Position numbers and translations under genes: made by a program. From Actinokineospora bangkokensis (lineage in GTDB: Bacteria; Actinomycetota; Actinomycetes; Mycobacteriales; Pseudonocardiaceae): a stretch of DNA of 64,000 nt. Positions 1-64,000 of the stretch are shown here, piece after piece. The notes below the pieces were generated by a model, which was given only the letters and a program-made list of their open reading frames with translations, was not told the origin of the DNA and made no database searches. The stretch is taken from the NCBI RefSeq assembly GCF_001940455.1, contig NZ_MKQR01000025.1, positions 101,164 through 165,163 of the forward strand, read 5' to 3'. Positions within the stretch are counted from its first letter, which is position 1; each line of letters opens with the position of its first letter.

Positions 1-7
1 TGGCTCT

Positions 8-154
8 GCCCGGTTGGGTGGATTCGCTTGGTCGGGGGAGGCGATCATGTGCTACCCAACGGGACGGGCGGGCGTCTTTTCAGCCCGCCTTTTCCCCGCC
101 CGCAGCACATGATCGCCGTAGGGGCCCCGACCAAGCGGATCCACCCAACCGGGC
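8..154 (-). repeat. 147-bp hairpin repeat, copy 1
   Basis: The outer 30 bases (8-37 against 125-154) are inverted repeats matching at 29 of 30 positions. Inner arms 41-53 and 104-116 pair perfectly, and a third hairpin (67-73 with 83-89, loop 74-82) sits at the centre. The second copy at 54358-54503 is nearly identical in the opposite orientation. No ORF inside resembles a transposase, so a MITE-like or structured-RNA element fits better than a coding unit. It lies just 3' of the EF-hand gene and has the same orientation as that gene. Confidence 0.85.
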
Positions 155-202
155 CCACAACGCAACCCCTCAAACGCCCAAGCCCCCGAACGCTCGAAAG
201 CG

Positions 203-739
203 TCAGCGACCCAGCAGCGGGATGTCGTGCTTGCCCTGGTGGTAGTCGCGGACGGCGGCGACGAGCTCCTCCACCGAGAGCCTGCCGCTGCCGTCGCGGT
301 CGATCTGCTCGAAGGCGGTGCCCGCCTGGCGGCCCTGGACGCCCATGGCGCGCAGCCAGCGGGTGAACTCCTCGGGGCTGACCTCGCCGTCGCCGTCGGT
401 GTCGCAGAGGTCGACCATGGCCTCGATGGTGGGGCGCAGGCTGCGGTCGAAGCCCGCGTCGCCGCCTTCGACGACCTCCCGCTCCGCGGCGGCGAGGAAC
501 TGCTCGCGGGAGACCGCGCCGTAGGGGCCGACACCGGTCATGTGGCCGAGCTTGTCCCACATGGCGAGGTAGGCGTGGACGAGGGCGCGGCCCTTGGGCG
601 AGGTCTCGTGCTCGTCGAAGGCCGACAGGATGCGGCGGGCCTCGGTCTCGTAGTCGGACCGGTCGATGACGCCGTCGCCGTTGGCGTCCCACAGGTCGAA
701 GCGCCGTTGCAGCCTGCTGTCCTGAACGCTTGCGGTCAC
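203..739 (-). CDS. calerythrin-like EF-hand calcium-binding protein
   Basis: This is a 178-aa cytosolic protein with no signal peptide or membrane segment. Three canonical EF-hand loops are visible: DANGDGVIDRSD (about 18-29), DTDGDGEVSPEE (113-124) and DRDGSGRLSVEE (147-158). A degenerate second hand lies near residues 69-80. Length, spacing and the C-terminal AVRDYHQGKHDIPLLG segment match calerythrin, the sarcoplasmic-type calcium-binding protein known from Saccharopolyspora. The role is probably Ca2+ buffering or sensing (family knowledge). The GTG start at 739 is chosen because GAAGGAG sits 7 nt upstream. An ATG at 766 in the same frame has no such site. Confidence 0.9.
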   Translation of the reverse strand: MTASVQDSRLQRRFDLWDANGDGVIDRSDYETEARRILSAFDEHETSPKGRALVHAYLAMWDKLGHMTGVGPYGAVSREQFLAAAEREVVEGGDAGFDRSLRPTIEAMVDLCDTDGDGEVSPEEFTRWLRAMGVQGRQAGTAFEQIDRDGSGRLSVEELVAAVRDYHQGKHDIPLLGR

Positions 740-1094
740 GACCGTGCTCCTTCGCAGTAGGGGCATTTCCCGGGGGCCGATCGTCGACCCCGGAAATCGA
801 CACTAGCAATGGTCGACACGGGTCACCCGGACTCGTTCACCCCCTTTTCGGGTGGTCTTCGCACCCAGCCTGAGCTGCGACGACAGTTGCAGGAATGGTG
901 GGTTCCTGCATGCGCGGAGGGTAGTCGGAATGAGCAACTGGCGGGTGACGCGCGCACCCCTTACCGGCGACTTCCGCAGCCGGTGGGCGCGGAACAGAAT
1001 TGTCCCCGTCCGATCCGCGAACGAGAGGAACAGCCATGCGCGCGACACCACCAGCCCCGCCAGCGGCCGCGGGCCGCGTCCGGGCCTGACCGCG
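740..1094. other. divergent intergenic region with one inverted repeat
   Basis: This is the 5' region shared by the EF-hand gene (leftward) and the sugar dehydrogenase gene (rightward). GCAGGAA at 889-895 and TTCCTGC at 903-909 form a 7-bp inverted repeat with a 7-base spacer, which could be an operator or small hairpin. The right end holds a short reading frame (1036-1089), described separately. ORFs that run through the region are in-frame extensions without initiation signals. Confidence 0.5.
1036..1089 (+). CDS. possible 17-aa leader peptide
   Basis: ATG at 1036 is preceded by the purine-rich run ACGAGAGGAA, about 6-9 nt upstream. It opens a 17-codon frame (MRATPPAPPAAAGRVRA) whose TGA at 1087-1089 lies 5 nt before the ATG of the dehydrogenase gene. 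That gene has no convincing ribosome site of its own, so translation of this frame could deliver ribosomes to it. The product resembles nothing I know, and the frame may be chance. Confidence 0.25.
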   Translation: MRATPPAPPAAAGRVRA

Positions 1095-2267
1095 ATGGGC
1101 GACCTGGTCGTGCTCGGCCTGGGCTACGTGGGGCGGCCGCTGGCCGACCGCGCGCACGCCGCGGGCCTGTCGGTGGTGGGCGTGGACAGCGACCCCGCCG
1201 TCGTCGCCGCCCTCGACGGCGGCCCGTTCCCCGTCACCACCGACCCGGCCGCGGTGTCCACAGCGGACACGGTGGTGATCTGCGTGCCGACGGGGCTGGT
1301 GGGCGGCGAGCCGGACCTGCGCGCGGTGGTGGCCGCCGGGCGGGCCGTCGGTGACCACCTGCGACCGGGGGCGCTGGTGGTGCTGGAGTCCACCAGCTAC
1401 CCGGGGACGACCGAGGAGGTGCTGCTGCCGCTGCTGGAGGCGCGCGGGTTGGTGGCCGGGGTGGACTTCAACCTGGCGTGCTCGCCGGAGCGGGTGGACC
1501 CGGGCAACGCGGCCTTCGGGCTGGCGAACACGCCGAAGGTGGTCAGCGGGCTGACGCCGCTGTGCGCGAAGCGGTGCGCGGCCTTCTACGAGCAGCTGGT
1601 GGACGAGGTGGTGCCCGCGGCGGGGCTGCGCGAGGCGGAGATGGCCAAGCTGCTGGAGAACAGCTACCGGCTGGTGAACATCGCGCTGGTCAACGAGGTC
1701 GCGGTGCTGTGCGAGCGGCTGGGCGTGGACGTGTGGGACGTGCTGCGCTGCGCGGGCACCAAGCCGTTCGGGTTCCAGGCGTTCCGGCCGGGGCCGGGCG
1801 CGGGCGGGCACTGCATCCCGGTCGACCCGGTCTACTTGTCGACCCGGGCGCGGGCGGTGGGCGCGCCGTGCGCGGTGGTGGACGCGGCGCGGGCGGTGAA
1901 CTCCGGGATGCCCGCTTACGTGGCCCGGCGCGCGCTGGACCTGCTGCGCGGGGGCGGGCGGGTGGCGGGCGCGCGGGTGCTGGTCGTCGGCGTCACCTAC
2001 AAGGCCGATGTCGCGGACATCCGGGAGACCCCGGCGGAGGGCGTCGTGCGGGCGCTGCGGGCGGCGGGGGCGCGGGTGTCGTACTGCGACCCGCTGGTGC
2101 CCGCGTTCGCCGTGGACGGTGCCGAGGTGCCGCGGGTGCCGGAGGTGGGCAGCGGGTGGGACCTGGTGGTGCTGCTCCAGGACCACCGGGGGGTGCGGCT
2201 CGGGTCGCCCGGACCGGTGCTCGACACCCGCGGCGTGCTCGACGGCGAGGACGTGCACCGCCTTTGA
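1095..2267 (+). CDS. nucleotide-sugar dehydrogenase (UDP-HexNAc/UDP-hexose 6-dehydrogenase family)
   Basis: A 390-aa NAD-dependent enzyme expected to oxidise C6 of a UDP-sugar to a uronic acid for cell-surface polysaccharide or glycosylated natural products. The N-terminal Rossmann motif GLGYVG is at 8-13. The middle domain carries CSPERVDPGN and KLLENSYRLVN. The catalytic cysteine is C240 in GAGGHCIPVDP, and the C-terminal NAD/UDP-binding domain has TYKADVADIRETP. The ERVDPG and GGHCIPVDP signatures favour the WecC/WbpA/TviB branch over UDP-glucose dehydrogenase, but the substrate cannot be fixed from sequence. ATG 1095 is chosen because the Rossmann fold begins there. Longer upstream in-frame sequence reads as noncoding. 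No glycosyltransferase is adjacent. Confidence 0.88.
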   Translation: MGDLVVLGLGYVGRPLADRAHAAGLSVVGVDSDPAVVAALDGGPFPVTTDPAAVSTADTVVICVPTGLVGGEPDLRAVVAAGRAVGDHLRPGALVVLESTSYPGTTEEVLLPLLEARGLVAGVDFNLACSPERVDPGNAAFGLANTPKVVSGLTPLCAKRCAAFYEQLVDEVVPAAGLREAEMAKLLENSYRLVNIALVNEVAVLCERLGVDVWDVLRCAGTKPFGFQAFRPGPGAGGHCIPVDPVYLSTRARAVGAPCAVVDAARAVNSGMPAYVARRALDLLRGGGRVAGARVLVVGVTYKADVADIRETPAEGVVRALRAAGARVSYCDPLVPAFAVDGAEVPRVPEVGSGWDLVVLLQDHRGVRLGSPGPVLDTRGVLDGEDVHRL

Positions 2268-2360
2268 CCTGCGGTTCACCCGCATCAGCGTTAAGCGGGG
2301 ATTAATCCGATTCGCGGGGCAGGCGGGTCCGCCGGGAACCCGCCCGCCCCGCGCCCGCGC

Positions 2361-3845
2361 TCAGGCGGGTTGGTTGCTCGCCTGGAGTTCGGTGACGGCC
2401 CACAGGTACTGCACGGCGTAGGCGCGCCAGGGCCGCCACGCGGCGGCGTGCGCGTCGAGCGCGGCGGGGGTGAACGGCAGGCCCAGGGCCCGCGCCGCCG
2501 CCCGCACGCCGATGTCGCAGGCCAGGAACGCGTCGGGGTCGCCGAGCGCGCGCATGGCGATCATCTCCACCGTCCACCGGCCGAACCCGGGCAGCACCGC
2601 CAGCCGGGCCCTGGTGCGCTCCCGGTCGGCGCCCACGCCCAGGTCGATCGTGCCGCCCGCGAGGGCGGCGACCAGCGACACCAGCGACTCGCGGCGGCCC
2701 CGGGGCAGGCCGAAGCGCTCCGGGTCCACCTCGGCCAGCGCGGCGGGGGTGGGGAACAGGTGGGTCAGCCCGCCCACCGGGTCGTCGACCGGGTCGCCCA
2801 GCTCGGCCACCAGCCTGCCCAGGTGGGTGCGCGCGGCGCCCGCGGACATCTGCTGGCCGACCACGGTGCGGATGGCCAGTTCGGCGCCGTCGACGGTGCG
2901 CGGCACCCGCCTGCCCGGTTCGCGGCGCACCTGCCCGGCCAGCGCCGGGTCGGCGGCGAGCAGGTCGTCGACGGCCACCGGGTCGGCGTCGAGGTCGAGC
3001 AGCCTGCGGCAGCGGCTGATGGCCCGGGACAGGTCGCGCAGGTCGGTGAGGGTGAGCTGGCAGGAGACGTGGTCGGCGGCGGGGCGCAGGGTGGCGGTGC
3101 CGCTGCCGTGCGGCAGCCGCAGGGTGCGCCGGTAGGCGCCGTCGCGGAACTCCTCCAGGCCGGGCACGGCGGTGGCGGCCAGGTGGGCGAACAGGTTGTC
3201 CGGGGACAGCGGTTCGCGGAAGGGCAGCCGCAGGGTGATCGCGCCGGGGCTGGCGACCTGCCTGCCCGCGCGCAGCCGCAGCTCGGTGGGCGGCAGCGCG
3301 AACACCTCGCGCACGGTGTCGTTGAAGGTCCGGATGCTGCCGAACCCGGCCGCGGCGGCCACCTCGCTCATCGGCAGCGTCGTGGTCTCGATGAGCAGCC
3401 GGGCGGTCTGCGCCCGCTGCGCCCTGGCCAGCGCCAGCGGCCCGGCGCCGAACTCCGCGAGCAGCTGGCGCTCCACCTGGCGGACGCTGTAGCCCAGCCG
3501 GGCGGCCAGGCCGGGCACGCCCGCCCGGTCCACCACCCCGTCGGCGATGAGCCGCATGGCCCTGGCGGCGAGGTCGGCGCGCTCGTTCCACTCCGGGGAG
3601 CCGGGGCTGGCGTCGGGCCTGCACCGCTTGCAGGCGCGGAAGCCCGCCGACTGGGCCGCGGCCGCGCTGGGGAAGAACGTCATGTTCTCCGCCTTGGGCG
3701 GCATGCTCGGGCAACTGGGTCGGCAGTAGATCCGGGTCGTCCTGACCGCGGTGAAGAACCAGCCGTCGAAGCGCGCGTCCTTGGAGCGAACCGCGCGCAC
3801 GCAGCGATCGAAGTCCTCATGCACCCGGTCAAGGATGGGGGTCAC
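2361..3845 (-). CDS. alkA: Ada-AlkA fusion: methyl-DNA sensor and 3-methyladenine DNA glycosylase
   Basis: A 494-aa DNA alkylation repair protein. Residues 1-80 are the Ada zinc domain, with C41, C45, C72 and C75. C41 aligns with the methylphosphotriester-accepting cysteine of Ada. An AraC-type helix-turn-helix domain follows (about 85-180), then the AlkA N-terminal domain (about 190-310) and the HhH-GPD glycosylase domain. The glycosylase domain has GFGRWTVEMIAMRALGD and the likely catalytic Asp in FLACDIGVR. The C-terminal O6-methylguanine methyltransferase domain of E. coli Ada is absent. The fusion probably senses methyl phosphotriesters, activates transcription and excises alkylated bases. 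This architecture is common in actinobacteria. The gene stands alone, convergent with the dehydrogenase gene. Confidence 0.93.
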   Translation of the reverse strand: MTPILDRVHEDFDRCVRAVRSKDARFDGWFFTAVRTTRIYCRPSCPSMPPKAENMTFFPSAAAAQSAGFRACKRCRPDASPGSPEWNERADLAARAMRLIADGVVDRAGVPGLAARLGYSVRQVERQLLAEFGAGPLALARAQRAQTARLLIETTTLPMSEVAAAAGFGSIRTFNDTVREVFALPPTELRLRAGRQVASPGAITLRLPFREPLSPDNLFAHLAATAVPGLEEFRDGAYRRTLRLPHGSGTATLRPAADHVSCQLTLTDLRDLSRAISRCRRLLDLDADPVAVDDLLAADPALAGQVRREPGRRVPRTVDGAELAIRTVVGQQMSAGAARTHLGRLVAELGDPVDDPVGGLTHLFPTPAALAEVDPERFGLPRGRRESLVSLVAALAGGTIDLGVGADRERTRARLAVLPGFGRWTVEMIAMRALGDPDAFLACDIGVRAAARALGLPFTPAALDAHAAAWRPWRAYAVQYLWAVTELQASNQPA

Positions 3846-4002
3846 GGGCAGCAGTGTGCTAGCGGTAAAACGACGCGGGGCGGCATCGCCGGGTCTGGTC
3901 GGATTCCCGCCGGCGGCGCGCGGCGGCCCGCGAACCGTCCCGAGGGGATGATCGCGCAGGTTCCCGGGCAGTAGCGAGGATCCCTCCGCTCTGCGCCCGG
4001 GG

Positions 4003-5643
4003 TCAGCCCCGCTCGCGCACCGCGCCCGCGTCGACCTCCCAGCGGTGGTCCACGCGCACCGCGTCGAGCATCCGGCGGTCGTGGGTCACCAGCAGCAGGG
4101 TGCCCGGGTAGTCGGCCAGCGCGCCCTCCAGCTGCTCGATGGCGGGCAGGTCGAGGTGGTTGGTGGGCTCGTCGAGCACGAGCAGGTTGACCCCGCGGGC
4201 TTGCAGCAGGGCCAGCGCGGCGCGGGTGCGCTCGCCGGGCGAGAGGGTGGCGGCGGGGCGCAGGACGTGCTCGGCGCGCAGGCCGAACTTGGCCAGCAGG
4301 GTGCGCACGTCGGCGGTCTCCCAGTCGGGCACCTGCCGCTCGAACGCGTCGACCAGCCGGTCGTCGCCGAGGAACAGGCCGCGGGCCTGGTCGACCTCCC
4401 CGACCTGCACCCCGGGGCCCAGGTAGGACTCCCCGGCGTCCAGCGGCACGCGGCCGAGCAGGGCCGCGAGCAGGGTGGACTTGCCCGCGCCGTTGGCCCC
4501 GGTGATGGCGACCCGCTCGGCCCAGCCGAGCTCCACCGACACCGGTCCGAGGGTGAACCCGCCGCGGCGCACCACGGCCCCGCGCAGCGCCGCCACCACC
4601 GCGCCGGTGCGCGGGGCGGCGGCGATCTCCATGCGCAGCTCCCACTCCTTGCGCGGTTCCTCCACGACCTCCAGCCGTTCGATCATCCGCTGGGTCTGGC
4701 GGGCCTTGGCGGCCTGCTTCTCGGTGGACTCCAGGCGGGTGCGGCGGGAGGACTTGTCGTTGTCCTTGGCCTTGCGGCGGGCGTTGCGGACGCCGTGCTC
4801 CATCCAGTTGCGCTGCATCTGCGCGCGGTCCTGCAACGCCGAGCGGGTGTCGGCGTACTCGTCGTAGCGCTCGCGGGCGTGCCTGCGGGCCAGCTCGCGC
4901 TCCTCCAGGTAGGACTCGTAGCCGCCGCCGTACTCGTTGACCTGCTGCTGGGCCAGGTCCAGCTCCAGCACCGAGGTGACCGTCCTGGCCAGGAACTCGC
5001 GGTCGTGGCTGACCACGACGGTGCCCGCGCGCAGCCCGGAGACGAACGCCTCCAGCCGGGCGAGGCCGTCGAGGTCGAGGTCGTTGGTGGGCTCGTCGAG
5101 CAGGAACACGTCGTAGCGGCTGAGCAGCAGCGAGGCCATGCCCGCGCGGGCCGCCTGCCCACCGGACAGCGACGCCATCTCCGACTCCAGCGACACCCCC
5201 AGCCCCAGCTCGGCCGCCGCCTCCTCGGCCCGCTCGTCGAGGTCGGCGCCGCCGAGGGCCAACCAGCGCTCCAGGGCGGTGCCGTACTCCTCGTCCGCCC
5301 CCGGCGCCCCCGAGCCCAGCGCCTCCGCGGCGGCGTCCATCCGCGCCTGCGCCTCGGCGACCCCGGTGCGCCGGGCGAGGAACCCGCGCACGGTCTCCCC
5401 CGGCCTGCGGTCGGGCTCCTGCGGCAGGTACCCCACGGTGGCCGTCGACGGCGAGAGCCGCACCGACCCGGCCTCGGCGGGCAGCACCCCGGCGAGGGTC
5501 CGCAGCAGCGTCGACTTGCCCGCGCCGTTGACGCCCACGAGCCCCACGACGTCCCCGGGCGCCACCACCAGGTCGAGCCCGCTGAACAGCACCCGGTCAC
5601 CGTGCCCGGCGGCCAGCCCCTTGGCGACGAGGGTGGCGCTCAC
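4003..5643 (-). CDS. ABC-F family ATPase
   Basis: A 546-aa protein with two ABC domains and no membrane segment. The first has [14 protein letters not shown] and the Walker B run [12 protein letters not shown]. The second has GANGAGKST, the variant signature LSPGE and [13 protein letters not shown] charged linker rich in Arg and Lys joins them. ABC-F proteins act on the ribosome, either as translation factors or by protecting it from antibiotics. Nothing here tells which. The GTG start at 5643 overlaps the stop of the upstream esterase gene by 4 nt (GTGA), so the two are translated together. Confidence 0.92.
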
Positions 5644-6545
5644 GCCAGCTCCGCCCGCAGCGTCGCCGCCACCTGCGCGATGGCCGCCCGAGCGGCGTCG
5701 AACAGCACCAACCCCCGGAAGAAGTCGTGCGCTTGGCCCTGGTAGCACACGGCCACGGTCGGCACCCCGGCCCGCGCGAGCGCGTCGGCGTAGGCCTCCC
5801 CCTCGGCCCGCAGCGCGTCGAACTCGGCGGTGACGACCAGCGCGGGCGGCAACCCGGCCAGGTCGGCGTTGAGGGGCGAGAGGTCGGGGTGGGCGCGGTC
5901 GTAGCCCGGGGGGACGAAGCTGTCCCAGCAGAACCGCCCATCCGCGATTTGCAGCTGGCGCATGTCCTCCGGCAGCCCCGGGCACTCCTTGCGGGCGTCG
6001 GGGTCGATGACGGGGTAGATGAGCACCTGGCTGGTGAACCCGGCACCGACGTCGCGCCAGCGCCGGGCGGTGACCGCCGCGAGGTGCCCGCCCGCCGAGT
6101 CGCCCACGACGGCCACGCGGTTGGGGTCGATGCCGTGGGCCTTGGCGCCCTTGCCCCGCAGCCAGAGGACGGCCGTGTCGATGTCCTCGAAGGCGGCGGG
6201 GTAGGGGTGCTCGGGCGCCAGCCGGTAGTCGATGGCCGCGACCGTCGCACCGGAGAGGGCGGCGAGGTAGCGGCAGAGGGGGTCGTAGGTGTCGAGGTCC
6301 CCGTTGACCCACCCGCCACCGTGCAGGAAGACGACGAGCGGCCCGGACTCCTGCGGCTGGTAGAGGCGGACCCGGACCCCATCGGCGTCCACATCGGACA
6401 CGGTGGCGACCTCGGTGCCCGGCCCGGACCAGGTCGAGGCACCCGCGCGCAGCAGCGCGCGCAGCCGGGGGAGCGACTCGGGGGTGGCGGCCTCCCGCGG
6501 GGGCGCAGCCGCCAGAGCCGCCTCGACCTGGGGGTGCAGGGGCAC
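5640..6545 (-). CDS. alpha/beta-hydrolase, hormone-sensitive-lipase (HSL) family
   Basis: A 301-aa carboxylesterase-like enzyme. The oxyanion motif HGGGW is followed by the nucleophile elbow GDSAGG, and the acid and histidine lie in the C-terminal third ([16 protein letters not shown]). [15 protein letters not shown] is typical of the HSL group, which hydrolyses short acyl esters in the cytosol. It overlaps the ABC-F gene by GTGA and is the first gene of this two-gene unit. Coupling to an ABC-F protein suggests a joint role, perhaps against a compound carrying an ester, but this is inference. The native substrate is unknown. Confidence 0.88.
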
Positions 6546-6888
6546 CGCGCCACCTCCGCTCGGGGTCGCCGCCCGCCGGGGTGGCGGGTGGCCGTGGGTC
6601 CATGATGCTGGACGGGCGGGGGTGCGGGTGGCGGGGGTTGGGGTGGGGACGGGCGGGGTGGGGGTTGGGCCGGGGGGCGGAGGGGGGTGGGCCGTTCGGA
6701 GCGGGCACAGCGGCGGGGAGTTGGCAACGGGATGAGAGTGCGATGAGTGGGGAATTGGCGGAACCGACTTTCGTAGGTGCCCTGGGCGGGTGAGGGCGTT
6801 CTAGCGTTCGGGGATCGGGTGGCGGTCCGGCGAGTTGGTCGGGGGACCGTCGTCCGCGTCCCTGCGAGCAAGGAATGAGGAAGTCCCC
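6546..6888. other. divergent promoter region with a long G-rich tract
   Basis: This 343-bp stretch separates the esterase and protease genes. From about 6611 to 6701 the top strand is nearly all G, with T, C or A interruptions and many runs of three to six G. It could form G-quadruplexes in DNA, or in a transcript reading rightward. No ORF in it has recognisable features. The protease ribosome site (AAGGAATGAGG) is at the right end. Confidence 0.6.
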
Positions 6889-7989
6889 ATGCGCAGAAGT
6901 GTTGTGGCGGCTGTGGGTTTGGTCGGTTTCGCCGGTGCGGCCGTGCTGGTCGGGCAGCCCGCCAGTGCGGCCCCGGAGGCGCTTGTCCCGGCGCTCCAGC
7001 GGGATCTGGGGTTGAGCGGGCAGCAGGTGCGGGAGCGGTTGGCGGCGGAGTCCGCTTCGATGCGGCTGTTGCCGGAGGCCAAGGCCGCTGCGGGTGGCGC
7101 TTACGCCGGGTCCTGGTTGGACAGTGGTGCGCTCGTCGTGGCGGTGACCGACGGGGCCGCGGCTGAGGGCGTTGCGGCCACCGGGGCTCGGACCACGCTG
7201 GTGGCGCACACCGAGAAGGCGTTGGAGGACACCAAGGCCGCCATCGACGCGAAGGCGGCGCCGAAGGCCGTGACCGGGTGGTACGTCGACACCAAGGCGA
7301 ACTCGGTGGTCGTGAAGGTGCTGAAGGGCTCTTCCTCGCCCGAGGTGTCCTCGTTCCTGGACGCGGCGAAGGCGGCCGGGCCGGTGACGGTGCAGGAGGT
7401 CACGCAGGCGCCGCGGCTGTTCGCCGGGTCGGTGACCGGCGGTGTGGCGTACTACATCAACGGGTCGGCGCGGTGTTCGATCGGGTTCTCGGTGTCGGGC
7501 GGGTTCGTCTCCGCCGGGCACTGCGGGTCGACCGGGGACAGCGTGACCGCCGCGGACGACAGCGCGATGGGGACCTTCGAGGGTTCCTCGTTCCCGGGGA
7601 ACGACTACTCCTACGTGGCGACCAACTCCAGCTGGTCCGAGTCGCCCGTGGTGGACGGGTACGGCAACGGGGACGTGACGGTGACGGGGTCCACCGCGGC
7701 CGCCGAGGGGGCGAGCATCTGCCGGTCCGGGTCGACGACCGGGTGGCACTGCGGGGAGGTCCAGGCCCTCAACCAGACGGTGAACTACGCGGAGGGGTCG
7801 GTGTCGGGGCTGACCGAGACCAACGTCTGCGCCGAGCCCGGCGACTCCGGCGGGTCGTGGGTGAGCGGGTCGCAGGCGCAGGGCGTGACCTCCGGCGGGT
7901 CGGGTGACTGCACCTCCGGTGGCACGACCTACTTCCAGCCGGTCAACGAGATCCTGAACGCCTACGGGCTGTCGCTGACCACCGGCTGA
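6889..7989 (+). CDS. secreted S1 family serine protease (alpha-lytic/streptogrisin type)
   Basis: A 366-aa preproprotease. Residues 1 to about 29 are a Sec signal peptide (MRRSVVAAVGLVGFAGAAVL..., cleavage near ASA-APEA). An alpha-lytic-type prodomain follows, to about residue 180. The mature chymotrypsin fold has the catalytic His H211 in SAGHCG, an Asp in GNDYSYV, and S320 in EPGDSGGSW. Cysteine pairs typical of streptogrisins are present. The prodomain folds the protease and is then cut off, so the enzyme acts outside the cell. ATG 6889 is preferred over an upstream GTG because it begins the signal peptide and has AAGGAATGAGG upstream. A strong hairpin follows the stop. Confidence 0.93.
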   Translation: MRRSVVAAVGLVGFAGAAVLVGQPASAAPEALVPALQRDLGLSGQQVRERLAAESASMRLLPEAKAAAGGAYAGSWLDSGALVVAVTDGAAAEGVAATGARTTLVAHTEKALEDTKAAIDAKAAPKAVTGWYVDTKANSVVVKVLKGSSSPEVSSFLDAAKAAGPVTVQEVTQAPRLFAGSVTGGVAYYINGSARCSIGFSVSGGFVSAGHCGSTGDSVTAADDSAMGTFEGSSFPGNDYSYVATNSSWSESPVVDGYGNGDVTVTGSTAAAEGASICRSGSTTGWHCGEVQALNQTVNYAEGSVSGLTETNVCAEPGDSGGSWVSGSQAQGVTSGGSGDCTSGGTTYFQPVNEILNAYGLSLTTG

Positions 7990-8004
7990 CGCACGGCGCG
8001 CGCC

Positions 8005-8040
8005 ACGAGGGGCCCGGTCCGCGCGGACCGGGCCCCTCGT
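8005..8040. terminator. bidirectional hairpin terminator
   Basis: ACGAGGGGCCCGGTCCG pairs perfectly with CGGACCGGGCCCCTCGT around a 2-base loop (17 bp). It lies between the convergent ends of the protease gene (stop at 7989) and the aminotransferase gene (stop at 8043), so it can serve both strands. There is no T-run, as is usual in this GC range. Confidence 0.8.
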
Positions 8041-8042
8041 CG

Positions 8043-9245
8043 TCAGCCCACCAGGGCCGCCACCCCCGCCACCAGGCGGTCCACATCGGACGGCGAGGTG
8101 TAGGGGGCGATGCCCGCGCGGACCGCGCCCGCGTCGCCCAGGCCCAGGAAGCGGGCGCACTCCACGGCGTAGAAGTGGCTCGCGGGCGCGTTCACGCCCG
8201 CGCCCGCCAGGTGCCGGTACACCGCAGCGGGCTCGTGGCCGTCCACGGTGAACAGGGTGGTGGGGGTGCGGGAGGCGGCGGTGGACCAGATGGTGACGCC
8301 GGGGACGGCGCGCAGGCCCTGCTCCAGGCGGTCGCGCTGGGCGTTCTCGTGCTCGTCGAGGGCCGCCAGCGAGGTGCGGAGGCGGTCGCGGCGGGGGCCG
8401 GTGCCGGGGACGAGGTCGGCCAGGAAGTCGACGGCGGCGGTGGTGCCCGCCAGCAGCTCGTAGGGCAGGGTGCCCAGCTCGAAGCGCTCGGGGACGGCGT
8501 TGGAGGACGGCAGGAGCTTGTCCGGGTGGACCTCGTCGAGCAGGGCGGGGTCGGCGGCGAGCACGCCGAGGTGGGGGCCGAGGAACTTGTAGGGGGAGCA
8601 GGCGTAGAAGTCGGCGCCGAGGGCGTGGACGTCGACGAAGGCGTGCGGGGTGTAGTGGACGCCGTCGACGTGCAGCAGGGCGCCCGCGGCGTGGGTGGCG
8701 GCGGCGATGGCGGGGACGTCGGGCTTGGTGCCGACCAGGTTGGAGGCGGCCGTCACCGCCACGAGCCGGGTGCGCGGGGACAGGACGGCCTCGACCGCGG
8801 ACACCGGCAGCTCGACGCCCACCGGGTCGGCCCAGCGGACGACGGCGCCGACGGCCTCGGCGGCCTGCACCCAGGGGCGGATGTTGGCGTCGTGGTCGAG
8901 GCGGGTGACGACCACCTCGTCGCCGGGCCGCCAGCGCTTGGCCAGGGCGCGGGCGAGGTCGTAGGTGAGCTGGGTCATGCTGCGGCCGAAGACGACGCCG
9001 CCGGGGTCGGCGCCGAGCAGGTCGGCCACGGCCCGGCGGGCGTCGACGACCACGGCGTCCGCGGCCCGCTCGGCGGCGGTGACCTGCCCGCGGTTGGCCA
9101 GGGAGGTGGTCAGCGTGCGGTGCACGGCGTCGGCCACGTCGACGGGGACCTGGGAGCCGCCGGGGCCGTCGAAGTGGGCGGTGCCGGAGGCCAGGGCGGG
9201 GAAGCGCGACCGGGTGCGGTCGAGGTCGTATGGGGTGTCCACCAC
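8043..9245 (-). CDS. cysteine desulfurase-like class V aminotransferase
   Basis: A 400-aa PLP enzyme of fold type I. The cofactor lysine lies in SPYKFLGPHLG, and the PLP-contacting segment is HVDGVHYTPH. The N-terminus (RFPALASGTAHFDGPGGSQ) is typical of the cysteine desulfurase-like subgroup (TIGR01976-type), whose members often lack proven desulfurase activity. No Suf or Isc partner is nearby, so a role in Fe-S assembly is not supported by context. Two GTG codons in a row (9245, 9242) can start it and neither has a clear ribosome site. Confidence 0.85.
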   Translation of the reverse strand: MVDTPYDLDRTRSRFPALASGTAHFDGPGGSQVPVDVADAVHRTLTTSLANRGQVTAAERAADAVVVDARRAVADLLGADPGGVVFGRSMTQLTYDLARALAKRWRPGDEVVVTRLDHDANIRPWVQAAEAVGAVVRWADPVGVELPVSAVEAVLSPRTRLVAVTAASNLVGTKPDVPAIAAATHAAGALLHVDGVHYTPHAFVDVHALGADFYACSPYKFLGPHLGVLAADPALLDEVHPDKLLPSSNAVPERFELGTLPYELLAGTTAAVDFLADLVPGTGPRRDRLRTSLAALDEHENAQRDRLEQGLRAVPGVTIWSTAASRTPTTLFTVDGHEPAAVYRHLAGAGVNAPASHFYAVECARFLGLGDAGAVRAGIAPYTSPSDVDRLVAGVAALVG

Positions 9246-9303
9246 CGGAGCCTAAGTCCCCGGGGCGGGCCGCGGACGTGTGTCGCCGGGGGGTCGGCTT
9301 GCG

Positions 9304-9309
9304 TAGAGT
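9304..9309 (+). promoter_or_regulatory. -10 element of a probable leaderless promoter
   Basis: TAGAGT lies 6 nt before the ATG of the DUF1707 gene. That spacing would place the transcription start at or next to the start codon, as in many actinobacterial leaderless mRNAs. The gene also lacks a ribosome site, which fits this. Confidence 0.5.
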
Positions 9310-9315
9310 GGCACC

Positions 9316-9738
9316 ATGGCGACTGGGCGTGAGGCACGGCTGCGCATCGGCACGGAGGACCGCGAGCGGGCGGTCGACGCGCTGGGCGCGCACCTGGCCG
9401 CGGGCCGCCTCGACGTCGACGAGTACGCCGCCCGGTGCACCGCCGCGAACGCCGCCCGCACCCGCGCGGAGCTGCTGGCGGCCTTCGAGGACCTGCCCGC
9501 CCCGCACCCGACCTTCGGCGCGCCGCTGCCGGGCCCGGTGCCGGGCGGCGCGGTGGCCCAGGCGCCGCGCCGCGACCCGCTGATCCACGAGACGAACCCG
9601 CACCGCACCCGGGTGGTGGTGATCACCGGCCTGTCGGTGGCGCTGGCCGCGGTGGTGACCGTGGTGGCGGTGACGGGCACGTGGTGGGCGCTGGCGCCGA
9701 TCCTGCTCGTCGGCATCTTCGTGGTCATGGTCAGCTGA
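9316..9738 (+). CDS. DUF1707 small membrane protein
   Basis: A 140-aa protein. Residues 5-60 form a DUF1707 (SHOCT-like) domain, seen in RIGTEDRERAVDALGAHL, AAGRLDVDEYAAR and LLAAFEDLPAP. A Pro-rich linker leads to two hydrophobic segments at the C-terminus, VVVITGLSVALAAVVTVVAV and the stretch WWALAPILLVGIFVVMV. The function of DUF1707 is unknown. It is thought to mediate protein contacts at the membrane in actinobacteria. The gene appears to be transcribed alone from a leaderless promoter. Confidence 0.85.
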   Translation: MATGREARLRIGTEDRERAVDALGAHLAAGRLDVDEYAARCTAANAARTRAELLAAFEDLPAPHPTFGAPLPGPVPGGAVAQAPRRDPLIHETNPHRTRVVVITGLSVALAAVVTVVAVTGTWWALAPILLVGIFVVMVS

Positions 9739-9779
9739 GGGGTGAGCCCGCGCGGTCTGCCCGCGCGCGCCGGGCGGCC

Positions 9780-9785
9780 TAGGGT
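9780..9785 (+). promoter_or_regulatory. -10 element of a probable leaderless promoter
   Basis: TAGGGT lies 6 nt before the ATG at 9792, the same geometry as at 9304-9309. The SRPBCC gene likewise has no ribosome site. Confidence 0.5.
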
Positions 9786-9791
9786 TGGTCC

Positions 9792-10235
9792 ATGCCCAAC
9801 CGCCAGGTGTCCGACACCCGAGTCGTGGCCGCGCCAGCGGCCGAGCTGTTCGCCCTGCTCACCGACCCCGCCAAGCACCCCGAGCTGGACGGCTCCGGCA
9901 CCGTGACGGCCGTGCGCCCCGGCGGCGCGCGGCGGCTGGAGCTGGGCTCGAAGTTCGGCATGGACATGAAGCTGGGCGCGGCGTACAAGATCGAGAACAC
10001 CGTGGTGGAGTTCGAGCAGGACCGGCTCATCGCCTGGCGGCACTTCTTCGGCCACCGGTGGCGCTGGCAGCTGGAGGACCTGGGCGACGGGCGCACCAGG
10101 GTCACCGAGACCTTCGACTGGTCGACGGCCCGGTGGCCGCTGGGCATCCAGCTGGTCGGGTTCCCGAAGAAGAACCTCCAGGGGATCCGGGCGACCCTGG
10201 ACCGCCTGGAGGCCCGCTTCTCCGCGAAGGCCTAG
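9792..10235 (+). CDS. SRPBCC (START-like) family protein
   Basis: A 147-aa helix-grip protein of the polyketide cyclase/dehydrase superfamily. The family pattern is seen in RVVAAPAAELFALLTDPAKH at the N-terminus, in the beta-strands around IENTVVEFEQDRLIAWRH and RTRVTETFDWS, and in the long C-terminal helix. Such proteins bind a small hydrophobic ligand. The ligand is unknown and no biosynthetic genes are close. Its last 4 nt overlap the stop of the convergent DUF397 gene. Confidence 0.85.
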   Translation: MPNRQVSDTRVVAAPAAELFALLTDPAKHPELDGSGTVTAVRPGGARRLELGSKFGMDMKLGAAYKIENTVVEFEQDRLIAWRHFFGHRWRWQLEDLGDGRTRVTETFDWSTARWPLGIQLVGFPKKNLQGIRATLDRLEARFSAKA

Positions 10236-10444
10236 CGGCCCGGCCCGCCTGCGCGGAGCACCGCCGCCAACCGGGCGAGGTCGACGGAGAGGGTGGGGCC
10301 GGTGGGGTTCTTGCTGTCCCGCACCGCGGCAAGGTCGTGCCGCACTTCCACGCAGTTGACGTCGTTGCTCGCGCTCGACTTCCGCCACCGCACTTCCACG
10401 CAGTTGCCGCCGGAGCCGCTGAAGCTCGACTTGCGCCACGTCAT
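10232..10444 (-). CDS. DUF397 protein with a duplicated N-terminal motif
   Basis: A 70-aa protein. The DUF397 motif WRKSSFSGSGGNCVEVRWRK is immediately repeated as WRKSSASNDVNCVEV. The standard remainder follows (LAAVRDSKNPTGPTLSV), then the C-terminal helix. Normal members have one copy, so this looks like an internal duplication or a fusion. DUF397 proteins are small partners of XRE/DUF5753 regulators in morphologically complex actinobacteria, and the regulator lies just upstream in the same direction. The ATG at 10444 begins the motif. The convergent SRPBCC stop overlaps its end. Confidence 0.85.
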   Translation of the reverse strand: MTWRKSSFSGSGGNCVEVRWRKSSASNDVNCVEVRHDLAAVRDSKNPTGPTLSVDLARLAAVLRAGGPGR

Positions 10445-10572
10445 GCCTGCCTCCTGGGGGTGCCGGGACGGACAGCCTGCGGCAGGCGGGGTGGCTGTCG
10501 CACCGTGGCGGCGAGCCGCGCCTGCGCCTCGTCCAGTGTTGGGGCTCAGGCACGGCTCGCGCCAGGGTGCGG

Positions 10573-10740
10573 TCAGACCTCTCGGTGCAATTCGCCCGAT
10601 CGAATGGCGGCCGTCAGCTGCGTGAGATCGATGGACAGGGCCGGACCAGCGGGGTTCTTGCTGTCCCGCACCGCCGCCAGGTCCTGCCGCACCTCCACGC
10701 AATCGCCACCTTCACTGAAGCTGGACTTGCGCCACTCCAT
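10573..10740 (-). CDS. DUF397 protein
   Basis: A 55-aa protein beginning MEWRKSSFSEGGDCVEV and continuing LAAVRDSKNPAGPALSIDL, the complete single-copy DUF397 pattern. Its ATG lies 2 nt after the TGA of the XRE regulator gene, so the two are surely cotranscribed and coupled. It probably acts as the direct partner of that regulator in a WhiJ/AbaA-like switch linked to development or secondary metabolism (family knowledge). The second DUF397 gene follows 128 nt downstream. Confidence 0.88.
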   Translation of the reverse strand: MEWRKSSFSEGGDCVEVRQDLAAVRDSKNPAGPALSIDLTQLTAAIRSGELHREV

Positions 10741-10742
10741 GA

Positions 10743-11573
10743 TCACGCCTCCTTCTGGATCGACCGAATTTTAGTCTGGCTTTCGGCGGTGGGAAGGGCT
10801 TTGTGATCGAGCATCGTCAGCAGCCTGGCGTAGGGCTCGGCCTGATCGTCGTGGAGGTAGACGCCGCCTTCGGCGACCTCGACGTTCACCACGGGATTGG
10901 TGGTGGGGAAGGTCATGTAGAGCCAGGAGTGGCTGATGAGCCCCACCGGCAGGTATTGCGGCACGACCCGCACCGAGATGCCGCGGTCGCGCGCCTCCAG
11001 CAGGTGCTGGAGTTGGTTGCGGTGCGTTTCCGCCCCGCCGAACGGCGTCCGCAGGGCGGTCTCGCTGATGTAGGCGCGGTAGTCGATCGTGCCGAGGATT
11101 TCCTGGCGCCTCCGCCGGGCCACCCACCTCAGTTCCACGGACTCCTTCGGCCAGCCCTGAGAGAGCATCAGCGCCATGGCGTAATCCTCGGTCTGGAGCA
11201 GGCCGGGGATCAGGGTCACCGCCCAGTTCGTCATGCTGGTGGCGTCGACGGCGTAGCTGGCCAGGGTGCCCATCTCGGCGGGCACACCGGGCAGGGGGCG
11301 GTCCCACCAGCCGGAGGCGTTCTCGGCGCGGGCCTCGGCGATGACCTCGTTGCGCTCGGCGGCGGGGATGCCGTAGGCGGTGAGGATCGCGGCCACGTCC
11401 TCGGTGGAGATGTTGCGCTTGCCGTTCTCGATGCGCGACATGGTGGCCAGCCCCCAGCCCAGGAGCGCCGCCGCGGCCTCCAGGCTGTGCTTGGTGCGCT
11501 CCCGGCGGATCGCGCGCAGCCGGGCGCCGATGATCCGGTCGCGGGGCCTGGGGGGTTGTCGCTTGTTCGCCAC
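10743..11573 (-). CDS. XRE-family regulator with DUF5753 domain
   Basis: A 276-aa DNA-binding protein. The N-terminal helix-turn-helix spans about 12-70, with RLRAIRRERTKHSLEAAA and WGLATMSRIENGKRNIS. DUF5753 fills the rest, seen in NWAVTLIPGLLQTEDYA, VELRWVARRRRQEIL and SVRVVPQYLPVGLI. This architecture is typical of Streptomyces WhiJ-like proteins, which work with DUF397 partners. Two DUF397 genes follow directly. GTG 11573 is chosen because GGAAGG lies about 7 nt upstream and the helix-turn-helix starts soon after. The longer ATG frame from 11702 adds unlike sequence. Confidence 0.9.
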   Translation of the reverse strand: MANKRQPPRPRDRIIGARLRAIRRERTKHSLEAAAALLGWGLATMSRIENGKRNISTEDVAAILTAYGIPAAERNEVIAEARAENASGWWDRPLPGVPAEMGTLASYAVDATSMTNWAVTLIPGLLQTEDYAMALMLSQGWPKESVELRWVARRRRQEILGTIDYRAYISETALRTPFGGAETHRNQLQHLLEARDRGISVRVVPQYLPVGLISHSWLYMTFPTTNPVVNVEVAEGGVYLHDDQAEPYARLLTMLDHKALPTAESQTKIRSIQKEA

Positions 11574-11700
11574 GTCCGTGCCTTCCCACCCTTGGAAGGA
11601 CCTGCACCTTCCTGGAAAGTCACCGTAGCGAACCCGCCTCGGGTTAGGCCACTCGGCCGCTGTCCTGCGCATACGCCGATCGGGTGTCACCATTTTCCGC

Positions 11701-12177
11701 ATGAGCTATCCGGAGCGGGATCCAGAGCGCACCCGGGCCCTCCCGCCGCAGGAGCAGTACGTCGCCCCTCGGCAGCACGAGGACCAGTACGTCGCGGTGC
11801 CGGATGAGGAAGTGGTGAGCGAGCGGGTCGAGGACAGCCGGGCCAAGCGCTTGCGCGGGGTCGGGGTGGCCTGCTCGGTCGTCAGCTTCGTGGTGGGGTT
11901 GTTCGCGGTCGTGCTCGCCCTGCACATCGTGCTCACCCTCGCGGAGGCGAACGCGGGCAACGGGTTCGCCTCCTTCGTGCGCGACTTCTCCGGGGCGGTG
12001 TCGCTGGGCTTCGAGGGCCTGTTCAGCCCCGGCTCGCAGAAGCTGGCGGTCCTGCTCGACTACGGCATGGCGATCATCGTCTGGCTGCTGATCGGCGCCG
12101 CCGTGAACTTCCTGATCCGCCGGTTCTTCACCCCCGGGGTGAACCGCGAGGTCAAGTACCGCCGCCGGATCACCTGA
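11701..12177 (+). CDS. small membrane protein of unknown function
   Basis: A 158-aa protein. The first 50 residues are acidic and rich in Gln and Arg. Two hydrophobic segments follow, VGVACSVVSFVVGLFAVVLA (about 53-77) and YGMAIIVWLLIGAAVNFLI (about 120-140), and the protein ends in a basic tail (NREVKYRRRIT). Both ends are probably cytoplasmic. I do not recognise the family with certainty. The second helix pair resembles small YggT-like proteins. No ribosome site precedes the ATG. A strong hairpin follows the stop. Confidence 0.75.
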   Translation: MSYPERDPERTRALPPQEQYVAPRQHEDQYVAVPDEEVVSERVEDSRAKRLRGVGVACSVVSFVVGLFAVVLALHIVLTLAEANAGNGFASFVRDFSGAVSLGFEGLFSPGSQKLAVLLDYGMAIIVWLLIGAAVNFLIRRFFTPGVNREVKYRRRIT

Positions 12178-12194
12178 CCGGGCGACGGCAGCAG

Positions 12195-12235
12195 ACCCGG
12201 GTGGGTGAGGGCGCGCCGCCCTCACCCACCCGGGT
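12195..12235. terminator. hairpin terminator
   Basis: ACCCGGGTGGGTGAGGGCG pairs with CGCCCTCACCCACCCGGGT around a 3-base loop, giving about 19 bp. It lies between the convergent ends of the small membrane protein gene and the erythromycin-esterase gene. Confidence 0.8.
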
Positions 12236-12322
12236 GCACTTCGCCTGCCGCGGGTCGGCCCAGCAGGCCCAGGGGCGCAGGAGCTCACCAGCGCCGGGGT
12301 CACCAGCGCAGGGGTCTCCAGC

Positions 12323-13573
12323 TCAGCGGGCGAAGGCGGCGCGGACTTCCGAGGGGGAGCGGGTGAGCGCGCCGGGGTCGGCGGGTGCGGCGGACACCGT
12401 GGGCACGTGCACGAGGGCGTCGAAGGCGGCCACGGCGTCGATGGGGAGGGTGTCCGGGCCCAGGCGCTGCTCACCGGCGGCGCGGATGGTGGCCTTCTCG
12501 TCCTCGGTGAGGCGGCTGGTGACGACGGCGATGGGCCCCTCGGACAGGTCGTCCAGCACCGCGTCCACCGTGCCGGGCGGGGGCGGGGGCAGGTCGCTGA
12601 ACAGGGGGCCCGCGTAGAAGTCCTCGCCGGTGCTCAGCGTGCGCCCGGTGCCCGAGGTGGTCCCGATGACCCGGTACTCGTCCCCGAAGCGGTTCGCCAG
12701 GTCCTGGCCGAGCGGCGGGGCGGGGTCGGCGCCCATCAGCGCGGCGGGCCAGTGCTGGAGGTGGACGTTGTGGCCCGCGAGCACCACGCGCGGCTCGCGG
12801 TCGAGCACCCAGGCCACGTTCTCCGCCATGCCCGCGTCGCGCTCGCGCAGGCTCGCCGCGAGGTCCTGCTCCGCCGAGCGGCGCACCACCGAGTCGATGC
12901 GCACGGCCAACTCCGCCGTGCGGGTCGTGCGCTCGTACAGGTGCTCGTCGAACCGCTCGACGATGCTCTCCCGGCACTCCCGCACCGCGCGCACCAGGTC
13001 GGCCAGCGCGGCGGTGAACGCGTCCCTTTCGGACTGCGGGAGGGAGGTGTAGGCCTGGAAGGACTCCAGGGCCGTGAACGACGACGTGGCGGAGATCGAC
13101 ACGGCCGTCGCGCGCAGCGCCGGGTCCACCTCCACGCCCACCGCGGCCAGCGCGTCCAGGCAGGACACCACCGAGCCGTTCGACCCGGACAGGTCGATGC
13201 CGTAGAACGGCACGCCCGCCGAGCGCATCCACTCCAGCTGCGCGCGCACCGGCGCCCAGATGCCCATCAGCGAGGTGATCGCGGTGGCCAGCAGGTCGTC
13301 GAGGTCGCCGGGGCCGCCGTGCACCCACTGGTTGACCCGCCAGCCCTCGGTGAACCCGGACTCCATCGCGAACGCGGTGAACCCGTGCCGGGACACCAGG
13401 TAGCGCAGCACCCGGTGGCGCAGCAGCAGGAACTCCCGGGTGTAGTGCGCGCCCTCCCCGATGCCGACGACCCGCGCGCCCTCGACGACCTCGTCCAGCC
13501 AGGTGAGGTCGTCGAGCGGCGCGTCCGGGTCGACCGTGGCCAGCGGGTGCACCGCGGCCGAGGTGATCAGCAC
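12323..13573 (-). CDS. erythromycin esterase family hydrolase
   Basis: A 416-aa protein of the EreA/EreB-like family. Diagnostic segments are VVGIGEGAHYTREFLLLRHR, AMESGFTEGWRVNQWV and VVLAGHNVHLQHWPA. These supply the conserved Glu and His residues used for ester hydrolysis in Ere enzymes. Some relatives open macrolide lactones, many others have unknown substrates, so resistance is only a possibility. Its GTG start at 13573 lies 10 nt after the treZ stop, so it is probably the fourth gene of the tre operon. A functional link to trehalose is not known. Confidence 0.85.
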   Translation of the reverse strand: MLITSAAVHPLATVDPDAPLDDLTWLDEVVEGARVVGIGEGAHYTREFLLLRHRVLRYLVSRHGFTAFAMESGFTEGWRVNQWVHGGPGDLDDLLATAITSLMGIWAPVRAQLEWMRSAGVPFYGIDLSGSNGSVVSCLDALAAVGVEVDPALRATAVSISATSSFTALESFQAYTSLPQSERDAFTAALADLVRAVRECRESIVERFDEHLYERTTRTAELAVRIDSVVRRSAEQDLAASLRERDAGMAENVAWVLDREPRVVLAGHNVHLQHWPAALMGADPAPPLGQDLANRFGDEYRVIGTTSGTGRTLSTGEDFYAGPLFSDLPPPPPGTVDAVLDDLSEGPIAVVTSRLTEDEKATIRAAGEQRLGPDTLPIDAVAAFDALVHVPTVSAAPADPGALTRSPSEVRAAFAR

Positions 13574-13583
13574 GGCGCGGCCC

Positions 13584-15311
13584 CTACGCGACGGCGACGA
13601 CGGCGAAGGTGTCCGCGGGCAGGACGACCGTGTCCGTGCCCACCTGGGCGCCCTCGGCCGCCAGGAGCGTGCGCGTGGCCGCGATCGGCAGCGCGATCTC
13701 CGACGCCGACAGGTTCACCGCCACGCGCAGGGTGCCGCGGTGCAGCACCACCCAGCCCTCGCCGGACTCGACCACCAGCTCCGACAGCCTCGGGTCGGAC
13801 AGCTGCGGCTCGGCCCTGCGCAGCGCGATGAGCGCCTTGTACGTCTCGAACACCTTGCGGTGCACCGGTTCCGCCAGCTCGCTCCACCGCAGCCGGGAGG
13901 CCGCGACGGTGTCCGGCGACATCGGGTCGGGCACCTCGGACTCGCCCCAGCCGTGCTCGGCGAACTCCTTGCGGCGCCCGGTGCGCACCGCCTCGGCCAG
14001 CTGCTCGTCCGGGAAGGAGGCGAAGAACTGCCACGGCGTGCTCGCCGCCCACTCCTCCCCCATGAACACCATCGGCGTGTAGGGGGAGGTGAACACCAGC
14101 GCCGCCGCCGCCAGCACCCGGTCCGGCGACACCGTGGCGGTGAGCCGGTCGCCGGTGGCGCGATTGCCGATCTGGTCGTGGTTCTGCAAGTAGATGAGGT
14201 ACCGGTGGCCCGAGGCCGTGCGCGTGTCCAGCGGCCTGCCGTGGGTGCGCTTGCGGAACGACGACCAGGTGCCGGTGTGGAAGAAGGCGTTGCGCAGCAC
14301 CTTCTCCAGCGCCCCCGGCTGCCCGAAGTCGGTGTAGTACCCGGTGACCTCGCCGGTGACGGCCACGTGCAGCGCGTGGTGCAGGTCGTCGGTCCACTGC
14401 GCGGTCAGGCCGTAGCCGCCGGACTCGCGCGGGGTGGTGTGCTTGGGGTCGTTGAGGTCGGACTCGGCCACCAGCGACAGCGGCCTGCCCAGGGCGGCCG
14501 ACAGCGCGTCGACCTCCGCGGACAGCTGCTCCAGCAGGTGCGTGGCCCGGGTGTCGCGCAGGGCGTGCACGGCGTCGAGGCGCAGGCCGTCGACGTGGAA
14601 GTCGCGGAACCACGACAGCGCGTTGTCCACGACGTAGCGGCGCACCTCGTCGGAGTCCGGGCCGTCGAGGTTGAGCGTGGGGCCCCAGATCGTCTCGCCC
14701 GCGAAGTACGGGCCGAACTTGTCCAGGTACGCCCCCGAGGGGCCCAGGTGGTTGTAGACGACGTCGAGCACCACGCCCAGCCCGCGGGCGTGACAGGCGT
14801 CGACGAAGCGCTTGAACCCGTCCGGGCCGCCGTAGGGGTCGTGCACCGCGCCCCACAGCACGCCGTCGTAGCCCCAGCCCTCGACACCGTCGAAGGCGTT
14901 GACCGGCAGCACCTCCACCAGGTCGACGCCCAGCTCGACGAGGTGGTCCAGGCGCTCGACGGCGGCGTCGAAGGTGCCCTGCTCGGTGTAGGTGCCGATG
15001 TGCAGCTCGTAGAGCACCGACCCGGCCAGGGCGCGGCCGGTCCACGCCTGGTCGGTCCACTCGAACCCCGCGTGGTCGTAGCGGCGGGACGGGCCGTGCA
15101 CCCCGGCGGGCTGCCAGCGCGAGCGCGGGTCGGGGTACTCGGTCCCGTCGTCGTCGAGCAGGAAGGCGTAGTCGACGGCCGGGCTGACCCCGGGCACCTC
15201 CACGTGCCACCAGCCGCGCTCGTCCCGGGTCATCTCGTGCCGCTGGTCACCGGTCACCAGCCGGACCCGGTCGCGCCCGGGGGCCCAGACGGAGAACTGC
15301 TCGGCGGTCAC
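13584..15311 (-). CDS. treZ: maltooligosyltrehalose trehalohydrolase
   Basis: A 575-aa GH13 enzyme that releases free trehalose from maltooligosyltrehalose. An N-terminal CBM48/E-set domain begins at FSVWAPGRDRVRLV. The (beta/alpha)8 barrel has VVYNHLGP, the nucleophile in DGLRLDAVHALRD, the acid in LVAESDLND and the final conserved YLQNHDQIGNR. The usual length for TreZ is about 580. The GTG start at 15311 has GGGGAGAGGT upstream and overlaps the treY stop by GTGA, so both enzymes are made together. It acts last in the TreX-TreY-TreZ route. Confidence 0.95.
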   Translation of the reverse strand: MTAEQFSVWAPGRDRVRLVTGDQRHEMTRDERGWWHVEVPGVSPAVDYAFLLDDDGTEYPDPRSRWQPAGVHGPSRRYDHAGFEWTDQAWTGRALAGSVLYELHIGTYTEQGTFDAAVERLDHLVELGVDLVEVLPVNAFDGVEGWGYDGVLWGAVHDPYGGPDGFKRFVDACHARGLGVVLDVVYNHLGPSGAYLDKFGPYFAGETIWGPTLNLDGPDSDEVRRYVVDNALSWFRDFHVDGLRLDAVHALRDTRATHLLEQLSAEVDALSAALGRPLSLVAESDLNDPKHTTPRESGGYGLTAQWTDDLHHALHVAVTGEVTGYYTDFGQPGALEKVLRNAFFHTGTWSSFRKRTHGRPLDTRTASGHRYLIYLQNHDQIGNRATGDRLTATVSPDRVLAAAALVFTSPYTPMVFMGEEWAASTPWQFFASFPDEQLAEAVRTGRRKEFAEHGWGESEVPDPMSPDTVAASRLRWSELAEPVHRKVFETYKALIALRRAEPQLSDPRLSELVVESGEGWVVLHRGTLRVAVNLSASEIALPIAATRTLLAAEGAQVGTDTVVLPADTFAVVAVA

Positions 15312-17562
15312 ACCTCTCCCCTCACCAGCACCGCGACCGGGTAGTCGGCCAGCAGCGCGCCCACCTGCCCGCTGAACGGGCGGCCGGTCAGCGCGTCGGT
15401 CCAGGTGCCCTCCGGCACCTCCAGCGTGGTCCCCTCCCACCCGGGCAGCGACACGGGCAGCCGGGTGGCCACCGCGACGAGCCCGTTGCGCTCGAAGGCG
15501 ACCACGTGGTCGGCGGCCGGGCCCTGCGCGTGCACCGGGGTGTAGCCGGTGAACAGCTCCGGGCGGTCGCGGCGCAGCCGCAGCACCGTGCGCACCAGGT
15601 GGAGCTTGGCCGCGCCGGTGGCGTCGACCGGGGGCACCCAGCCCTCGTCGAGCCGGGCGAGGATGCCGCGGCGCTCCTCGAAGTCCACCGGGCGGCGGTT
15701 GTCCGGGTCGACCAGGGAGAAGTCCCACAGCTCGGTGCCCTGGTAGACGTCCGGCACACCCGGACCGGCCAGCTGGAGCAGCTTCTGGCCCAGGGCGTTC
15801 GACCAGCCCGGGGCGGTGATCCGCTCGGCGAACCCCGCCACCTCGTCGCGCACCTGCTCGTCGGCCACCACCGCGGCGTGCCAGTCCGCGACGGCCCGCT
15901 CGAACTCCTCGTCGTGGTCGACCCAGGTGGTGCGGACCTTGGCCTCCTTGGCGGCCTTGTCCAGGTAGGCGGTCATCCGCTCGGTGCTGATCGGGTGGGC
16001 GCCCAGCAGGGTCTGCCAGGCCAGCAGGTTCAGCGTCGGCTCGTCGATGCCCACCCGCGCGCTCCACCGGCGCACCGCGTCGGCGAACTCGCCGGGCAGC
16101 TCCGAGAGCACCGCCAACCGCGCCCGCACGTCCTCCGAGCGCTTGGTGTCGTGCGTCGACAGCGTCGTCATGGCCTCCGGCCAGCGCGCCTCCCGCACCG
16201 CCTGCGCGGCGTGGAACTCCGCCACCGGCACGCCGAAGTGGTCCGGCGAGCCGCCCACCTCGTTGAGGGCGATGAACCGGGAGTAGCGGTAGAAGGCGGT
16301 GTCCTCGGTGCCCTTGGCCACGACCATGCCCGAGGTCTGCTGCACCCGGGTGGCCAGCTCACCGGTCGGGTCGGCGCGCACCTGGGTGTCGAGGGCGGTG
16401 ACGGCCTCGGTCAGCTCCGGCCACGCGGTGCGCACCCGGTCGACCGCCGCGGCCCAGTACTGCTCGTGCTCGGGCAGGTAGGAGCGGTAGACCTCGAAGG
16501 CCACCATCAGCTCGGCCACCGCGCGCCGGGCGTCCATCGGGTCGACCCCGACCACCAGGTTCGCGATCCGGCGCACCTCGCTGGCCAGCGACGTGGTGGT
16601 GATCAGCTGGCGGCACTCCTCGACCAGCGCCGGGTAGTCCACCGGCACGTCCAGGGAGCGGGCCAGCTCGCTGTAGGCGGCCTCGGCGCGCTGGTCGACG
16701 AACACCCCGCACACCTCGCGCAGGGCGTCGTAGCCGGTCGTGCCCGCCACGCCCCAGGACTCGGGCAGCTGCTCGCCCGGCTCCAGGATCTTCTCCACCA
16801 CGACCCAGGTGCCCGAGCGCTCCACCAGCCGCCGGGCGTAGCCGCCGGGGTCGGCCAGGCCGTCCGGGTGGTCCACGCGCAGGCCCTGCACGTCGCCCTC
16901 GGCCACCCAGCGCAGCACCTCGCGGTGGGTGGCCTCGAACACCTCGGGCTTCTCCACCCGCACGCCCGCCAGGGTCGTCACGTCGAAGAACCGGCGGTAG
17001 TTCAGCTCCGCGCCCGCCCGCCGCCAGTTGACCAGGCGGTAGTGCTGGCGCTCGTGCACCTCGCGGGCACTGCCCTCGCCGGTGCCCTCGGCGATGGGGA
17101 ACTCGTGCTCGTAGTAGGTGAGCCGGTCGTCCTTGACGGCCAGCTCGTCGATGTCGTCGTCGGAGCCCAGCACGGGGATGAGCACCGGGAACGCCTCGAT
17201 GTCGAAGTAGCCGGCGAACTCCGAGGCGGGCCCCTTCTCCAGGACGTCCCACCACCAGCGGTTCTGCGCGGGCACCTCGACGGACATGTGGTTCGGCACG
17301 ATGTCGACGACGAAGTCCAGGCCGTGCTCGCGCAGCGTGGCCACGAGCGCCTTGCGGCCCTGCTCACCGCCCAGCTCCGGGTTCGCCTGGGACGTGTCGG
17401 CCACGTCGTAGCCGTGCGTGGACCCCTCGACCGGGGTCAGGATCGGCGACGAGTAGGCCGCCCCCACCCCCAGCGCGTCGAGGTAGTCCGCGATCGCGGC
17501 GGCCTCGGGGAAGCCGAAGCCCGGCCGCAGCTGCAACCGGTAGGTCGAGCTCGGGGCCACCA

Positions 17563-17566
<4 letters not shown>
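15308..17566 (-). CDS. treY: maltooligosyltrehalose synthase
   Basis: A 752-aa GH13 enzyme that converts the reducing-end alpha-1,4 bond of maltodextrin into alpha,alpha-1,1. [13 protein letters not shown], the first barrel motif DIVPNHMSV and the nucleophile region [13 protein letters not shown] are characteristic. TYRLQ at the N-terminus is a TreY signature. The start is GTG 17566 or ATG 17563. Both overlap the treX stop (by 4 or 1 nt), and the stop overlaps treZ. The three genes form one translationally coupled operon. Confidence 0.95.
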
Positions 17567-19683
<2,117 letters not shown>

Positions 19684-19858
19684 GCAGTCTCCTCGGTCAC
19701 TCGCCCGTCACGGGCACTCGGGCACAACCTTATGGGCTCGGACCGCCTCCGCGCCGATCACGGTGTTCCCGTGCCCCGGGTGGTTTCAAACCGTCCCCCG
19801 ATCCGGCGAAGCGCCAACCCGGGCGGCCGGTTCGGCGGCCCCGGGGGGGCACCGCAGG

Positions 19859-20797
<939 letters not shown>

Positions 20798-20904
20798 CGC
20801 CCCTCCCCTCGCGCCCAGTGCCGAACATACCCGTGCCCACCGGCGCGGAAACGCAAGCCCGGCCGGGCGTGGCGCCACCCGGGCTCACCGAGCGCGGGGC
20901 AGGT

Positions 20905-20932
20905 GTTGGTGCGACCGTTCGGGGGTACCAAC
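20905..20932. promoter_or_regulatory. inverted repeat in the kinase/repeat-peptide divergent region
   Basis: GTTGGT at 20905-20910 and ACCAAC at 20927-20932 face each other across 16 bases, 41 nt before the peptide gene start. The position suits an operator for the repeat-peptide operon. No matching regulator is adjacent. Confidence 0.35.
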
Positions 20933-20972
20933 GCCGGGGACGCAGTTCCCCCACCACACACCTGGAGGCGCA

Positions 20973-21518
20973 ATGTCGCTCGAAGACGACGACATCCGCA
21001 GTGGCCACATCGGCGAGCACGGCCCGGCCGACTCGAGCGCGGGCACCGCGGACCACGGTGCCGCGGGCCAGCCCGGCGGTCACGACGGCGGCGCGGACGG
21101 CGGCGCGGACGCGGGTGCCGACGGCGGAGCGGACGGCGGCGCGGGCACCGCGGACCACGGGGCCGCGGGCGTGCCCGGCGGCCACGACGGCGGTGCGGAC
21201 GGCGGCGCTGACGGCGGTGCTGACGGCGGTGCGTCCGGCACGGCCGACCACGGCGCGTCCGGCGTGCCCGGCGGCCACGACGGCGGCGCTGACGGCGGTG
21301 CCGACGGCGGCGCGGGCGCCGACCACGGTGCGGCCGACAGCGCGGCGGGCACGGCCGACCACGGCGCGTCCGGCGTGCCGGGCGGCCACGACGGTGGCGC
21401 TGACGGCGGTGCCGATGGCGGTGCGGACGGTGGCGCCGATGGCGGTGCTGACGGCGGTGCTGACGGCGGTGCCGACGGTGGCGCGGACGGCGGTGCCGAC
21501 GGCAGCGCGGGCCTGTGA
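20973..21518 (+). CDS. Asp/His/Gly/Ala repeat peptide, possible substrate of the adjacent JmjC oxygenase
   Basis: A 181-aa low-complexity protein with no Cys, Lys or aromatic residues. Residues 1-24 (MSLEDDDIRSGHIGEHGPAD...) form a non-repetitive acidic head. Four modules follow, at 25-58, 59-89, 90-126 and 127-181. Each opens with TADHGA(A/S)G(Q/V)PGGHD and continues in GGAD units, nine in a row in the last module. The head and repeats look like a leader plus multiple core segments. RTX calcium repeats are excluded because no hydrophobic position is present. ATG 20973 has CTGGAGG 5 nt upstream. Its stop overlaps the oxygenase gene by GTGA. I do not recognise the family, and a substrate role is inferred from context. 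Confidence 0.75.
   Translation: MSLEDDDIRSGHIGEHGPADSSAGTADHGAAGQPGGHDGGADGGADAGADGGADGGAGTADHGAAGVPGGHDGGADGGADGGADGGASGTADHGASGVPGGHDGGADGGADGGAGADHGAADSAAGTADHGASGVPGGHDGGADGGADGGADGGADGGADGGADGGADGGADGGADGSAGL
21045..21501 (+). repeat. four coding modules of TADHGA-GGHD-(GGAD)n
   Basis: The DNA repeats at two scales: modules of 31-55 codons and 12-nt GGAD units inside them. Units encoding the same residues use different codons (GGC GGT or GGT GGC; GCC, GCG or GCT; GAC or GAT). The protein sequence is therefore conserved beyond simple slippage. Confidence 0.9.
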
Positions 21519-22744
21519 GCACGTCTCCCACCGGGCGGTCCTCCCAGGGGGACCGCCCGGCCCTGCGCCGGTGCCTGGAGCTCGACCCGGACACCTTCGC
21601 CGCCGAGCACTGGGGCCGCACCCCGGTGCTCGGGCACCCCGGGTCCTTCGCCGACCTGCTCACCCTCGACGACGTCGACGAGCTGCTGTCGCGGCGCGGG
21701 CTGCGCACGCCGTTCCTGCGGGTGGCCAAGGACGGCGCCGTGCTGTCCTCGGCCCAGTTCACCAGCGGCGGCGGGGTCGGCGCCGAGGTCGCCGACCAGG
21801 TCAACGACGGCAAGGTGGCCCGGCTGTTCGACCAGGGCTCCACCCTGGTGCTCCAGGGGCTGCACCGGCTGTGGCCGCCGCTGGTCGAGTTCGCCTCCCA
21901 GCTCGGCGTCGACCTCGGGCACCCGGTCCAGGTCAACGCCTACATCACCCCGCCGTCGTCGCAGGGCTTCTCCGCCCACTACGACGTGCACGACGTGTTC
22001 GTGCTCCAGGTCGCCGGGGAGAAGCGCTGGCTCATCCACGAGCCGGTGCACCGCGACCCGCTGCGCGACCAGCCCTGGGACCAGCACGCCGCCGCCGTGC
22101 GCGAGCGCGCGCAGGGCGAGCCGCTGATCGACACCGTGCTGCGCCCCGGCGACGCCCTCTACCTGCCGCGCGGCTACCTGCATTCGGCGCGCGCCCTGGG
22201 CGGGGTGTCGGCGCACATCACCGTCGGCATCCACGTGCTCACCCGGTACGCGCTGGTGGAGGCCCTGCTCAAGCTCGCGGGCGCGGAGGAGGAGCTGCGC
22301 ACGACGCTGCCGCTGGGCATCGACGCCGCCTCCCCCGACGAGCTCACCCAGCACCTCGACGCCACCCTCGACGCCCTGGTGCGCACGCTCAAGGCCGCCG
22401 ACCCGGCGGAGGTCTCGCGGTTGGTGCGCAACCGCGTCTGGTCGGGCACCAAGCCCGCCCCCCTGGCCCCGCTCGCCCAGGCCGCGGCCGCGCAGTCGGT
22501 GGCCGAGGGCACCCGCGTGGTGCTGCGCCGGGGCCTGCGCCACCGGCTCACCACCCGCGGCGACCGCGCCCTGCTCGACCTGCCCGGCGACCGGCTCGAC
22601 CTGCCCGCCTACACCGCGCCGGCGCTCGCCGCCCTGCTGACCGGCGCCCCCGCCGCGGTGGGCGAGCTGCCCGGCCTGGACGCGGCCGACCAGGTGACCC
22701 TGGTGCGCAGGCTCCTGCGCGAGGGGGTACTGGTCCCGGAGTGA
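21515..22744 (+). CDS. JmjC/cupin oxygenase of the ribosomal-oxygenase (NO66/MINA/YcfD) type
   Basis: A 409-aa Fe(II)/2-oxoglutarate-dependent oxygenase. The metal triad is H155 and D157 in FSAHYDVHDVFVLQ and H223 in LYLPRGYLHSAR. GEKRW supplies the lysine expected to bind 2-oxoglutarate. A helical dimerisation/winged-helix-like C-terminal half follows. Known relatives hydroxylate Arg or His side chains of ribosomal proteins. The start overlaps the repeat-peptide gene and the stop overlaps the Fe-S protein gene, both by GTGA. The Asp/His-rich repeat peptide is therefore the leading candidate substrate (inference). No ribosomal protein gene is near. Confidence 0.9.
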   Translation: MSTSPTGRSSQGDRPALRRCLELDPDTFAAEHWGRTPVLGHPGSFADLLTLDDVDELLSRRGLRTPFLRVAKDGAVLSSAQFTSGGGVGAEVADQVNDGKVARLFDQGSTLVLQGLHRLWPPLVEFASQLGVDLGHPVQVNAYITPPSSQGFSAHYDVHDVFVLQVAGEKRWLIHEPVHRDPLRDQPWDQHAAAVRERAQGEPLIDTVLRPGDALYLPRGYLHSARALGGVSAHITVGIHVLTRYALVEALLKLAGAEEELRTTLPLGIDAASPDELTQHLDATLDALVRTLKAADPAEVSRLVRNRVWSGTKPAPLAPLAQAAAAQSVAEGTRVVLRRGLRHRLTTRGDRALLDLPGDRLDLPAYTAPALAALLTGAPAAVGELPGLDAADQVTLVRRLLREGVLVPE

Positions 22745-23598
22745 CAGCACGCCTCCCCTCCCCCGAGCGGTGCGCCGACGCCTGCGGCCGCCGCGGCGAC
22801 CCGCTGACCGGGACCGCGCCCCCGGTGCCCCGCTGGCTGCTCGTCGAGCAGCCCAAGGCCTGGGGGCCGGACCCGTGGCGCGACTGCGCCCTGCCCGCGG
22901 ACGTCATCGCGGGCCTGGCCCGGCGGGCAGCTCAGGTGGGTGCCCGGGTCATGCTCATCCGACGGCCCGGCAGGCGCGAGGAGGGCCCGCTGCGGTGGGC
23001 CTACGTGGACTCGCTGCGCGGGGAGTCGTGGTGGTCGACCTTCGACGACCCGCACGAGCTGGTCACCTCCCCGTGGCCCAGCGGCACCCGCTCGGTCGAC
23101 CCGGTGTACCTGGTGTGCGCGCACGGCCGCCACGACACCTGCTGCGCGCTGCGCGGGCGCCCGGTCGCCGCCGCGCTGGCCCGGTCGCGGCCGGAGCGCA
23201 CGTGGGAGTGCTCGCACGTCGGCGGCGACCGGTTCGCGGCGAACCTGGTGGCGCTGCCGCACGGCTTCTACTTCGGCCAGGTCACCCCCGAGGGGGTCGA
23301 GCGGCTGGCCGAGGACTTCGAGGCGGGCCGGTTGACGATCCCGCTGGTGCGCGGGCGCACCACCCTCACCGGCCCGGTGCAGGCCGCCCAGCAGGTCGCC
23401 AGGGAGCGCACCGGCGAGGCGGGGGTGGAGGCGTTCGCGCCGACCCGGGTCGAGCAGGTGGAGCAGGGGCGGTGGGTGGTCCACCTCGACGGGCTGGCCG
23501 AACCGGTGCGGCTGCGCGCGGAGTTCGTCACCTCGGACTCGCCGCTGACGTGCAGCGCCACGGCCCCCGGGCGGTTCAGGGTGTTCGTGGCGGAGTGA
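22741..23598 (+). CDS. sucrase/ferredoxin-like thioredoxin-fold Fe-S protein
   Basis: A 285-aa Suc_Fer-like protein. The probable [2Fe-2S] ligands are C126 (VCAHGRHD), C134/C135 (TCC) and C157 (ECSHVGGDRFAANLVALPHG). C11 and C15 add a cysteine pair at the N-terminus. The C-terminal 100 residues are a separate domain of unknown role. GTG 22741 overlaps the oxygenase stop. The protein may donate electrons to the JmjC enzyme, keep its iron reduced, or act on the modified peptide. JmjC oxygenases do not normally need a ferredoxin, so the partnership is unusual. Confidence 0.88.
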   Translation: MTARLPSPERCADACGRRGDPLTGTAPPVPRWLLVEQPKAWGPDPWRDCALPADVIAGLARRAAQVGARVMLIRRPGRREEGPLRWAYVDSLRGESWWSTFDDPHELVTSPWPSGTRSVDPVYLVCAHGRHDTCCALRGRPVAAALARSRPERTWECSHVGGDRFAANLVALPHGFYFGQVTPEGVERLAEDFEAGRLTIPLVRGRTTLTGPVQAAQQVARERTGEAGVEAFAPTRVEQVEQGRWVVHLDGLAEPVRLRAEFVTSDSPLTCSATAPGRFRVFVAE

Positions 23599-23602
23599 GC
23601 GC

Positions 23603-23914
23603 TCAGGCGCCGCTCTCGGCGGTGAGCCAGGCCAGGTAGCCGGGGCTGCCGCCGGTGATCGGCACGCTGATCAGCTCCGGCTCGTCGTAGGGGTGCGCCG
23701 CGCCGAGGTGGGCGATCAGCTCGTCCGGGCGGGCGGTCTTGAAGTGCACCTGGAACTCCTGGGCCGTCTCCACCCGGCCCTGCCAGCGGTAGGTGCTGGT
23801 CACGGGCCCGAGCACCTGCGCGCAGGCGGCCAGGCGCTCGCGCACCGCGGCCTCGGCCAGCTGTCCCGCGACGTCCGCCGAGTCGGTCGTGGTGATCACC
23901 AGTGCGTGCGCCAT
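23603..23914 (-). CDS. cutA: divalent-cation tolerance protein CutA
   Basis: A 103-aa protein, the normal length for CutA. ALVITTTDSADVAGQLAEAA, RLAACAQVLGPVTSTYRWQG and the C-terminal HPYDEPELISVPITGGSPGY are the family hallmarks. CutA forms very stable trimers resembling PII proteins and is linked to copper tolerance, although the mechanism is unsettled. It ends 4 nt from the stop of the convergent Suc_Fer gene. ATG 23914 begins the fold, and sequence further upstream in this frame is not conserved-looking. Confidence 0.92.
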   Translation of the reverse strand: MAHALVITTTDSADVAGQLAEAAVRERLAACAQVLGPVTSTYRWQGRVETAQEFQVHFKTARPDELIAHLGAAHPYDEPELISVPITGGSPGYLAWLTAESGA

Positions 23915-24004
23915 GGCGCCGACCCTAGCCCCCGATCCCCAGGTCGCAGCGGGGTGAAACGTGACGTGGGTGATCCTCGTCGAGTGGTGGGAGCCCGGGG
24001 CGCG

Positions 24005-24032
24005 GCATAGGGTCGGAGCAAGCGCTCCGACC
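24005..24032 (+). promoter_or_regulatory. -10-like element overlapping a perfect inverted repeat
   Basis: CATAGGGT resembles a -10 element, with TAGGGT as at 9780. It runs directly into GGTCGGAGC-AAGC-GCTCCGACC (24011-24032), a perfect 9-bp inverted repeat. At this place, 17 nt before the start codon of the 128-aa protein gene, it could bind a repressor or form the 5' end of the mRNA. Confidence 0.45.
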
Positions 24033-24048
24033 GGATGGGGGAACGTGC

Positions 24049-24435
24049 ATGACAGCGACCGCCTCGGGTGTCCCACCCGTCTCGGGGGTGGCCTGGGGTG
24101 ATCAGCACGACCGGCTGCTGACCTTCGTCTACCGGGTGTTCGACACCTGCGTCCGCGACGCCGCGCAGGCCAGCGCGCTCACGGTCGACCTGTTCGGCAG
24201 GCTGCACCACCTCGTCGACCGGCCCGACCTCGACGACGAGACCACCCGCGCCGAGGTCGTCGTCAGCATCGCCGCCGCCCTGCGCGAGCGCACCAGCCGC
24301 GAGGCCATCCAGCGCGCCATCGGCCACGCCGCCTGGCAAGACCGCCTCAGCGCCCCCCGCCGCGCGGGCGCCGCGGGCTGGCACACCGCCCTCGGCGCGG
24401 TCACCGCCTTCACCCGCCACCTGCAGGTCTCATGA
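24049..24435 (+). CDS. unknown 128-aa protein coupled to a DUF2867 gene
   Basis: A soluble, mostly helical protein, without a signal or membrane segment. I do not recognise it. The middle, DRLLTFVYRVFDTCVRDAAQ with ALTVDLFGRL, has the look of a helical bundle such as sigma region 2, but no polymerase- or DNA-binding motif is visible. ATG 24049 has GGGGGAA upstream. Its stop overlaps the next gene by ATGA, so the two proteins probably work together. An inverted repeat at the promoter suggests regulated expression. Confidence 0.65.
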   Translation: MTATASGVPPVSGVAWGDQHDRLLTFVYRVFDTCVRDAAQASALTVDLFGRLHHLVDRPDLDDETTRAEVVVSIAAALRERTSREAIQRAIGHAAWQDRLSAPRRAGAAGWHTALGAVTAFTRHLQVS

Positions 24436-25835
24436 GCACCGCGGTCGCGGGCGCGAGCGGGTACGTCGGCCACCGGCTCGTGGCGTCCCTCGACGCCGAC
24501 GGCGAGGAAGTGATCGCCCTCGGCCGCCACCCCGACTCCCTGCCCGACGGCGACCACGTCCGCCACTGCGCGGTCGACGTGGGCGACACCCAGGCCCTCA
24601 CCGAGGTGCTCGACGGCGTCACCACCGCCTACTACCTCGTGCACGCCATGGCGGGCGGCGAGGGGTTCGCGGAGAAGGACCGGCAGCTGGCCCGCTCGTT
24701 CGCCGACGCGGCCGTCGCCGCGGGCGTGCAGCGGATCGTCTACCTGGGCGGGCTCGGCGCTGAGGGGCTGTCCGAGCACCTGGAGTCGCGCCAGGAGGTC
24801 GGCCGCCTGCTCGCCGAGACCGGCGTCCCGGTGGTGGAGCTGCGCGCGGCCGTCATCATCGGCTCGGGCAGCATCTCCTTCGAGATGATGCGGTACCTGA
24901 CCGAGCGCCTGCCGTTCATGGTCTGCCCGCGCTGGGTGCAGACGAAGGTGCAGCCCATCGCGGAGTCCGACCTCATCGCCTGCCTGCGCCAGTCCGCCGA
25001 CCCGGACCGGGTGCCCGCGGGCGTGTACGAGATCGGCGGCCCGGACGTCCTCACCTACGAGGACCTGATGCACCTCTACGCCCGCGTCCGCGACCTGCCG
25101 CGCCGCCGCATCGTGCGCGTGCCGCTGCTGACGCCCCAGCTCTCGTCGTACTGGGTGCACGTGGTGACCCCGGTCGACCGGGCGGTCAGCAGCTCGCTGG
25201 TCGACAGCCTGCGCAACGACGTCGTGGTGACGCAGGAGGACAACCCGTTCGACCTCGAGTGCGTGCCGATGGCCGAGGCCATCGCCCGCACGCTGGACGA
25301 CCAGCGCGACCGCACCGCCACCGCCGTCTTCGAGGCCGACAACGGGGTGGTGGACGGCATCTTCACCCTCAGCACCTCGGTGCCCATGCAGCCGCACGAG
25401 GCCAAGGGCGCGCGGCTGGACCTGTCGCAGTGCGGCAACGACCTGCACTGGTACGGGTGGGCGTGGGCCTGGGTGCTGCGCATCTGGCTGGGCAAGCTGT
25501 TCGGGGAGAAGCTGGAGCTGCACCGCCCGCCGAAGGTGGAGAAGGGCGCCGTGGTCGACTGGTGGACCGTGGCGGACATGAGCGACCACCACATCGTGCT
25601 CTACACCAACAAGTGGTTCTGCGGCGAGGCGTGGCTGGGCTACCGCATCGACGTGGGTGGTCAACCCCGGCTGCGGCAGGTCGGCGCCCTGCGGGCGAAG
25701 GGGTTGCTGGGCTGGGCCTACTGGCGCGCGGTGTACCCGGTGCACCTGGTCGTGTTCCGGGTGATGGCCCGCAAGCAGACGCGCCGGGCCCACGCCCTCG
25801 CCCGCAAGGCCGCCCGCTCCGCCGAAGCCGCCTGA
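24432..25835 (+). CDS. NAD(P)-binding protein with DUF2867 domain
   Basis: A 467-aa protein. An NmrA/SDR-like Rossmann domain with GASGYVGHRL near residue 7 and YYLVHAM fills about 1-270. DUF2867 follows (about 320-460), with HWYGWAWAWVLRIWLGKLF and the Trp-rich WWTVADMSDHHIVLYTNKWF. This fusion is widespread in actinobacteria and its reaction is unknown. A role with isoprenoid or lipid-linked substrates has been assumed for related proteins, but nothing here proves it. It starts on the ATGA overlap with the 128-aa protein gene. Confidence 0.85.
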   Translation: MSTAVAGASGYVGHRLVASLDADGEEVIALGRHPDSLPDGDHVRHCAVDVGDTQALTEVLDGVTTAYYLVHAMAGGEGFAEKDRQLARSFADAAVAAGVQRIVYLGGLGAEGLSEHLESRQEVGRLLAETGVPVVELRAAVIIGSGSISFEMMRYLTERLPFMVCPRWVQTKVQPIAESDLIACLRQSADPDRVPAGVYEIGGPDVLTYEDLMHLYARVRDLPRRRIVRVPLLTPQLSSYWVHVVTPVDRAVSSSLVDSLRNDVVVTQEDNPFDLECVPMAEAIARTLDDQRDRTATAVFEADNGVVDGIFTLSTSVPMQPHEAKGARLDLSQCGNDLHWYGWAWAWVLRIWLGKLFGEKLELHRPPKVEKGAVVDWWTVADMSDHHIVLYTNKWFCGEAWLGYRIDVGGQPRLRQVGALRAKGLLGWAYWRAVYPVHLVVFRVMARKQTRRAHALARKAARSAEAA

Positions 25836-25853
25836 CCCGGCCCGGCCGCGCCC

Positions 25854-27023
25854 TCAGCGCGCGGTCAGGGGGCTCTGGGTCAGCAGGCGTTCGCAGGTCC
25901 GGGCGACCACGGCGGCCGTGCGGCGGTCGCGGGTGGTGAGGCGCGGGTCCTCGGCGTGGGAGCGCCAGCGCAGCAGGGCCCCGTGGGCGTCGTCCGAGGC
26001 GGACAGGCGCGCGGCGGGGGTGGTGCCGTGGGCGCCGAGCAGGTAGCGGGCCTCCGGCTCGGCCTCCCCCAGGGCGCAGCGACCGGTGTCGAGGTCGGCC
26101 AGGGCCCGCAGCTCGGACAGGTCGTGCAGGTTGGTCAGCGCCCGTTCGAGGTCCTCGACGAGCGGCAGGGTCGCGGGGCGGGGATCGCGGCGCAGGACGG
26201 CGTCGAGGGCGGTGAGGGCCGAGCGGGCGCGGAAGGCCGCGGCCCGGTGGGCGAAGCGGGTGCCGATGGCCTCGCGCAGCTCCACGATGCCGCTCGCCCT
26301 GGCCACCTCGGCCACCAGGGCCGCGCCGGTGGACCCGCGGCGGGCCTCGGCGGTGCTCCAGCGGACGCCGAACAGGCCCAGGCGGGCCAGCAGGGCCGGG
26401 GCCTGGCGCGGGGAGGCGGTGGTGAAGCGGTCGGCGGAGAGCAGGGCCGCGTCCAGCTCCGCCTTCGCCACCCTGGCGAAGGCCTCCAGCGCCTGCACCT
26501 CCGGGGCGGTGAGGGTGGCCGCGCCCAGGGCCAGCAGGCCGGAGACGGCCAGGACGTCCTGGCAGAGCAGGCCCAGCTCCCCCTGCGCCTGCCGCTTGGC
26601 GACGCGGCGCGCCGAGAGCAGGGCGTCGACCCGGCCGCCCGCCAGCTCGTCGGCGCGGGAGAGCACCACCAGGGTCGTCACCGGGTCGTGGGCGCGCAGC
26701 ACCCTGGCGTCGGCACCCGGGTGCGGCAGCAGGTGCAGCCGCACGTCGCCCGCGTCGGCGGGCCCGCCGTCGGCACCGGCGTCCACCAGCTCCACATCGC
26801 CCGGCCAGTCCACGGTGAGCCGGGCGCTGCCCGCGGCCACCGGCTCCCCGACGACGGCGTTGAGCAGGGTGGTGCGGCCGGACCCCGGGGCGCCGGTGAC
26901 GGCCACCCGCAGCGGCCCGTCCACCCGGGAGCGCAGCGCGCGCAGGCGGTCGACGGCGGGGCTGTCGCGGTAGAGGGGCAGGGCGCGGTCCAGCAGCGAC
27001 CGGGCCGCTTCGACCGGGCTCAC
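25854..27023 (-). CDS. IniC-like GTPase
   Basis: A 389-aa P-loop GTPase with Walker A GAPGSGRTT (44-52), a G3-like WPGDVELVDAG and a G4-like VVLSRADEL (SRAD in place of NKxD). A long helical C-terminal half follows. It overlaps the IniA-like gene by GTGA and ends the ini cluster. Mycobacterial IniC is longer (493 aa) and acts with IniA, a bacterial dynamin-like protein of the envelope, in tolerance to isoniazid and ethambutol. Identity is based mainly on gene order and the dynamin-type partner. Confidence 0.75.
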   Translation of the reverse strand: MSPVEAARSLLDRALPLYRDSPAVDRLRALRSRVDGPLRVAVTGAPGSGRTTLLNAVVGEPVAAGSARLTVDWPGDVELVDAGADGGPADAGDVRLHLLPHPGADARVLRAHDPVTTLVVLSRADELAGGRVDALLSARRVAKRQAQGELGLLCQDVLAVSGLLALGAATLTAPEVQALEAFARVAKAELDAALLSADRFTTASPRQAPALLARLGLFGVRWSTAEARRGSTGAALVAEVARASGIVELREAIGTRFAHRAAAFRARSALTALDAVLRRDPRPATLPLVEDLERALTNLHDLSELRALADLDTGRCALGEAEPEARYLLGAHGTTPAARLSASDDAHGALLRWRSHAEDPRLTTRDRRTAAVVARTCERLLTQSPLTAR

Positions 27024-28825
27024 GCGGACAGCGCGCGGGCGGGGTTCCCGGCGCGGATCACCTCGGCCCGCCTGCGCAGCGCCATCAGCTGCTCCAGGCC
27101 CCGGCGCACCTCGGCGGCCCGGGCACCGGTGCGGGCGGCGGCGGCGTCGAGGTCGCGCTTGATGGCCCTGGCCGACTCGGTGGCCTCCGCGCGGCGCTGC
27201 TGGGCCACGGCGGCGAAGCGGTCGCGCAGGGCGCGGTGGATCACCCGGGCGGCGTCCTTGGTCTCCTTGCCGTAGGAGAGGAAGAAGTCGTCCACGTGCC
27301 GCTGCGCGGTGGTCTTGGCGATGGCCTGGCGGCGCTTGAGCCGGGCGCCGCGCTCCTCGAACACGCTGCGCGCGCCGAAGGCGACACCGGCGCCCACGGA
27401 GAACGGGTTGATCAGCGGCAGCCCGGCCAGCGAGGTCGCCAGGCCGGACATGAGCAGGCCGCTGTAGGACCCGCGCAGGCCCACGAACAGCTTCTGCGGG
27501 GTGGAGAACTTCTCGATGTGCGGGCTGCGCAGGCCGTCGACGTGCTCGGCGGAGACCTCGCGCAGCAGGTCCGAGGGGATCGCCACGCCCTCGGGCACCG
27601 CCTGCTTGGCGATGCGGGCGGCGGTCCACTCGAACCGCTCCAGCAGCCACCCGGAGTGCACCTCGGCGGTCGCGGTGAGGTTCTCGGTCATCCACCCCTC
27701 GAACTCCGGCCACACCTTCACCGGGTCCGCCACCTCGAAGTAGTCGTCCACCTCGCGCAGGATCCGCCGGGTGCGGTCGCGCAGGTCGAAGTCGACGTCG
27801 GCGAGCAGGTCGGCCACGTCGTCGGCGAGCAGGGTCTGCCAGCGCTGGGCGTCGCGGGCCAACTCCTCCACCCGCCTGCCCGCGGCGTGCCAGGCGGCCA
27901 GGGCGGCCGGGTCGGCGGCGGGCTGGCCCGCGTCGAACTCCGCTCGCAGCGGGGCGATCAGCTGGTCCAGGGCCAGGCCGGCGGTGGCCGCGGCGGACAG
28001 CGCGGCGGCCCGGGTGGGGTCGGCCAGCACCTCCCGGCGCAGCGCGTCGACCAGCTCGGCGAACCCGGACTCGGCGTTGAGCCGCTTGTCCCCGGTCTCG
28101 GCCGCGGCCAGCCGCAGCAGCGAGGACACCGGCAGCAGCGGGGCGCGCACCCCGGCCTCGGCCAGCAGCCTGCGGTCGGCCTCGGCCACCCGGCGCCACC
28201 CCGGCACGATGTCGATCTTCGTCAGGGCCACCAGCACCACCGGGCACAGCTTGCTGACCTGCACCAGCAGCTCCACCTCCGGCGCGGACAGCTCGGCGGT
28301 CGCGTCGGTCACCAGCAGCACCGCGTCGGCCTCGGCCAGCACCGCCACCGCGCGGGCGGTGCCGGGGCAGCCGGGGGCGCCGAGGGCGGGCGAGTCCACC
28401 AGCACCAGCCCGGACTCCAGCAGCGCCCGGGGCAGGCCCACCTCGGCGCGGCGCACGTCCGCGCCCACGACGGCGAGGTGGTTGGCCCTGGCCGTGGCCG
28501 CCTCCGGGGTCAGCGGCTCCTCGGCGGCGCCGAGGGCGGGCCGCTCGTCGGTGACGACGGTGGCGAACGGGGTGGCGGCGTGGCGGACCACGGCGGGCAC
28601 CGCGGTCGTGCGGTCGTCGCCCACCGCGCACACCGCCGTGCCCAGCAGCGCGTTCACCAGTTGGCTCTTGCCCTTGCCCGCGCACCCGACGACCGCCACG
28701 CGGCGCCCCGGGTCCACCAGGTGCGCGCGGCGGTCCAGCAGGCGGTTCACCAGGTCCGGGCGCTTCCCCGCGGCGCAGGCGCGGACAGTGTCGTCGAAGA
28801 GGTCGAGCCACGGCGGGACGGTCAC
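27020..28825 (-). CDS. iniA: IniA-like dynamin-family GTPase
   Basis: About 601 aa. Walker A is GCAGKGKSQ (48-56), then TTAVPAV (G2), LVLVDSPALGAPG (G3) and VALTKIDIV (G4). A stalk of long helices is interrupted by the hydrophobic patch SGLLMSGLATSLAGLPLINP (membrane paddle) and ends in a charged coiled coil. This matches IniA, a dynamin-like protein that remodels membrane when cell-wall synthesis is inhibited. GTG 28825 and ATG 28849 are both possible starts. Neither has a ribosome site, and a hairpin ends 16 nt before the ATG, so initiation here is unusual. Confidence 0.85.
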   Translation of the reverse strand: MTVPPWLDLFDDTVRACAAGKRPDLVNRLLDRRAHLVDPGRRVAVVGCAGKGKSQLVNALLGTAVCAVGDDRTTAVPAVVRHAATPFATVVTDERPALGAAEEPLTPEAATARANHLAVVGADVRRAEVGLPRALLESGLVLVDSPALGAPGCPGTARAVAVLAEADAVLLVTDATAELSAPEVELLVQVSKLCPVVLVALTKIDIVPGWRRVAEADRRLLAEAGVRAPLLPVSSLLRLAAAETGDKRLNAESGFAELVDALRREVLADPTRAAALSAAATAGLALDQLIAPLRAEFDAGQPAADPAALAAWHAAGRRVEELARDAQRWQTLLADDVADLLADVDFDLRDRTRRILREVDDYFEVADPVKVWPEFEGWMTENLTATAEVHSGWLLERFEWTAARIAKQAVPEGVAIPSDLLREVSAEHVDGLRSPHIEKFSTPQKLFVGLRGSYSGLLMSGLATSLAGLPLINPFSVGAGVAFGARSVFEERGARLKRRQAIAKTTAQRHVDDFFLSYGKETKDAARVIHRALRDRFAAVAQQRRAEATESARAIKRDLDAAAARTGARAAEVRRGLEQLMALRRRAEVIRAGNPARALSA

Positions 28826-28864
28826 ACGGAAGAGTGTGCCGTAACCCATCCGTGACATAAAGCA

Positions 28865-28894
28865 GTGGGGCCTGTCGAGTTCGACAGGCCCCAC
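28865..28894 (-). terminator. hairpin between iniB-like and iniA-like genes
   Basis: GTGGGGCCTGTCGA pairs perfectly with TCGACAGGCCCCAC (14 bp, 2-base loop). On the minus strand TGCTTTAT follows, a weak U-run. It lies directly before the IniA-like start and could end or attenuate iniB transcripts. Confidence 0.7.
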
Positions 28895-28944
28895 CGGGAG
28901 CAGGTGACCGGGTGTCCGGTTCGCACGGTCGCGCGGGTGCGCGG

Positions 28945-28975
28945 GTCGCGCGGGGTGCTCCTCACCCCGCGCGAC
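28945..28975 (-). terminator. hairpin after the iniB-like gene
   Basis: GTCGCGCGGGGT pairs with ACCCCGCGCGAC across a 7-base loop, 8 nt past the iniB-like stop codon. With the hairpin at 28865-28894 it gives two consecutive barriers between iniB and iniA. Confidence 0.6.
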
Positions 28976-28983
28976 CACCGGGC

Positions 28984-30786
28984 TCAGTGGCCCAGGTGCA
29001 GACCGTCGGTCAGGCCGTGGCCCAGGTCCTGCAGGCCGTCGGTGAGGCCGTCGGTCAGGCCGCCGACCGGGCTGCTGTGCACGGCGTCGCCCAGGGCCGA
29101 GGGCAGCTGCGCCAGGTCCGGCAGCGGGTTGGCCACCGGCAGCTCCGGCACGTCGATCGGCAGGCCGCCGGGGACGTCGACCGGCAGGTGCGGCAGGTCC
29201 ACCGGCAGGTGGCCCAGGTCCGGGGTGGGCAGGTCCACCGGCAGGTCGCCGGGCACCTCGGGCAGCGCGGGCAGCTCCGGCAGGGCAGGCAGCTCGGGCA
29301 GCGCCGGGACGTCGACCGCGTCCAGGCCGTCGACCAGGGCGTCGGTGCCGGTGTGCACGGCGTCGGTGACCGGGGCCGCGGCACCGGTCAGGTAGCCGCC
29401 GAAGTCGCCGGGGACCTTGTCGGCCACCGCGCCGACCGCGGTGTCGAGGGTGTCGCCCAGCAGGTGCCCGCCGGAGGAGACGAAGTCGGCCACGGTGCCC
29501 GCGGTCAGGTCGCCGCCGCGCAGCAGCTCGCCGTCGAGCAGGGTCGCCGGGTCGCCCAGCGAGGGGGCCTGCAGCTCGGGCAGCGACAGGTCGCCGCCGT
29601 CGAGCGCGGGCACGGCCAGGCCGGACAGGGCCAGGGTGCCCAGCGGGCTGTCCACGGCCAGGTCGGCGGCCAGGCCGTCGACGCCCAGCGCGAGGTCGCC
29701 GTCCACGGCGACGACGTCGGCGTCGAGGTCCAGGCCCGCGGCGACGGTGCCGTCGGAGACCTGGGCGCCCGCCCACGCCAGCTCGGTGTCCAGGCCCGCC
29801 TCGGCGGCCAGGCCCTCGTGGCCGCCGTGCACCGCGGCACCGGCGGAGGCCAGCTCGGTGTCCAGGCGGGCGTCGGCGCCCGCGCCGTTCTCGTCGGCGA
29901 CCAGGCGCGCGGTGGCGGCGGCGGCCTCGGTCTCCAGGCCCACATTGGTGTCGCCGCCCTCGGTGGCCACACCGGCGTAGAGGTCGTCGGTCTGCACGCC
30001 ACCGGCGGCGGTGACGCCGTCCTCGTCGATGACGGCGGCGTAGCCCGCGCGGCCGTAGTCGGTGTCGAGCTTGGCGGAGGAGGCCAGGCCGTCCTCGGTC
30101 GCGCTCGCCTTGACCTCGTAGGCGGCCAGGTCGGTCTCGCCGTGGGTGCCCAGCTGCGCGCCGTCGGCGGAGGCCGCCACGGCGGTGCCGGTGGTGAGGT
30201 GCTCGGTGTCGAGCGCCAGGTGGCCGCGGCCGCCGTCGGTCGCGGCGGCGAAGCCGGTGTCCACGGTGGCGGCGTCGGTGGCGACGCGGGCGTAGCCCGC
30301 GGCCGAGCCGTCGGTGCCCGCGGCGAGGCCCGCCTCACCGGCGGCGTACTCGGTCTCGAAGACGGAGTCCACGGCCACGCCCTCCTTGGAGGCGTCGACC
30401 CAGGCGGTGGCGCCGCCGTGCTCGGAGTCGACGTCCACCCGGCCGGAGACGCCCTCGGTGGAGGCGGCGGCGGTGGCCGACGCGGAGACCTGGTCGGTGT
30501 CGACGGCGGCCCCGCCCGCGAAGCCCTCGGCGGCGTCGAACACGGCCTTGAGCTGCGCCACGGCGTCGCCACCGGAGGCCGGGACGGCCAGGTCCACGCC
30601 CGCGGGGGCGTAGTCGACGACCAGCGGCACGACGTCCTGGACGTCGGCGGGGGTGATGTCGCCCAGGCCCGCGGCACCCAGGGCGGCGGCCGGGTCGGCG
30701 GCGAAGACCGTGCGCGCGGCGTCGTCGGTCAGCAGGTTCAGCACGAAGTCGTGCAGGGTCTGGTCCTGGGCGGGCTGGGCAGACAA
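28984..30786 (-). CDS. iniB: IniB-like repeat protein
   Basis: A 600-aa acidic protein. Residues 8-65 form the IniB N-terminal domain (TLHDFVLNLLTDDAARTVFA, then DPAAALGAAGLGDITPADVQ). About 17 degenerate units of roughly 20 residues follow, with patterns like LDTELASAGAAVHGGHEGLA. The C-terminal third is rich in L-P-E/D repeats (LPELPALPELPALPEVPGD). Mycobacterial IniB is also Gly/Ala-repeat rich and is made under cell-wall stress. TTG 30786 is chosen because GAGGAG lies 9 nt upstream and later starts would remove the conserved domain. It heads the ini cluster. Confidence 0.85.
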   Translation of the reverse strand: MSAQPAQDQTLHDFVLNLLTDDAARTVFAADPAAALGAAGLGDITPADVQDVVPLVVDYAPAGVDLAVPASGGDAVAQLKAVFDAAEGFAGGAAVDTDQVSASATAAASTEGVSGRVDVDSEHGGATAWVDASKEGVAVDSVFETEYAAGEAGLAAGTDGSAAGYARVATDAATVDTGFAAATDGGRGHLALDTEHLTTGTAVAASADGAQLGTHGETDLAAYEVKASATEDGLASSAKLDTDYGRAGYAAVIDEDGVTAAGGVQTDDLYAGVATEGGDTNVGLETEAAAATARLVADENGAGADARLDTELASAGAAVHGGHEGLAAEAGLDTELAWAGAQVSDGTVAAGLDLDADVVAVDGDLALGVDGLAADLAVDSPLGTLALSGLAVPALDGGDLSLPELQAPSLGDPATLLDGELLRGGDLTAGTVADFVSSGGHLLGDTLDTAVGAVADKVPGDFGGYLTGAAAPVTDAVHTGTDALVDGLDAVDVPALPELPALPELPALPEVPGDLPVDLPTPDLGHLPVDLPHLPVDVPGGLPIDVPELPVANPLPDLAQLPSALGDAVHSSPVGGLTDGLTDGLQDLGHGLTDGLHLGH

Positions 30787-30959
30787 GGGATAGGTCTCCT
30801 CGTTCGGCGGGGCACCGCGCTGGGCGGTCCCCCGTGGTGCGTGGTGCTTGGTGGGCCCGAGGCCGGGGGCATCGACCCCGGGCTGGCCAGGAGAACGGTA
30901 TTGACCGGGGGATCCCCAGCCATCGGGGAACACACCCCGTCCACCCCCGTACCTAAATC

Positions 30960-30978
30960 AGGTGATAACCGTTCACCT
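30960..30978. promoter_or_regulatory. inverted repeat in the ini/Hsp70 divergent promoter region
   Basis: AGGTGA and TCACCT flank TAACCGT, within an unusually A/T-rich patch (about 30950-30990). The 296-bp region between the iniB-like and Hsp70-like genes must hold both promoters. The repeat is a candidate site for the LuxR/IniR-like regulator encoded downstream of the Hsp70-like gene. Confidence 0.45.
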
Positions 30979-31082
30979 ATTAGGGGATTAGGGGGTGGGA
31001 GAGACCGCACTCGGGGTTCACCCCCGGGGACCGGGCCCTGGTACGAACGGGGACCCCGGCGGAACCCGGCAGGAGGAGGCGC

Positions 31083-32591
31083 ATGTCCGGCAGGTCGTAC
31101 GTGCTCGGGATCGACCTGGGCCGCTCGCGCGGCGCGGCGGCGGTCTGCAGGCGCGGTGGGCCCGCCGAGGTGGTGGCGGTCGACGGCGCGCGGTGGTTCC
31201 CCCCGGCGCTCTACGTCGGCGCCGACGGCGGGGTGGTGCTCGGCCGCGCGGCCCTGCGCCTGGGCGCCGCCGAGCCCGACCGGCTCGCCCGGCACGCCCT
31301 CGACCGGGTCGGCGACGACACCGCCGTGGTGCTCGGCGGCGAGCTGTACCCGGCGGAGACGCTGGTCGCCGCGCTGGTGGCGTGGGTGGCCGACGAGGTC
31401 GCCGCCGCCGAGGGCGCCGAGGCCGAGCGGATCGCGGTCACCCACCCCGCGGGCTGGGGCCCGCACCGCAAGCGCTTGCTGCACGAGGCACTGCACCAGT
31501 CCGGGCTGCCCGGGGTGGTGCTGCTGCCCGACCTGGTGGCCGCCGCCGAGACCCGGCACGACCGCGACCCGGTGCCGCCCGGCTCGGCCCTGCTGGTCGC
31601 CCTGGTCGGGGCCACCACCAGCGAGCAGGCCGTGCTCACCCGCACCGGCACGGCGTTCGAGCTGACCGCGCACACCCCGCACCCCGGCTCCCCCGCGGGC
31701 GACGACCTGGACGACCTGCTCGCCGAGCACGCCATGACCGCGACCCCGTCCCCGGACGAAACCATCCCGGACCTGCGCGCCACCCCGGTCGACCCGGCCA
31801 CGCTGCCCCTGGCGGCGGTGGCCGCCTTCCGCGACGCCTGCACGGCCGCCAAGGAACGGCTGTCGAGCGCCGCGCAGGTGCGCGTCCCGCTGCCCGGCGG
31901 CGGGCAGGTGGTGGTCACCAGGGCGCAGTTCCACACCCTGGCCCACCCGGTGCTGGCGGCTGTGGCCGACCAGGTCAAGGCACTGCTGGCCACCGTCCCG
32001 CCGGAGCAGCTGGCCGGGGCGGTGCTGGCGGGCGGCACCGCCGCCGTCCCGCTGCTGGCCGACCTCGCGGGCTGCCCGGCCGAGGACGACCCGGCCACCA
32101 GCCCCGCCCGCGGCGCCGCGCTCGCCGTGCGCCCCCGCCACGCCCGCGCCGACAGCCACCCGCGGCTCAACCCCGCGGCCAGCCACCCGCGGCTGCACCC
32201 GGCGGCCAGCAGCCCCGGCTTCGCCCCCACCCGCCCGGCCACCCCCAGCAACCCGGGCTTCGCCCCGGTCGACCCGCTCAGCCAGCCCAGGATGTCCCCC
32301 GTCGCACCACCCCCGCGCACCGACGGCCTCGTGCTGCCCGCCCGCAGCGTCGCCGCGCACCTGGCCGCCGACCCCCTGCTGGCCCCGCGCCCGGTGTCGG
32401 TGCCCCGGGCCGCCGCACGCCCCCCGCTGCCCCCGCCGCCACCGTCCACACCGGACCCGGTGATCGACAGCACGCTCGACTCCGACCCGCCGCCACCACG
32501 GCCGCCGGTCGAGCTGACCCCGCTCGTCCCACCCGCCCGCCGGTTCGCCCTGCCGCGCTCGCGGTCCAAGGCCGAGGACGACGACCGATGA
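31083..32591 (+). CDS. Hsp70-like ATPase
   Basis: A 502-aa protein with an actin/Hsp70-type ATPase domain. YVLGIDLGRSRGAAAV begins it, PAGWGPHRKRLLHEALHQSG is the connecting region, and GAVLAGGTAAVPLLADL is the adenosine motif. The substrate-binding domain is replaced by a Pro-rich, probably disordered tail (about 345-502) that includes SHPRLNPAASHPRL repeats. Such actinobacterial Hsp70-like proteins occur next to iniBAC-type clusters. It is divergent from the iniB-like gene and has AGGAGGAGG upstream of ATG 31083. It overlaps the next frame by ATGA. Confidence 0.82.
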   Translation: MSGRSYVLGIDLGRSRGAAAVCRRGGPAEVVAVDGARWFPPALYVGADGGVVLGRAALRLGAAEPDRLARHALDRVGDDTAVVLGGELYPAETLVAALVAWVADEVAAAEGAEAERIAVTHPAGWGPHRKRLLHEALHQSGLPGVVLLPDLVAAAETRHDRDPVPPGSALLVALVGATTSEQAVLTRTGTAFELTAHTPHPGSPAGDDLDDLLAEHAMTATPSPDETIPDLRATPVDPATLPLAAVAAFRDACTAAKERLSSAAQVRVPLPGGGQVVVTRAQFHTLAHPVLAAVADQVKALLATVPPEQLAGAVLAGGTAAVPLLADLAGCPAEDDPATSPARGAALAVRPRHARADSHPRLNPAASHPRLHPAASSPGFAPTRPATPSNPGFAPVDPLSQPRMSPVAPPPRTDGLVLPARSVAAHLAADPLLAPRPVSVPRAAARPPLPPPPPSTPDPVIDSTLDSDPPPPRPPVELTPLVPPARRFALPRSRSKAEDDDR

Positions 32592-33013
32592 CCCGCGGCG
32601 CCCCCGCCCCAGCCCGCCGCACCGTCCACACCGGACCCGACACCGCGACAACGGGCGGAACCACCCTCACGAGTCCGCAGGACCACCCCGCCGCACACGC
32701 GGGCCGGGACCCAGGACGACCGGCGAACCGCCACATCGTCCACACCGGACTCACCAGCGGGACCGATCGTGCCCACCCGCCGATCCGCCCTGCGACACCC
32801 GCGCGCCGAGCCCCTGGACGACGCCCGGCCACCCACCGCGCACCCGCCACCACCGCGGCCGCCGAGGGGACCGGCCCCGCCCGCCCGGTCCACGCCGCCG
32901 CGCTCGCTGGCCGAGGACGGCGACCGGTGGCAGGCCGCGGACCGGGACCCGGGATGATCTCCGAGCAGTGCCCCGCCGCGGCCGCGGCGCCGACCGGTGA
33001 GGACTGGCGTTGA
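32588..33013 (+). CDS. low-complexity frame with VHTG repeats, doubtful gene
   Basis: A 141-aa frame, coupled to the Hsp70-like stop (ATGA) and to the regulator start (TTGA). The product is Pro/Ala/Arg/Thr-rich with no known domain. RRTVHTGPD and RHIVHTGLT reflect a repeated DNA motif (CCGTCCACACCGGAC) that also occurs in the Hsp70-like tail near 32440. GGCCGAGGACGGCGACCG near 32909 echoes that gene's last codons. The segment is therefore probably a degraded duplication of the Hsp70 3' end that stays open, and may or may not be made as protein. Confidence 0.35.
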   Translation: MTRGAPAPARRTVHTGPDTATTGGTTLTSPQDHPAAHAGRDPGRPANRHIVHTGLTSGTDRAHPPIRPATPARRAPGRRPATHRAPATTAAAEGTGPARPVHAAALAGRGRRPVAGRGPGPGMISEQCPAAAAAPTGEDWR

Positions 33014-35388
33014 TCCCTGGACACCCGCAGCCCGACGAGCTGGTGCTCGACGAGCCCACCCGGCGGCTGTGCGCGGCGGTGGCGAGCGGGGAGGCCGCCC
33101 CCGTGCGGCTGGCGGTGGTCGCCCCCGGCGGGTACGGCAAGAGCGCCCTGCTCGACCTGCTGGCCGCGGGCCCGGAGGCCGCCCGGTTCCGGCGCGGCAT
33201 CCGCCCCGACGGGGGACTGCTGCTGGTCGACGACGCGCACCTGCTCGGCGACGCCGCGCTGGCCGAGGTGGCCGACCTGGCCCTCGACGACCGGGTGGGC
33301 CTGGTGGTCGCCGCCCGCCCGCGGCCCCGGCCCGCCGGGCTGGCCGCGGTGCTGGGCAGGCTGCGCGGGCAGGTGGTGCTGCGCCCGTTCGACCGCGCCC
33401 GCCTGCGCGAGTGCCTGACCGCCGCCGCCGGGCGCGCCTTCCCGGACGAGGTCGTCGACTTCGCCCTGGCGACCACGGCGGGCATCCCCGGCCTGGTGCA
33501 CCGGCTGGCCCCGCACCTGCGCCCCGACACCACCACCGTGCCCCCCGGCGCGCTGGAGGAGTTCCGCTTCGACGTCGACCGCCTCACCCCCGACGCCACC
33601 CGGGTCCTGGTGGCGCTGGCCGCGGGCGTCCCCGCCGACCTGCTCGCGGGCCTGCTCACCGGCCCGGCGGGCGAGGCCGTCGCGGAGGCCAGGGCCAGCG
33701 GCTTCCTCACCGCCGACGGGTCGCTGCCGCCGCTGGCCGCCGCCGCCCTGCGCGAGCTCGTCCCCGCCGAGCAGCGCGCCGCCGTGCTCGGCGCCCTGGC
33801 CGACCAGCGCCTCCAGCGCGGCGGGGCGATGGTCGACCTGGCGGGGGCGCTGCTGGCCGCGGGCACCTCCGGCGACCGGGCGGGCGCGGTGTACGCCGCC
33901 GCCGCCGAGCAGGCCGACCCCGCCCTGGCCGTCCGCCTGCACGAGGCCGCCGCCGAGGCGGGCCACCCGGTCGACGAGGTCCGCCGCGCCGAGGCCGAGG
34001 CCCTCTCCGGCGCGCTCGACCCCGCGCTGCGCCGCGCCGACGCCGTGATGGCCACCGCCACCGGCGAGCGCCGGGCCGCCGCGGCCAACGTCGCCGCCGC
34101 CGCGCTCGCGCACCGCGGGCAGCTGGCGCGCAGCGCGGAGCTGTACCAGTGGGCGGGCTCCGGCGCGCTCGCCGCCGTGGGCCTGCTGGCCGTGGGCCGC
34201 GCCGACGACGCCGAGAAGGCGTTGAGCGCCAACGACACCACCGCGCCCCCGACCCTGCTCGCGGGCGCGGTGCACTCCGCCGCCCGGGGCGTGCTGGCCT
34301 CGGTCCGCACCGCCGACCCGGCCGCCCTGGCCACCGTCGTGCGCGCGGCCGAGATGCTGGAGCCGGTCGGCCACGACGCCCTGCTGCCGGACAGCCCCGC
34401 CGCCCTGGGCGCGCTGCTGGCCCTGCACACCGGCGCGGCCGGGATCGCGGACTCGCTGCTGGAGCGGGCGCTGGCGGCGCGGGTCGGCGGCGCGCTGCTC
34501 GAACCCCGCCACCGGCTGCTGCGCTCGTGGTCGTCGCTGCTGCGCGGGGAGGAACCGGTGCTGCCGCCCGGCGACCTGGCCCCCCGCGACTGGCTCTTCG
34601 CCGTCGGCCTGGCGGTCGGCGCCGCCCGGCGCGGCACCGACCTGTCCACCCTGCGGCGGACCTGGGAGCAGGCCCACGACGCGGTGGTGCGCCACCCGGT
34701 CGACCTGTTCAGCCTGCTGCCCCTGGGCGAGTTCGCCGTCGCGGCGGCGCGGGTCGGCGACCGGGAGCGCTTCGCCCCGCACCTGGCCCAGGCCTGGGAC
34801 CTGCTGCGCGACCTGGGCGACCCGCCGGTGTGGTCGACCGCGCTGCACTGGTCGTGCCTGCACGCCGAGATCATCGCCGAGCGCCCGGACGCCGCGGACG
34901 AGCACGTCGGCGCGCTGGCCGCGGCACCGGGCCCGTTCGCCTCGGCGCTGGCCGAGGCCGCCCAGTGCTGGCGCAGGGTGCTGCGCGGCGAGGTCGACGC
35001 CGAGCGCGTGGACGCCGCCGCCCGGGGCCTGCACGCCGTCGGCCTGTGCTGGGACGGCGCCAGGTTGGCGGGCCAAGCGGCCATCCGCACCTCCGACCGC
35101 AAGGCCATGGTGTCCCTCTTGGACTGCGCCAGGGTGTTGCAGGGCCAGGGCTCGGTCACCCCGCAGCAGGAGGAGAGCAGCGAGCGCGTGGGCGCCCGGC
35201 TGAGCGAGCGCGAACTCCAGGTGGCCACGCTGGTGGTGGACGGGCTGACCTACAAGCAGATCGGGGACCGGCTGTTCATCTCCGCGAAGACCGTCGAGCA
35301 CCACATGGCCCGTATGCGGGCGCGACTGGGCGCGACGAGCCGGTCGGACCTGCTGGCCCAACTGCGGGTCGCCCTCGACCGCGGCTGA
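33010..35388 (+). CDS. large ATP-binding LuxR-type regulator, IniR-like
   Basis: A 792-aa regulator. An N-terminal P-loop (APGGYGKSALLDLL, about 33-46) and Walker B (LLLVDDAHLL) belong to the STAND/LAL-type ATPase group. A long helical repeat region follows. The C-terminal 65 residues are a LuxR helix-turn-helix (LSERELQVATLVVDGLTYKQ, then ISAKTVEHHMARMRARLG). In Mycobacterium the iniBAC regulator IniR has the same plan and position. The TTG start at 33010 has GGTGAGGA 7 nt upstream. A stop at 32998 in this frame excludes an earlier start. It likely senses a wall-derived signal and controls the ini genes (inference). Confidence 0.85.
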   Translation: MIPGHPQPDELVLDEPTRRLCAAVASGEAAPVRLAVVAPGGYGKSALLDLLAAGPEAARFRRGIRPDGGLLLVDDAHLLGDAALAEVADLALDDRVGLVVAARPRPRPAGLAAVLGRLRGQVVLRPFDRARLRECLTAAAGRAFPDEVVDFALATTAGIPGLVHRLAPHLRPDTTTVPPGALEEFRFDVDRLTPDATRVLVALAAGVPADLLAGLLTGPAGEAVAEARASGFLTADGSLPPLAAAALRELVPAEQRAAVLGALADQRLQRGGAMVDLAGALLAAGTSGDRAGAVYAAAAEQADPALAVRLHEAAAEAGHPVDEVRRAEAEALSGALDPALRRADAVMATATGERRAAAANVAAAALAHRGQLARSAELYQWAGSGALAAVGLLAVGRADDAEKALSANDTTAPPTLLAGAVHSAARGVLASVRTADPAALATVVRAAEMLEPVGHDALLPDSPAALGALLALHTGAAGIADSLLERALAARVGGALLEPRHRLLRSWSSLLRGEEPVLPPGDLAPRDWLFAVGLAVGAARRGTDLSTLRRTWEQAHDAVVRHPVDLFSLLPLGEFAVAAARVGDRERFAPHLAQAWDLLRDLGDPPVWSTALHWSCLHAEIIAERPDAADEHVGALAAAPGPFASALAEAAQCWRRVLRGEVDAERVDAAARGLHAVGLCWDGARLAGQAAIRTSDRKAMVSLLDCARVLQGQGSVTPQQEESSERVGARLSERELQVATLVVDGLTYKQIGDRLFISAKTVEHHMARMRARLGATSRSDLLAQLRVALDRG

Positions 35389-35515
35389 GGCGCCGGGGCC
35401 ACGCCGTGCTCGACACCGCCGCAGGTCCTCGACGAGCGGGGCTGCGCCGTCGACGAGGTCGCCCGCCGGTCGGGTGAGCGAGGCGACGGCGTCCCGGCCC
35501 GGCCCGGTCCCGCGC

Positions 35516-36199
35516 TCAGGAGCGGGAGGCGATCAGGTGCTCCACCCCGTCCAGGATGCGGTCGAGGCCGAACGCCAGGGCCTCGTCGTGGTGGGGTGAC
35601 GGTGCGGCGAGGGCCTTGGACAGGGCGGGGAACTGGTCCTCGCGGCCGCGCAGCAGGGTCGCCATGGTCGCGGTCAGGGCCTGCTCCGGGGCCTCGTGGG
35701 CGGAGGCGGCGTACTGCTCGGCGATGGCCCGGACGTGGCCGATGAGGGTGACGGCGGTGTCGAGGATCTCGTGGCCCTCCAGGGGCGTCGTCGACAGCGC
35801 GGCGACGGCCCGTTCGAGCCAGAGCAGTTCGTGCGGGCCCGGGACGCGGGTGCCGACGGTGGCGGCGAGGGACCAGGGGTGGCGGGTGAAGCGGTCGAAC
35901 ATGGCCCTGGCCCAGGTGTCGAGGCGGGCGCGCCAGGGGCCGCGGGGGAGCTTGGGCGGGGGGCCGAGGGCGGACTCGGTCATCAGGGCGACGAGTTCGG
36001 CCTTGCCGGGGACGTAGCGGTAGAGGGCCATCTTGGTGACGCCGAGGTCGGAGGCGACCTGGTGCATGGTGACCGCGGCCAGGCCCTCGGCGTCGGCCAC
36101 CCGGACGGCGGCCCTGGCGATGTCGTCGAGGGTGAACGCGGGGCGGGGGCCCCGGCGGGGGGTGGGCTGGCCCTCCCAGAGCAGCGACACCACGTCCAT
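35516..36199 (-). CDS. TetR-family repressor
   Basis: A 227-aa regulator. The N-terminal helix-turn-helix is at about 22-68 (FTLDDIARAAVRVADAEGLA, VTKMALYRYVPGKAELVALM). The C-terminal half resembles the tetracycline-repressor-type ligand domain. It is divergent from the FAD monooxygenase gene with 75 bp between them, so it almost surely represses that gene, and a palindrome lies between the two. The ATG at 36199 is preferred over 36223, which would put the start inside the operator region. Confidence 0.88.
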   Translation of the reverse strand: MDVVSLLWEGQPTPRRGPRPAFTLDDIARAAVRVADAEGLAAVTMHQVASDLGVTKMALYRYVPGKAELVALMTESALGPPPKLPRGPWRARLDTWARAMFDRFTRHPWSLAATVGTRVPGPHELLWLERAVAALSTTPLEGHEILDTAVTLIGHVRAIAEQYAASAHEAPEQALTATMATLLRGREDQFPALSKALAAPSPHHDEALAFGLDRILDGVEHLIASRS

Positions 36200-36242
36200 G
36201 GGGACCAGCCTTGCACATCGCAATTATCTGTGTCTATCGTAA

Positions 36243-36253
36243 ACGGTATCCGT
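36243..36253. promoter_or_regulatory. palindrome ACGG-TAT-CCGT, candidate TetR operator
   Basis: The 11-bp palindrome lies in the 75-bp A/T-richer gap between the divergent TetR and monooxygenase genes, 21 nt upstream of the monooxygenase start. TATCGTAAAC just upstream resembles a second half-site. Confidence 0.5.
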
Positions 36254-36274
36254 AAGACGCAGAAGGAGGCGGTC

Positions 36275-37435
36275 ATGGCTGTGGGCGGCAAGCGCGTGCT
36301 GGTGTCCGGGGCGGGGATCGCGGGGCCCGCGGTGGCGCACTGGCTGGGGCGGGCGGGGGCGGAGGTGACGGTCGTCGAGGCCGCCTGCGCGGTGCGGGCC
36401 GGGGGTGCGGCGGTGGACTTCCGCGGGCCCACCCACCTCGCCGTGCTGGAGCGGATGGGGGTGCTCGGCGCCGTGCAGGACCTGGCCACGCACGGGGGCG
36501 CGATGAGCTTCGTCGACGCCGACGACCGGGAGGTGTTCCGGCTGCCCGCCGAGTTCGCGGGCGGGGACGTCGAGGTGCGCCGGGGCGACCTGGCGGGGTT
36601 GCTGGTGGAGCGGGCGCCCGCCGACTACCGGTTCGGCACCTCGGTCCGGTCGCTGCGCCAGGGCGCCGACGGGGTGGTGGCCGACCTCGGGGCGGGCCCG
36701 GAGCGCTTCGACCTGGTGATCGGCGCCGACGGCGTGCACTCGGGGGTGCGGCGGCTCGCGTTCGGGCCCGAACGCGGCTTCGTGCGGCACCTGGGCCACC
36801 ACATCGCCACCTGGTCGCTGCCCAACACCTTCGGCCCCTGCCCCGCCTCCCGCTACCACTGCTCCCCCGGCCGCACCGCCGCGATCAGCGTCGACCCCCG
36901 CACCCCGGACCGGGCGACGGCGATGGCGCTGTTCATAAGTCCCCCGACCACGCGCGACCCCCGCGAGCTGATCGTTGACCGACTGTCCGGCATGGGGTGG
37001 CACACCCCGGCCCTGCTCGCCGGGCTCCCCACCGCCGACGACCTGTTCGCCGACTCGCTCACCCGCGTGCGGGTGCCGAGGTGGTCGCACGGCCGCGTGG
37101 TGCTCCTGGGCGACGCGGCCTGGGGCGTCACCCTCGGCGGCATGGGCACCGGCACGGCCCTGGTCGGCGCGCACGTCCTCGCGGGCGAACTCGCCACCGG
37201 CGACTGGCCGCAAGCGCTGAAGGCCTACGAAGACCGCATTCGCCGGTACGCGGCCGTCTGGCAGCGCGGCGCGAACCCCGGCAGGTTCCTCGCCCCGCGC
37301 ACGGCTTGGGGCCTGCGGGCCCGCGACGCGCTCATGTCCAGCGCGGTCGTGCAGCGGTGGATGGTGTCCAGCACGCAGAAGCTCGCCCAGACCCCCGCCC
37401 TCCCCGACTACGCGTGGGAGCCGGTCAGGGGGTGA
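36275..37435 (+). CDS. FAD-dependent monooxygenase (TetX/PHBH-like)
   Basis: A 386-aa group A flavin hydroxylase. The FAD fold begins VLVSGAGIAGPAVAHWLGRA. IGADGVHSGVR is the DG motif, and VVLLGDAAWGVTLGGMGTGT the GD motif that binds the ribityl chain. TetX-like enzymes of this group hydroxylate tetracyclines, aromatic compounds or rifamycins. The divergent TetR-type gene suggests an inducible detoxification pair, but the substrate is unknown. ATG 36275 has AGAAGGAGG upstream. Its last 11 nt overlap the end of the convergent gene. Confidence 0.88.
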   Translation: MAVGGKRVLVSGAGIAGPAVAHWLGRAGAEVTVVEAACAVRAGGAAVDFRGPTHLAVLERMGVLGAVQDLATHGGAMSFVDADDREVFRLPAEFAGGDVEVRRGDLAGLLVERAPADYRFGTSVRSLRQGADGVVADLGAGPERFDLVIGADGVHSGVRRLAFGPERGFVRHLGHHIATWSLPNTFGPCPASRYHCSPGRTAAISVDPRTPDRATAMALFISPPTTRDPRELIVDRLSGMGWHTPALLAGLPTADDLFADSLTRVRVPRWSHGRVVLLGDAAWGVTLGGMGTGTALVGAHVLAGELATGDWPQALKAYEDRIRRYAAVWQRGANPGRFLAPRTAWGLRARDALMSSAVVQRWMVSSTQKLAQTPALPDYAWEPVRG

Positions 37436-38825
37436 GCAACTGCTCCATGACCTCCCGCAGCCCGGCGTCGGGCTCGACGGCGATCGCGCGGCGCAGCGCG
37501 GCCTGGATCTCCGCCGCCCACGCCGCCGGGCCCCAGCCGGTGAGGGTGCGCACGGCCATGGTCCGGTTCCTCGCCACCGGGGAGTCCAAAGAGGACAGCA
37601 CGAGCGGTGTGCCCTGCCCCGGGAACCCGCGCAGCGCCGTGACCACGGTGTCCAGGTCGCGCTCGGGGAGGTCGACGGCCTGGGCGAGGGCCAGGATGCG
37701 CGGCAACCGCTCGGGGGTGGCCGCCGCCATCAGCAGCGGCCAGTCGTCGCCCCCCGCGCGGACGTGGGCGAGCAGCGCGGGGAACGTGTCGACGTCCACC
37801 GCGCGGGCCGACTGGTAGGCCTGGTGGAAGGTCGCGGGATCGGCCAGGCCCGCGCGCACCAAGTCCCGCCAGTCGGGCCGGGCCAGCAGGTCGCGCACCC
37901 GCCGCACCACGGCCTCGTGCAGCGCGATCGTCCACTGCTCGGCGTACCTGGCCCGCCACCCGCCGTCCGACAGGTACTCGTCGAGCCGCGCGAGGGTCGC
38001 CAGGTGCTCCAACGTCCCCGGCACGTCCTCCAACCGGTCGAGCAACCTCGACAGCGCCCGGGGCGCGTCGTCGTACTCGTCCAACCCCGCCGCCGGGGCC
38101 GCGTCCACCATCGCCCGCACGATCTCGCACGCGGCCGCGAGCATCGCCGGGTCCACCCGGCCGGACAGCACCGCCGCGAGGTCCCCCACCACGGCGGCCC
38201 GGTGCGCCAGGTAGCTGTCGACCACGGAATTCCGGTACCCCCCGCGCAACAACCACTCGCGCACCGCGGGCCCCGCACCCCGCTCGAACCGCTCCACGAC
38301 CGCGATCCGCCCCCACCCGTCCACCGCGTCCGCCAACCGCACCAGCGCAGCCTCGGCGTCGTCGTGCGTGGCGGCGATCGTCCCCGCCGCGGCGGCCGTG
38401 AACTCCTCGTGCCTGCCGATCATCAACAGCAGGTCGGTGTCGCTCCGGTCCAACAACCCCAGCCCGAACCGCACCGGCCCCCGGTGCCGAGCCCCGGTCA
38501 CCAACCGGCGCCCGAGCTCGTGCACCGGCTCCCGGGGCAGGTCCCCCACCAAACCGGGATCAGCCGACCCCTCAGTCAAGGCGTCGTAGAGCGCCGCATA
38601 CCCGGCATCGTCCACCAACGCCCCCGCCACCAACCCCGTCAACTGCTCGGCGTCCGGCCCCGCCCCGAAACTCCCCAGCACCGGACGCGACTCCCGCTCG
38701 CCGGACGCCCACCGGATACCGGTGGCGGGGGTGTCGGGGAGCTGCGCACCCCCGGGCAGCAGCCCGTGACCACTCGGGTCCAGGTGGTCGCGGATGTGGT
38801 CGTGGATCGTGGGACCGGGCACCAC
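37425..38825 (-). CDS. unknown helical-repeat protein
   Basis: A 466-aa soluble protein made of helices in a HEAT-like pattern, for example DRLEDVPGTLEHLATLARLD and LRGFPGQGTPLVLSSLDSPV. No catalytic motif, signal or membrane segment is visible. I do not recognise the family. Similar proteins in actinobacteria are annotated only as hypothetical. The start could be GTG 38825 or 38822. Extension to 38906 would run into the repeat at 38896-39017. It overlaps the convergent monooxygenase gene by 11 nt. Confidence 0.7.
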   Translation of the reverse strand: MVPGPTIHDHIRDHLDPSGHGLLPGGAQLPDTPATGIRWASGERESRPVLGSFGAGPDAEQLTGLVAGALVDDAGYAALYDALTEGSADPGLVGDLPREPVHELGRRLVTGARHRGPVRFGLGLLDRSDTDLLLMIGRHEEFTAAAAGTIAATHDDAEAALVRLADAVDGWGRIAVVERFERGAGPAVREWLLRGGYRNSVVDSYLAHRAAVVGDLAAVLSGRVDPAMLAAACEIVRAMVDAAPAAGLDEYDDAPRALSRLLDRLEDVPGTLEHLATLARLDEYLSDGGWRARYAEQWTIALHEAVVRRVRDLLARPDWRDLVRAGLADPATFHQAYQSARAVDVDTFPALLAHVRAGGDDWPLLMAAATPERLPRILALAQAVDLPERDLDTVVTALRGFPGQGTPLVLSSLDSPVARNRTMAVRTLTGWGPAAWAAEIQAALRRAIAVEPDAGLREVMEQLLTP

Positions 38826-38895
38826 CCCATTGTCGCGTGCGCATACCCGCGCAGCCGCACCAGCCCCACACCCCACCCAGGACCGAACCCGGGCC

Positions 38896-39017
38896 GCATC
38901 GACCACTGCTCAGCCGAGTTGTCCACAGCTCTCTCGCTGGGGTCGAGTTTCGTCGCCCTTCGCCGGTAGCGTTGAAAACAGGGGTCCCCTTGCCCGGGCT
39001 ACCCCCGCGCCAGCATG
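38896..39017 (-). repeat. DnaA-box repeat, copy A
   Basis: This copy is 122 bp on the minus strand. It begins CATGCTGGCGCGGGGGTAG, contains AAGGGGACCCCTGTTTTCA and CGCTACC, and ends past TGTGGACAACTCGGCTGAG. The plus-strand TTGTCCACA (38919-38927) matches the actinobacterial DnaA-box consensus. Flanking sequence to 39115 also matches the flank of copy D, including one end of the 147-bp hairpin repeat. The copy lies just 3' of the GNAT gene, in the same orientation. Confidence 0.85.
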
Positions 39018-39129
39018 AGCCGTGGTCGCACGAGAACGCGCCCACCCGCACAAGCCGAGCCCGGACAGCAGGCCCTGGCCGGTTGGGTGGATCCGCTTGT
39101 CCAGAGCCGCGCAGCGGCGGAACAGACCG

Positions 39130-39657
39130 TCAGGAAGCGCCGGAAGGCAAGGGCTTGACCAAGGTCTCGAAGACCAGGTCGGGGACGCGGGGGATGCCGA
39201 AGCGCTCATCCCCGTACGGGAACGGGCTGGTGCGGCCGGTGCGCGCGTAACCGCGCCGGACGTACCAGGCGATGAGGTCTTCCCGGGCGGAGACGACCTT
39301 CATGCGCATTTCGGGCATCCCCAGCTCCTGCGCGGCGTAGCGCTCCGCCTCGGCCAGGACGACCGACCCGAGGCCCTCGCCCTGGAGCTTGGGGGACACG
39401 GCGAACAGCCCGAAGTAGCCCGCCCCGTCCTCGACCGCGACCTGGCAGCACGCGACGGGTTCGGCGTCGCGCAGGCCGATGAGGACCGTGCTGGTGGTGA
39501 TGGCCTCCAGGACGGCGGCCTCGTCGGTGCGCTGGCCGCCGATGAGGTGGGACTCGGTGGTCCAGCCCGCGTCGGCCCCGGTGCCGCGGTAGGCGGATTC
39601 GACGAGGGGGACCAGGAACGGGACGTCGGCGGGGGTGGCGGGGCGGAACGTGAGCAC
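39130..39657 (-). CDS. GNAT family N-acetyltransferase
   Basis: A 175-aa protein with the GNAT fold. The acetyl-CoA loop is in FAVSPKLQGEGLGSVVLAEA (motif A, Q/RxxGxG/A variant QGEGLG). The C-terminal strand-helix is LIAWYVRRGYARTGRTSPFP. The acceptor may be a small molecule or a protein terminus. No neighbour indicates which. GTG 39657 opens the fold (VLTFRPATPADVPFLVPLVE). The 40-bp gap to the divergent gene must hold both promoters. Confidence 0.85.
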   Translation of the reverse strand: MLTFRPATPADVPFLVPLVESAYRGTGADAGWTTESHLIGGQRTDEAAVLEAITTSTVLIGLRDAEPVACCQVAVEDGAGYFGLFAVSPKLQGEGLGSVVLAEAERYAAQELGMPEMRMKVVSAREDLIAWYVRRGYARTGRTSPFPYGDERFGIPRVPDLVFETLVKPLPSGAS

Positions 39658-39697
39658 ACCGGAGCTTAACCCGCGGCGGTGGATACCCTTGGTGGCC

Positions 39698-40681
39698 ATG
39701 GGACTGTTCGGCCGCAGGAAGGGGCGGGAGGCGGTGGCGGCCGTCGCCGGGACGCTCGTGCCCGACCGGTGCTGGGACGACCAGGTGCTCGACGCGGCGG
39801 TGGACGCGGTGCAGGAGGGGTACCGCAAGGCGGGGCTGGCGGTGCTGCGGGAGTGCCGGGACTACCACGAGACGCGCACGCAGCGGGTGCGGGCGCTGGG
39901 GGCCGCGGCGGTGGGGCAGACCGCGGAGCTGCGGGGGATGATCGCGCGCGGGTTGCCGCAGCCCGACGCGGCGGACGCGCTGCTGTGGTTGGGCGCGGCG
40001 CTGATGGCCGAGGCGGCGCGGTCGCAGGGCGAGGACCCCGCGCGGTCGGCGGCGACGCTGCGGGAGGCGCGCGACCCCCTGATCGCCGCCGCGAAGCTGG
40101 CCCCCGCCGACGCGACCCCGTGGGTGGAGTTGCAGCGCTACGCCCGGTCCACGCGCCTCGACGCCGTCCAGCGCGACCGGGCGTGGCTGGAGGCCACCAA
40201 GCGCTGCCCCACCTCCTACCCCGCGCACTGGGCGCGCTTGCAGGACCTCACCGAGGAGTGGGGCGGGTCGCACGCGGAGATGTTCACCTTCGCCCGGGAG
40301 GCGGTGCGCACCGCGCCCCTGGGCAGCCCGCTGACGTCGCTGCTGCCCTTGGCGCACGCGGAGTTCCTGCTGCGCGAGGGCGACCGGTTCCTCGAACGCG
40401 GCGGCACCCTGGCCTACATCCGCTTCCACACCGGCTACTTCCGCCACCACCTGCGCGCCGAACTGGTGGCCGCCGACGACAAGTGGTCCGCGCGCCCCCG
40501 GCGCCGCCCCTACGACAAGGTGGCCCACAACCTCTTCGGCTGGGCCCTGCTCGAAGCGGGCGAGCACCGCCGCGCCCGGCGCCACCTCGTCGAGGTGGGC
40601 AACCGGCCGTCGGCGGTGCCCTGGGACTACGGCGGCGACCACGCCTACGCCCGTGCCCTGGTGCGGGTCGGCCTGTCCTAG
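39698..40681 (+). CDS. unknown 327-aa protein (DUF4034/TPR-like)
   Basis: A soluble protein without a signal peptide. It is built of helical pairs (ADALLWLGAALMAEAARSQG, WLEATKRCPTSYPAHWARLQ) that resemble tetratricopeptide-type repeats. The C-terminus (YDKVAHNLFGWALLEAGEHR) keeps the same pattern. I cannot assign a function. TACCCT, 8 nt before ATG 39698, could be a leaderless -10. The gene is divergent from the GNAT gene and convergent with the metallo-beta-lactamase gene. Confidence 0.75.
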   Translation: MGLFGRRKGREAVAAVAGTLVPDRCWDDQVLDAAVDAVQEGYRKAGLAVLRECRDYHETRTQRVRALGAAAVGQTAELRGMIARGLPQPDAADALLWLGAALMAEAARSQGEDPARSAATLREARDPLIAAAKLAPADATPWVELQRYARSTRLDAVQRDRAWLEATKRCPTSYPAHWARLQDLTEEWGGSHAEMFTFAREAVRTAPLGSPLTSLLPLAHAEFLLREGDRFLERGGTLAYIRFHTGYFRHHLRAELVAADDKWSARPRRRPYDKVAHNLFGWALLEAGEHRRARRHLVEVGNRPSAVPWDYGGDHAYARALVRVGLS

Positions 40682-40700
40682 GACCCGCCCTGGGGCCCCG

Positions 40701-41801
40701 TCACCGCCCGGGCTGCTCGACCAGCGCGTCCCACCACGGCTCCACCGGGGGCGGGGTGGCCACGGACACGCGCTCGCCGGGGCGGGGGACGGCCAACTGG
40801 ACGTCGTGGGCCTTGGCCTCGGCCCACAGCCGGTTCGGCGGCTCGTTCCAGGCGTGCATGGCGAGGTTGAAGGTGGCCCAGTGCACGGGCATGAGCAGCC
40901 CGCCGCGGACGGCGAGGTGGGTGGCCACGCCCTCCTCCGGGGTCATGTGCACGTCCGGCCAGCTGGCGTTGTACGCGCCGATCTGCACCAGGGTGAGGTC
41001 GAACGGACCATGCTCGGCGCCGATGCGCTCGTAGCCGGGGAAGAAGCCGGAGTCGCCGGTGTAGAAGACGCGGCTGCGCGGGCCCGCGACGACCCACGAC
41101 GTCCACAGCGTGCGGTCGCGGGCGAACAGCCGCCCGGAGAAGTGCTGGGCGGGGGTGGAGGTCAGCCGCAGGCCCGCGACCTCGACCGACTCCGACCAGT
41201 CCAGCTCGACGACCCGCCCGGCGGGCACGCCCCACCGGCGCAGGTGCGCCCCGATGCCCAGCGGCACCACGAACGGCGCGCCCTGGGTGCGCACGAGGGT
41301 CTCGACGGCGGCCTCGTCGAGGTGGTCGTAGTGGTCGTGGGAGATGAGCACGGCGTCGACCTCGGGCAGCGCGGCCAGCGGCACCGGCGGCTCGTGCAGC
41401 CTGCGCGGGCCCGCCAGCCGCGACGGCGAGGCCCGGTCGCTCCACACCGGGTCGAGCAGCACCCGGGCGCCGTCGACCTCCAGCAGCACCGAGGCGTGGC
41501 CGAACCAGGTGGCGTGCAGGCCCTCGGCGCGCTGGGCGGGGAAGGTGGGCCGCACCAGCGGCACGGGGGCGAGCGGGGTGCGCTGCTGGCCGCCGGTCAG
41601 CAGCTCGCGCAGGGTGCCGCCGACGTCGCGCAGCGCGGTGCTGGTGCCGGGGTTGGGCAGGTTGTGGAAGCGGCCGTCGCGGTGCTGGGGGGAGCCGGTG
41701 ATGCGGTCGCCCCGGGCCCGTCCGCCGACGGCCCGGGGGATGTCGCGCACGGCCCACGCGGCCGCGCCGAGCAGGCCGAGGGCGACGAGGGAGCGTCTCA
41801 T
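40701..41801 (-). CDS. metallo-beta-lactamase-fold hydrolase (UlaG/NAPE-PLD-like)
   Basis: A 366-aa enzyme. The N-terminus (MRRSLVALGLLGAAAWAV) is a signal or anchor helix. The MBL fold starts at HATWFGHASVLLEVDGARVL, with the metal motif SHDHYDH, the second-shell TPAQHFSGR, YTGDSGFFPG and the final VHWATFNLAMH. This set is typical of the NAPE-PLD/RomA-type group, suggesting cleavage of a phosphodiester lipid at the membrane. The substrate is unproven. ATG 41801 has GGGGG upstream. Confidence 0.87.
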   Translation of the reverse strand: MRRSLVALGLLGAAAWAVRDIPRAVGGRARGDRITGSPQHRDGRFHNLPNPGTSTALRDVGGTLRELLTGGQQRTPLAPVPLVRPTFPAQRAEGLHATWFGHASVLLEVDGARVLLDPVWSDRASPSRLAGPRRLHEPPVPLAALPEVDAVLISHDHYDHLDEAAVETLVRTQGAPFVVPLGIGAHLRRWGVPAGRVVELDWSESVEVAGLRLTSTPAQHFSGRLFARDRTLWTSWVVAGPRSRVFYTGDSGFFPGYERIGAEHGPFDLTLVQIGAYNASWPDVHMTPEEGVATHLAVRGGLLMPVHWATFNLAMHAWNEPPNRLWAEAKAHDVQLAVPRPGERVSVATPPPVEPWWDALVEQPGR

Positions 41802-42379
41802 CCCCCGATGGTGCCACCGGTGCCGCTGAGGCCGGTCTCAGCGACGCGCGGCGGGCCGGGGACCTCGCTCGAAATGCGGGGCAACCTCGGCGCCCCTCGT
41901 GCGTCCACCCGCAAAACCGCAGCCAGCGCGGGCGAATGCGGGGAGCGCTATCCGCGTTGTTCACCAGGGGTGAGCAATTTCGTCACGGATAGAAGGTTGA
42001 AGCCTCTACGACCAATCGCGCTTTCACATTCGCGCCCCGGCGGACCCCCGTCCGCTTCACCGGACCGGCGCAGCCGCGCCACCCGTTCGGCGCACCCGCG
42101 CCACGTCGTGCGCGGTCCTGACCACGGCTGGTGGTCACAGCGCGTCCCGATCATCACCCGATTGCTACCCGGAGTGTCACTATTCTCCGGCCGCTAGTTC
42201 AAGTAACCCGCTAAGGCGATAGGCGTCGGGACACCACTCGGTAACGAATACACCCTCAGTACCCACCCCCCGGTGGAGTCACTCGTGTAGGTGACTACTC
42301 TCCCGGGGCATAACGTCGCGCGGCTTTGGGGAGTCGGGGCTGCGGGCGACTTCTTCAGCTCGACCCGAGGAGAGTTTCC
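41802..42379. other. 578-bp intergenic region with composite hairpin
   Basis: Long divergent region between the MBL and surface-protein genes. It is clearly lower in GC than its neighbours around 41950-42030 and 42180-42310, and no frame looks coding. AGTCAC (42277-42282) with GTGACT (42291-42296), inside CCCCCGG/CCCGGGG arms, gives a stem-loop at 42266-42308. This could be the 5' leader of the surface-protein gene. The GAGGAGAG ribosome site is at the right end. The rest holds nothing I can name. Confidence 0.5.
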
Positions 42380-43024
42380 GTGAGCACGTCCCGTTCCCGC
42401 TTCCTGGCCCGCGCGGGCGCCGTGGCCCTCGTCGCCACCGCCGCCACCATCGGCATGACCGGTGTCGCCTCCGCCCACACCGGCGTGCTGCGCGCGAGCT
42501 GCGACGGCGAGTCCCAGGTCTCCAGCGTCAGCTTCCAGCTGACCTCCTACAACGGCCGCGCCGAGAACACCTGGGTGCTGACCGACAACGGCTCGGAGGT
42601 CGCCCGCGGCACCTTCGCCGAGGGCGCCCAGAAGAGCTGGACCGACCGCGACGCCACCACCGCGCACTCCTACGAGCTCAAGGTCGTGGCGGGCGACGGC
42701 CCGAAGAACCCCGACTGGAGCTTCACCAAGAAGGCGTCCGCCGAGGCGTGCAAGACCGCCCCGCCGACGACGACCACCACCACTACCACCATCACCACCA
42801 CGGTGACCGTCCCGCCGTCGGAGACCACCACCCCGCCCGCGGAGACCACGACCACCACCGAGGCCCCGGCGCCGAGCACCACCCCGGCCGCCCCCGCCCC
42901 CGGTGAGGACGACCTGGCCGACACCGGCGCCAGCATCGCGCTGCCGCTGGCCCTCGGCGGCGTCCTGGTGCTGGGTGGCGCGGGCGCGCTGGTCGCCGTC
43001 CGCCGCCGCTCCGCCAAGGGCTGA
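42380..43024 (+). CDS. LAxTG cell-wall-anchored surface protein (sortase E substrate)
   Basis: A 214-aa secreted protein. The signal peptide (FLARAGAVALVATAATIGMT) ends near SAHTG. A compact domain of about 85 residues with two Cys follows (CDGESQVSSVSFQL to ACKTAPP). A long Thr/Pro/Glu stalk (TTTTTTTTITTTVTV, SETTTPPAE) comes next. The sorting signal is LADTG (179-183), then a hydrophobic helix and RRRSAKG. LAxTG is the motif used by class E sortases of actinobacteria. The globular domain is unknown. No sortase gene lies in the window. GTG 42380 has GAGGAGAG upstream. Confidence 0.88.
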   Translation: MSTSRSRFLARAGAVALVATAATIGMTGVASAHTGVLRASCDGESQVSSVSFQLTSYNGRAENTWVLTDNGSEVARGTFAEGAQKSWTDRDATTAHSYELKVVAGDGPKNPDWSFTKKASAEACKTAPPTTTTTTTTITTTVTVPPSETTTPPAETTTTTEAPAPSTTPAAPAPGEDDLADTGASIALPLALGGVLVLGGAGALVAVRRRSAKG

Positions 43025-43042
43025 CCAGCCCCGAACTGCCCA

Positions 43043-43078
43043 GGTGTGGCCCCGGTCCCGTCGGACCGGGGCCACACC
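43043..43078. terminator. hairpin terminator after the surface-protein gene
   Basis: GGTGTGGCCCCGGTCC pairs perfectly with GGACCGGGGCCACACC around CGTC (16 bp), starting 19 nt past the stop codon. Confidence 0.82.
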
Positions 43079-43141
43079 CGTCTCCGGGGTCCGGCGTCGC
43101 GGTGGCGCACCGCGCGGTGGCGGGACCTCTGGGCGCACGAA

Positions 43142-43169
43142 AACACCCCCGGGAAGTCCCGGGGGTGTT
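43142..43169 (-). terminator. hairpin terminator after the Lrp/AsnC gene
   Basis: AACACCCCCGGGA pairs with TCCCGGGGGTGTT around AG (13 bp). On the minus strand it follows the regulator stop by 13 nt and runs into TTTCGTGC. Confidence 0.78.
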
Positions 43170-43182
43170 CGCGGTCAGGGGC

Positions 43183-43656
43183 TCAGAGCAGGGGGGCCTG
43201 CACGGAGCGGTCGACGGACTCGAAGACGAGCACGGTGCTCACCGACACCACCTCGGGCCGGGCCTCCAGGCGCTCGGCCAGGAAGCGGCGCAGGTGCTCG
43301 GTGTCGGGGACCGCGACCCGGACCAGGTAGTCGTCCGGGCCCGCGACGTGCAGCAGCGACAGCGTCTCCGGCTGGGCGAGCACGAACTCCTGGAACGCCT
43401 CGGCCACCTGCGGCCGGTGCGGGCGCACCCGGATCGAGAGCAGGGCGCTGATCGGCCTGCCCAGCGCGGAGAGGTCCACCGAGGCGTGGAAGCCGGTCAG
43501 CACGCCGCGCCTGCGCAGCGAGCGCACCCGCTCCAGCGCGGTGGACGGGGCCACCCCGACGATCGCGGCGAGCTCCTTGTTCTGGAGCCGGGCGTCGCGC
43601 TGCAACTCCCGCAGGATCGCCACGTCGACCGGGTCGAGATCGGTCATGCCTGCCAT
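43183..43656 (-). CDS. Lrp/AsnC-family regulator
   Basis: A 157-aa protein of normal family length. The N-terminal helix-turn-helix is about 6-65 (LDPVDVAILRELQRDARLQN, VAPSTALERVRSLRRRGVL). The C-terminal RAM domain follows, with LLHVAGPDDYLVRVAVPDTE as the ligand/oligomer part. Such regulators sense an amino acid and control its metabolism. No such gene is adjacent, so it may act at a distance or on itself. The start is ATG 43656 (GGAAGGGG upstream) or ATG 43647. Confidence 0.88.
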   Translation of the reverse strand: MAGMTDLDPVDVAILRELQRDARLQNKELAAIVGVAPSTALERVRSLRRRGVLTGFHASVDLSALGRPISALLSIRVRPHRPQVAEAFQEFVLAQPETLSLLHVAGPDDYLVRVAVPDTEHLRRFLAERLEARPEVVSVSTVLVFESVDRSVQAPLL

Positions 43657-44090
43657 CGGCGTCGCACCCCTTCCGGCGCTGGTGCCGCCGGGTGGGACCG
43701 CCGGCGGTGGGCGACGGCTCCCGCGGCGTTCCCGCGTCGTCGCCCACCAGGGGTTCGGAGTCGACGCGCGCCCGGTTTGGTCGGGGCGCCGCTGGGTCGA
43801 ACCGGGTTCACCGAGGGGCCCGGTCGGACGTGTCCCAGACCACATTCGCCCGATCGGCGGTGTGCGGCGGCGGCGCGCCGGGCCACGCTGGACCCACTTT
43901 GTTGCCGGCCAGAACAAATGACCGGCGCACATCCCGGGACCAGCCCCGGGGACCCGGACCGCGGCGCGGCGGGGGCCAGTCCCAGCCCCCGCCGCCCGCA
44001 CCGGGTCTCGACCGCGGTGTCGGCTCGTTCGCCGTCGGGCCCGGTCGCCCCGGGCGGGACAGGCAGCCGTGGTGGCGGGTGTGGAACGGG
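43657..44090. other. 434-bp region upstream of the Lrp/AsnC gene
   Basis: No gene is seen. TTTGTT (43898-43903) and AACAAA (43913-43918) form a 6-bp inverted repeat with a 9-base spacer, an A/T-rich island in GC-rich DNA. It could be an operator, possibly for the regulator itself. Frames crossing this region lack start signals and recognisable products. Confidence 0.45.
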
Positions 44091-44714
44091 TCAGCGGGGC
44101 GCGTGGGGGGCGAGGAGGTCGATGATGATGCGCTTGGTCTGGGCGAGGGTGTCGGCGTGCCCGCCGGGCACCAGCCGGAAGGCCAGCCGGGTCAGCACGT
44201 CGCCGATCGTCACCGCTTGCAGCACCGAGGTGCGCAGCTCCGGCGCGCGCGGGAAGCCGAACCGGGTCACCAGCAGTTCGGTGAACGCGGGCGAGAGCGC
44301 GTCGTCAGCGGTGGCGGCCGTCTCCAGCTCCCCCGAGGCGATGCCGGTGCCGCTCAGCGCGCGGAACCCGTCGTCGCCGCGGCACATCTGCACGTAGATG
44401 TCGTAGGCCTGCTCGATGGCCGCGCGCCAGCGGTGCGCGGGCTCGTCGGCGGTCTCGGTGTCCACCTGGCGCAGGTACCGCGCGGAGTTGCGCTCCACCA
44501 CCGCCTTCATCACGGCCGTCTTGTCGGGGAAGTAGCGGTAGACCGAACCGATGGAGACCTTGGCCGCCTTGGCGATGTCGGCCGTCGTGGTGCCCGCGAA
44601 CCCCTTCTCGGTGACCACCCGCGACGCGGCGTCCAGGATGCGCTCGATCTGCCTGCTGGCCCGGTATTGCGTGGGGGTCCTGCGCACCTGGTACGGCGTG
44701 TCTGGAACGGTCAC
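44091..44714 (-). CDS. TetR-family regulator
   Basis: A 207-aa protein. The helix-turn-helix (about 20-66) reads RILDAASRVVTEKGFAGTTT and VSIGSVYRYFPDKTAVMKAV. The ligand domain is not a named subfamily to my eye. It is divergent from the HIT-protein gene across 52 bp, which makes that gene a possible target. GTG 44714 is the first start before the conserved domain, and its ribosome site is weak (GGTGG). Confidence 0.87.
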   Translation of the reverse strand: MTVPDTPYQVRRTPTQYRASRQIERILDAASRVVTEKGFAGTTTADIAKAAKVSIGSVYRYFPDKTAVMKAVVERNSARYLRQVDTETADEPAHRWRAAIEQAYDIYVQMCRGDDGFRALSGTGIASGELETAATADDALSPAFTELLVTRFGFPRAPELRTSVLQAVTIGDVLTRLAFRLVPGGHADTLAQTKRIIIDLLAPHAPR

Positions 44715-44766
44715 GCCACCATTGTGCCCAGACGGCGAGGGGCCGAAGGGCGGGCTGGAGGAACTG

Positions 44767-45186
44767 ATGTCGCAAACATGCGCGTTCTGCCGCATCGTCG
44801 CTGGTGAACTCCCCGCCGAGGTGGTGCACGCCGACGACCGGGCACTGGCCTTCCTGGACCACCGCCCCCTCTTCCGGGGGCACGTGCTGCTCGTCCCGCG
44901 CGCGCACGTGACCGTCCTGAGCGACCTGCCCGCCGCCGACGTCGGGCCGTTCTTCCTGCTGGCACAGCGGTTGGAGCGCGCGGTGGAGGACGGCCTCGGC
45001 GCCGACGGGTCGCTGGTGCTGATCAACAACGTGGTGAGCCAATCCGTGCCGCACCTGCACCTGCACGTCATCCCCCGCAGGCGCAAGGACGGACTGCGCT
45101 TCTGGCTCGGACCGCGCCACCCCTACGATGCGGAGAACCCCGCGGCCGAGTTCGCGGAGAAGATCCGGGCGGCATTGCGCGAATAG
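44767..45186 (+). CDS. HIT-family nucleotide hydrolase
   Basis: A 139-aa HIT protein. The N-terminus CAFCRIVAGELPAEVVHADD and the histidine triad SVPHLHLHVIPRR are diagnostic. The C-terminal extension (GLRFWLGPRHPYDAENPAAE) is typical of a group of small bacterial HIT proteins. The usual reaction is hydrolysis of a nucleoside phosphoramidate or diadenosine compound. ATG 44767 is 53 nt from the divergent TetR start. Confidence 0.9.
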   Translation: MSQTCAFCRIVAGELPAEVVHADDRALAFLDHRPLFRGHVLLVPRAHVTVLSDLPAADVGPFFLLAQRLERAVEDGLGADGSLVLINNVVSQSVPHLHLHVIPRRRKDGLRFWLGPRHPYDAENPAAEFAEKIRAALRE

Positions 45187-45397
45187 CGCGGTTCCACATT
45201 CCTGCAAAATGCAGAACGGGAAAGCCCCGAGCGCGGTAACGTGGGGGGTGTGCCGACCGACACACCTCGGGACCGGTAGGCGGGGCCACGACGCCCCGCC
45301 CGCGGACAGCCCCACCCGGGAACAACCCCCTTTCCGCCACCCGGTCCACGCGGCACACGACTGAACCGGTCAAGGTGTTGACCCGAGGAGGGGCGAG

Positions 45398-46174
45398 ATG
45401 GCTTCGACGACGCCGAGCGCGTTCGCCGCCGAACCCGTGGGCAGGCTGGCGGGGCGGCGGGTGCGCGGCACCTGCTGGGACGGCGACCGGCTGTCCTGGG
45501 TGGACACCGGCGACGGCCAGATCCGCTGGGGCCGCTGGGAGGGCGACCGGCTGCGCCACCTGGCCTCGCTCAGCGCCACCGGCAGGCTCACCGCCGCCGC
45601 GCCCACCGCGACCGGCTGGGTGGTGGGCGCGGAGACGACCCACCTCGGCCGCGACGGCCTGGCCACCGCGCTCGCCCTGCCCGCCGCCGACGGCCTGTGG
45701 TGCGACCCCGCGGGCAGGCTGTGGCTGGACACCTCGGGCGCGCTGCACCGGGTCGACCTCGGCGGCGGCGTGCACCGGGTGCTGGCGGGCCGCACCCAGG
45801 CGCTCGCCTGGACCGCCGACGCCGCCGTGCTGCTGCGCGCCCTCGACGACGCCGTCGTCGCCCACGACTTCGACCTGGTGAACGGGCTGCCCGGCCCGGC
45901 CCGCCCGGTGCTCGACCAGGGCGCCACCGCGCTGGCCGCCGACGACGCGGGCCGGGTCTGGGCGGTGACCGCCGCGGGCGTGCTGCACGTGGACCCGCAC
46001 GCGGGCGTCCGCGCGGTCGTGCACCCGCTCACCGCCCCGGCCACCGGCTGCTGCCTGCTCGACCACGACCTGCTCATCACCGCCGCCGACGGGGTCCTGC
46101 ACCGGCACCGGGTGCGCGACGCGGGCCGCCCGGTCCCCCGGGCCAGCGCGCCGCGCCCGGTTGAGCGGATGTGA
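45398..46174 (+). CDS. unknown beta-propeller-like protein
   Basis: A 258-aa protein. It is composed of short strands with W-D/G turns repeating about every 40 residues (CWDGDRLSWVDTGDGQIRWG, LWCDPAGRLWLDTSGALHRV, AADDAGRVWAVTAAGVLHVD). The pattern suggests a five- to six-bladed propeller of the SMP-30/NHL type. No catalytic residues can be assigned and no signal peptide is visible. A hairpin terminator follows its stop by 1 nt. The 211-bp gap upstream holds no gene. Confidence 0.7.
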   Translation: MASTTPSAFAAEPVGRLAGRRVRGTCWDGDRLSWVDTGDGQIRWGRWEGDRLRHLASLSATGRLTAAAPTATGWVVGAETTHLGRDGLATALALPAADGLWCDPAGRLWLDTSGALHRVDLGGGVHRVLAGRTQALAWTADAAVLLRALDDAVVAHDFDLVNGLPGPARPVLDQGATALAADDAGRVWAVTAAGVLHVDPHAGVRAVVHPLTAPATGCCLLDHDLLITAADGVLHRHRVRDAGRPVPRASAPRPVERM

Positions 46175-46175
46175 G

Positions 46176-46210
46176 CACACCCCCTTGTCACCGCGCGACA
46201 AGGGGGTGTG
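46176..46210. terminator. hairpin terminator
   Basis: CACACCCCCTTGTC pairs perfectly with GACAAGGGGGTGTG across ACCGCGC (14 bp), directly after the propeller-like gene stop codon. Confidence 0.82.
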
Positions 46211-46375
46211 GCGCCTGTGGGTGATCACCCGGGGCGGGCGCGGCGAACCGGTCGCCCGCCGCTCCCCCGAGCGGACCAGCGGTCCCGGCGGCACCACCGG
46301 GGGCATTCGTATGTTCGAGCGAATGTCGGTGACGGCCCCTACTCCTGCGGGGGCCCAGCAGGTACCCAACTGGGT

Positions 46376-47362
46376 GTGGACTTCACCTCGCGCTGGCGCG
46401 CGCCCGCACTCGTCGTGGTCGCGGCCCTCGCCCTGCCGTGGGGCCTCGGCCTGGCCCTGGGCTGGGGCCGCTGGCTGATCATGCTCACCCTGGTGCTCGC
46501 GCTGGCGCTGGCGGGGCTGGTGGTGAAGCAGATCCTGTTCCACCGCGAGCAGCGGGAACTGCGCGAGGAGGCCGCCCGCCGCCGGGCCGCGGCCACCAAG
46601 CCGCCCACCCCGCCGCACTCCGAGCACCACGTGCCCTCGATCCCGGTCGACAGCGCCGAGCCGTACTACCGGTTCACCCTGTCCTGCACCGTGTGCTGGG
46701 TGCCGCAGGACCCGGGCGCCCAGCAGCACGGCAACCTGCGCGGGCTGGCGGTGCACGCCATCCTGGAGCGCGCCAGGGCGGTGACGGTCACCGGCGCCCC
46801 CACCGACGTCGAGGCCGTGCAGGCCCGGCTGGCCGCCGAGCTGGGCGCGATGCTGCCCGACCGCTCCGGGCAGGTCGTCTCCTGGGCCGAGCAGGTGGGC
46901 CTGGTGGTGCCCGACGACGACGCGCGCAGGCTGGCGCGGCTGGTGGAGCTGCGCAAGGAGAAGCAGGTCCGCAACCAGGAGCGCGAGCTGGAGCAGCACG
47001 CCCGCCAGTACCTCGCCGACGAGGTGCTCACCGACCCCGGCACCGCCGTGGTGTGGTGGCTGTCGCGCCACCCCGAGCAGGTGCGCGAGGCCGCCGAGCT
47101 GCTGCCGACCTTCGCCCAGCTCACCGCCGCCGTGCGCCGCGAGGACGTCGAACCCCGCTACGCCGCCGAGCGCCTCGACGGCGTCGCCGCCCCCGGCGCC
47201 GAGCGGCCCACGCTGAGCGCGGTCGCCAACCCGGGCTGGCCGCGCATCACCGCCCACGTCGACGACGAGCGCCGCCCCCGCCGCCCCGAGGACGCCCCCG
47301 CCTGGCCGCCCGGCCGCGACGAGGGCCCCACCCCCGGCCAGGACACCTCCTCGGCCCGCTGA
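46376..47362 (+). CDS. unknown membrane protein with charged C-terminal domain
   Basis: A 328-aa protein. Two adjoining hydrophobic helices (PALVVVAALALPWGLGLAL, then LIMLTLVLALALAGLVV) lie within residues 8-50. A charged helical linker and a 250-residue soluble domain follow. That domain has a CTVCW motif and long helices (VELRKEKQVRNQERELEQHA) and ends in a Pro/Arg-rich tail. The soluble part is probably cytoplasmic. The family is unrecognised. GTG 46376 is chosen because the helices begin there. No strong ribosome site is present. Confidence 0.7.
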   Translation: MDFTSRWRAPALVVVAALALPWGLGLALGWGRWLIMLTLVLALALAGLVVKQILFHREQRELREEAARRRAAATKPPTPPHSEHHVPSIPVDSAEPYYRFTLSCTVCWVPQDPGAQQHGNLRGLAVHAILERARAVTVTGAPTDVEAVQARLAAELGAMLPDRSGQVVSWAEQVGLVVPDDDARRLARLVELRKEKQVRNQERELEQHARQYLADEVLTDPGTAVVWWLSRHPEQVREAAELLPTFAQLTAAVRREDVEPRYAAERLDGVAAPGAERPTLSAVANPGWPRITAHVDDERRPRRPEDAPAWPPGRDEGPTPGQDTSSAR

Positions 47363-47409
47363 CCGGCCTCGGCGCGCCGGATCCCGCCCCGGGCCGCAGA
47401 CTCGGGGTC

Positions 47410-48873
47410 ATGGCTGAGCGGGCGCTGTGGTTGTTCGGGGACCAGGTCGGGTTCGCGCGGGACACGCGGCGGCCGGTGCTGCTGGTGGAGTCGCGCGCGG
47501 CGCTGCGGCGCAAGCGCTACCACCGGCAGAAGCTGCACCTGGTGCTCTCGGCCATGCGCCACCTCGCCGACGACCTGGGCGAGCGCGCCACCTACCTGCG
47601 CACCGACACCTACCGCGAGGCGCTGGAGCAGCACGGCGAACCAGTCGACGTGCACGAGCCCGGCTCGCACGCCGCCGAGGCCATGGTGCGCCGGTTCCAG
47701 CGCGAGGGGCTGGTGGCCGAGGTGCTGCCGACGAAGTCCTTCGCCCTGTCCAAAGAGGACTTCCAGGCGTGGGCGGGCGACCGCGGGCGGTTCCGGATGG
47801 AGGACTTCTACCGCGACCAGCGCACGCGGTTCGGCATCCTCATGGACGGCGACGCCCCCGCAGGCGGCACGTGGAACCTCGACGCCGACAACCGCGAACC
47901 CCCGCCCAAGAACGGCGACCTGGGCGTCCCGCGGCCCTACCGGCCGCGGGAGGACGCCGTCGACGAGCGGGTGCGCGCCGACCTCGACAACTACGACCTC
48001 GATACCGTGGGCGAGGACGGGCCGCGGCTGTTCCCCGTCACCCGGCAGGAGGCCCTGCGCGCCCTCCAGCGCTTCCTCGACACCCGGCTCACCCGCTTCG
48101 GCCCGTACGAGGACGCCATCCTCGAAGGCGACTGGGCCATGTCCCACTCGCTGCTGTCCGTCCCGCTCAACCTGGGCCTGCTGCACCCGCTCGAACTCGT
48201 CCAGGCCGCCGAGGAGCGCTACCGGTCGGGCGACGCCCCGCTCAACAGCGTCGAGGGGTTCATCCGGCAGGTCATCGGCTGGCGCGAGTACACCTGGCAC
48301 CTCTACTGGCACCACGGCCGCGCCTACCTCAGGAAGAACCACCTGCGCGCCCACACCCACCTGCCGGACTGGTGGGCGGAACTGGAGCACGAACCCGTCA
48401 CCGCCGCCTGCCTGAGCACGGCGCTGCGGGGCGTGCGCGAACGCGGCTGGGTGCACCACATCCAGCGGCTGATGATCCTCGGCAACCACGCCCTGCAACG
48501 CGGCTACCACCCCGCCGAGCTGACCGACTGGTTCGCCACCGCCTTCGTCGACGGCTTCCCCTGGGTCATGCCGGTCAACGTCATCGGCATGAGCCAGCAC
48601 GCCGACGGCGGCCTCATCGCCACCAAGCCCTACGCCTCCGGCGGCGCCTACATCGACCGCATGAGCGACCACTGCGCCGGCTGCGCCTTCGACCCCCGCA
48701 AGCGCCTCGGCGACGACGCCTGCCCCTACACCGCCGGGTACTGGGCCTTCCTCAAGCAGAACGCCGACGCCCTCGCGGGCAACCACCGCATGTCCCGGCC
48801 GCTGGCCTCCGCCCGCAGGCTGTCCGACCTCGACGCCGTCTGGGAGCAGGAGACCGCCCGCGAGCAGTTCTGA
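47410..48873 (+). CDS. phrB: [4Fe-4S] bacterial cryptochrome/(6-4) photolyase
   Basis: A 487-aa FAD protein of the FeS-BCP class. An antenna domain (about 1-140, starting RALWLFGDQVGF) precedes the helical FAD domain (WREYTWHLYWHHGRAYLRKN, GWVHHIQRLMILGNHALQRG). Cysteines C334, C422, C425 and C438 have spacings 88-3-13, the same as the cluster ligands of Agrobacterium PhrB (C350, C438, C441, C454). Members repair (6-4) photoproducts in light. The ATG at 47410 begins the antenna fold and has a weak GGGG site. A hairpin and two repeats (copies B and C) follow. Confidence 0.93.
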   Translation: MAERALWLFGDQVGFARDTRRPVLLVESRAALRRKRYHRQKLHLVLSAMRHLADDLGERATYLRTDTYREALEQHGEPVDVHEPGSHAAEAMVRRFQREGLVAEVLPTKSFALSKEDFQAWAGDRGRFRMEDFYRDQRTRFGILMDGDAPAGGTWNLDADNREPPPKNGDLGVPRPYRPREDAVDERVRADLDNYDLDTVGEDGPRLFPVTRQEALRALQRFLDTRLTRFGPYEDAILEGDWAMSHSLLSVPLNLGLLHPLELVQAAEERYRSGDAPLNSVEGFIRQVIGWREYTWHLYWHHGRAYLRKNHLRAHTHLPDWWAELEHEPVTAACLSTALRGVRERGWVHHIQRLMILGNHALQRGYHPAELTDWFATAFVDGFPWVMPVNVIGMSQHADGGLIATKPYASGGAYIDRMSDHCAGCAFDPRKRLGDDACPYTAGYWAFLKQNADALAGNHRMSRPLASARRLSDLDAVWEQETAREQF

Positions 48874-48885
48874 CGCGGGGAAAGC

Positions 48886-48916
48886 GCAGGGCCCCGGGGA
48901 GACCCCGGGGCCCTGC
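48886..48916. terminator. hairpin terminator after phrB
   Basis: GCAGGGCCCCGGGG pairs with CCCCGGGGCCCTGC around AGA (14 bp), 13 nt past the stop codon. Confidence 0.82.
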
Positions 48917-49378
48917 GGCCCTCATCGCACGAGGGCGCGACTCGCGGTGTCCCGGCCGGTCGTCGCAGGCGATGAGGGCAGTGGCGGCGGCCCCGGGAGT
49001 CGACCCTGCACGACGTCGGGGCGCCTGCCGGTGTCCATCGTCCACGCCCGGGGGGTGGGGCGGCAAACCCGGTCCCCCTTCCGGCGCGAGCGCCCCGGCG
49101 CCGGATCCGTGCAGGTACGGGCGGGGTTGGGGGGTTTTGAGGAGGTCGCGGGGGTGGTGGGGGCTGGTGGCGGGGCCGAGGGGACGGCGGAAAATCGCCA
49201 GAAAGTCACCGGAATGGGGTAGCGCGTGGGGCCTTTCGGCCCCCTCCGCTCGGCTGCTGGGGGGCTGCGCAGGGCTCTGCACAAGCGGGGCCTGGGTGAT
49301 GGGCCCGGTTGAGTGGGCGGGCGCCTTCGCTACTCCTCCGCCACTCGGACGTCCACGAACCTCGCCCTACAAACCCAC

Positions 49379-49480
49379 GCTGGCGCGGGGGTCACCCGGG
49401 CAAGGGGACCCCTGTTTTCAACGCTACCGGCGGGGAGCGACGAAACTCGACCCCAGCAAGAAGGCTGTGGACAACTGAGC
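49379..49480 (+). repeat. DnaA-box repeat, copy B
   Basis: About 102 bp. The core AAGGGGACCCCTGTTTTCAA then CGCTACCGGCGG matches the other copies. TGTGGACAA (49466-49474) is the complement of the DnaA-box-like TTGTCCACA. GGTCAC replaces GGTAGC, which breaks the small GGTAGC/GCTACC stem seen in the other copies. Confidence 0.85.
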
Positions 49481-49534
49481 GGGGGTGTTGATGGTGCCGG
49501 ATCCGGGGTGGTCGGCCCTCGCACGACCTTGCCC

Positions 49535-49656
49535 CATGCTGGCGCGGGGGTAGCCCGGGCAAGGGGACCCCTGTTTTCAACGCTACCGGCGGAGGACGAC
49601 AAAACCCGACCCCAGCGAGAGAGCTGTGGACAACTCGGCTCAGCAGTGCTCGATGC
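49535..49656 (+). repeat. DnaA-box repeat, copy C
   Basis: A 122-bp copy that shares the longer 3' part (CTCGGCT(C/G)AGCAGTG(C/G)TCGATGC) only with copy A. The GGTAGC/GCTACC stem and GGGGACCCC palindrome are intact. TGTGGACAA is at 49625-49633. It starts 54 nt after copy B, in the same orientation. Confidence 0.85.
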
Positions 49657-49770
49657 CGTCCGGGACCGCAAGAGTGGACGTCTTCCCGCTGGGCCGCCGA
49701 CAGGGCCGGGTTGCGCTGTCCGGGTGCGACCTCATCGAGACCGGTCGCCTTCTTCAGGCGCTCACCCCGC

Positions 49771-50721
49771 TCAGGCGGGGGTGCCCGCCACCGCGCCGTG
49801 TTCTGCCCACCAGCGGGCGTAGCCGCTGTTGCGGCCGGTGAGCTCGACGTAGGCGTCGGCGACGGCCCTGTGGAGGCGGGCGGGGCTGATGGGGCAGGGC
49901 TGCGTCCAGACCAGGTCGATGCGGCGGAGGACGGGGTCGCCGACGAGGGGGCGGACGACGAGGCCGGGGCCTTCGGTGGCGGTGGGTTGGGCCAGGCACA
50001 CGCCCTGTCCGGTTCGGACGAAGTCGCGGGTGGAGCTGGTGTCGGAGATCTCGTGGGCGACGACGGGGTCGAAGCCCGCGGCGCGGCAGGCAGCGCGGAG
50101 GGGGGCGGTGCCGCCGTGGTCCTCGTGGGGGTCGACGATCCAGTGCTCGCCCGCGAGGTCGGCCAGGGCGATGACGGGTCGGTGGGCGAGGGGGTGGCGG
50201 GCGGGGAGGGCGACGAAGCGGGGTTCGCGGGGGACGACGACCGCGCGGTGGACGCCGGGGAGCGGGGGGACCTCGAAGCCGTGGACGTCGGCGACGACCG
50301 CGGCGTCGAGGCGGCCACCGCGGACGGCGGCCAGGAGGGCAGCGGTGGAGGGGTCGGTGTGGACGGCCGTGGTGCCGGGCAGGCCCACCAGGCGGGGGAC
50401 GACGACGGAGAGCAGTGAGCCGGGGAACCCGCCCAGGCGCAGGCGGATGGGGCGGTCGGCGGCGGGCAGGGCCTCGCCGCGCAGGGCGGCCATGCCGTGC
50501 AGGACCGCGCGGGCCTTGGCCAGCACGGAGCGCCCGAAGGCGGTGGGGGCGACGCCGGTGCGCAGGCGGTCGAACAGGGGGGCGCCCAGTTCGCGCTCGA
50601 TGCGCTGCAACTGGGAGGTCAGCGACGGCTGGGAGAGCTTGAGGGCGGCGGCGGCGCGGGTGATGCTGCCCTCGTCGGCCACCGCGATGACGATCCGCAG
50701 GTGGCGGAACTCCAACTCCAT
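49771..50721 (-). CDS. LysR-family regulator
   Basis: A 316-aa protein of normal LysR length. The N-terminal winged helix reads MELEFRHLRIVIAVADEGSI and AALKLSQPSLTSQLQRIERE. The substrate-binding domain follows from about 90 (IRLRLGGFPGSLLSVVVPRL). It is divergent from the secreted lipase gene, with 140 bp between them. LysR regulators commonly control the divergent gene and bind a small effector, which is unknown here. Confidence 0.9.
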   Translation of the reverse strand: MELEFRHLRIVIAVADEGSITRAAAALKLSQPSLTSQLQRIERELGAPLFDRLRTGVAPTAFGRSVLAKARAVLHGMAALRGEALPAADRPIRLRLGGFPGSLLSVVVPRLVGLPGTTAVHTDPSTAALLAAVRGGRLDAAVVADVHGFEVPPLPGVHRAVVVPREPRFVALPARHPLAHRPVIALADLAGEHWIVDPHEDHGGTAPLRAACRAAGFDPVVAHEISDTSSTRDFVRTGQGVCLAQPTATEGPGLVVRPLVGDPVLRRIDLVWTQPCPISPARLHRAVADAYVELTGRNSGYARWWAEHGAVAGTPA

Positions 50722-50861
50722 GGGGCCATGCTATTTGTCACCCCGTGCGCGTCCCCCGGCCGCGGGTGACAAGTTCTGGCGCAGCTGGGCTCGCGCCTTG
50801 ACCGGCGCGAACGGGCGTCAATAGCGTCGAGGTCTCTTCCTGGCGAAATGGGGTCCACACC

Positions 50862-52535
50862 GTGGGTGTTCGACGACGCGCGCTCGGGGTCCTGGCCGCG
50901 GTGGCGGCCGTGCTCGGCGCGGGCACCGCCGCCCTGCTGCCGCAGGCGACCGCCGCGGGCGGCCCGGGGTCCCTCGTGGACTCCGCACCGCTGTCGGCGC
51001 TGCCGCAGGGCGCGGGCAGCGGGTACTCGATCCACTACACCTCCACCGGCGTGGGCGGCGCGCCCACCGAGGTCAGCGGGGTCGTCTACCTGCCCACCGG
51101 CACACCACCGCCCGGCGGGTGGCGGGTGCTGTCCTGGGCGCACGGCACCACCGGCCTCGGCGACGCCTGCGCGCCCTCGCGGCTGGGCCCCGACGGCTAC
51201 CTCGCCGGGTGGCTCAAGGCCGGGTACGCCGTGGTCGCCACCGACTACGCGGGCCTGGGCACCCCCGGGGACCACCCGTACCTCGACGGGAAGGTCGCCG
51301 CCCACGGGGTCATCGACGCCGTGCGCGCGGGCCGGGAGCTGCGGCCGGGCGAGCTGTCGTCGCGCTGGGTCGTCGCCGGGCAGTCCCAGGGCGGGCACGC
51401 CGCGGTCTTCACCGGGCACGAGGCCGCCGGGTACGCCCCGGAACTGGACTTCCTCGGCACCATCGGGCACGGCGTGCCGTCGAACCTGAGCTACTTCGTC
51501 TCGCTCATCGGCCCAACCTTCCCGCCGAACCTCGTCGGCACCGGCACCAAGACCCTGGTCGCCTACATCCTGGCGGGCCTGCGCGCGGCCGTCCCGAGCT
51601 TCCCCCTCGACGACTACCTCACCCAGCAGGGCAAGGACGTCGTCAGCAAGGCGGCCGTGCTCTGCGGCGGCGAACTGGGCGCGCTGATGGCGCAGACCGA
51701 CCTCGCCACCCTGTTCACCAAGAACCTCGGCACCGAGTTCCAGCAGGCGTGGGGTTCGGTGTTCGACGTGCCGGTCACCGGGTACGACAAGCCGCTGTTC
51801 ATCGCCCAGGGCACCAACGACGGCACCGTGCCCGCCTCGCTGACCCAGCAGCTCGTGGACGCGCTGAAGGCCAACGGCCAGCCGCTGACCTACAAGACCT
51901 ACCCGAGCGACCACGGTGGCACCCCCGGCGCGGCCCTGACCGACGCGCTGGCCTTCGCCGACGGCCTGTTCGCCGCCGCCCCGCCCACCACGACCCCGCC
52001 CACGACCCCGCCCACGACGACGCCGCCGACCACCACGCCCCCGCAGGTGGTCACGGCGAAGGTGCGCGCGGACCGGCAGCCCGACGCGAACGGCTGGTAC
52101 ACCAAGCCCTTCACCGCGACCTGGTACGTCGACGCGGCCGACCCGCAGTGCACCGCCACCACCTACGGCGGCCCCGACACCGCGACCGGCTCCCTCGAAG
52201 GCGACTGCCCGAACCCGGGCGGCGGCCGCACCGCCAAGGCGCCGTTCGCCTTCCGGTACGACGGCACCGCCCCCACCGCGGCACTGGCCTCGAACGGGTT
52301 CGTCCGGTCGGTCACCGGTTCAGCGGGCGACGCGACCTCGGGCGTGGCGTCGGTGCAGCTGACCGTCACCGAACTGCTCGGCAAGAAGACCACCGTCACC
52401 GCGACCTGCGCCCCCGGCTGCGCGAGCTGGACGGCGCCCGGGGTGCGCGGGCTGGTGTCGGTGAGCGCCACCGCCGTGGACGCGGCGGGCAACCGCTCCG
52501 CGGCGACCCCCGCCCGGTGGCTGCTCGTCTACTGA
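50862..52535 (+). CDS. secreted lipase/esterase with C-terminal Ig-like domain
   Basis: A 557-aa exported enzyme. The signal peptide (ALGVLAAVAAVLGAGTAALL) ends near TAAGG. The alpha/beta-hydrolase domain of the secretory lipase (LIP) family has VLSWAHGTTG, the nucleophile S175 in AGQSQGGHA, an Asp in FIAQGTNDGTVP and a His in YPSDHGGTPG. A Thr/Pro linker (TTTPPTTPPTTTPPTTT) leads to a domain of about 165 residues with four Cys and DAAGNRSAATPARW, resembling bacterial Ig-like modules. It likely hydrolyses esters or lipids outside the cell. The divergent LysR gene may regulate it. Confidence 0.9.
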   Translation: MGVRRRALGVLAAVAAVLGAGTAALLPQATAAGGPGSLVDSAPLSALPQGAGSGYSIHYTSTGVGGAPTEVSGVVYLPTGTPPPGGWRVLSWAHGTTGLGDACAPSRLGPDGYLAGWLKAGYAVVATDYAGLGTPGDHPYLDGKVAAHGVIDAVRAGRELRPGELSSRWVVAGQSQGGHAAVFTGHEAAGYAPELDFLGTIGHGVPSNLSYFVSLIGPTFPPNLVGTGTKTLVAYILAGLRAAVPSFPLDDYLTQQGKDVVSKAAVLCGGELGALMAQTDLATLFTKNLGTEFQQAWGSVFDVPVTGYDKPLFIAQGTNDGTVPASLTQQLVDALKANGQPLTYKTYPSDHGGTPGAALTDALAFADGLFAAAPPTTTPPTTPPTTTPPTTTPPQVVTAKVRADRQPDANGWYTKPFTATWYVDAADPQCTATTYGGPDTATGSLEGDCPNPGGGRTAKAPFAFRYDGTAPTAALASNGFVRSVTGSAGDATSGVASVQLTVTELLGKKTTVTATCAPGCASWTAPGVRGLVSVSATAVDAAGNRSAATPARWLLVY

Positions 52536-52649
52536 CCGCCAGCACCGGCCTGCCCCGTCCCGTCCCACCGCCACCCCACCGGCTGTGGGGCGGGACGGTC
52601 GCAAGTGGACCTGTTGACGAACGAACCCCGGGCGGGTCTGCTGTGACCC

Positions 52650-53306
52650 GTGTCGAGCACCGTGCACCGCCAAGCCCGCTACGCAGCGCCCACTGGCGCC
52701 ACCGAACTGGTCCTCGTCCGCCACGGCGAGTCGGCCCCGGCGGTGGCGGGCGAGGTGTTCGACCTGGTGGAGGGCCAGGGCGACCCGGACCTCGCCCCCG
52801 AGGGGCGCGCCCAGGCCGAGCGCGTGGGCGCGCGGCTGCGGGGCACCGACCTCGCCGCGGTCTACGTGACGACCCTGCGCCGCACCGCGCAGACGGCCGC
52901 ACCGCTGCTGGCCGGGGCGGCCCCGGTCGTGGAACGGGACTTCCGCGAGGTGCACCTGGGCGAGTGGGAGGGCGGCGCGTTCCGGGCGAAGGTGGCCGAG
53001 GGCGACCCGGTGGCGCAGCGGATGTTCGCCGAGCAGCGGTGGGACGTCATCCCAGGCGCCGAGTCCGCGGACTCCCTGACCAGCAGGCTCCGCGCGGCCG
53101 TGCGCCGGGTCGCGCTGGCCCACCCGGGCGGCCGCGTGGCCGTGTTCACCCACGGTGGCGTGATCGCGCACCTGCTGCACCTGGCCACCGGCTCCGAGCC
53201 CTTCGCGTTCCTGCCCGTCGACAACGCCTCGATCTCGCGGCTGGTCGTGCACGGGAATTCCTGGAAGCTGCGGGCCTTCAACGACACCGCCCACCTCACC
53301 GGCTGA
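52650..53306 (+). CDS. histidine phosphatase family protein
   Basis: A 218-aa enzyme of the phosphoglycerate-mutase-like superfamily. The phosphohistidine motif VLVRHGESAP is near residue 25, the second arginine lies in YVTTLRRTAQTAAPLL, the acid region is REVHLGEWEGG and the second His is VFTHGGVIAHLL. Substrates range from sugar phosphates to proteins and cannot be told from sequence. GTG 52650 is used, with no clear ribosome site. It is followed after 93 nt by the dehydratase gene. Confidence 0.88.
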   Translation: MSSTVHRQARYAAPTGATELVLVRHGESAPAVAGEVFDLVEGQGDPDLAPEGRAQAERVGARLRGTDLAAVYVTTLRRTAQTAAPLLAGAAPVVERDFREVHLGEWEGGAFRAKVAEGDPVAQRMFAEQRWDVIPGAESADSLTSRLRAAVRRVALAHPGGRVAVFTHGGVIAHLLHLATGSEPFAFLPVDNASISRLVVHGNSWKLRAFNDTAHLTG

Positions 53307-53399
53307 GGCAGCGTCGACTTCCGCCCGCCGCGGCGCCGCCCGGCGACGAGGTCCACGCCGCCGGTTGAGGGGCCCGGCCCGGGGTGGTTGGGTTTGACC

Positions 53400-54215
53400 A
53401 TGGGTCTCGCGCAGCACGTCGACGGGTGGTCCCCCGCACCGGTCCGCGCCGAGGACCGGCTCACCGCCGCCCCCGGCCTCGCCTTCTCCGCTGCCCTGGA
53501 CCAACCCGCGCCGCCCACCGGCACCATCCCGCCGCTGTGGCACTGGTTCCACTTCCTCGACTGGCCCCCCACCCGCGCCCTCGGCCCCGACGGCCACCCC
53601 CTCACCGGCCACTTCCTGCCACCCCTGCCCGACCGCCGCCGCATGATCGCGGGCGGCCGCGTCAGCTGGCGCTCCCCCCTGCGCGTCGGCCGCACCGCCA
53701 CCCGCACCAGCACCCTCCAGGGCGTCGAGGTCAAGACCGGCCGCACCGGCGACATGGTCTTCGTCACCGTCCGCCACGAGATCTCCCAGGACGACAACCT
53801 CTGCCTCGTCGAGGAGCAGGACACCGTCTACCGCAGCGGCGACAAACCCCGCGACTTCGAACGCCCGGAACGCCCCGTCCACTCCAACTCCCCCTGGCAA
53901 CTGCGCTTCCGAGCCGACCCGGCCCTGCTCTTCCGCGTCAGCGCCCTCACCGCCAACTCCCACCGCATCCACTACGACGAGCGCTACGCCCGCAGGGTCG
54001 AGCGCTACCCGGGCCTGGTGGTGCACGGACCGCTGCTGGCCCTGCTCATGGCCGAGCTGCCCAGGCGCGCCGGGGAGACCCTGTCGTCCCTGCGCTACCG
54101 CCTCAAGAAGCCCGTCTTCCTCAACGATGAGGTCCTCGTCGCCGGCGGCCCCGACGGCGCCCTGTCCGTCGTCGGGGCAGGCATCCACGCCGAGGCCGAG
54201 GCCCGTTTCGACTGA
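53400..54215 (+). CDS. hotdog-fold acyl dehydratase/hydratase (MaoC-like, FAS1-type dehydratase N-domain)
   Basis: A 271-aa protein with two hotdog halves. LWHWFHFLDWPPTRALGPDG and FLPPLPDRRRMIAGGRVSWR resemble the HTD2/mesaconyl-CoA hydratase group. RIHYDERYARRVERYPGLVV in the second half carries the conserved Asp/Glu region next to VHGPLLALLMAEL. It probably hydrates or dehydrates a CoA thioester. ATG 53400 is preferred over TTG 53388. The 147-bp hairpin and copy D of the other repeat follow its 3' end. Confidence 0.85.
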   Translation: MGLAQHVDGWSPAPVRAEDRLTAAPGLAFSAALDQPAPPTGTIPPLWHWFHFLDWPPTRALGPDGHPLTGHFLPPLPDRRRMIAGGRVSWRSPLRVGRTATRTSTLQGVEVKTGRTGDMVFVTVRHEISQDDNLCLVEEQDTVYRSGDKPRDFERPERPVHSNSPWQLRFRADPALLFRVSALTANSHRIHYDERYARRVERYPGLVVHGPLLALLMAELPRRAGETLSSLRYRLKKPVFLNDEVLVAGGPDGALSVVGAGIHAEAEARFD

Positions 54216-54357
54216 CTTCTTGTCCCCCCGCTGCTCTCGCCTTCCCGCTGCGCTCGGCCCTCCGCTGCGCGGGCCTGCCGCTGCGCGGGGCTCTTGGCCG
54301 GCTGCGCCGGTTCTCCGCTGCGCGGGGCTCTGGACAAGCGGGGGGCTTGGGTGGTGG

Positions 54358-54503
54358 GCCCGGTTGGGTGGATCCGCTTGGTCGGGGCCCCTATGACGAT
54401 CATGTGCTGCGGGCGGGGAAAGGCGGGCTGAAAAGACGCCCGCCCGTCCCGTTGGGTAGCACATGATCGTCACCCCCGACCAAGCGAATCCACCCAACCG
54501 GGC
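54358..54503 (+). repeat. 146-bp hairpin repeat, copy 2
   Basis: Same 30-bp terminal inverted repeats and inner arms as copy 1 (8-154), one base shorter in an A-run. The inner stem is TGACGATCATGTGCT against AGCACATGATCGTCA, a perfect 15 bp. Copy 1 has G-C where this copy has A-T at the facing positions of that stem. The loop side has GGCGGGC-TGAAAAGAC-GCCCGCC. Confidence 0.88.
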
Positions 54504-54574
54504 AGGACCTGCTGTCCGGGCTCGGCTTGTGGGGGTGGGGCCCCTTGGCGCCTTCTCGTGCCACTTTGACCCAG

Positions 54575-54673
54575 GCTGGCGCGGGGGTAGCCCGGGCAAG
54601 GGGACCCCTGTTTTCAACGCTACCGGCGGGGACCGACAGAACTCGACCCCAGCGGGAGGGCTGTGGACAACTG
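54575..54673 (+). repeat. DnaA-box repeat, copy D
   Basis: About 99 bp, with the GGTAGC/GCTACC stem, GGGGACCCC palindrome and TGTGGACAA (54662-54670). The spacer before it (GGCAGGACCTGCTGTCCGGG and beyond) matches the flank of copy A, so hairpin and DnaA-box repeat belong to one larger composite. Confidence 0.85.
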
Positions 54674-54773
54674 GCGGGGGTGTGGAGGGAGGGGCAGGTC
54701 CGAGCGCGGACACAGCAGCGCCCGAGTCCGCGGGGGGCTCGGGCGCTGCTGTGCCAGATCTGGTGTCAGTGCG

Positions 54774-55985
54774 TCACTTCAGCTCGGACGACGACTTGCC
54801 GAGGAGGCGGCGGGCGACGATGAGCTGCTGGATCTGCTGGGTGCCCTCGAAGATGTCGAGGATCTTCGAGTCGCGGGCCCACTTCTCCAGGAGGGAGTTC
54901 TCGCTGTAGCCCAGGGAGCCGGTCAGCTCGACGCAGCGGAGGGTGATGTCGGAGCCGGAGCGGCCCGCCTTGGCCTTGGCCATGGAGGCCTGCAGGGAGT
55001 TGGGCTTGCGGTTGTCGGCCATCCACGCGGCTTCGAGGGCGAGGAGGTAGGCGGCCTCCCAGTCGGCTTCGAGCTGCAGGAAGGTGGCGGCGGCCGCGGA
55101 CTGGGTCTGGGCGGGGCGGTCGTAGTCGATGACCACGCCCGCCTCCTCCAGGATGCGGCGGGTCTCCTCCAGGGAGGCGCGGGCGACGCCGATGGCCATG
55201 GCGGCGACCAGGGGGCGGGTGTTGTCGAACGTCTGCATGACGCCCGCGAAGCCCTGCTCGGTGTTGATGTCCGGGGAGCCCAGCAGGTTGTCCTTGTGGA
55301 CCCGGACGTTCTCCAGGCGGAAGTGGGCGGTGTCCGAGGCGCGGATGCCGAGCTTGTGCTCCAGGCGGATCAGCTCGAAGCCGGGGGTGCCGCGGTCGAC
55401 CACGAAGGACTTGATCGCGGCCTTGCCCAGGGTGCGGTCCAGGGTCGCCCAGACCACGACGCAGTCGGCGCGCTCGCCGGAGGTGACGTAGATCTTCTCG
55501 CCGTTGAGGACGTAGTAGTCGCCGTCCTTGACCGCGGTGGTGCGGATGGCGCCGGAGTCCGAGCCGGTGTCGGGCTCGGTGATGGCCATCGCGGCCCACT
55601 TGCCCTTGTAGCGCTCCAGCTGCTCGTCGTTGGCCACCGACGCGATGGCCGCGTTGCCCAGGCCCTGCCGCGGCATCGACAGCAGCAGGCCCACGTCGCC
55701 CCAGCACATCTCCATGGTGCCCAGCAGCAGCTGGAGGTTCGAGCCGTTGCGGTTGCCCGGCTTCTCCTCCTTCTTGCCGCCGCGGCGCACCCCGCCCGCG
55801 CCGGTGCCGCCGCCGGAGGCCGACAGGCCGTCCAGCAGGGCGGCCAGCATGTCGAGCTCCTTGGGGTAGGTGTGCTCGGCCTGGTCGTACTTGCGGGAGT
55901 TGGGCCGGAAGAACTCGGCGGCGGCGGCGTGGGCCTGCTCCACCAGCTGCTCGAACTTCTTCGGGACCTCAAGGTTGATGGTCAT
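54774..55985 (-). CDS. acyl-CoA dehydrogenase, FadE23-like
   Basis: A 403-aa flavoenzyme. AAMAITEPDTGSDSGAIRTT is the FAD-contacting region, KLGIRASDTAHFRLENV the middle domain, and ILDIFEGTQQIQQLIVARRL carries the catalytic Glu. An insert of about 17 residues (GGGTGAGGVRRGGKKEEKPG) interrupts the N-terminal helical domain. Length and the partner gene match mycobacterial FadE23 (about 401 aa) next to FadE24. It probably forms a mixed complex with its neighbour. It is the second gene, 35 nt after the FadE24-like stop, with AGGGAAAG upstream of the ATG. Confidence 0.87.
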   Translation of the reverse strand: MTINLEVPKKFEQLVEQAHAAAAEFFRPNSRKYDQAEHTYPKELDMLAALLDGLSASGGGTGAGGVRRGGKKEEKPGNRNGSNLQLLLGTMEMCWGDVGLLLSMPRQGLGNAAIASVANDEQLERYKGKWAAMAITEPDTGSDSGAIRTTAVKDGDYYVLNGEKIYVTSGERADCVVVWATLDRTLGKAAIKSFVVDRGTPGFELIRLEHKLGIRASDTAHFRLENVRVHKDNLLGSPDINTEQGFAGVMQTFDNTRPLVAAMAIGVARASLEETRRILEEAGVVIDYDRPAQTQSAAAATFLQLEADWEAAYLLALEAAWMADNRKPNSLQASMAKAKAGRSGSDITLRCVELTGSLGYSENSLLEKWARDSKILDIFEGTQQIQQLIVARRLLGKSSSELK

Positions 55986-56020
55986 CTCAGTGCTTTCCCT
56001 CTTCGCCTCGTACCGGGCCC

Positions 56021-57364
56021 TCAGACGAGGACGATGCCTTCGGTCAGACCGATCGCGCGCAGGTCGCGGTACCAGCGCTCCACCGGGTGCTCCTTGACGA
56101 ACCCGTGCCCGCCGAGCAGCTGCACGCCGTCGTTGCCGATCTGCATGCCCTTCTCCGCGCACAGCCTGCGGGCCAGGGCGGCCTCGCGGGCGAACGGCTT
56201 GCCCTGCTCGGCGCGCGCGGCGGCCTTGTAGGTCAGCAGCCGCATGCCCTCCAGCTCGATGCCGATGTTGGCGACCATGAACGCCACGGCCTGCCGGTTG
56301 GAGATCGGCTCGCCGAACGCGACGCGCTCGTTGACGTAGGGGATGACGTAGTCGAGCACGGCCTGGCCGGTGCCCACCGCCAGCGCGCACCAGCCGATGC
56401 GCGACAGCCGGATCGCCTCGGTGTAGGTGTCGGCCTTGCCGCCGCCCAGCAGGGCGTGCGCGGGCAGCTTCACCTTGTCCAGGCGCAGGCGGCCCATGCC
56501 CGCGGCGCGCAGGCCCATGGCCGGGTCGGACTCGATCGACACGCCCTGGGAGCCGGACTCGACCAGGAACAGCGCCGGGCCGCGGCCGTCGAGCTCGGCG
56601 GCCACGACGAACAGCTCCGCGGCGTTGGCGCGCGGCACCAGCGACTTGACGCCCTCGATCACGAAGCCACCGGCGGTGCGGTAGGCCTTGGTCTTGAGCG
56701 TGAACGGGTCGAACAGCGGGGTCGGCTCCTGCACGGCCAGCGCGGCGGCGGGCACGTTCTCGCCGACGAACGCGGGCAGGTAGGTCGACTGCTGGGTCTC
56801 GTCGCCCCACAGCGCGAGGGCGTTGGACACCGCGGCGGGCGCCAGGCAAGCCACGGCCAGGCCCATGTCGCCGTGCGCGAGGGCCTCGGCGACCAGCACG
56901 TTGGTGACCGCGGCGCGCTCGGTGCCCAGGCCGCCCAGCTCCTCGGGGATGCCCACCTGGGTGACCCCGAGCTCCTGGATCTGCGACAGCAGGCCCTGCG
57001 GCGCCTCGCACTTGGCGTCGGCGTCGGCGGCCACCGGGCGGATCTGCTCGGCGGCGAACTCCGCGACGGTCTCGCGGATCATCTGCTGCTCGTCGTCGGG
57101 GGTGATGTCGAACAGGCCGCGCTCGGGGGCGGCGGGCAGCCGCTGGGGCTTGGACTGCTTGGTGGCCGAGGCGAACGTGCGGCTCGCGGCGCCCGCGGCC
57201 ACGAAGCCCGCCCGGGTGGTCTCGTAGAGCCCGCGCTCGACCGGCTTGCGCAGCCCGAAGCGGTCCAGCACCTCGGCGCTCGCCAGCTTGTTCAGCGCTG
57301 CCAGCACCGTGCCCATGGCGTCTCGCCTGGGCTGCCCGGTGCCCGCTCGTTCCTTGGTGGCCAT
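56021..57364 (-). CDS. acyl-CoA dehydrogenase, FadE24-like
   Basis: A 447-aa protein (mycobacterial FadE24 is about 449). It has an N-terminal extension of about 85 residues before the dehydrogenase fold (TPDDEQQMIRETVAEFAAEQ). The FAD segment is ALAVQEPTPLFDPFTLKTKA, which departs from the usual TEPxxGSD. Near the C-terminus VQLLGGHGFVKEHPVERWYR precedes AIGLTEG, whose Glu aligns with the catalytic position. The oddities suit a subunit of a heteromeric enzyme. It is the first gene of the pair and has a 14-bp palindrome 42 nt upstream of the start. In Mycobacterium tuberculosis fadE24 is isoniazid-inducible (known). Confidence 0.87.
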   Translation of the reverse strand: MATKERAGTGQPRRDAMGTVLAALNKLASAEVLDRFGLRKPVERGLYETTRAGFVAAGAASRTFASATKQSKPQRLPAAPERGLFDITPDDEQQMIRETVAEFAAEQIRPVAADADAKCEAPQGLLSQIQELGVTQVGIPEELGGLGTERAAVTNVLVAEALAHGDMGLAVACLAPAAVSNALALWGDETQQSTYLPAFVGENVPAAALAVQEPTPLFDPFTLKTKAYRTAGGFVIEGVKSLVPRANAAELFVVAAELDGRGPALFLVESGSQGVSIESDPAMGLRAAGMGRLRLDKVKLPAHALLGGGKADTYTEAIRLSRIGWCALAVGTGQAVLDYVIPYVNERVAFGEPISNRQAVAFMVANIGIELEGMRLLTYKAAARAEQGKPFAREAALARRLCAEKGMQIGNDGVQLLGGHGFVKEHPVERWYRDLRAIGLTEGIVLV

Positions 57365-57405
57365 GGTGCTCCCAACCTCGTGTCGAACCGTCCGATCTGG
57401 CGAAC

Positions 57406-57419
57406 CTACTCTAGAGTAG
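57406..57419. promoter_or_regulatory. perfect palindrome CTACTCTAGAGTAG, candidate operator
   Basis: A 14-bp perfect palindrome in the fadE24-like promoter region. It is A/T-rich compared with its surroundings and at the right distance for a -10/-35 region. A TetR-type repressor of fatty-acid genes would be a typical binder, but no such gene is adjacent. Confidence 0.6.
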
Positions 57420-57609
57420 CAATCGGTCCGGATCGACCCCTGTGACCGGCGTCACCCGGTTGGCGGTACGATTCCCGGGGCACGGGGAGCGGTATCACCG
57501 CAGGTCAGGGCGTGGTCGACCGATCACGCCCCGGTCGCGAGCACCCGTCGTTTTTGTGCGCGGCGGCAGTCCTCCGCGAGGCAACGCTGTCGCGTTCCGA
57601 CAAGGCCCG

Positions 57610-58731
57610 CTAACCGCGGCGGGCGGCGCCCCGGCGCTTGTCGACGACGTTCTGCAGCGGCCTGCCGTCGCGGTAGCGGCGCAGGTTGTCCTGGAACCGG
57701 CGCACCAGCTCCTCGCGCCACCCCACGACGTCGCCGGACATGTGCGGGGAGATCAGCACGTTCGGCATGTCCCACAGCGGCGAGGTCGGGGACAGCGGGG
57801 CGTCGGCGAACACGTCGAACGCCGCGCCGGCGATCTCCCCGGCGTCCAGCGCGTCCACCAGGTCCGCCTGCACCACCAGCCCGCCGCGGCCGACGTTGAC
57901 CAGCCTGGCGGTGCGGCGCATCGCGCGCAGCGCGGCGCGGTCGAACAGGCCCTCGTGCTCGGGGGTGAGCGCGGCGGCGAGCACCACCCAGTCCTGGCGG
58001 GGCAGCGCCTCGCGCAGCGCGGAGGTCGCGACCACGTCGCCGAAGTCCGGGTCGGCGGTGCGCGGCACCCGCCCGGCCCCGGACACCACGACCCCGGCGG
58101 CGCCGAGCTTGCGGGCGATCGCCCGGCCGATCGGGCCGGTGCCCACCACCAGCGCCCGCGACCCGGCCAGCCGCTCGGTCTCGCGATGGGCCACCACCCT
58201 GCGCTGCTGCATCCGCAGCGTCGCGGGCAGGTCCTTGGCGAAGGCGAGCAGCAGGCCCAGCACGTACTCGGCCATCGGCTCGTCGAACACCCCGCGCGCG
58301 TTGGTCAGCAGCACCTCGCCGTCGCGCAGGCCCGGGAACAGCAGCCGCTCCACCGACGCCCCCGCCGCGTGCACCCAGCGCAGGTCGTCGGCGGCGTCCC
58401 AGGCCTGCTCCAGCCCGGCCGCCCGGCCGTCCCAGGCGAACAGCACGTCGGCGCCGTTGAGCGCCGACCACAGCCCGTCGGCGCGGGTGTAGCGGACCCG
58501 GGCCAGCGCCTCCACCGCCTCCATGGCGGGCGGGCGGTCGGCGCCGTGCAGCACGACCACCACGGGTGGGGTGCGGCGCTCCGGGGAGGGCTGGGGCGGG
58601 TGGGCGGGCTGAGAGGACTGGGGCGGGTGGGCGGGCTGAGAGGAATTCGGCGGGTGGGCGGGCCCAGAGGACTGCTGCGGGTGGGCGGGCTGAGCGGGGT
58701 GGTGCGGGTCGGTGGGCGGGGAGGGGTGCAT
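57610..58731 (-). CDS. D-isomer-specific 2-hydroxyacid dehydrogenase
   Basis: A 373-aa NAD-dependent enzyme. The NAD-binding domain has VVGTGPIGRAIARKLGAAG and VNVGRGGLVVQADLVDAL (substrate Arg in GRGG region). AGAAFDVFADAPLSPTSPLW holds the usual acid, and LISPHMSG the catalytic His. The first 52 residues are Pro/His/Ser repeats of the type PAHPPQSSQ, encoded by a 27-bp tandem repeat and unlike other family members. Translation may really start near VVVVLHGADRPP, in which case the repeat is 5' noncoding. The substrate is unknown. Confidence 0.85.
   Translation of the reverse strand: MHPSPPTDPHHPAQPAHPQQSSGPAHPPNSSQPAHPPQSSQPAHPPQPSPERRTPPVVVVLHGADRPPAMEAVEALARVRYTRADGLWSALNGADVLFAWDGRAAGLEQAWDAADDLRWVHAAGASVERLLFPGLRDGEVLLTNARGVFDEPMAEYVLGLLLAFAKDLPATLRMQQRRVVAHRETERLAGSRALVVGTGPIGRAIARKLGAAGVVVSGAGRVPRTADPDFGDVVATSALREALPRQDWVVLAAALTPEHEGLFDRAALRAMRRTARLVNVGRGGLVVQADLVDALDAGEIAGAAFDVFADAPLSPTSPLWDMPNVLISPHMSGDVVGWREELVRRFQDNLRRYRDGRPLQNVVDKRRGAARRG
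58591..58698. repeat. four 27-bp tandem repeats
   Basis: Units of 27 bp (CTGGGGCGGGTGGGCGGGCT plus GAGAGGA) occur four times, the first two identical and the last two diverged. Read on the minus strand in the dehydrogenase frame they encode nine-residue PAHPPQSSQ-like units. Copy number could vary between strains. Confidence 0.85.
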
Positions 58732-59254
58732 CAGAGTGGCGTCATCCCGTCTGGGGGGCGGGGACCCCGGGGGGCGGCACCGATCGGGCGTTGCTCCATC
58801 CGTGGAGCCCCATCACTCGATCGGCCCAACGCCCGTCACGCTGCCGGAGCCGCTGGTCGGAGGTCGTCCACTGGTTGTCCCTGCTCCGGGGGCGAACGTT
58901 CCCCGGTCTCACCGGTCCAGGGTACGTCGCCGCGACCGATCCCGAAGAACAGCAGGTGACCTGGGGTGAGTCCGGAGGGCGCGCGCGGCGGCGGGCAGGT
59001 CGGGACCGGTCCCGGGGGACTAGGGCCGTTGGGCCCCTACCGGAGTGAGGTTGAAGCTAGAACTATCCCCCTTGTGCAGCAGTCACGGCTCTGGTGCGGA
59101 GCGGGGAACCCGGCTAACATCACTCTCCGTCAGGGCCACCATCGAATCCGACTGTGCAGCGGACGGGTGGAGCGGTGAGCCGGGACACCCTCGTCGTTCC
59201 GGACTTCGTCGGCGCGCGCCCCTCCTCGGCGCGCCGCTACTCCTGGGGGCTCAT
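58732..59254. other. 523-bp divergent region upstream of the sigD-like gene
   Basis: No gene is visible. Small inverted repeats include CTCCA-TCCG-TGGAG near 58797 and CAGGTGACCTG near 58954. GGAACC near 59105, with CCGTC 18-19 nt downstream, is a weak ECF-type promoter candidate. The last 100 bp are the sigma-factor leader. Confidence 0.4.
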
Positions 59255-59902
59255 GTGAGTGCTTCGACCCCGTCCACCGCGGACACCGCCGCGCCGCGCC
59301 AGCGCGCGGCGACCACCGACGCCGTCTTCGCCCGGCTCAAGTCCGCGGCGTTCCACGAGCTGGTCGCCGCCTCCATGGCCGGGGACAACGAGGCCATCGG
59401 CACCCTGTTCACCTGGATCAACCCGGCGATCGTGCGCTACTGCCGGGCCCGCATCGGGCGCACCGGGTCGGCCTACTCCTCCGCCGACGACGTGGCCCAG
59501 GAGATCATGCTGGCGGTGCTCGGCGCGCTGCCGCGCTACTCCGACGACCGCGAGTCGTTCCTGCCGTTCGTCTACGGCATCGCCTCGCACAAGGTCGCCG
59601 ACTACTACCGCCGCTCCGGCCGCGACCGCTCCGACCCCGTCGCCGACGTGCCCGACACCGTCGACCACGGCCTCGGCCCGGAGCAGACCATGCTGCGCGG
59701 GGAGATGCGCACCCGCCTGGTCGCGCTGCTGGACACCCTGGCCCCGCGCCAGCGCGAGATCCTGGTGCTGCGCCTGGTGGTCGGCCTCTCCGCCCAGGAG
59801 ACCGCGACCGCCATCGGCCTGACCGCCACCGCCGTCCGCGTCGCCCAGCACCGCGCCCTCACCCGGCTGCGCGCGGGCCTGAGCGCGGGCGACTGGCTCT
59901 GA
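59255..59902 (+). CDS. sigD: ECF sigma factor of the SigD/ShbA group
   Basis: A 215-aa sigma factor. Region 2 has IVRYCRARIGRTG, SADDVAQEIMLAVLGALPRY and FVYGIASHKVADYYRR. Region 4 has PRQREILVLRLVVGLSAQET and TAVRVAQHRALTRLRAG. These blocks match Mycobacterium SigD and Streptomyces ShbA closely. ShbA drives transcription of the principal sigma gene hrdB (known for Streptomyces). GTG 59255 has GGGGG upstream. No anti-sigma gene follows. A canonical terminator lies 48 nt after the stop. Confidence 0.9.
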   Translation: MSASTPSTADTAAPRQRAATTDAVFARLKSAAFHELVAASMAGDNEAIGTLFTWINPAIVRYCRARIGRTGSAYSSADDVAQEIMLAVLGALPRYSDDRESFLPFVYGIASHKVADYYRRSGRDRSDPVADVPDTVDHGLGPEQTMLRGEMRTRLVALLDTLAPRQREILVLRLVVGLSAQETATAIGLTATAVRVAQHRALTRLRAGLSAGDWL

Positions 59903-59950
59903 CCGGCCACCCCCTGACCGGCCACCCCACGAGCAGTCCCCGCTGAAGAC

Positions 59951-59992
59951 GCAGGAGCGGCGCCCACCCCGGAGGCGCCGCTCCTGCTTTTT
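59951..59992 (+). terminator. intrinsic terminator with T-run
   Basis: GCAGGAGCGGCGCC pairs with GGCGCCGCTCCTGC (14 bp, 9-base loop) and is followed directly by TTTTT. Such a complete Rho-independent terminator is rare in DNA this rich in GC. Confidence 0.92.
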
Positions 59993-60027
59993 GCTGCTCC
60001 CGACTTCTCCGCTGCTCGCGCGGGACC

Positions 60028-60657
60028 TCAGACCGCGCGGGCGCGCAGGTAGAGCTGCACCTCGATGCGGCCGGGCTCGGCCTGGGCCTCGTACTCGCGC
60101 AGCGCGGTGACCTCGAACCCGGCCTCGGCCACCACCCGGCGCAGCTCGTGCGGCGGGTAGGCGGTGACGGTGGTGGGCGAGCCGAGGAAGTTCACCGGCA
60201 GCGCGTCGAAGTCGCCCTGCACCATGCTCACCGCCAGCAGCCCCGGCCCGCGCAGCAGGCGGCGGATGCCCGCCAGGGTGGTCACGATGTCGTCGCGCTT
60301 GAGCATCAGCAGCGCGAAGAAGGTCGCCACCGCGTCGAACTCGCCCAGCGGCTCCAGGTCGCGGATGTCGCCGAGCACGTACTCGGCGCCCGGGGCCTGC
60401 TCCCGGGCCAGGTCGAGCATCACCGACGACTCGTCGACGCCCACCACGTCCAGGCCCGCCTCGACGAACTGCTTGACGGTGGGCAGGCCGCTGCCGCAGC
60501 CCAGGTCCAGCACGCGCGAGCCCGCGGGCAGCTGGTCGATCAACCACTGGGCCTCGGCGATCTGCGCGTCGCGCTCCAGGAAGGACTCGTCGTAGCGCCT
60601 GCCGATGAGGTCGAAGGCGGGGGTGGGGACGGGGTTCTCGGTCACGCCGCACAGCAT
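60028..60657 (-). CDS. class I SAM-dependent methyltransferase
   Basis: A 209-aa enzyme. Motif I is RVLDLGCGSGLPTVKQFVEA, motif II VVGVDESSVMLDLAREQAPG, and DIRDLEPLGEFDAVATFFAL covers motifs II-III. The C-terminal half is a small beta-rich cap (VTAYPPHELRRVVAEAGFEV). The methyl acceptor is unknown. Start choice is uncertain: ATG 60657 has GGTGGG 7 nt upstream, and GTG 60645 is also possible. The MaoC gene, transcribed in the same direction, ends 34 nt before it. Confidence 0.88.
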   Translation of the reverse strand: MLCGVTENPVPTPAFDLIGRRYDESFLERDAQIAEAQWLIDQLPAGSRVLDLGCGSGLPTVKQFVEAGLDVVGVDESSVMLDLAREQAPGAEYVLGDIRDLEPLGEFDAVATFFALLMLKRDDIVTTLAGIRRLLRGPGLLAVSMVQGDFDALPVNFLGSPTTVTAYPPHELRRVVAEAGFEVTALREYEAQAEPGRIEVQLYLRARAV

Positions 60658-60691
60658 GCCCGTGCCCACCGCACCGGTCCAGGGTGGGCGC

Positions 60692-61558
60692 TCACCCCGC
60701 CCAGGTCAGCTCCACCTCGGCCAGGGCGGGGGCGTCGTCGCGCGCCGGGACGGTGGTGGCGGCCCGCAGCCCGCCCGGCCCCACCCACGCGCGGGTGCGC
60801 AGGACCTCCCCCGGGTAGACCACGCCCGCGAACCGCGCCGAGCACCCCGTGACCCGGTCGGAGTCGCCGTCGAGCACCGCGCCCACCAGCGCCTTGCACA
60901 CCACGCCGTAGGTGCACAGGCCGTGCAGGACCGGCGCCGGGAACCCGGCCGCCCTGGCGAAGGCCGGGTCGGCGTGCAGGGGGTTGCGGTCGCCGCACAA
61001 CCGGTAGAGCAGCGCCTGCTGCGGCAGCGTCGCGGAGTCCACCACCAGGTCCGCGGGCCGGTCGGGCACCCACGGCGCCGCCTTGGGCCCACGCGCCCCG
61101 CCGAACCCGCCCGCGCCGCGCACGACGAGCGTGGAGGTGCTGCGCCACCACGGCTCGCCCCCGTCCGCCGGGTGCGCCACCGACTCCACGACCACCACCG
61201 CGCTGCCGCCCTTGTCCAGCACCCGGGTCAGCGTGCGCTCCACCCGCACCCGGCCCGCGGTCGGCAGCGGCCCGGCCAGCACCACCGACTGCCCGCCGTG
61301 CAGCACCGCGGCCAGGTCGGCGCGCACCCCGGGCAGCTCCAGCCGCGGCGGCTCGAACATGCCCAGGCTCGGCGCCAGCGCGGCGTAGGTGGGCAGCACC
61401 CGCAGCCCGTCCTCGTAGGCCCAGCGCAGCTCGCGCGGGTCGAACGGGTCGCTGCCCGCGCCCAGGGCCAGGTGGTAGCGCAGGACGTCGGTGGCGTCCC
61501 AGGAGTGCACGACGTCGGGGAGGCGCGCACCCACCGCCACGGCGGGGTCGATCGGCAT
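60692..61558 (-). CDS. MaoC-like double-hotdog enoyl-CoA hydratase 2
   Basis: A 288-aa enzyme. The hydratase-2 motif YRLCGDRNPLHADPAFARAA, followed by GFPAPVLHGLCTYG, is strongly conserved with (R)-specific hydratases of eukaryotic and actinobacterial beta-oxidation. The N-terminal hotdog half (LRWAYEDGLRVLPTYAALAP) contributes the acyl pocket. Sterol and fatty-acid catabolic enzymes of this type (ChsH/MFE2-like) hydrate CoA-bound enoyl chains. The flavin reductase gene lies 77 nt upstream in the same direction. Confidence 0.9.
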   Translation of the reverse strand: MPIDPAVAVGARLPDVVHSWDATDVLRYHLALGAGSDPFDPRELRWAYEDGLRVLPTYAALAPSLGMFEPPRLELPGVRADLAAVLHGGQSVVLAGPLPTAGRVRVERTLTRVLDKGGSAVVVVESVAHPADGGEPWWRSTSTLVVRGAGGFGGARGPKAAPWVPDRPADLVVDSATLPQQALLYRLCGDRNPLHADPAFARAAGFPAPVLHGLCTYGVVCKALVGAVLDGDSDRVTGCSARFAGVVYPGEVLRTRAWVGPGGLRAATTVPARDDAPALAEVELTWAG

Positions 61559-61635
61559 GGGCGCGGGTCCTCACCACTGGGCGGCTGCGGTCGCCCCGAT
61601 TGTCCCGCCGCCCCCGGCCGGGCCGGGCGGGCGGG

Positions 61636-62391
61636 TCAGTCGGCCGCCGCGGTGGCCGCGGCCGCCCTGGCCTGCTCGGCCCGCTCGAACGGGTTGGCCG
61701 CCAGCGACACGAACCGCTCCATGTGCCTGCGCTCGCGCGGCACCCCCAGCTCGGTCAGCGCCTCCACCACGGCCTTCATGAACGGCTGCGGCCCGCACAG
61801 GAACGCGTCGTGGTCGGCGTGCGCGGCGGCCAGCCCGGCCAGGTCGGCCACCGAGGGCAGGCCGCGCTCGGACTCCAGCCAGTGCGCCACGGTCAGCCTG
61901 CCCGGGTACCGCTCGGCCAACCCGCGCAGCTGCTCAGCGAAGATCACCGACGGTTCGTCGCGGTTGGCGTAGACCAGCGCCACCTCGCGCTCGCCGCGCG
62001 CCAGCGCGGACTTGAGGACCGACATGACCGGCGTGATGCCCGACCCGCCCGCGACCAGCAGCAGGTCGTCGTCGTAGTGCTTGGGCCCGAACACCCCCGA
62101 CGGGGCCAGGACCTCGATGGTGTCGCCCGCGGCCACGTTGTCGCACAACCAATTCGAGGCGTAGCCGCCCGCGGTGCGCTTGACCGTCACCTGCGGCCGG
62201 TCCCCGACGTGCGGGGAGCTGCACAGCGAGTAGCAGCGCGCCACCGACCCGGTCCGCTCGCTGGGCACCCGCAGGGTGAGGAACTGCCCCGGCCGGTAGT
62301 CCAGCTCGGCGTCGAAGGCGATCGAGCACGCGTCCGGCGTCTCGGCGACCACCTCGGCGACGGTCAGCAGGTGCGTCGTCAGTGCCGCCAC
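61636..62391 (-). CDS. KshB/PaaE-type flavin oxidoreductase lacking the C-terminal [2Fe-2S] domain
   Basis: A 251-aa protein. The FAD domain has RCYSLCSSPHVGD (RxYS) and YASNWLCDN. The NAD domain has LLLVAGGSGITPVMSVLKSA and DAFLCGPQPFM. Overall this is closest in style to KshB, the reductase of 3-ketosteroid 9-alpha-hydroxylase, which carries a further 90-residue plant-type ferredoxin domain. Here the protein stops soon after MERFVSLAANPFERAEQ, with a short Ala-rich tail, and no ferredoxin sequence follows in any nearby frame. The missing electron carrier must be a separate protein. It lies 77 nt upstream of the MaoC gene. Confidence 0.85.
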   Translation of the reverse strand: MAALTTHLLTVAEVVAETPDACSIAFDAELDYRPGQFLTLRVPSERTGSVARCYSLCSSPHVGDRPQVTVKRTAGGYASNWLCDNVAAGDTIEVLAPSGVFGPKHYDDDLLLVAGGSGITPVMSVLKSALARGEREVALVYANRDEPSVIFAEQLRGLAERYPGRLTVAHWLESERGLPSVADLAGLAAAHADHDAFLCGPQPFMKAVVEALTELGVPRERRHMERFVSLAANPFERAEQARAAAATAAAD

Positions 62392-62525
62392 AGCGGTCCC
62401 CCCTCGATCCCTCGCGCCCCGGAGCGGGCCCGCCTGCCATCATCGCGCCGGCGCCGGGCCGGGGGAACCCTGGCGCCCGGGACCCGGCCCGGCGTGAGCA
62501 CCGCCCGCTCCGCCGGTGACAACGT

Positions 62526-63716
62526 TCACCAGTCCGGCCGCACCAGCTCCCCACCAGGCACGACCGGGGCGGCGCGGCCGGTGAGCGAGGCCCGCAGCGC
62601 CCGCGCGGCGAGCACCGCCTCCGCCGACTGGGCCAAGGCGGTGTCGAGCACGGCGCAGCCGGGGGTGGACAGCTCCTCGAGCGGCGGGCCGCCCGCGCAC
62701 GCCCTGGCCAGCAGCACCACCCGCCGCTCCCGGCGCAGCCGCGCCCGCGCGGCCAGGCCGACCCGCTCGCGCACCCGCACCGCCCGCGCGTCGCGCGCCC
62801 TGGCCCGCCCCACCGCCCGGTCGGCCCGGCGCAGCGCCCGCGCCCACTCCCGGTCCGCCCGGCGCACCACCCCGCCCAGCAGGCGCGCCCGCCGGGTGAG
62901 CGGCGACCCGTCGAAGGCGTGCCGCAGCACCAGCACCCAGGGCGCGGCCACCGCGCACCCGGCCAGCACCGCCCCCACCACCGACGCCACGCCCACCTGG
63001 TCGACCAGCTCGCCCTCGTAGCGCAGCCGCAGGAACACCGACGCCGCCGCGGCCGCGCTGACCAGCACCAGCAGCAGGCACAGCACCCCGAGCACGAGCG
63101 CGCGCGGCGGGAAGTCGGCCGCCGGGTCGTGCTCGCGGTCGGGGTAGGCGCTGTCGACCCGCCACCGCCACACCCGCCTGCCCACCTCCACCGCCAACTC
63201 GGCCTGCACCACGGCCCCGAACACCGCGAACGCGACGGCGGTGACGGCGGCCGCGGGCGCGGGGTCGGCCCAGTCGAGGTTGAGCAGCAACCCGAACACC
63301 ACCAGCAGCGCGACGGCGTCCACGAGCAGGAGCAGGTAGGACACCAGGGTGCCCCACGGCCCGCGCACCTGGTCGTGCAAGCCGATCCCGCGCCCGCGCT
63401 CCTCCTCGATGGCGGCCCGGGTGGCGCGCAGCTCCCCCTGCGCCTGCGCGGCCGTGCCCGTCCACTCCCCCCGCCCGCGCACCCGCGCCTCGGCGGCCAG
63501 GGCGTCCGCGCAGTGCAGCTCGACCGCGCGGACGGCCCGCAGGGTCCCGCCCACCCACGCGCACACGCGCCGCCCCCGCCAGCCGAGGCCCCGCAGGGCG
63601 CCCTCGAACCGCACCTGCTCCGCGGGCCCGCCCGCGCCCCCGGACCGCACGAGGAACTCCACCGCCCCCGCCCGCCGCGGCCGCACCCACCACCGCAGCG
63701 GCACCCGGGCCCTCAC
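62526..63716 (-). CDS. unknown membrane protein
   Basis: A 396-aa protein, very rich in Arg and Ala. Four hydrophobic segments are visible: LVSYLLLLVDAVALLVVFGL (about 124-146), VTAVAFAVFGAVVQAELAV (about 158-176), ALVLGVLCLLLVLVSAAAAA (about 206-228) and VASVVGAVLAGCAVAAPWVL (about 241-262). Long basic helices flank them. No family is recognised. GTG 63716 overlaps the stop of the OmpA-domain gene by GTGA, so the two are coupled and may form an envelope complex. Confidence 0.75.
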   Translation of the reverse strand: MRARVPLRWWVRPRRAGAVEFLVRSGGAGGPAEQVRFEGALRGLGWRGRRVCAWVGGTLRAVRAVELHCADALAAEARVRGRGEWTGTAAQAQGELRATRAAIEEERGRGIGLHDQVRGPWGTLVSYLLLLVDAVALLVVFGLLLNLDWADPAPAAAVTAVAFAVFGAVVQAELAVEVGRRVWRWRVDSAYPDREHDPAADFPPRALVLGVLCLLLVLVSAAAAASVFLRLRYEGELVDQVGVASVVGAVLAGCAVAAPWVLVLRHAFDGSPLTRRARLLGGVVRRADREWARALRRADRAVGRARARDARAVRVRERVGLAARARLRRERRVVLLARACAGGPPLEELSTPGCAVLDTALAQSAEAVLAARALRASLTGRAAPVVPGGELVRPDW

Positions 63717-64000
63717 GGGATCACCACCAGCGTCACGACCCGGTTCCGCTGGGCGGCGGCGGGCACCAGCGCCCCCGCGGCGTCGCGGTCGACGACCACC
63801 GGTTCGTCGAAGCCCACCCCCCGCACCGCCACGCGGTCTGGCGGGATGCCCAGGCCCGCCAAGCCGTCGCGCACCGCCCCCGCGCGGGCCAGGCTCAGCT
63901 CGCGCGCCGAGGCGGCGGGTCCGACGGAGGCGGTGTGGCCGGTCAGGGTGATGCGGGCGCCCGCGGGCAGGCGCTCGGCGACCTGGCGCAGGACCGGGAG
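63713..64000 (-). CDS. OmpA-domain protein, 3' part only
   Basis: The last 95 residues of a protein whose start lies beyond the window. ITLTGHTASVGPAASARELS, LARAGAVRDGLAGLGIPPDR and AAQRNRVVTLVVIP form an OmpA-like peptidoglycan-binding domain, with the typical TGHTxxxG, LSxxRAxAVxxxL and NRRV-like (NRVV) blocks. In Gram-positive actinobacteria such domains anchor envelope proteins to peptidoglycan. It is coupled by GTGA to the downstream membrane protein gene. Confidence 0.85.
   Translation of the reverse strand, partial: LPVLRQVAERLPAGARITLTGHTASVGPAASARELSLARAGAVRDGLAGLGIPPDRVAVRGVGFDEPVVVDRDAAGALVPAAAQRNRVVTLVVIP

Follow-up and report, generated by a model that had tools for sequence, protein, structure and literature searches.

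The window, a stretch of 64,000 nucleotides from an Actinokineospora-type genome, carries on its forward strand three consecutive genes, each overlapping the next by four bases (GTGA); they encode an Asp/Gly/Ala repeat peptide, an oxygenase of the JmjC type and a [2Fe-2S] protein of the Suc_Fer type (Table 1). The structure of these genes is clear, the pairing of peptide and oxygenase is conserved among Actinomycetota, and Asp is common to all detected peptides. We propose that the genes probably constitute a minimal RiPP-like modification cassette in which the JmjC enzyme oxidises the Asp-repeat peptide, the Suc_Fer protein is an accessory and the product is a polyanion. The three-gene layout had been described in an earlier reading of the DNA letters (hereafter the sequence-only reading) and is confirmed by the coordinates and the Pfam matches. 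The genome encodes a single PF08007 protein, and residues 1-80 of the peptide find a match at the window locus only.

Table 1. Features of the cassette and of its upstream region, in window coordinates
Feature	Coordinates	Strand	Basis or remark
GACCGTTCGGGGGTACCA, part of a conserved element upstream of the peptide gene; putative promoter/operator	20913..20930	+	same-genus alignment
Asp-repeat precursor-like peptide gene	20973..21518	+	ATG start, 181 aa
Leader-like acidic N-terminus MSLEDDDIRSGH	20973..21008	+	motif M-[SA]-[LI]-x-D-D-[DE]-[IM] in most repeat peptides inspected
Repeat core: TADHGA / VPGGHDGGADGGA / (DGGA)n modules	21037..21508	+	TRF; codon-phase comparison
JmjC_2 oxygenase gene, ROX fold (predicted)	21515..22744	+	GTG start, 409 aa; PF08007 E 1.7e-27
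HxD of the Fe(II) site, H155 and D157	21977..21985	+	invariant in 26/26 aligned homologues; aligns with HYD of NO66
Distal Fe(II) ligand His, H223	22181..22183	+	invariant in 26/26
C-terminal winged-helix-like region, residues about 319-409; candidate leader-binding, RRE-like domain	22469..22741	+	secondary structure of the model
Suc_Fer-like gene, thioredoxin-like [2Fe-2S] ferredoxin domain	22741..23598	+	GTG start, 285 aa; PF06999 E 1.8e-18
Thioredoxin-like ferredoxin domain, residues 120-206, C126-x8-C135-x23-H159-x-G-G-D163	23098..23358	+

The window peptide is composed mainly of Gly (68), Ala (40), Asp (32) and His (11), and its repeats are in tandem according to TRF. A self-comparison of the array with a 12-base lag shows differences at 34/140 first, 46/140 second and 72/141 third codon positions. 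The last nine DGGA units vary at third codon positions only; this stretch was picked for its constant protein, a choice that in part accounts for the invariance of the other two positions, and the lag-12 comparison is the fairer one. The gene is present in the 16 Actinokineospora loci that were read (the L014 locus being truncated by the end of its contig) and is therefore not a chance reading frame of GC-rich DNA. Neither Pfam nor NCBIfam returned a match for the window peptide, and ten other upstream peptides stayed below the cut-offs of the profile libraries, the best match being to daptide for the peptide of locus L158 (E 0.009, 15.8 bits for a cut-off of 25). A search of the literature with the repeat letters found no paper. 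The combination of leader and variable core that characterizes RiPP precursors is recognizable, as the acidic leader-like motif is kept while the cores change and persists across clades with differing Asp spacing.

Conservation of the pair was assessed on 152 distinct JmjC loci of Actinomycetota, seven of them cut at a contig end and 145 with readable upstream DNA. Upstream of the oxygenase gene, 127 of these 145 loci carry an Asp-rich repeat ORF, 13 a short non-repeat precursor-like ORF and five neither, so that the gene of the putative modifying enzyme lies downstream of a precursor-like ORF in 140/145 cases. A composition detector recovered the Asp-rich ORF in 120/145 loci and in none of 270 control genes (other genes in the flanks of named loci L059-L138, cassette left out); since its thresholds were set after the peptides had been seen, the 120/145 figure is descriptive. 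Seven further repeat-type ORFs and the 13 short ones were accepted by eye, the short ones without a control. A stricter earlier version of the detector scored 84/145 loci positive and 61/145 negative, with 20/438 hits in a control that still included reading frames overlapping these peptides. The coupling of peptide and oxygenase put forward in the sequence-only reading is thus borne out by the 127/145 repeat ORFs and the 0/270 control.

The same reading had regarded repeat-less homologous oxygenases as evidence against its proposal, and such oxygenases were looked for. All 75 of the 80 named loci with readable upstream DNA encode the repeat peptide, which is split over two frames in L138. In the whole set, the repeat ORF is missing from L037, a member of the repeat clade, and from 17 more distant relatives, 13 of which have a short precursor-like ORF instead. 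No recognizable precursor was found upstream in five of the 145 loci (L031, L037, L140, L150 and L157); the upstream ORF of L037 is acidic without being a repeat, and some of the short ORFs are Asp-poor (L147). Of the five precursor-less relatives, three have as neighbours a lantibiotic dehydratase C-domain, a nitroreductase and a domain of the carrier-protein type.

The predicted structure of the oxygenase displays the ROX architecture of a JmjC domain, a middle helical region and a C-terminal winged helix, and the complete HxD...H Fe(II) triad of these enzymes is found in every aligned homologue, together with invariant K170, N141, Y143 and S232. The closest known enzymes are the ribosomal oxygenases NO66, MINA53 and the bacterial YcfD (RoxA), and the nearest solved folds hydroxylate His or Arg of ribosomal proteins; the alignment of the model to NO66/MINA extends to residue 409. 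Identity to NO66 is 26% or less and, unlike these enzymes, the Actinomycetota oxygenase is encoded with an Asp-repeat peptide, only Suc_Fer otherwise recurring alongside. ROX structures are reportedly the subject of Chowdhury et al. 2014, and Iyer et al. 2010 are said to discuss peptide-modifying jumonji enzymes. A plasmid search yielded 138 records. Coverage of the oxygenase stayed below 80% in all of them, and the one record that was followed came from Streptomyces clavuligerus. The C-terminal winged-helix region of the model may bind the leader in an RRE-like manner, a reading suggested by RRE-JmjC fusions in which a PF08007 domain is joined to an RRE-like fold, and whose nearest bacterial homologues (about 30% identity) sit in RiPP-like contexts according to the accessible part of the report (PMC12710340). 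The fusions described there are of fish and algal origin, and that part of the report names no Asp-repeat precursor or Suc_Fer partner for them (PMC12710340).

The third protein scores 67.7 bits against the Suc_Fer profile PF06999 (curated cut-off 34.9), and its model (mean pLDDT 93) adopts a thioredoxin-like ferredoxin fold; the PDB holds no convincing sequence match for it. PF06999, the fold and a C-x8-C plus HxGG signature are shared with Apd1/Aim32 and other Suc_Fer-like thioredoxin-fold [2Fe-2S] proteins. In the accessible part of the source, the Apd1-type ligand motif is given as C-x8-C followed by HxGGH (PMC11138216). The window family differs in that C126, C135 and H159 are present, but the second His of HxGGH is replaced: residue 163 is Asp in 21, Cys in four, Glu in one and His in none of 26 aligned sequences. 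It also adds an invariant N-terminal Cys11. The gene is missing beside the pair in 19/80 named loci, and no copy was detected in five genomes of Micromonosporaceae type where peptide and oxygenase are both retained (150 candidates scored of 198 to 337 per genome). Suc_Fer is thus a common partner that is dispensable for the pair, with apparent lineage loss; the redox helper envisaged in the sequence-only reading is retained as a frequent companion, not as a necessary component.

Across 23 loci, drawn from different genera or bins, the only clusters found in more than five loci are JmjC (23, plus its antisense ORF) and Suc_Fer (13). Neither exporters nor peptidases reach that frequency beside the repeat type, which sets these loci apart from classical RiPP clusters, where such genes are common though not obligatory. 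The sister lineage with short precursors resembles RiPP clusters more closely: an S9 peptidase adjoins JmjC in 5/5 species (S. clavuligerus and four Actinokineospora), and an ABC-transporter-like gene adjoins this peptidase in the one annotated locus. An ADNDPSDP-type precursor ORF was read in S. clavuligerus and in two of those four Actinokineospora species.

In the mechanism that we favour, the peptide would be a ribosomal precursor whose leader (MSLEDDDIRSG) is short and acidic and whose Asp-repeat core is Cys-free and probably disordered. The leader may be held by the C-terminal winged-helix domain of the JmjC protein, which would act repeatedly on the core as an Fe(II)/2-oxoglutarate oxygenase, most likely by β-hydroxylation of Asp (in Asp-Gly in the window clade), β-hydroxyaspartate being the simplest product. 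Suc_Fer would serve as an accessory [2Fe-2S] redox partner that, for example, keeps the oxygenase iron reduced or handles product-bound metal. The resulting poly(hydroxy)aspartyl polyanion, possibly a ligand of Fe(III) or Ca(II), is proposed to stay in the cell because exporter and peptidase genes are not recurrent neighbours of the pair. These steps do not carry equal weight. That the peptide is the substrate of the oxygenase is very probable and that Asp is the residue modified is likely; hydroxylation, presumably at the β-carbon, is favoured over other oxidations with more reserve, and a metal-binding product is a tentative suggestion.

The choice of Asp rests on residue counts in the last 60 residues (tails) of the 120 detector-found peptides and in 108 whole cores. 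Asp is absent from none of the tails and none of the cores, whereas His is absent from 40/120 tails and 24/108 cores, and the earlier treatment of Asp and His as equal candidates is not supported. Asp residues mostly have a spacing of 4 in the 98 DGGA peptides, while in the remaining 22 the spacing is 2 or 3; the repeat therefore changes while Asp stays. Hydroxylation of the His of the GGHD and ADHG modules would have a precedent in NO66 and MINA53, described as His hydroxylases in their PDB titles, and would find 11 potential sites in the window peptide. It is nonetheless highly improbable, as the same kind of oxygenase accompanies the His-free cores and the His-free tails of 21/98 DGGA and 19/22 other peptides. 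Ser/Thr occur in 108/108 cores, and Gly and Ala in 120/120 tails, so that a residue other than Asp could still be the target.

Two further explanations were considered. The JmjC enzyme could oxidise the core otherwise, by desaturation, backbone oxidation or formation of a side-chain crosslink or macrocycle, for which regularly spaced repeats would suit an iterative enzyme and for which Xia et al. 2025, judging by its title, may be a precedent, being among the papers cited in the accessible part of PMC12710340 for bacterial JmjC proteins in RiPP-like contexts. We consider this unlikely given that aromatic residues, Cys and Lys are all missing from the window peptide, whose single Arg lies in the leader, that Lys/Arg are absent from 50/108 cores and Cys from all 108, and that the activity ascribed to the nearest solved ROX-fold enzymes is hydroxylation or demethylation. 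Still less probable is an unmodified peptide acting as an acidic, disordered metal- or protein-binding chaperone while the oxygenase works elsewhere, for example on the ribosome, even though the closest solved structures are ribosomal oxygenases and a polyanion can bind metal unmodified. Such independence fits poorly with the retention of the pair and with core types that follow the oxygenase tree (eight label changes for a shuffled mean of 33.7, on 77/152 loci), an agreement that relatedness alone would favour, on a tree with several weak inner branches where L138 is labelled 'none' despite its frame-split peptide and L037 DxD despite its non-repeat acidic ORF. Sister enzymes are moreover paired with quite different short ORFs, some in peptide-product-like surroundings, and the distribution is patchy, unlike that of a core ribosomal function. 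With at most six candidates scored per genome, a JmjC relative was found in at least 42/296 genomes of the phylum and, at E 1e-30 or better, in at least 180/298 genomes at the order level, the latter count covering JmjC only and not the peptide.

Oxidation of a ribosomal precursor by a JmjC or cupin oxygenase of the same cluster is known from biphenomycin-type RiPPs, where BipG is a JmjC hydroxylase and PbsQ is cupin-like (PMC12707348, PMC12257519), and FIH hydroxylates L-Asp (PMC9814778). As far as the accessible parts of these sources go, the biphenomycin-type enzymes target a single Orn of a small core, in contrast to the long Asp repeat of the window, and their clusters combine an MNIO and a B12-rSAM with a TldD-type protease and an arginase or arginase-like step, a set that does not recur here. 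The literature searched contains no characterised system of peptide, JmjC and Suc_Fer, and the novelty asserted by the sequence-only reading holds within that scope. Part of the family may be covered by Xia et al. 2025 (JACS), which by its title reportedly concerns macrocyclisation by an alpha-ketoglutarate-dependent dioxygenase in RiPPs.

Provided that the Asp repeats undergo modification, a widespread actinobacterial two-gene pair makes a ribosomally templated, multiply oxidised polyanion, and peptide tailoring is carried out by a fold known until now mainly from the hydroxylation of ribosomal proteins. Bacterial relatives of human NO66/MINA53 would then have natural substrates, the origin of NO66/MINA53 from peptide-tailoring enzymes could be tested, and hydroxyaspartate polymers would become accessible by a genetically programmable route. 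In its boldest form, the proposal is of an RiPP class, widespread in Actinomycetota and so far undescribed, whose ROX/NO66-type oxygenase makes a genetically templated poly(β-hydroxyaspartyl) polydentate metal ligand with a variant (two Cys, one His, one Asp/Cys) [2Fe-2S] redox partner, and from whose enzymes the eukaryotic NO66 and MINA53 descend; as a whole this is speculative and rather doubtful.

The metal reading is without regulatory support since no clear iron-regulator box lies upstream. For an IdeR-type box, the best matches in the 200-base regions preceding 108 peptide genes have 8 to 12 mismatches of 19, as against 7 to 12 in random stretches of the same loci, and none of these upstream sites resembles a real box. 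Sites with at most nine mismatches occur in 37/108 upstream regions and 103/540 random stretches, a slight shift that base composition may cause. Within the genus, an element upstream of the peptide gene is conserved. At up to three mismatches, the GACCGTTCGGGGGTACCA site is the best of seven in its own genome (two mismatches here, three elsewhere), the reversed control pattern giving 10 sites. GGGGGTA is found in 14/15 aligned Actinokineospora upstream regions, and GGGGGTA(C/T)C upstream of 14/108 peptide genes compared with 13/2160 random stretches; 13 of these 14 occurrences belong to Actinokineospora loci, the other being L024, and the motif is therefore mainly a feature of the genus.

Successive genes of the cassette overlap by four bases (GTGA), both between the peptide and JmjC_2 (PF08007) oxygenase genes and between the latter and the gene of the Suc_Fer (PF06999) [2Fe-2S] protein. 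The peptide contains 68 Gly, 40 Ala, 32 Asp and 11 His residues and no Cys. When its array is compared with itself at a lag of 12 bases, first, second and third codon positions mismatch in 34 of 140, 46 of 140 and 72 of 141 cases, respectively; the final nine DGGA units, chosen for constant protein, vary at third positions only. This excess of third-position variation fits selection on the array at the protein level. The conserved block upstream of the peptide gene, often preceded by GCATGG, is shared by 13 of 14 other aligned Actinokineospora loci. The 7.45 Mb host genome encodes a single PF08007 protein, whose closest named relative, among the 80 top-ranking of at least 555 places, is that of Actinokineospora spheciospongiae (79% identity; sequence identical to that of genome G003). 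Fifteen genomes of the genus were found.

Cassette genes and upstream element in the window
Feature	Position	Strand	Remark
Conserved block, roughly CCCGTTCGGGGGTACCA	20913-20930		precedes the peptide start by some tens of bases
Peptide gene	20973-21518	+	181 aa, tandem-repeat array
JmjC_2 gene (oxygenase)	21515-22744	+	
Suc_Fer gene	22741-23598	+	

Matches to the oxygenase were encountered in 39 of 61 genomes of relatives, in 42 of 296 across the phylum and, by profile search (E 1e-30 or better), in 180 of 298 order-level genomes. The pooled set comprised 157 loci with flanks (L002-L158), reduced to 152 by removal of five duplicates and to 145 readable ones by exclusion of seven that a contig end truncates. 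Scored by a composition detector, 120 of these 145 loci carry an Asp-rich ORF directly upstream of the oxygenase; the detector gave 0 hits upstream of 270 other genes taken from the flanks of named loci. Seven further repeat-type peptides were judged by eye (L014, L030, L052, L066, L076, L077 and the frame-split L138), as were, without a control, short ORFs ending close to the oxygenase start in 13 loci; neither a repeat peptide nor a short ORF was seen upstream in the remaining five (L031, L037, L140, L150 and L157). Among the 80 named loci retained as the best of at least 555 places, all 75 readable ones carry a repeat peptide, one of them frame-split. In L138, from a Micromonosporaceae metagenome bin, the Asp-repeat peptide, located within the 600 bases that precede the oxygenase match at 3353, is split over two reading frames through mutation or assembly error.

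Most repeat peptides inspected open with an acidic motif (e.g. MSLEDDDIRSG, MALDDDDMTTSG or LTDEDIxTVW), and their cores vary. Scored on their last 60 residues, 98 of the 120 detected peptides are of the DGGA type, with Asp mostly spaced by 4 and usually preceding a Gly; the remaining 22 are mostly DADGTDGDATD-like, with spacings of 2 or 3. Within these residues Asp, Gly and Ala are never missing, while His is missing in 21 of 98 DGGA-type and 19 of 22 other peptides, making Asp the best candidate for the target of the oxygenase. Whole cores, in the 108 peptides with a settable start, all contain both Asp and Ser/Thr and all lack Cys; 24 lack His. Core type tracks the oxygenase tree (8 label changes, compared with 33.7 on average after shuffling, and none of 200 shuffles as low; 77 of 152 loci), a pattern expected of an enzyme and its substrate, which kinship alone would also produce. 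In two Actinokineospora species (L012 and L014), the peptide carries long Gly-rich stretches including GGGGFGGGG; the acidic tail is DTESGGRAGSGLDDESGRGRGEEDSGGFGSR in L012 and nearly identical in L014.

We propose that the newly made peptide would dock on the oxygenase through its acidic N-terminus and that the enzyme would then oxidise the Asp repeats successively using 2-oxoglutarate and oxygen. Beta-hydroxylation, the simplest chemistry given the oxygenase fold, is the most likely reaction. FIH, a relative, is reported to hydroxylate L-Asp (PMC9814778), Asp beta-hydroxylation in RiPPs is performed by an MNIO enzyme (PMC13060819), and JmjC hydroxylation in RiPPs is performed by BipG, whose target is Orn (PMC12707348) whereas Asp repeats are proposed here. 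Neighbouring ORFs of at least 80 aa within about 8 kb were clustered for the window and 22 loci from different genera or bins; the clusters present in more than five of these 23 loci were the oxygenase (23), its antisense ORF (18) and Suc_Fer (13), with no recurrent exporter or peptidase, so the product may be retained in the cell or leave by general routes. Metal binding by the product is conjectured on chemical grounds and has no support from a clear iron box in the 108 regions upstream of peptide genes. The system resembles RiPP pathways with a JmjC oxygenase but differs in its Asp-repeat precursor, its two- or three-gene cassette and its wide distribution. Full-text searches of a literature library found no publication on the peptide-oxygenase pair and no paper containing the repeat strings; work on 2-oxoglutarate-dependent RiPP macrocyclisation may cover relatives.

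In sister lineages, a related oxygenase adjoins an S9 peptidase in four Actinokineospora species; a precursor ORF was read in two of them (L142 and L143) and ends in repeats of the ADNDPSDP kind. The four peptidases match, at E 1e-205 to 1e-221, that of Streptomyces clavuligerus, whose annotated locus comprises a hypothetical protein of 48 aa (MDDKKTSLEPDEIEVIPPVSTPDFVIADNDPSDPPIAIADPDPFDPVI), a cupin protein and the S9 peptidase; an ABC transporter gene lies beyond these. The peptidase of one Actinokineospora genome (L178) is flanked by an ABC transporter-like protein (PF00005; top NCBIfam match MsbA, below cut-off). Of the five relatives that lack a precursor, three neighbour a lantibiotic dehydratase C-domain, a nitroreductase and a carrier-protein domain. 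On this evidence the wider oxygenase family looks like a peptide-tailoring one. A possible third precursor type comprises upstream peptides of 40-45 aa that end in NDGND(G) or SDGND; they precede a distant JmjC gene in L144, L145, L146, L153 and L154, and Suc_Fer is also present in L144-L146.

The Apd1 motif HxGGH is altered in the cassette Suc_Fer: across the 26 sequences of alignment A2, Asp, Cys or Glu takes the place of its second His (residue 163), which suggests an unusual [2Fe-2S] coordination. Cassette genome G000 also encodes a second Suc_Fer-like protein, remote from the cassette (L162, G000:C9:710430-711203).
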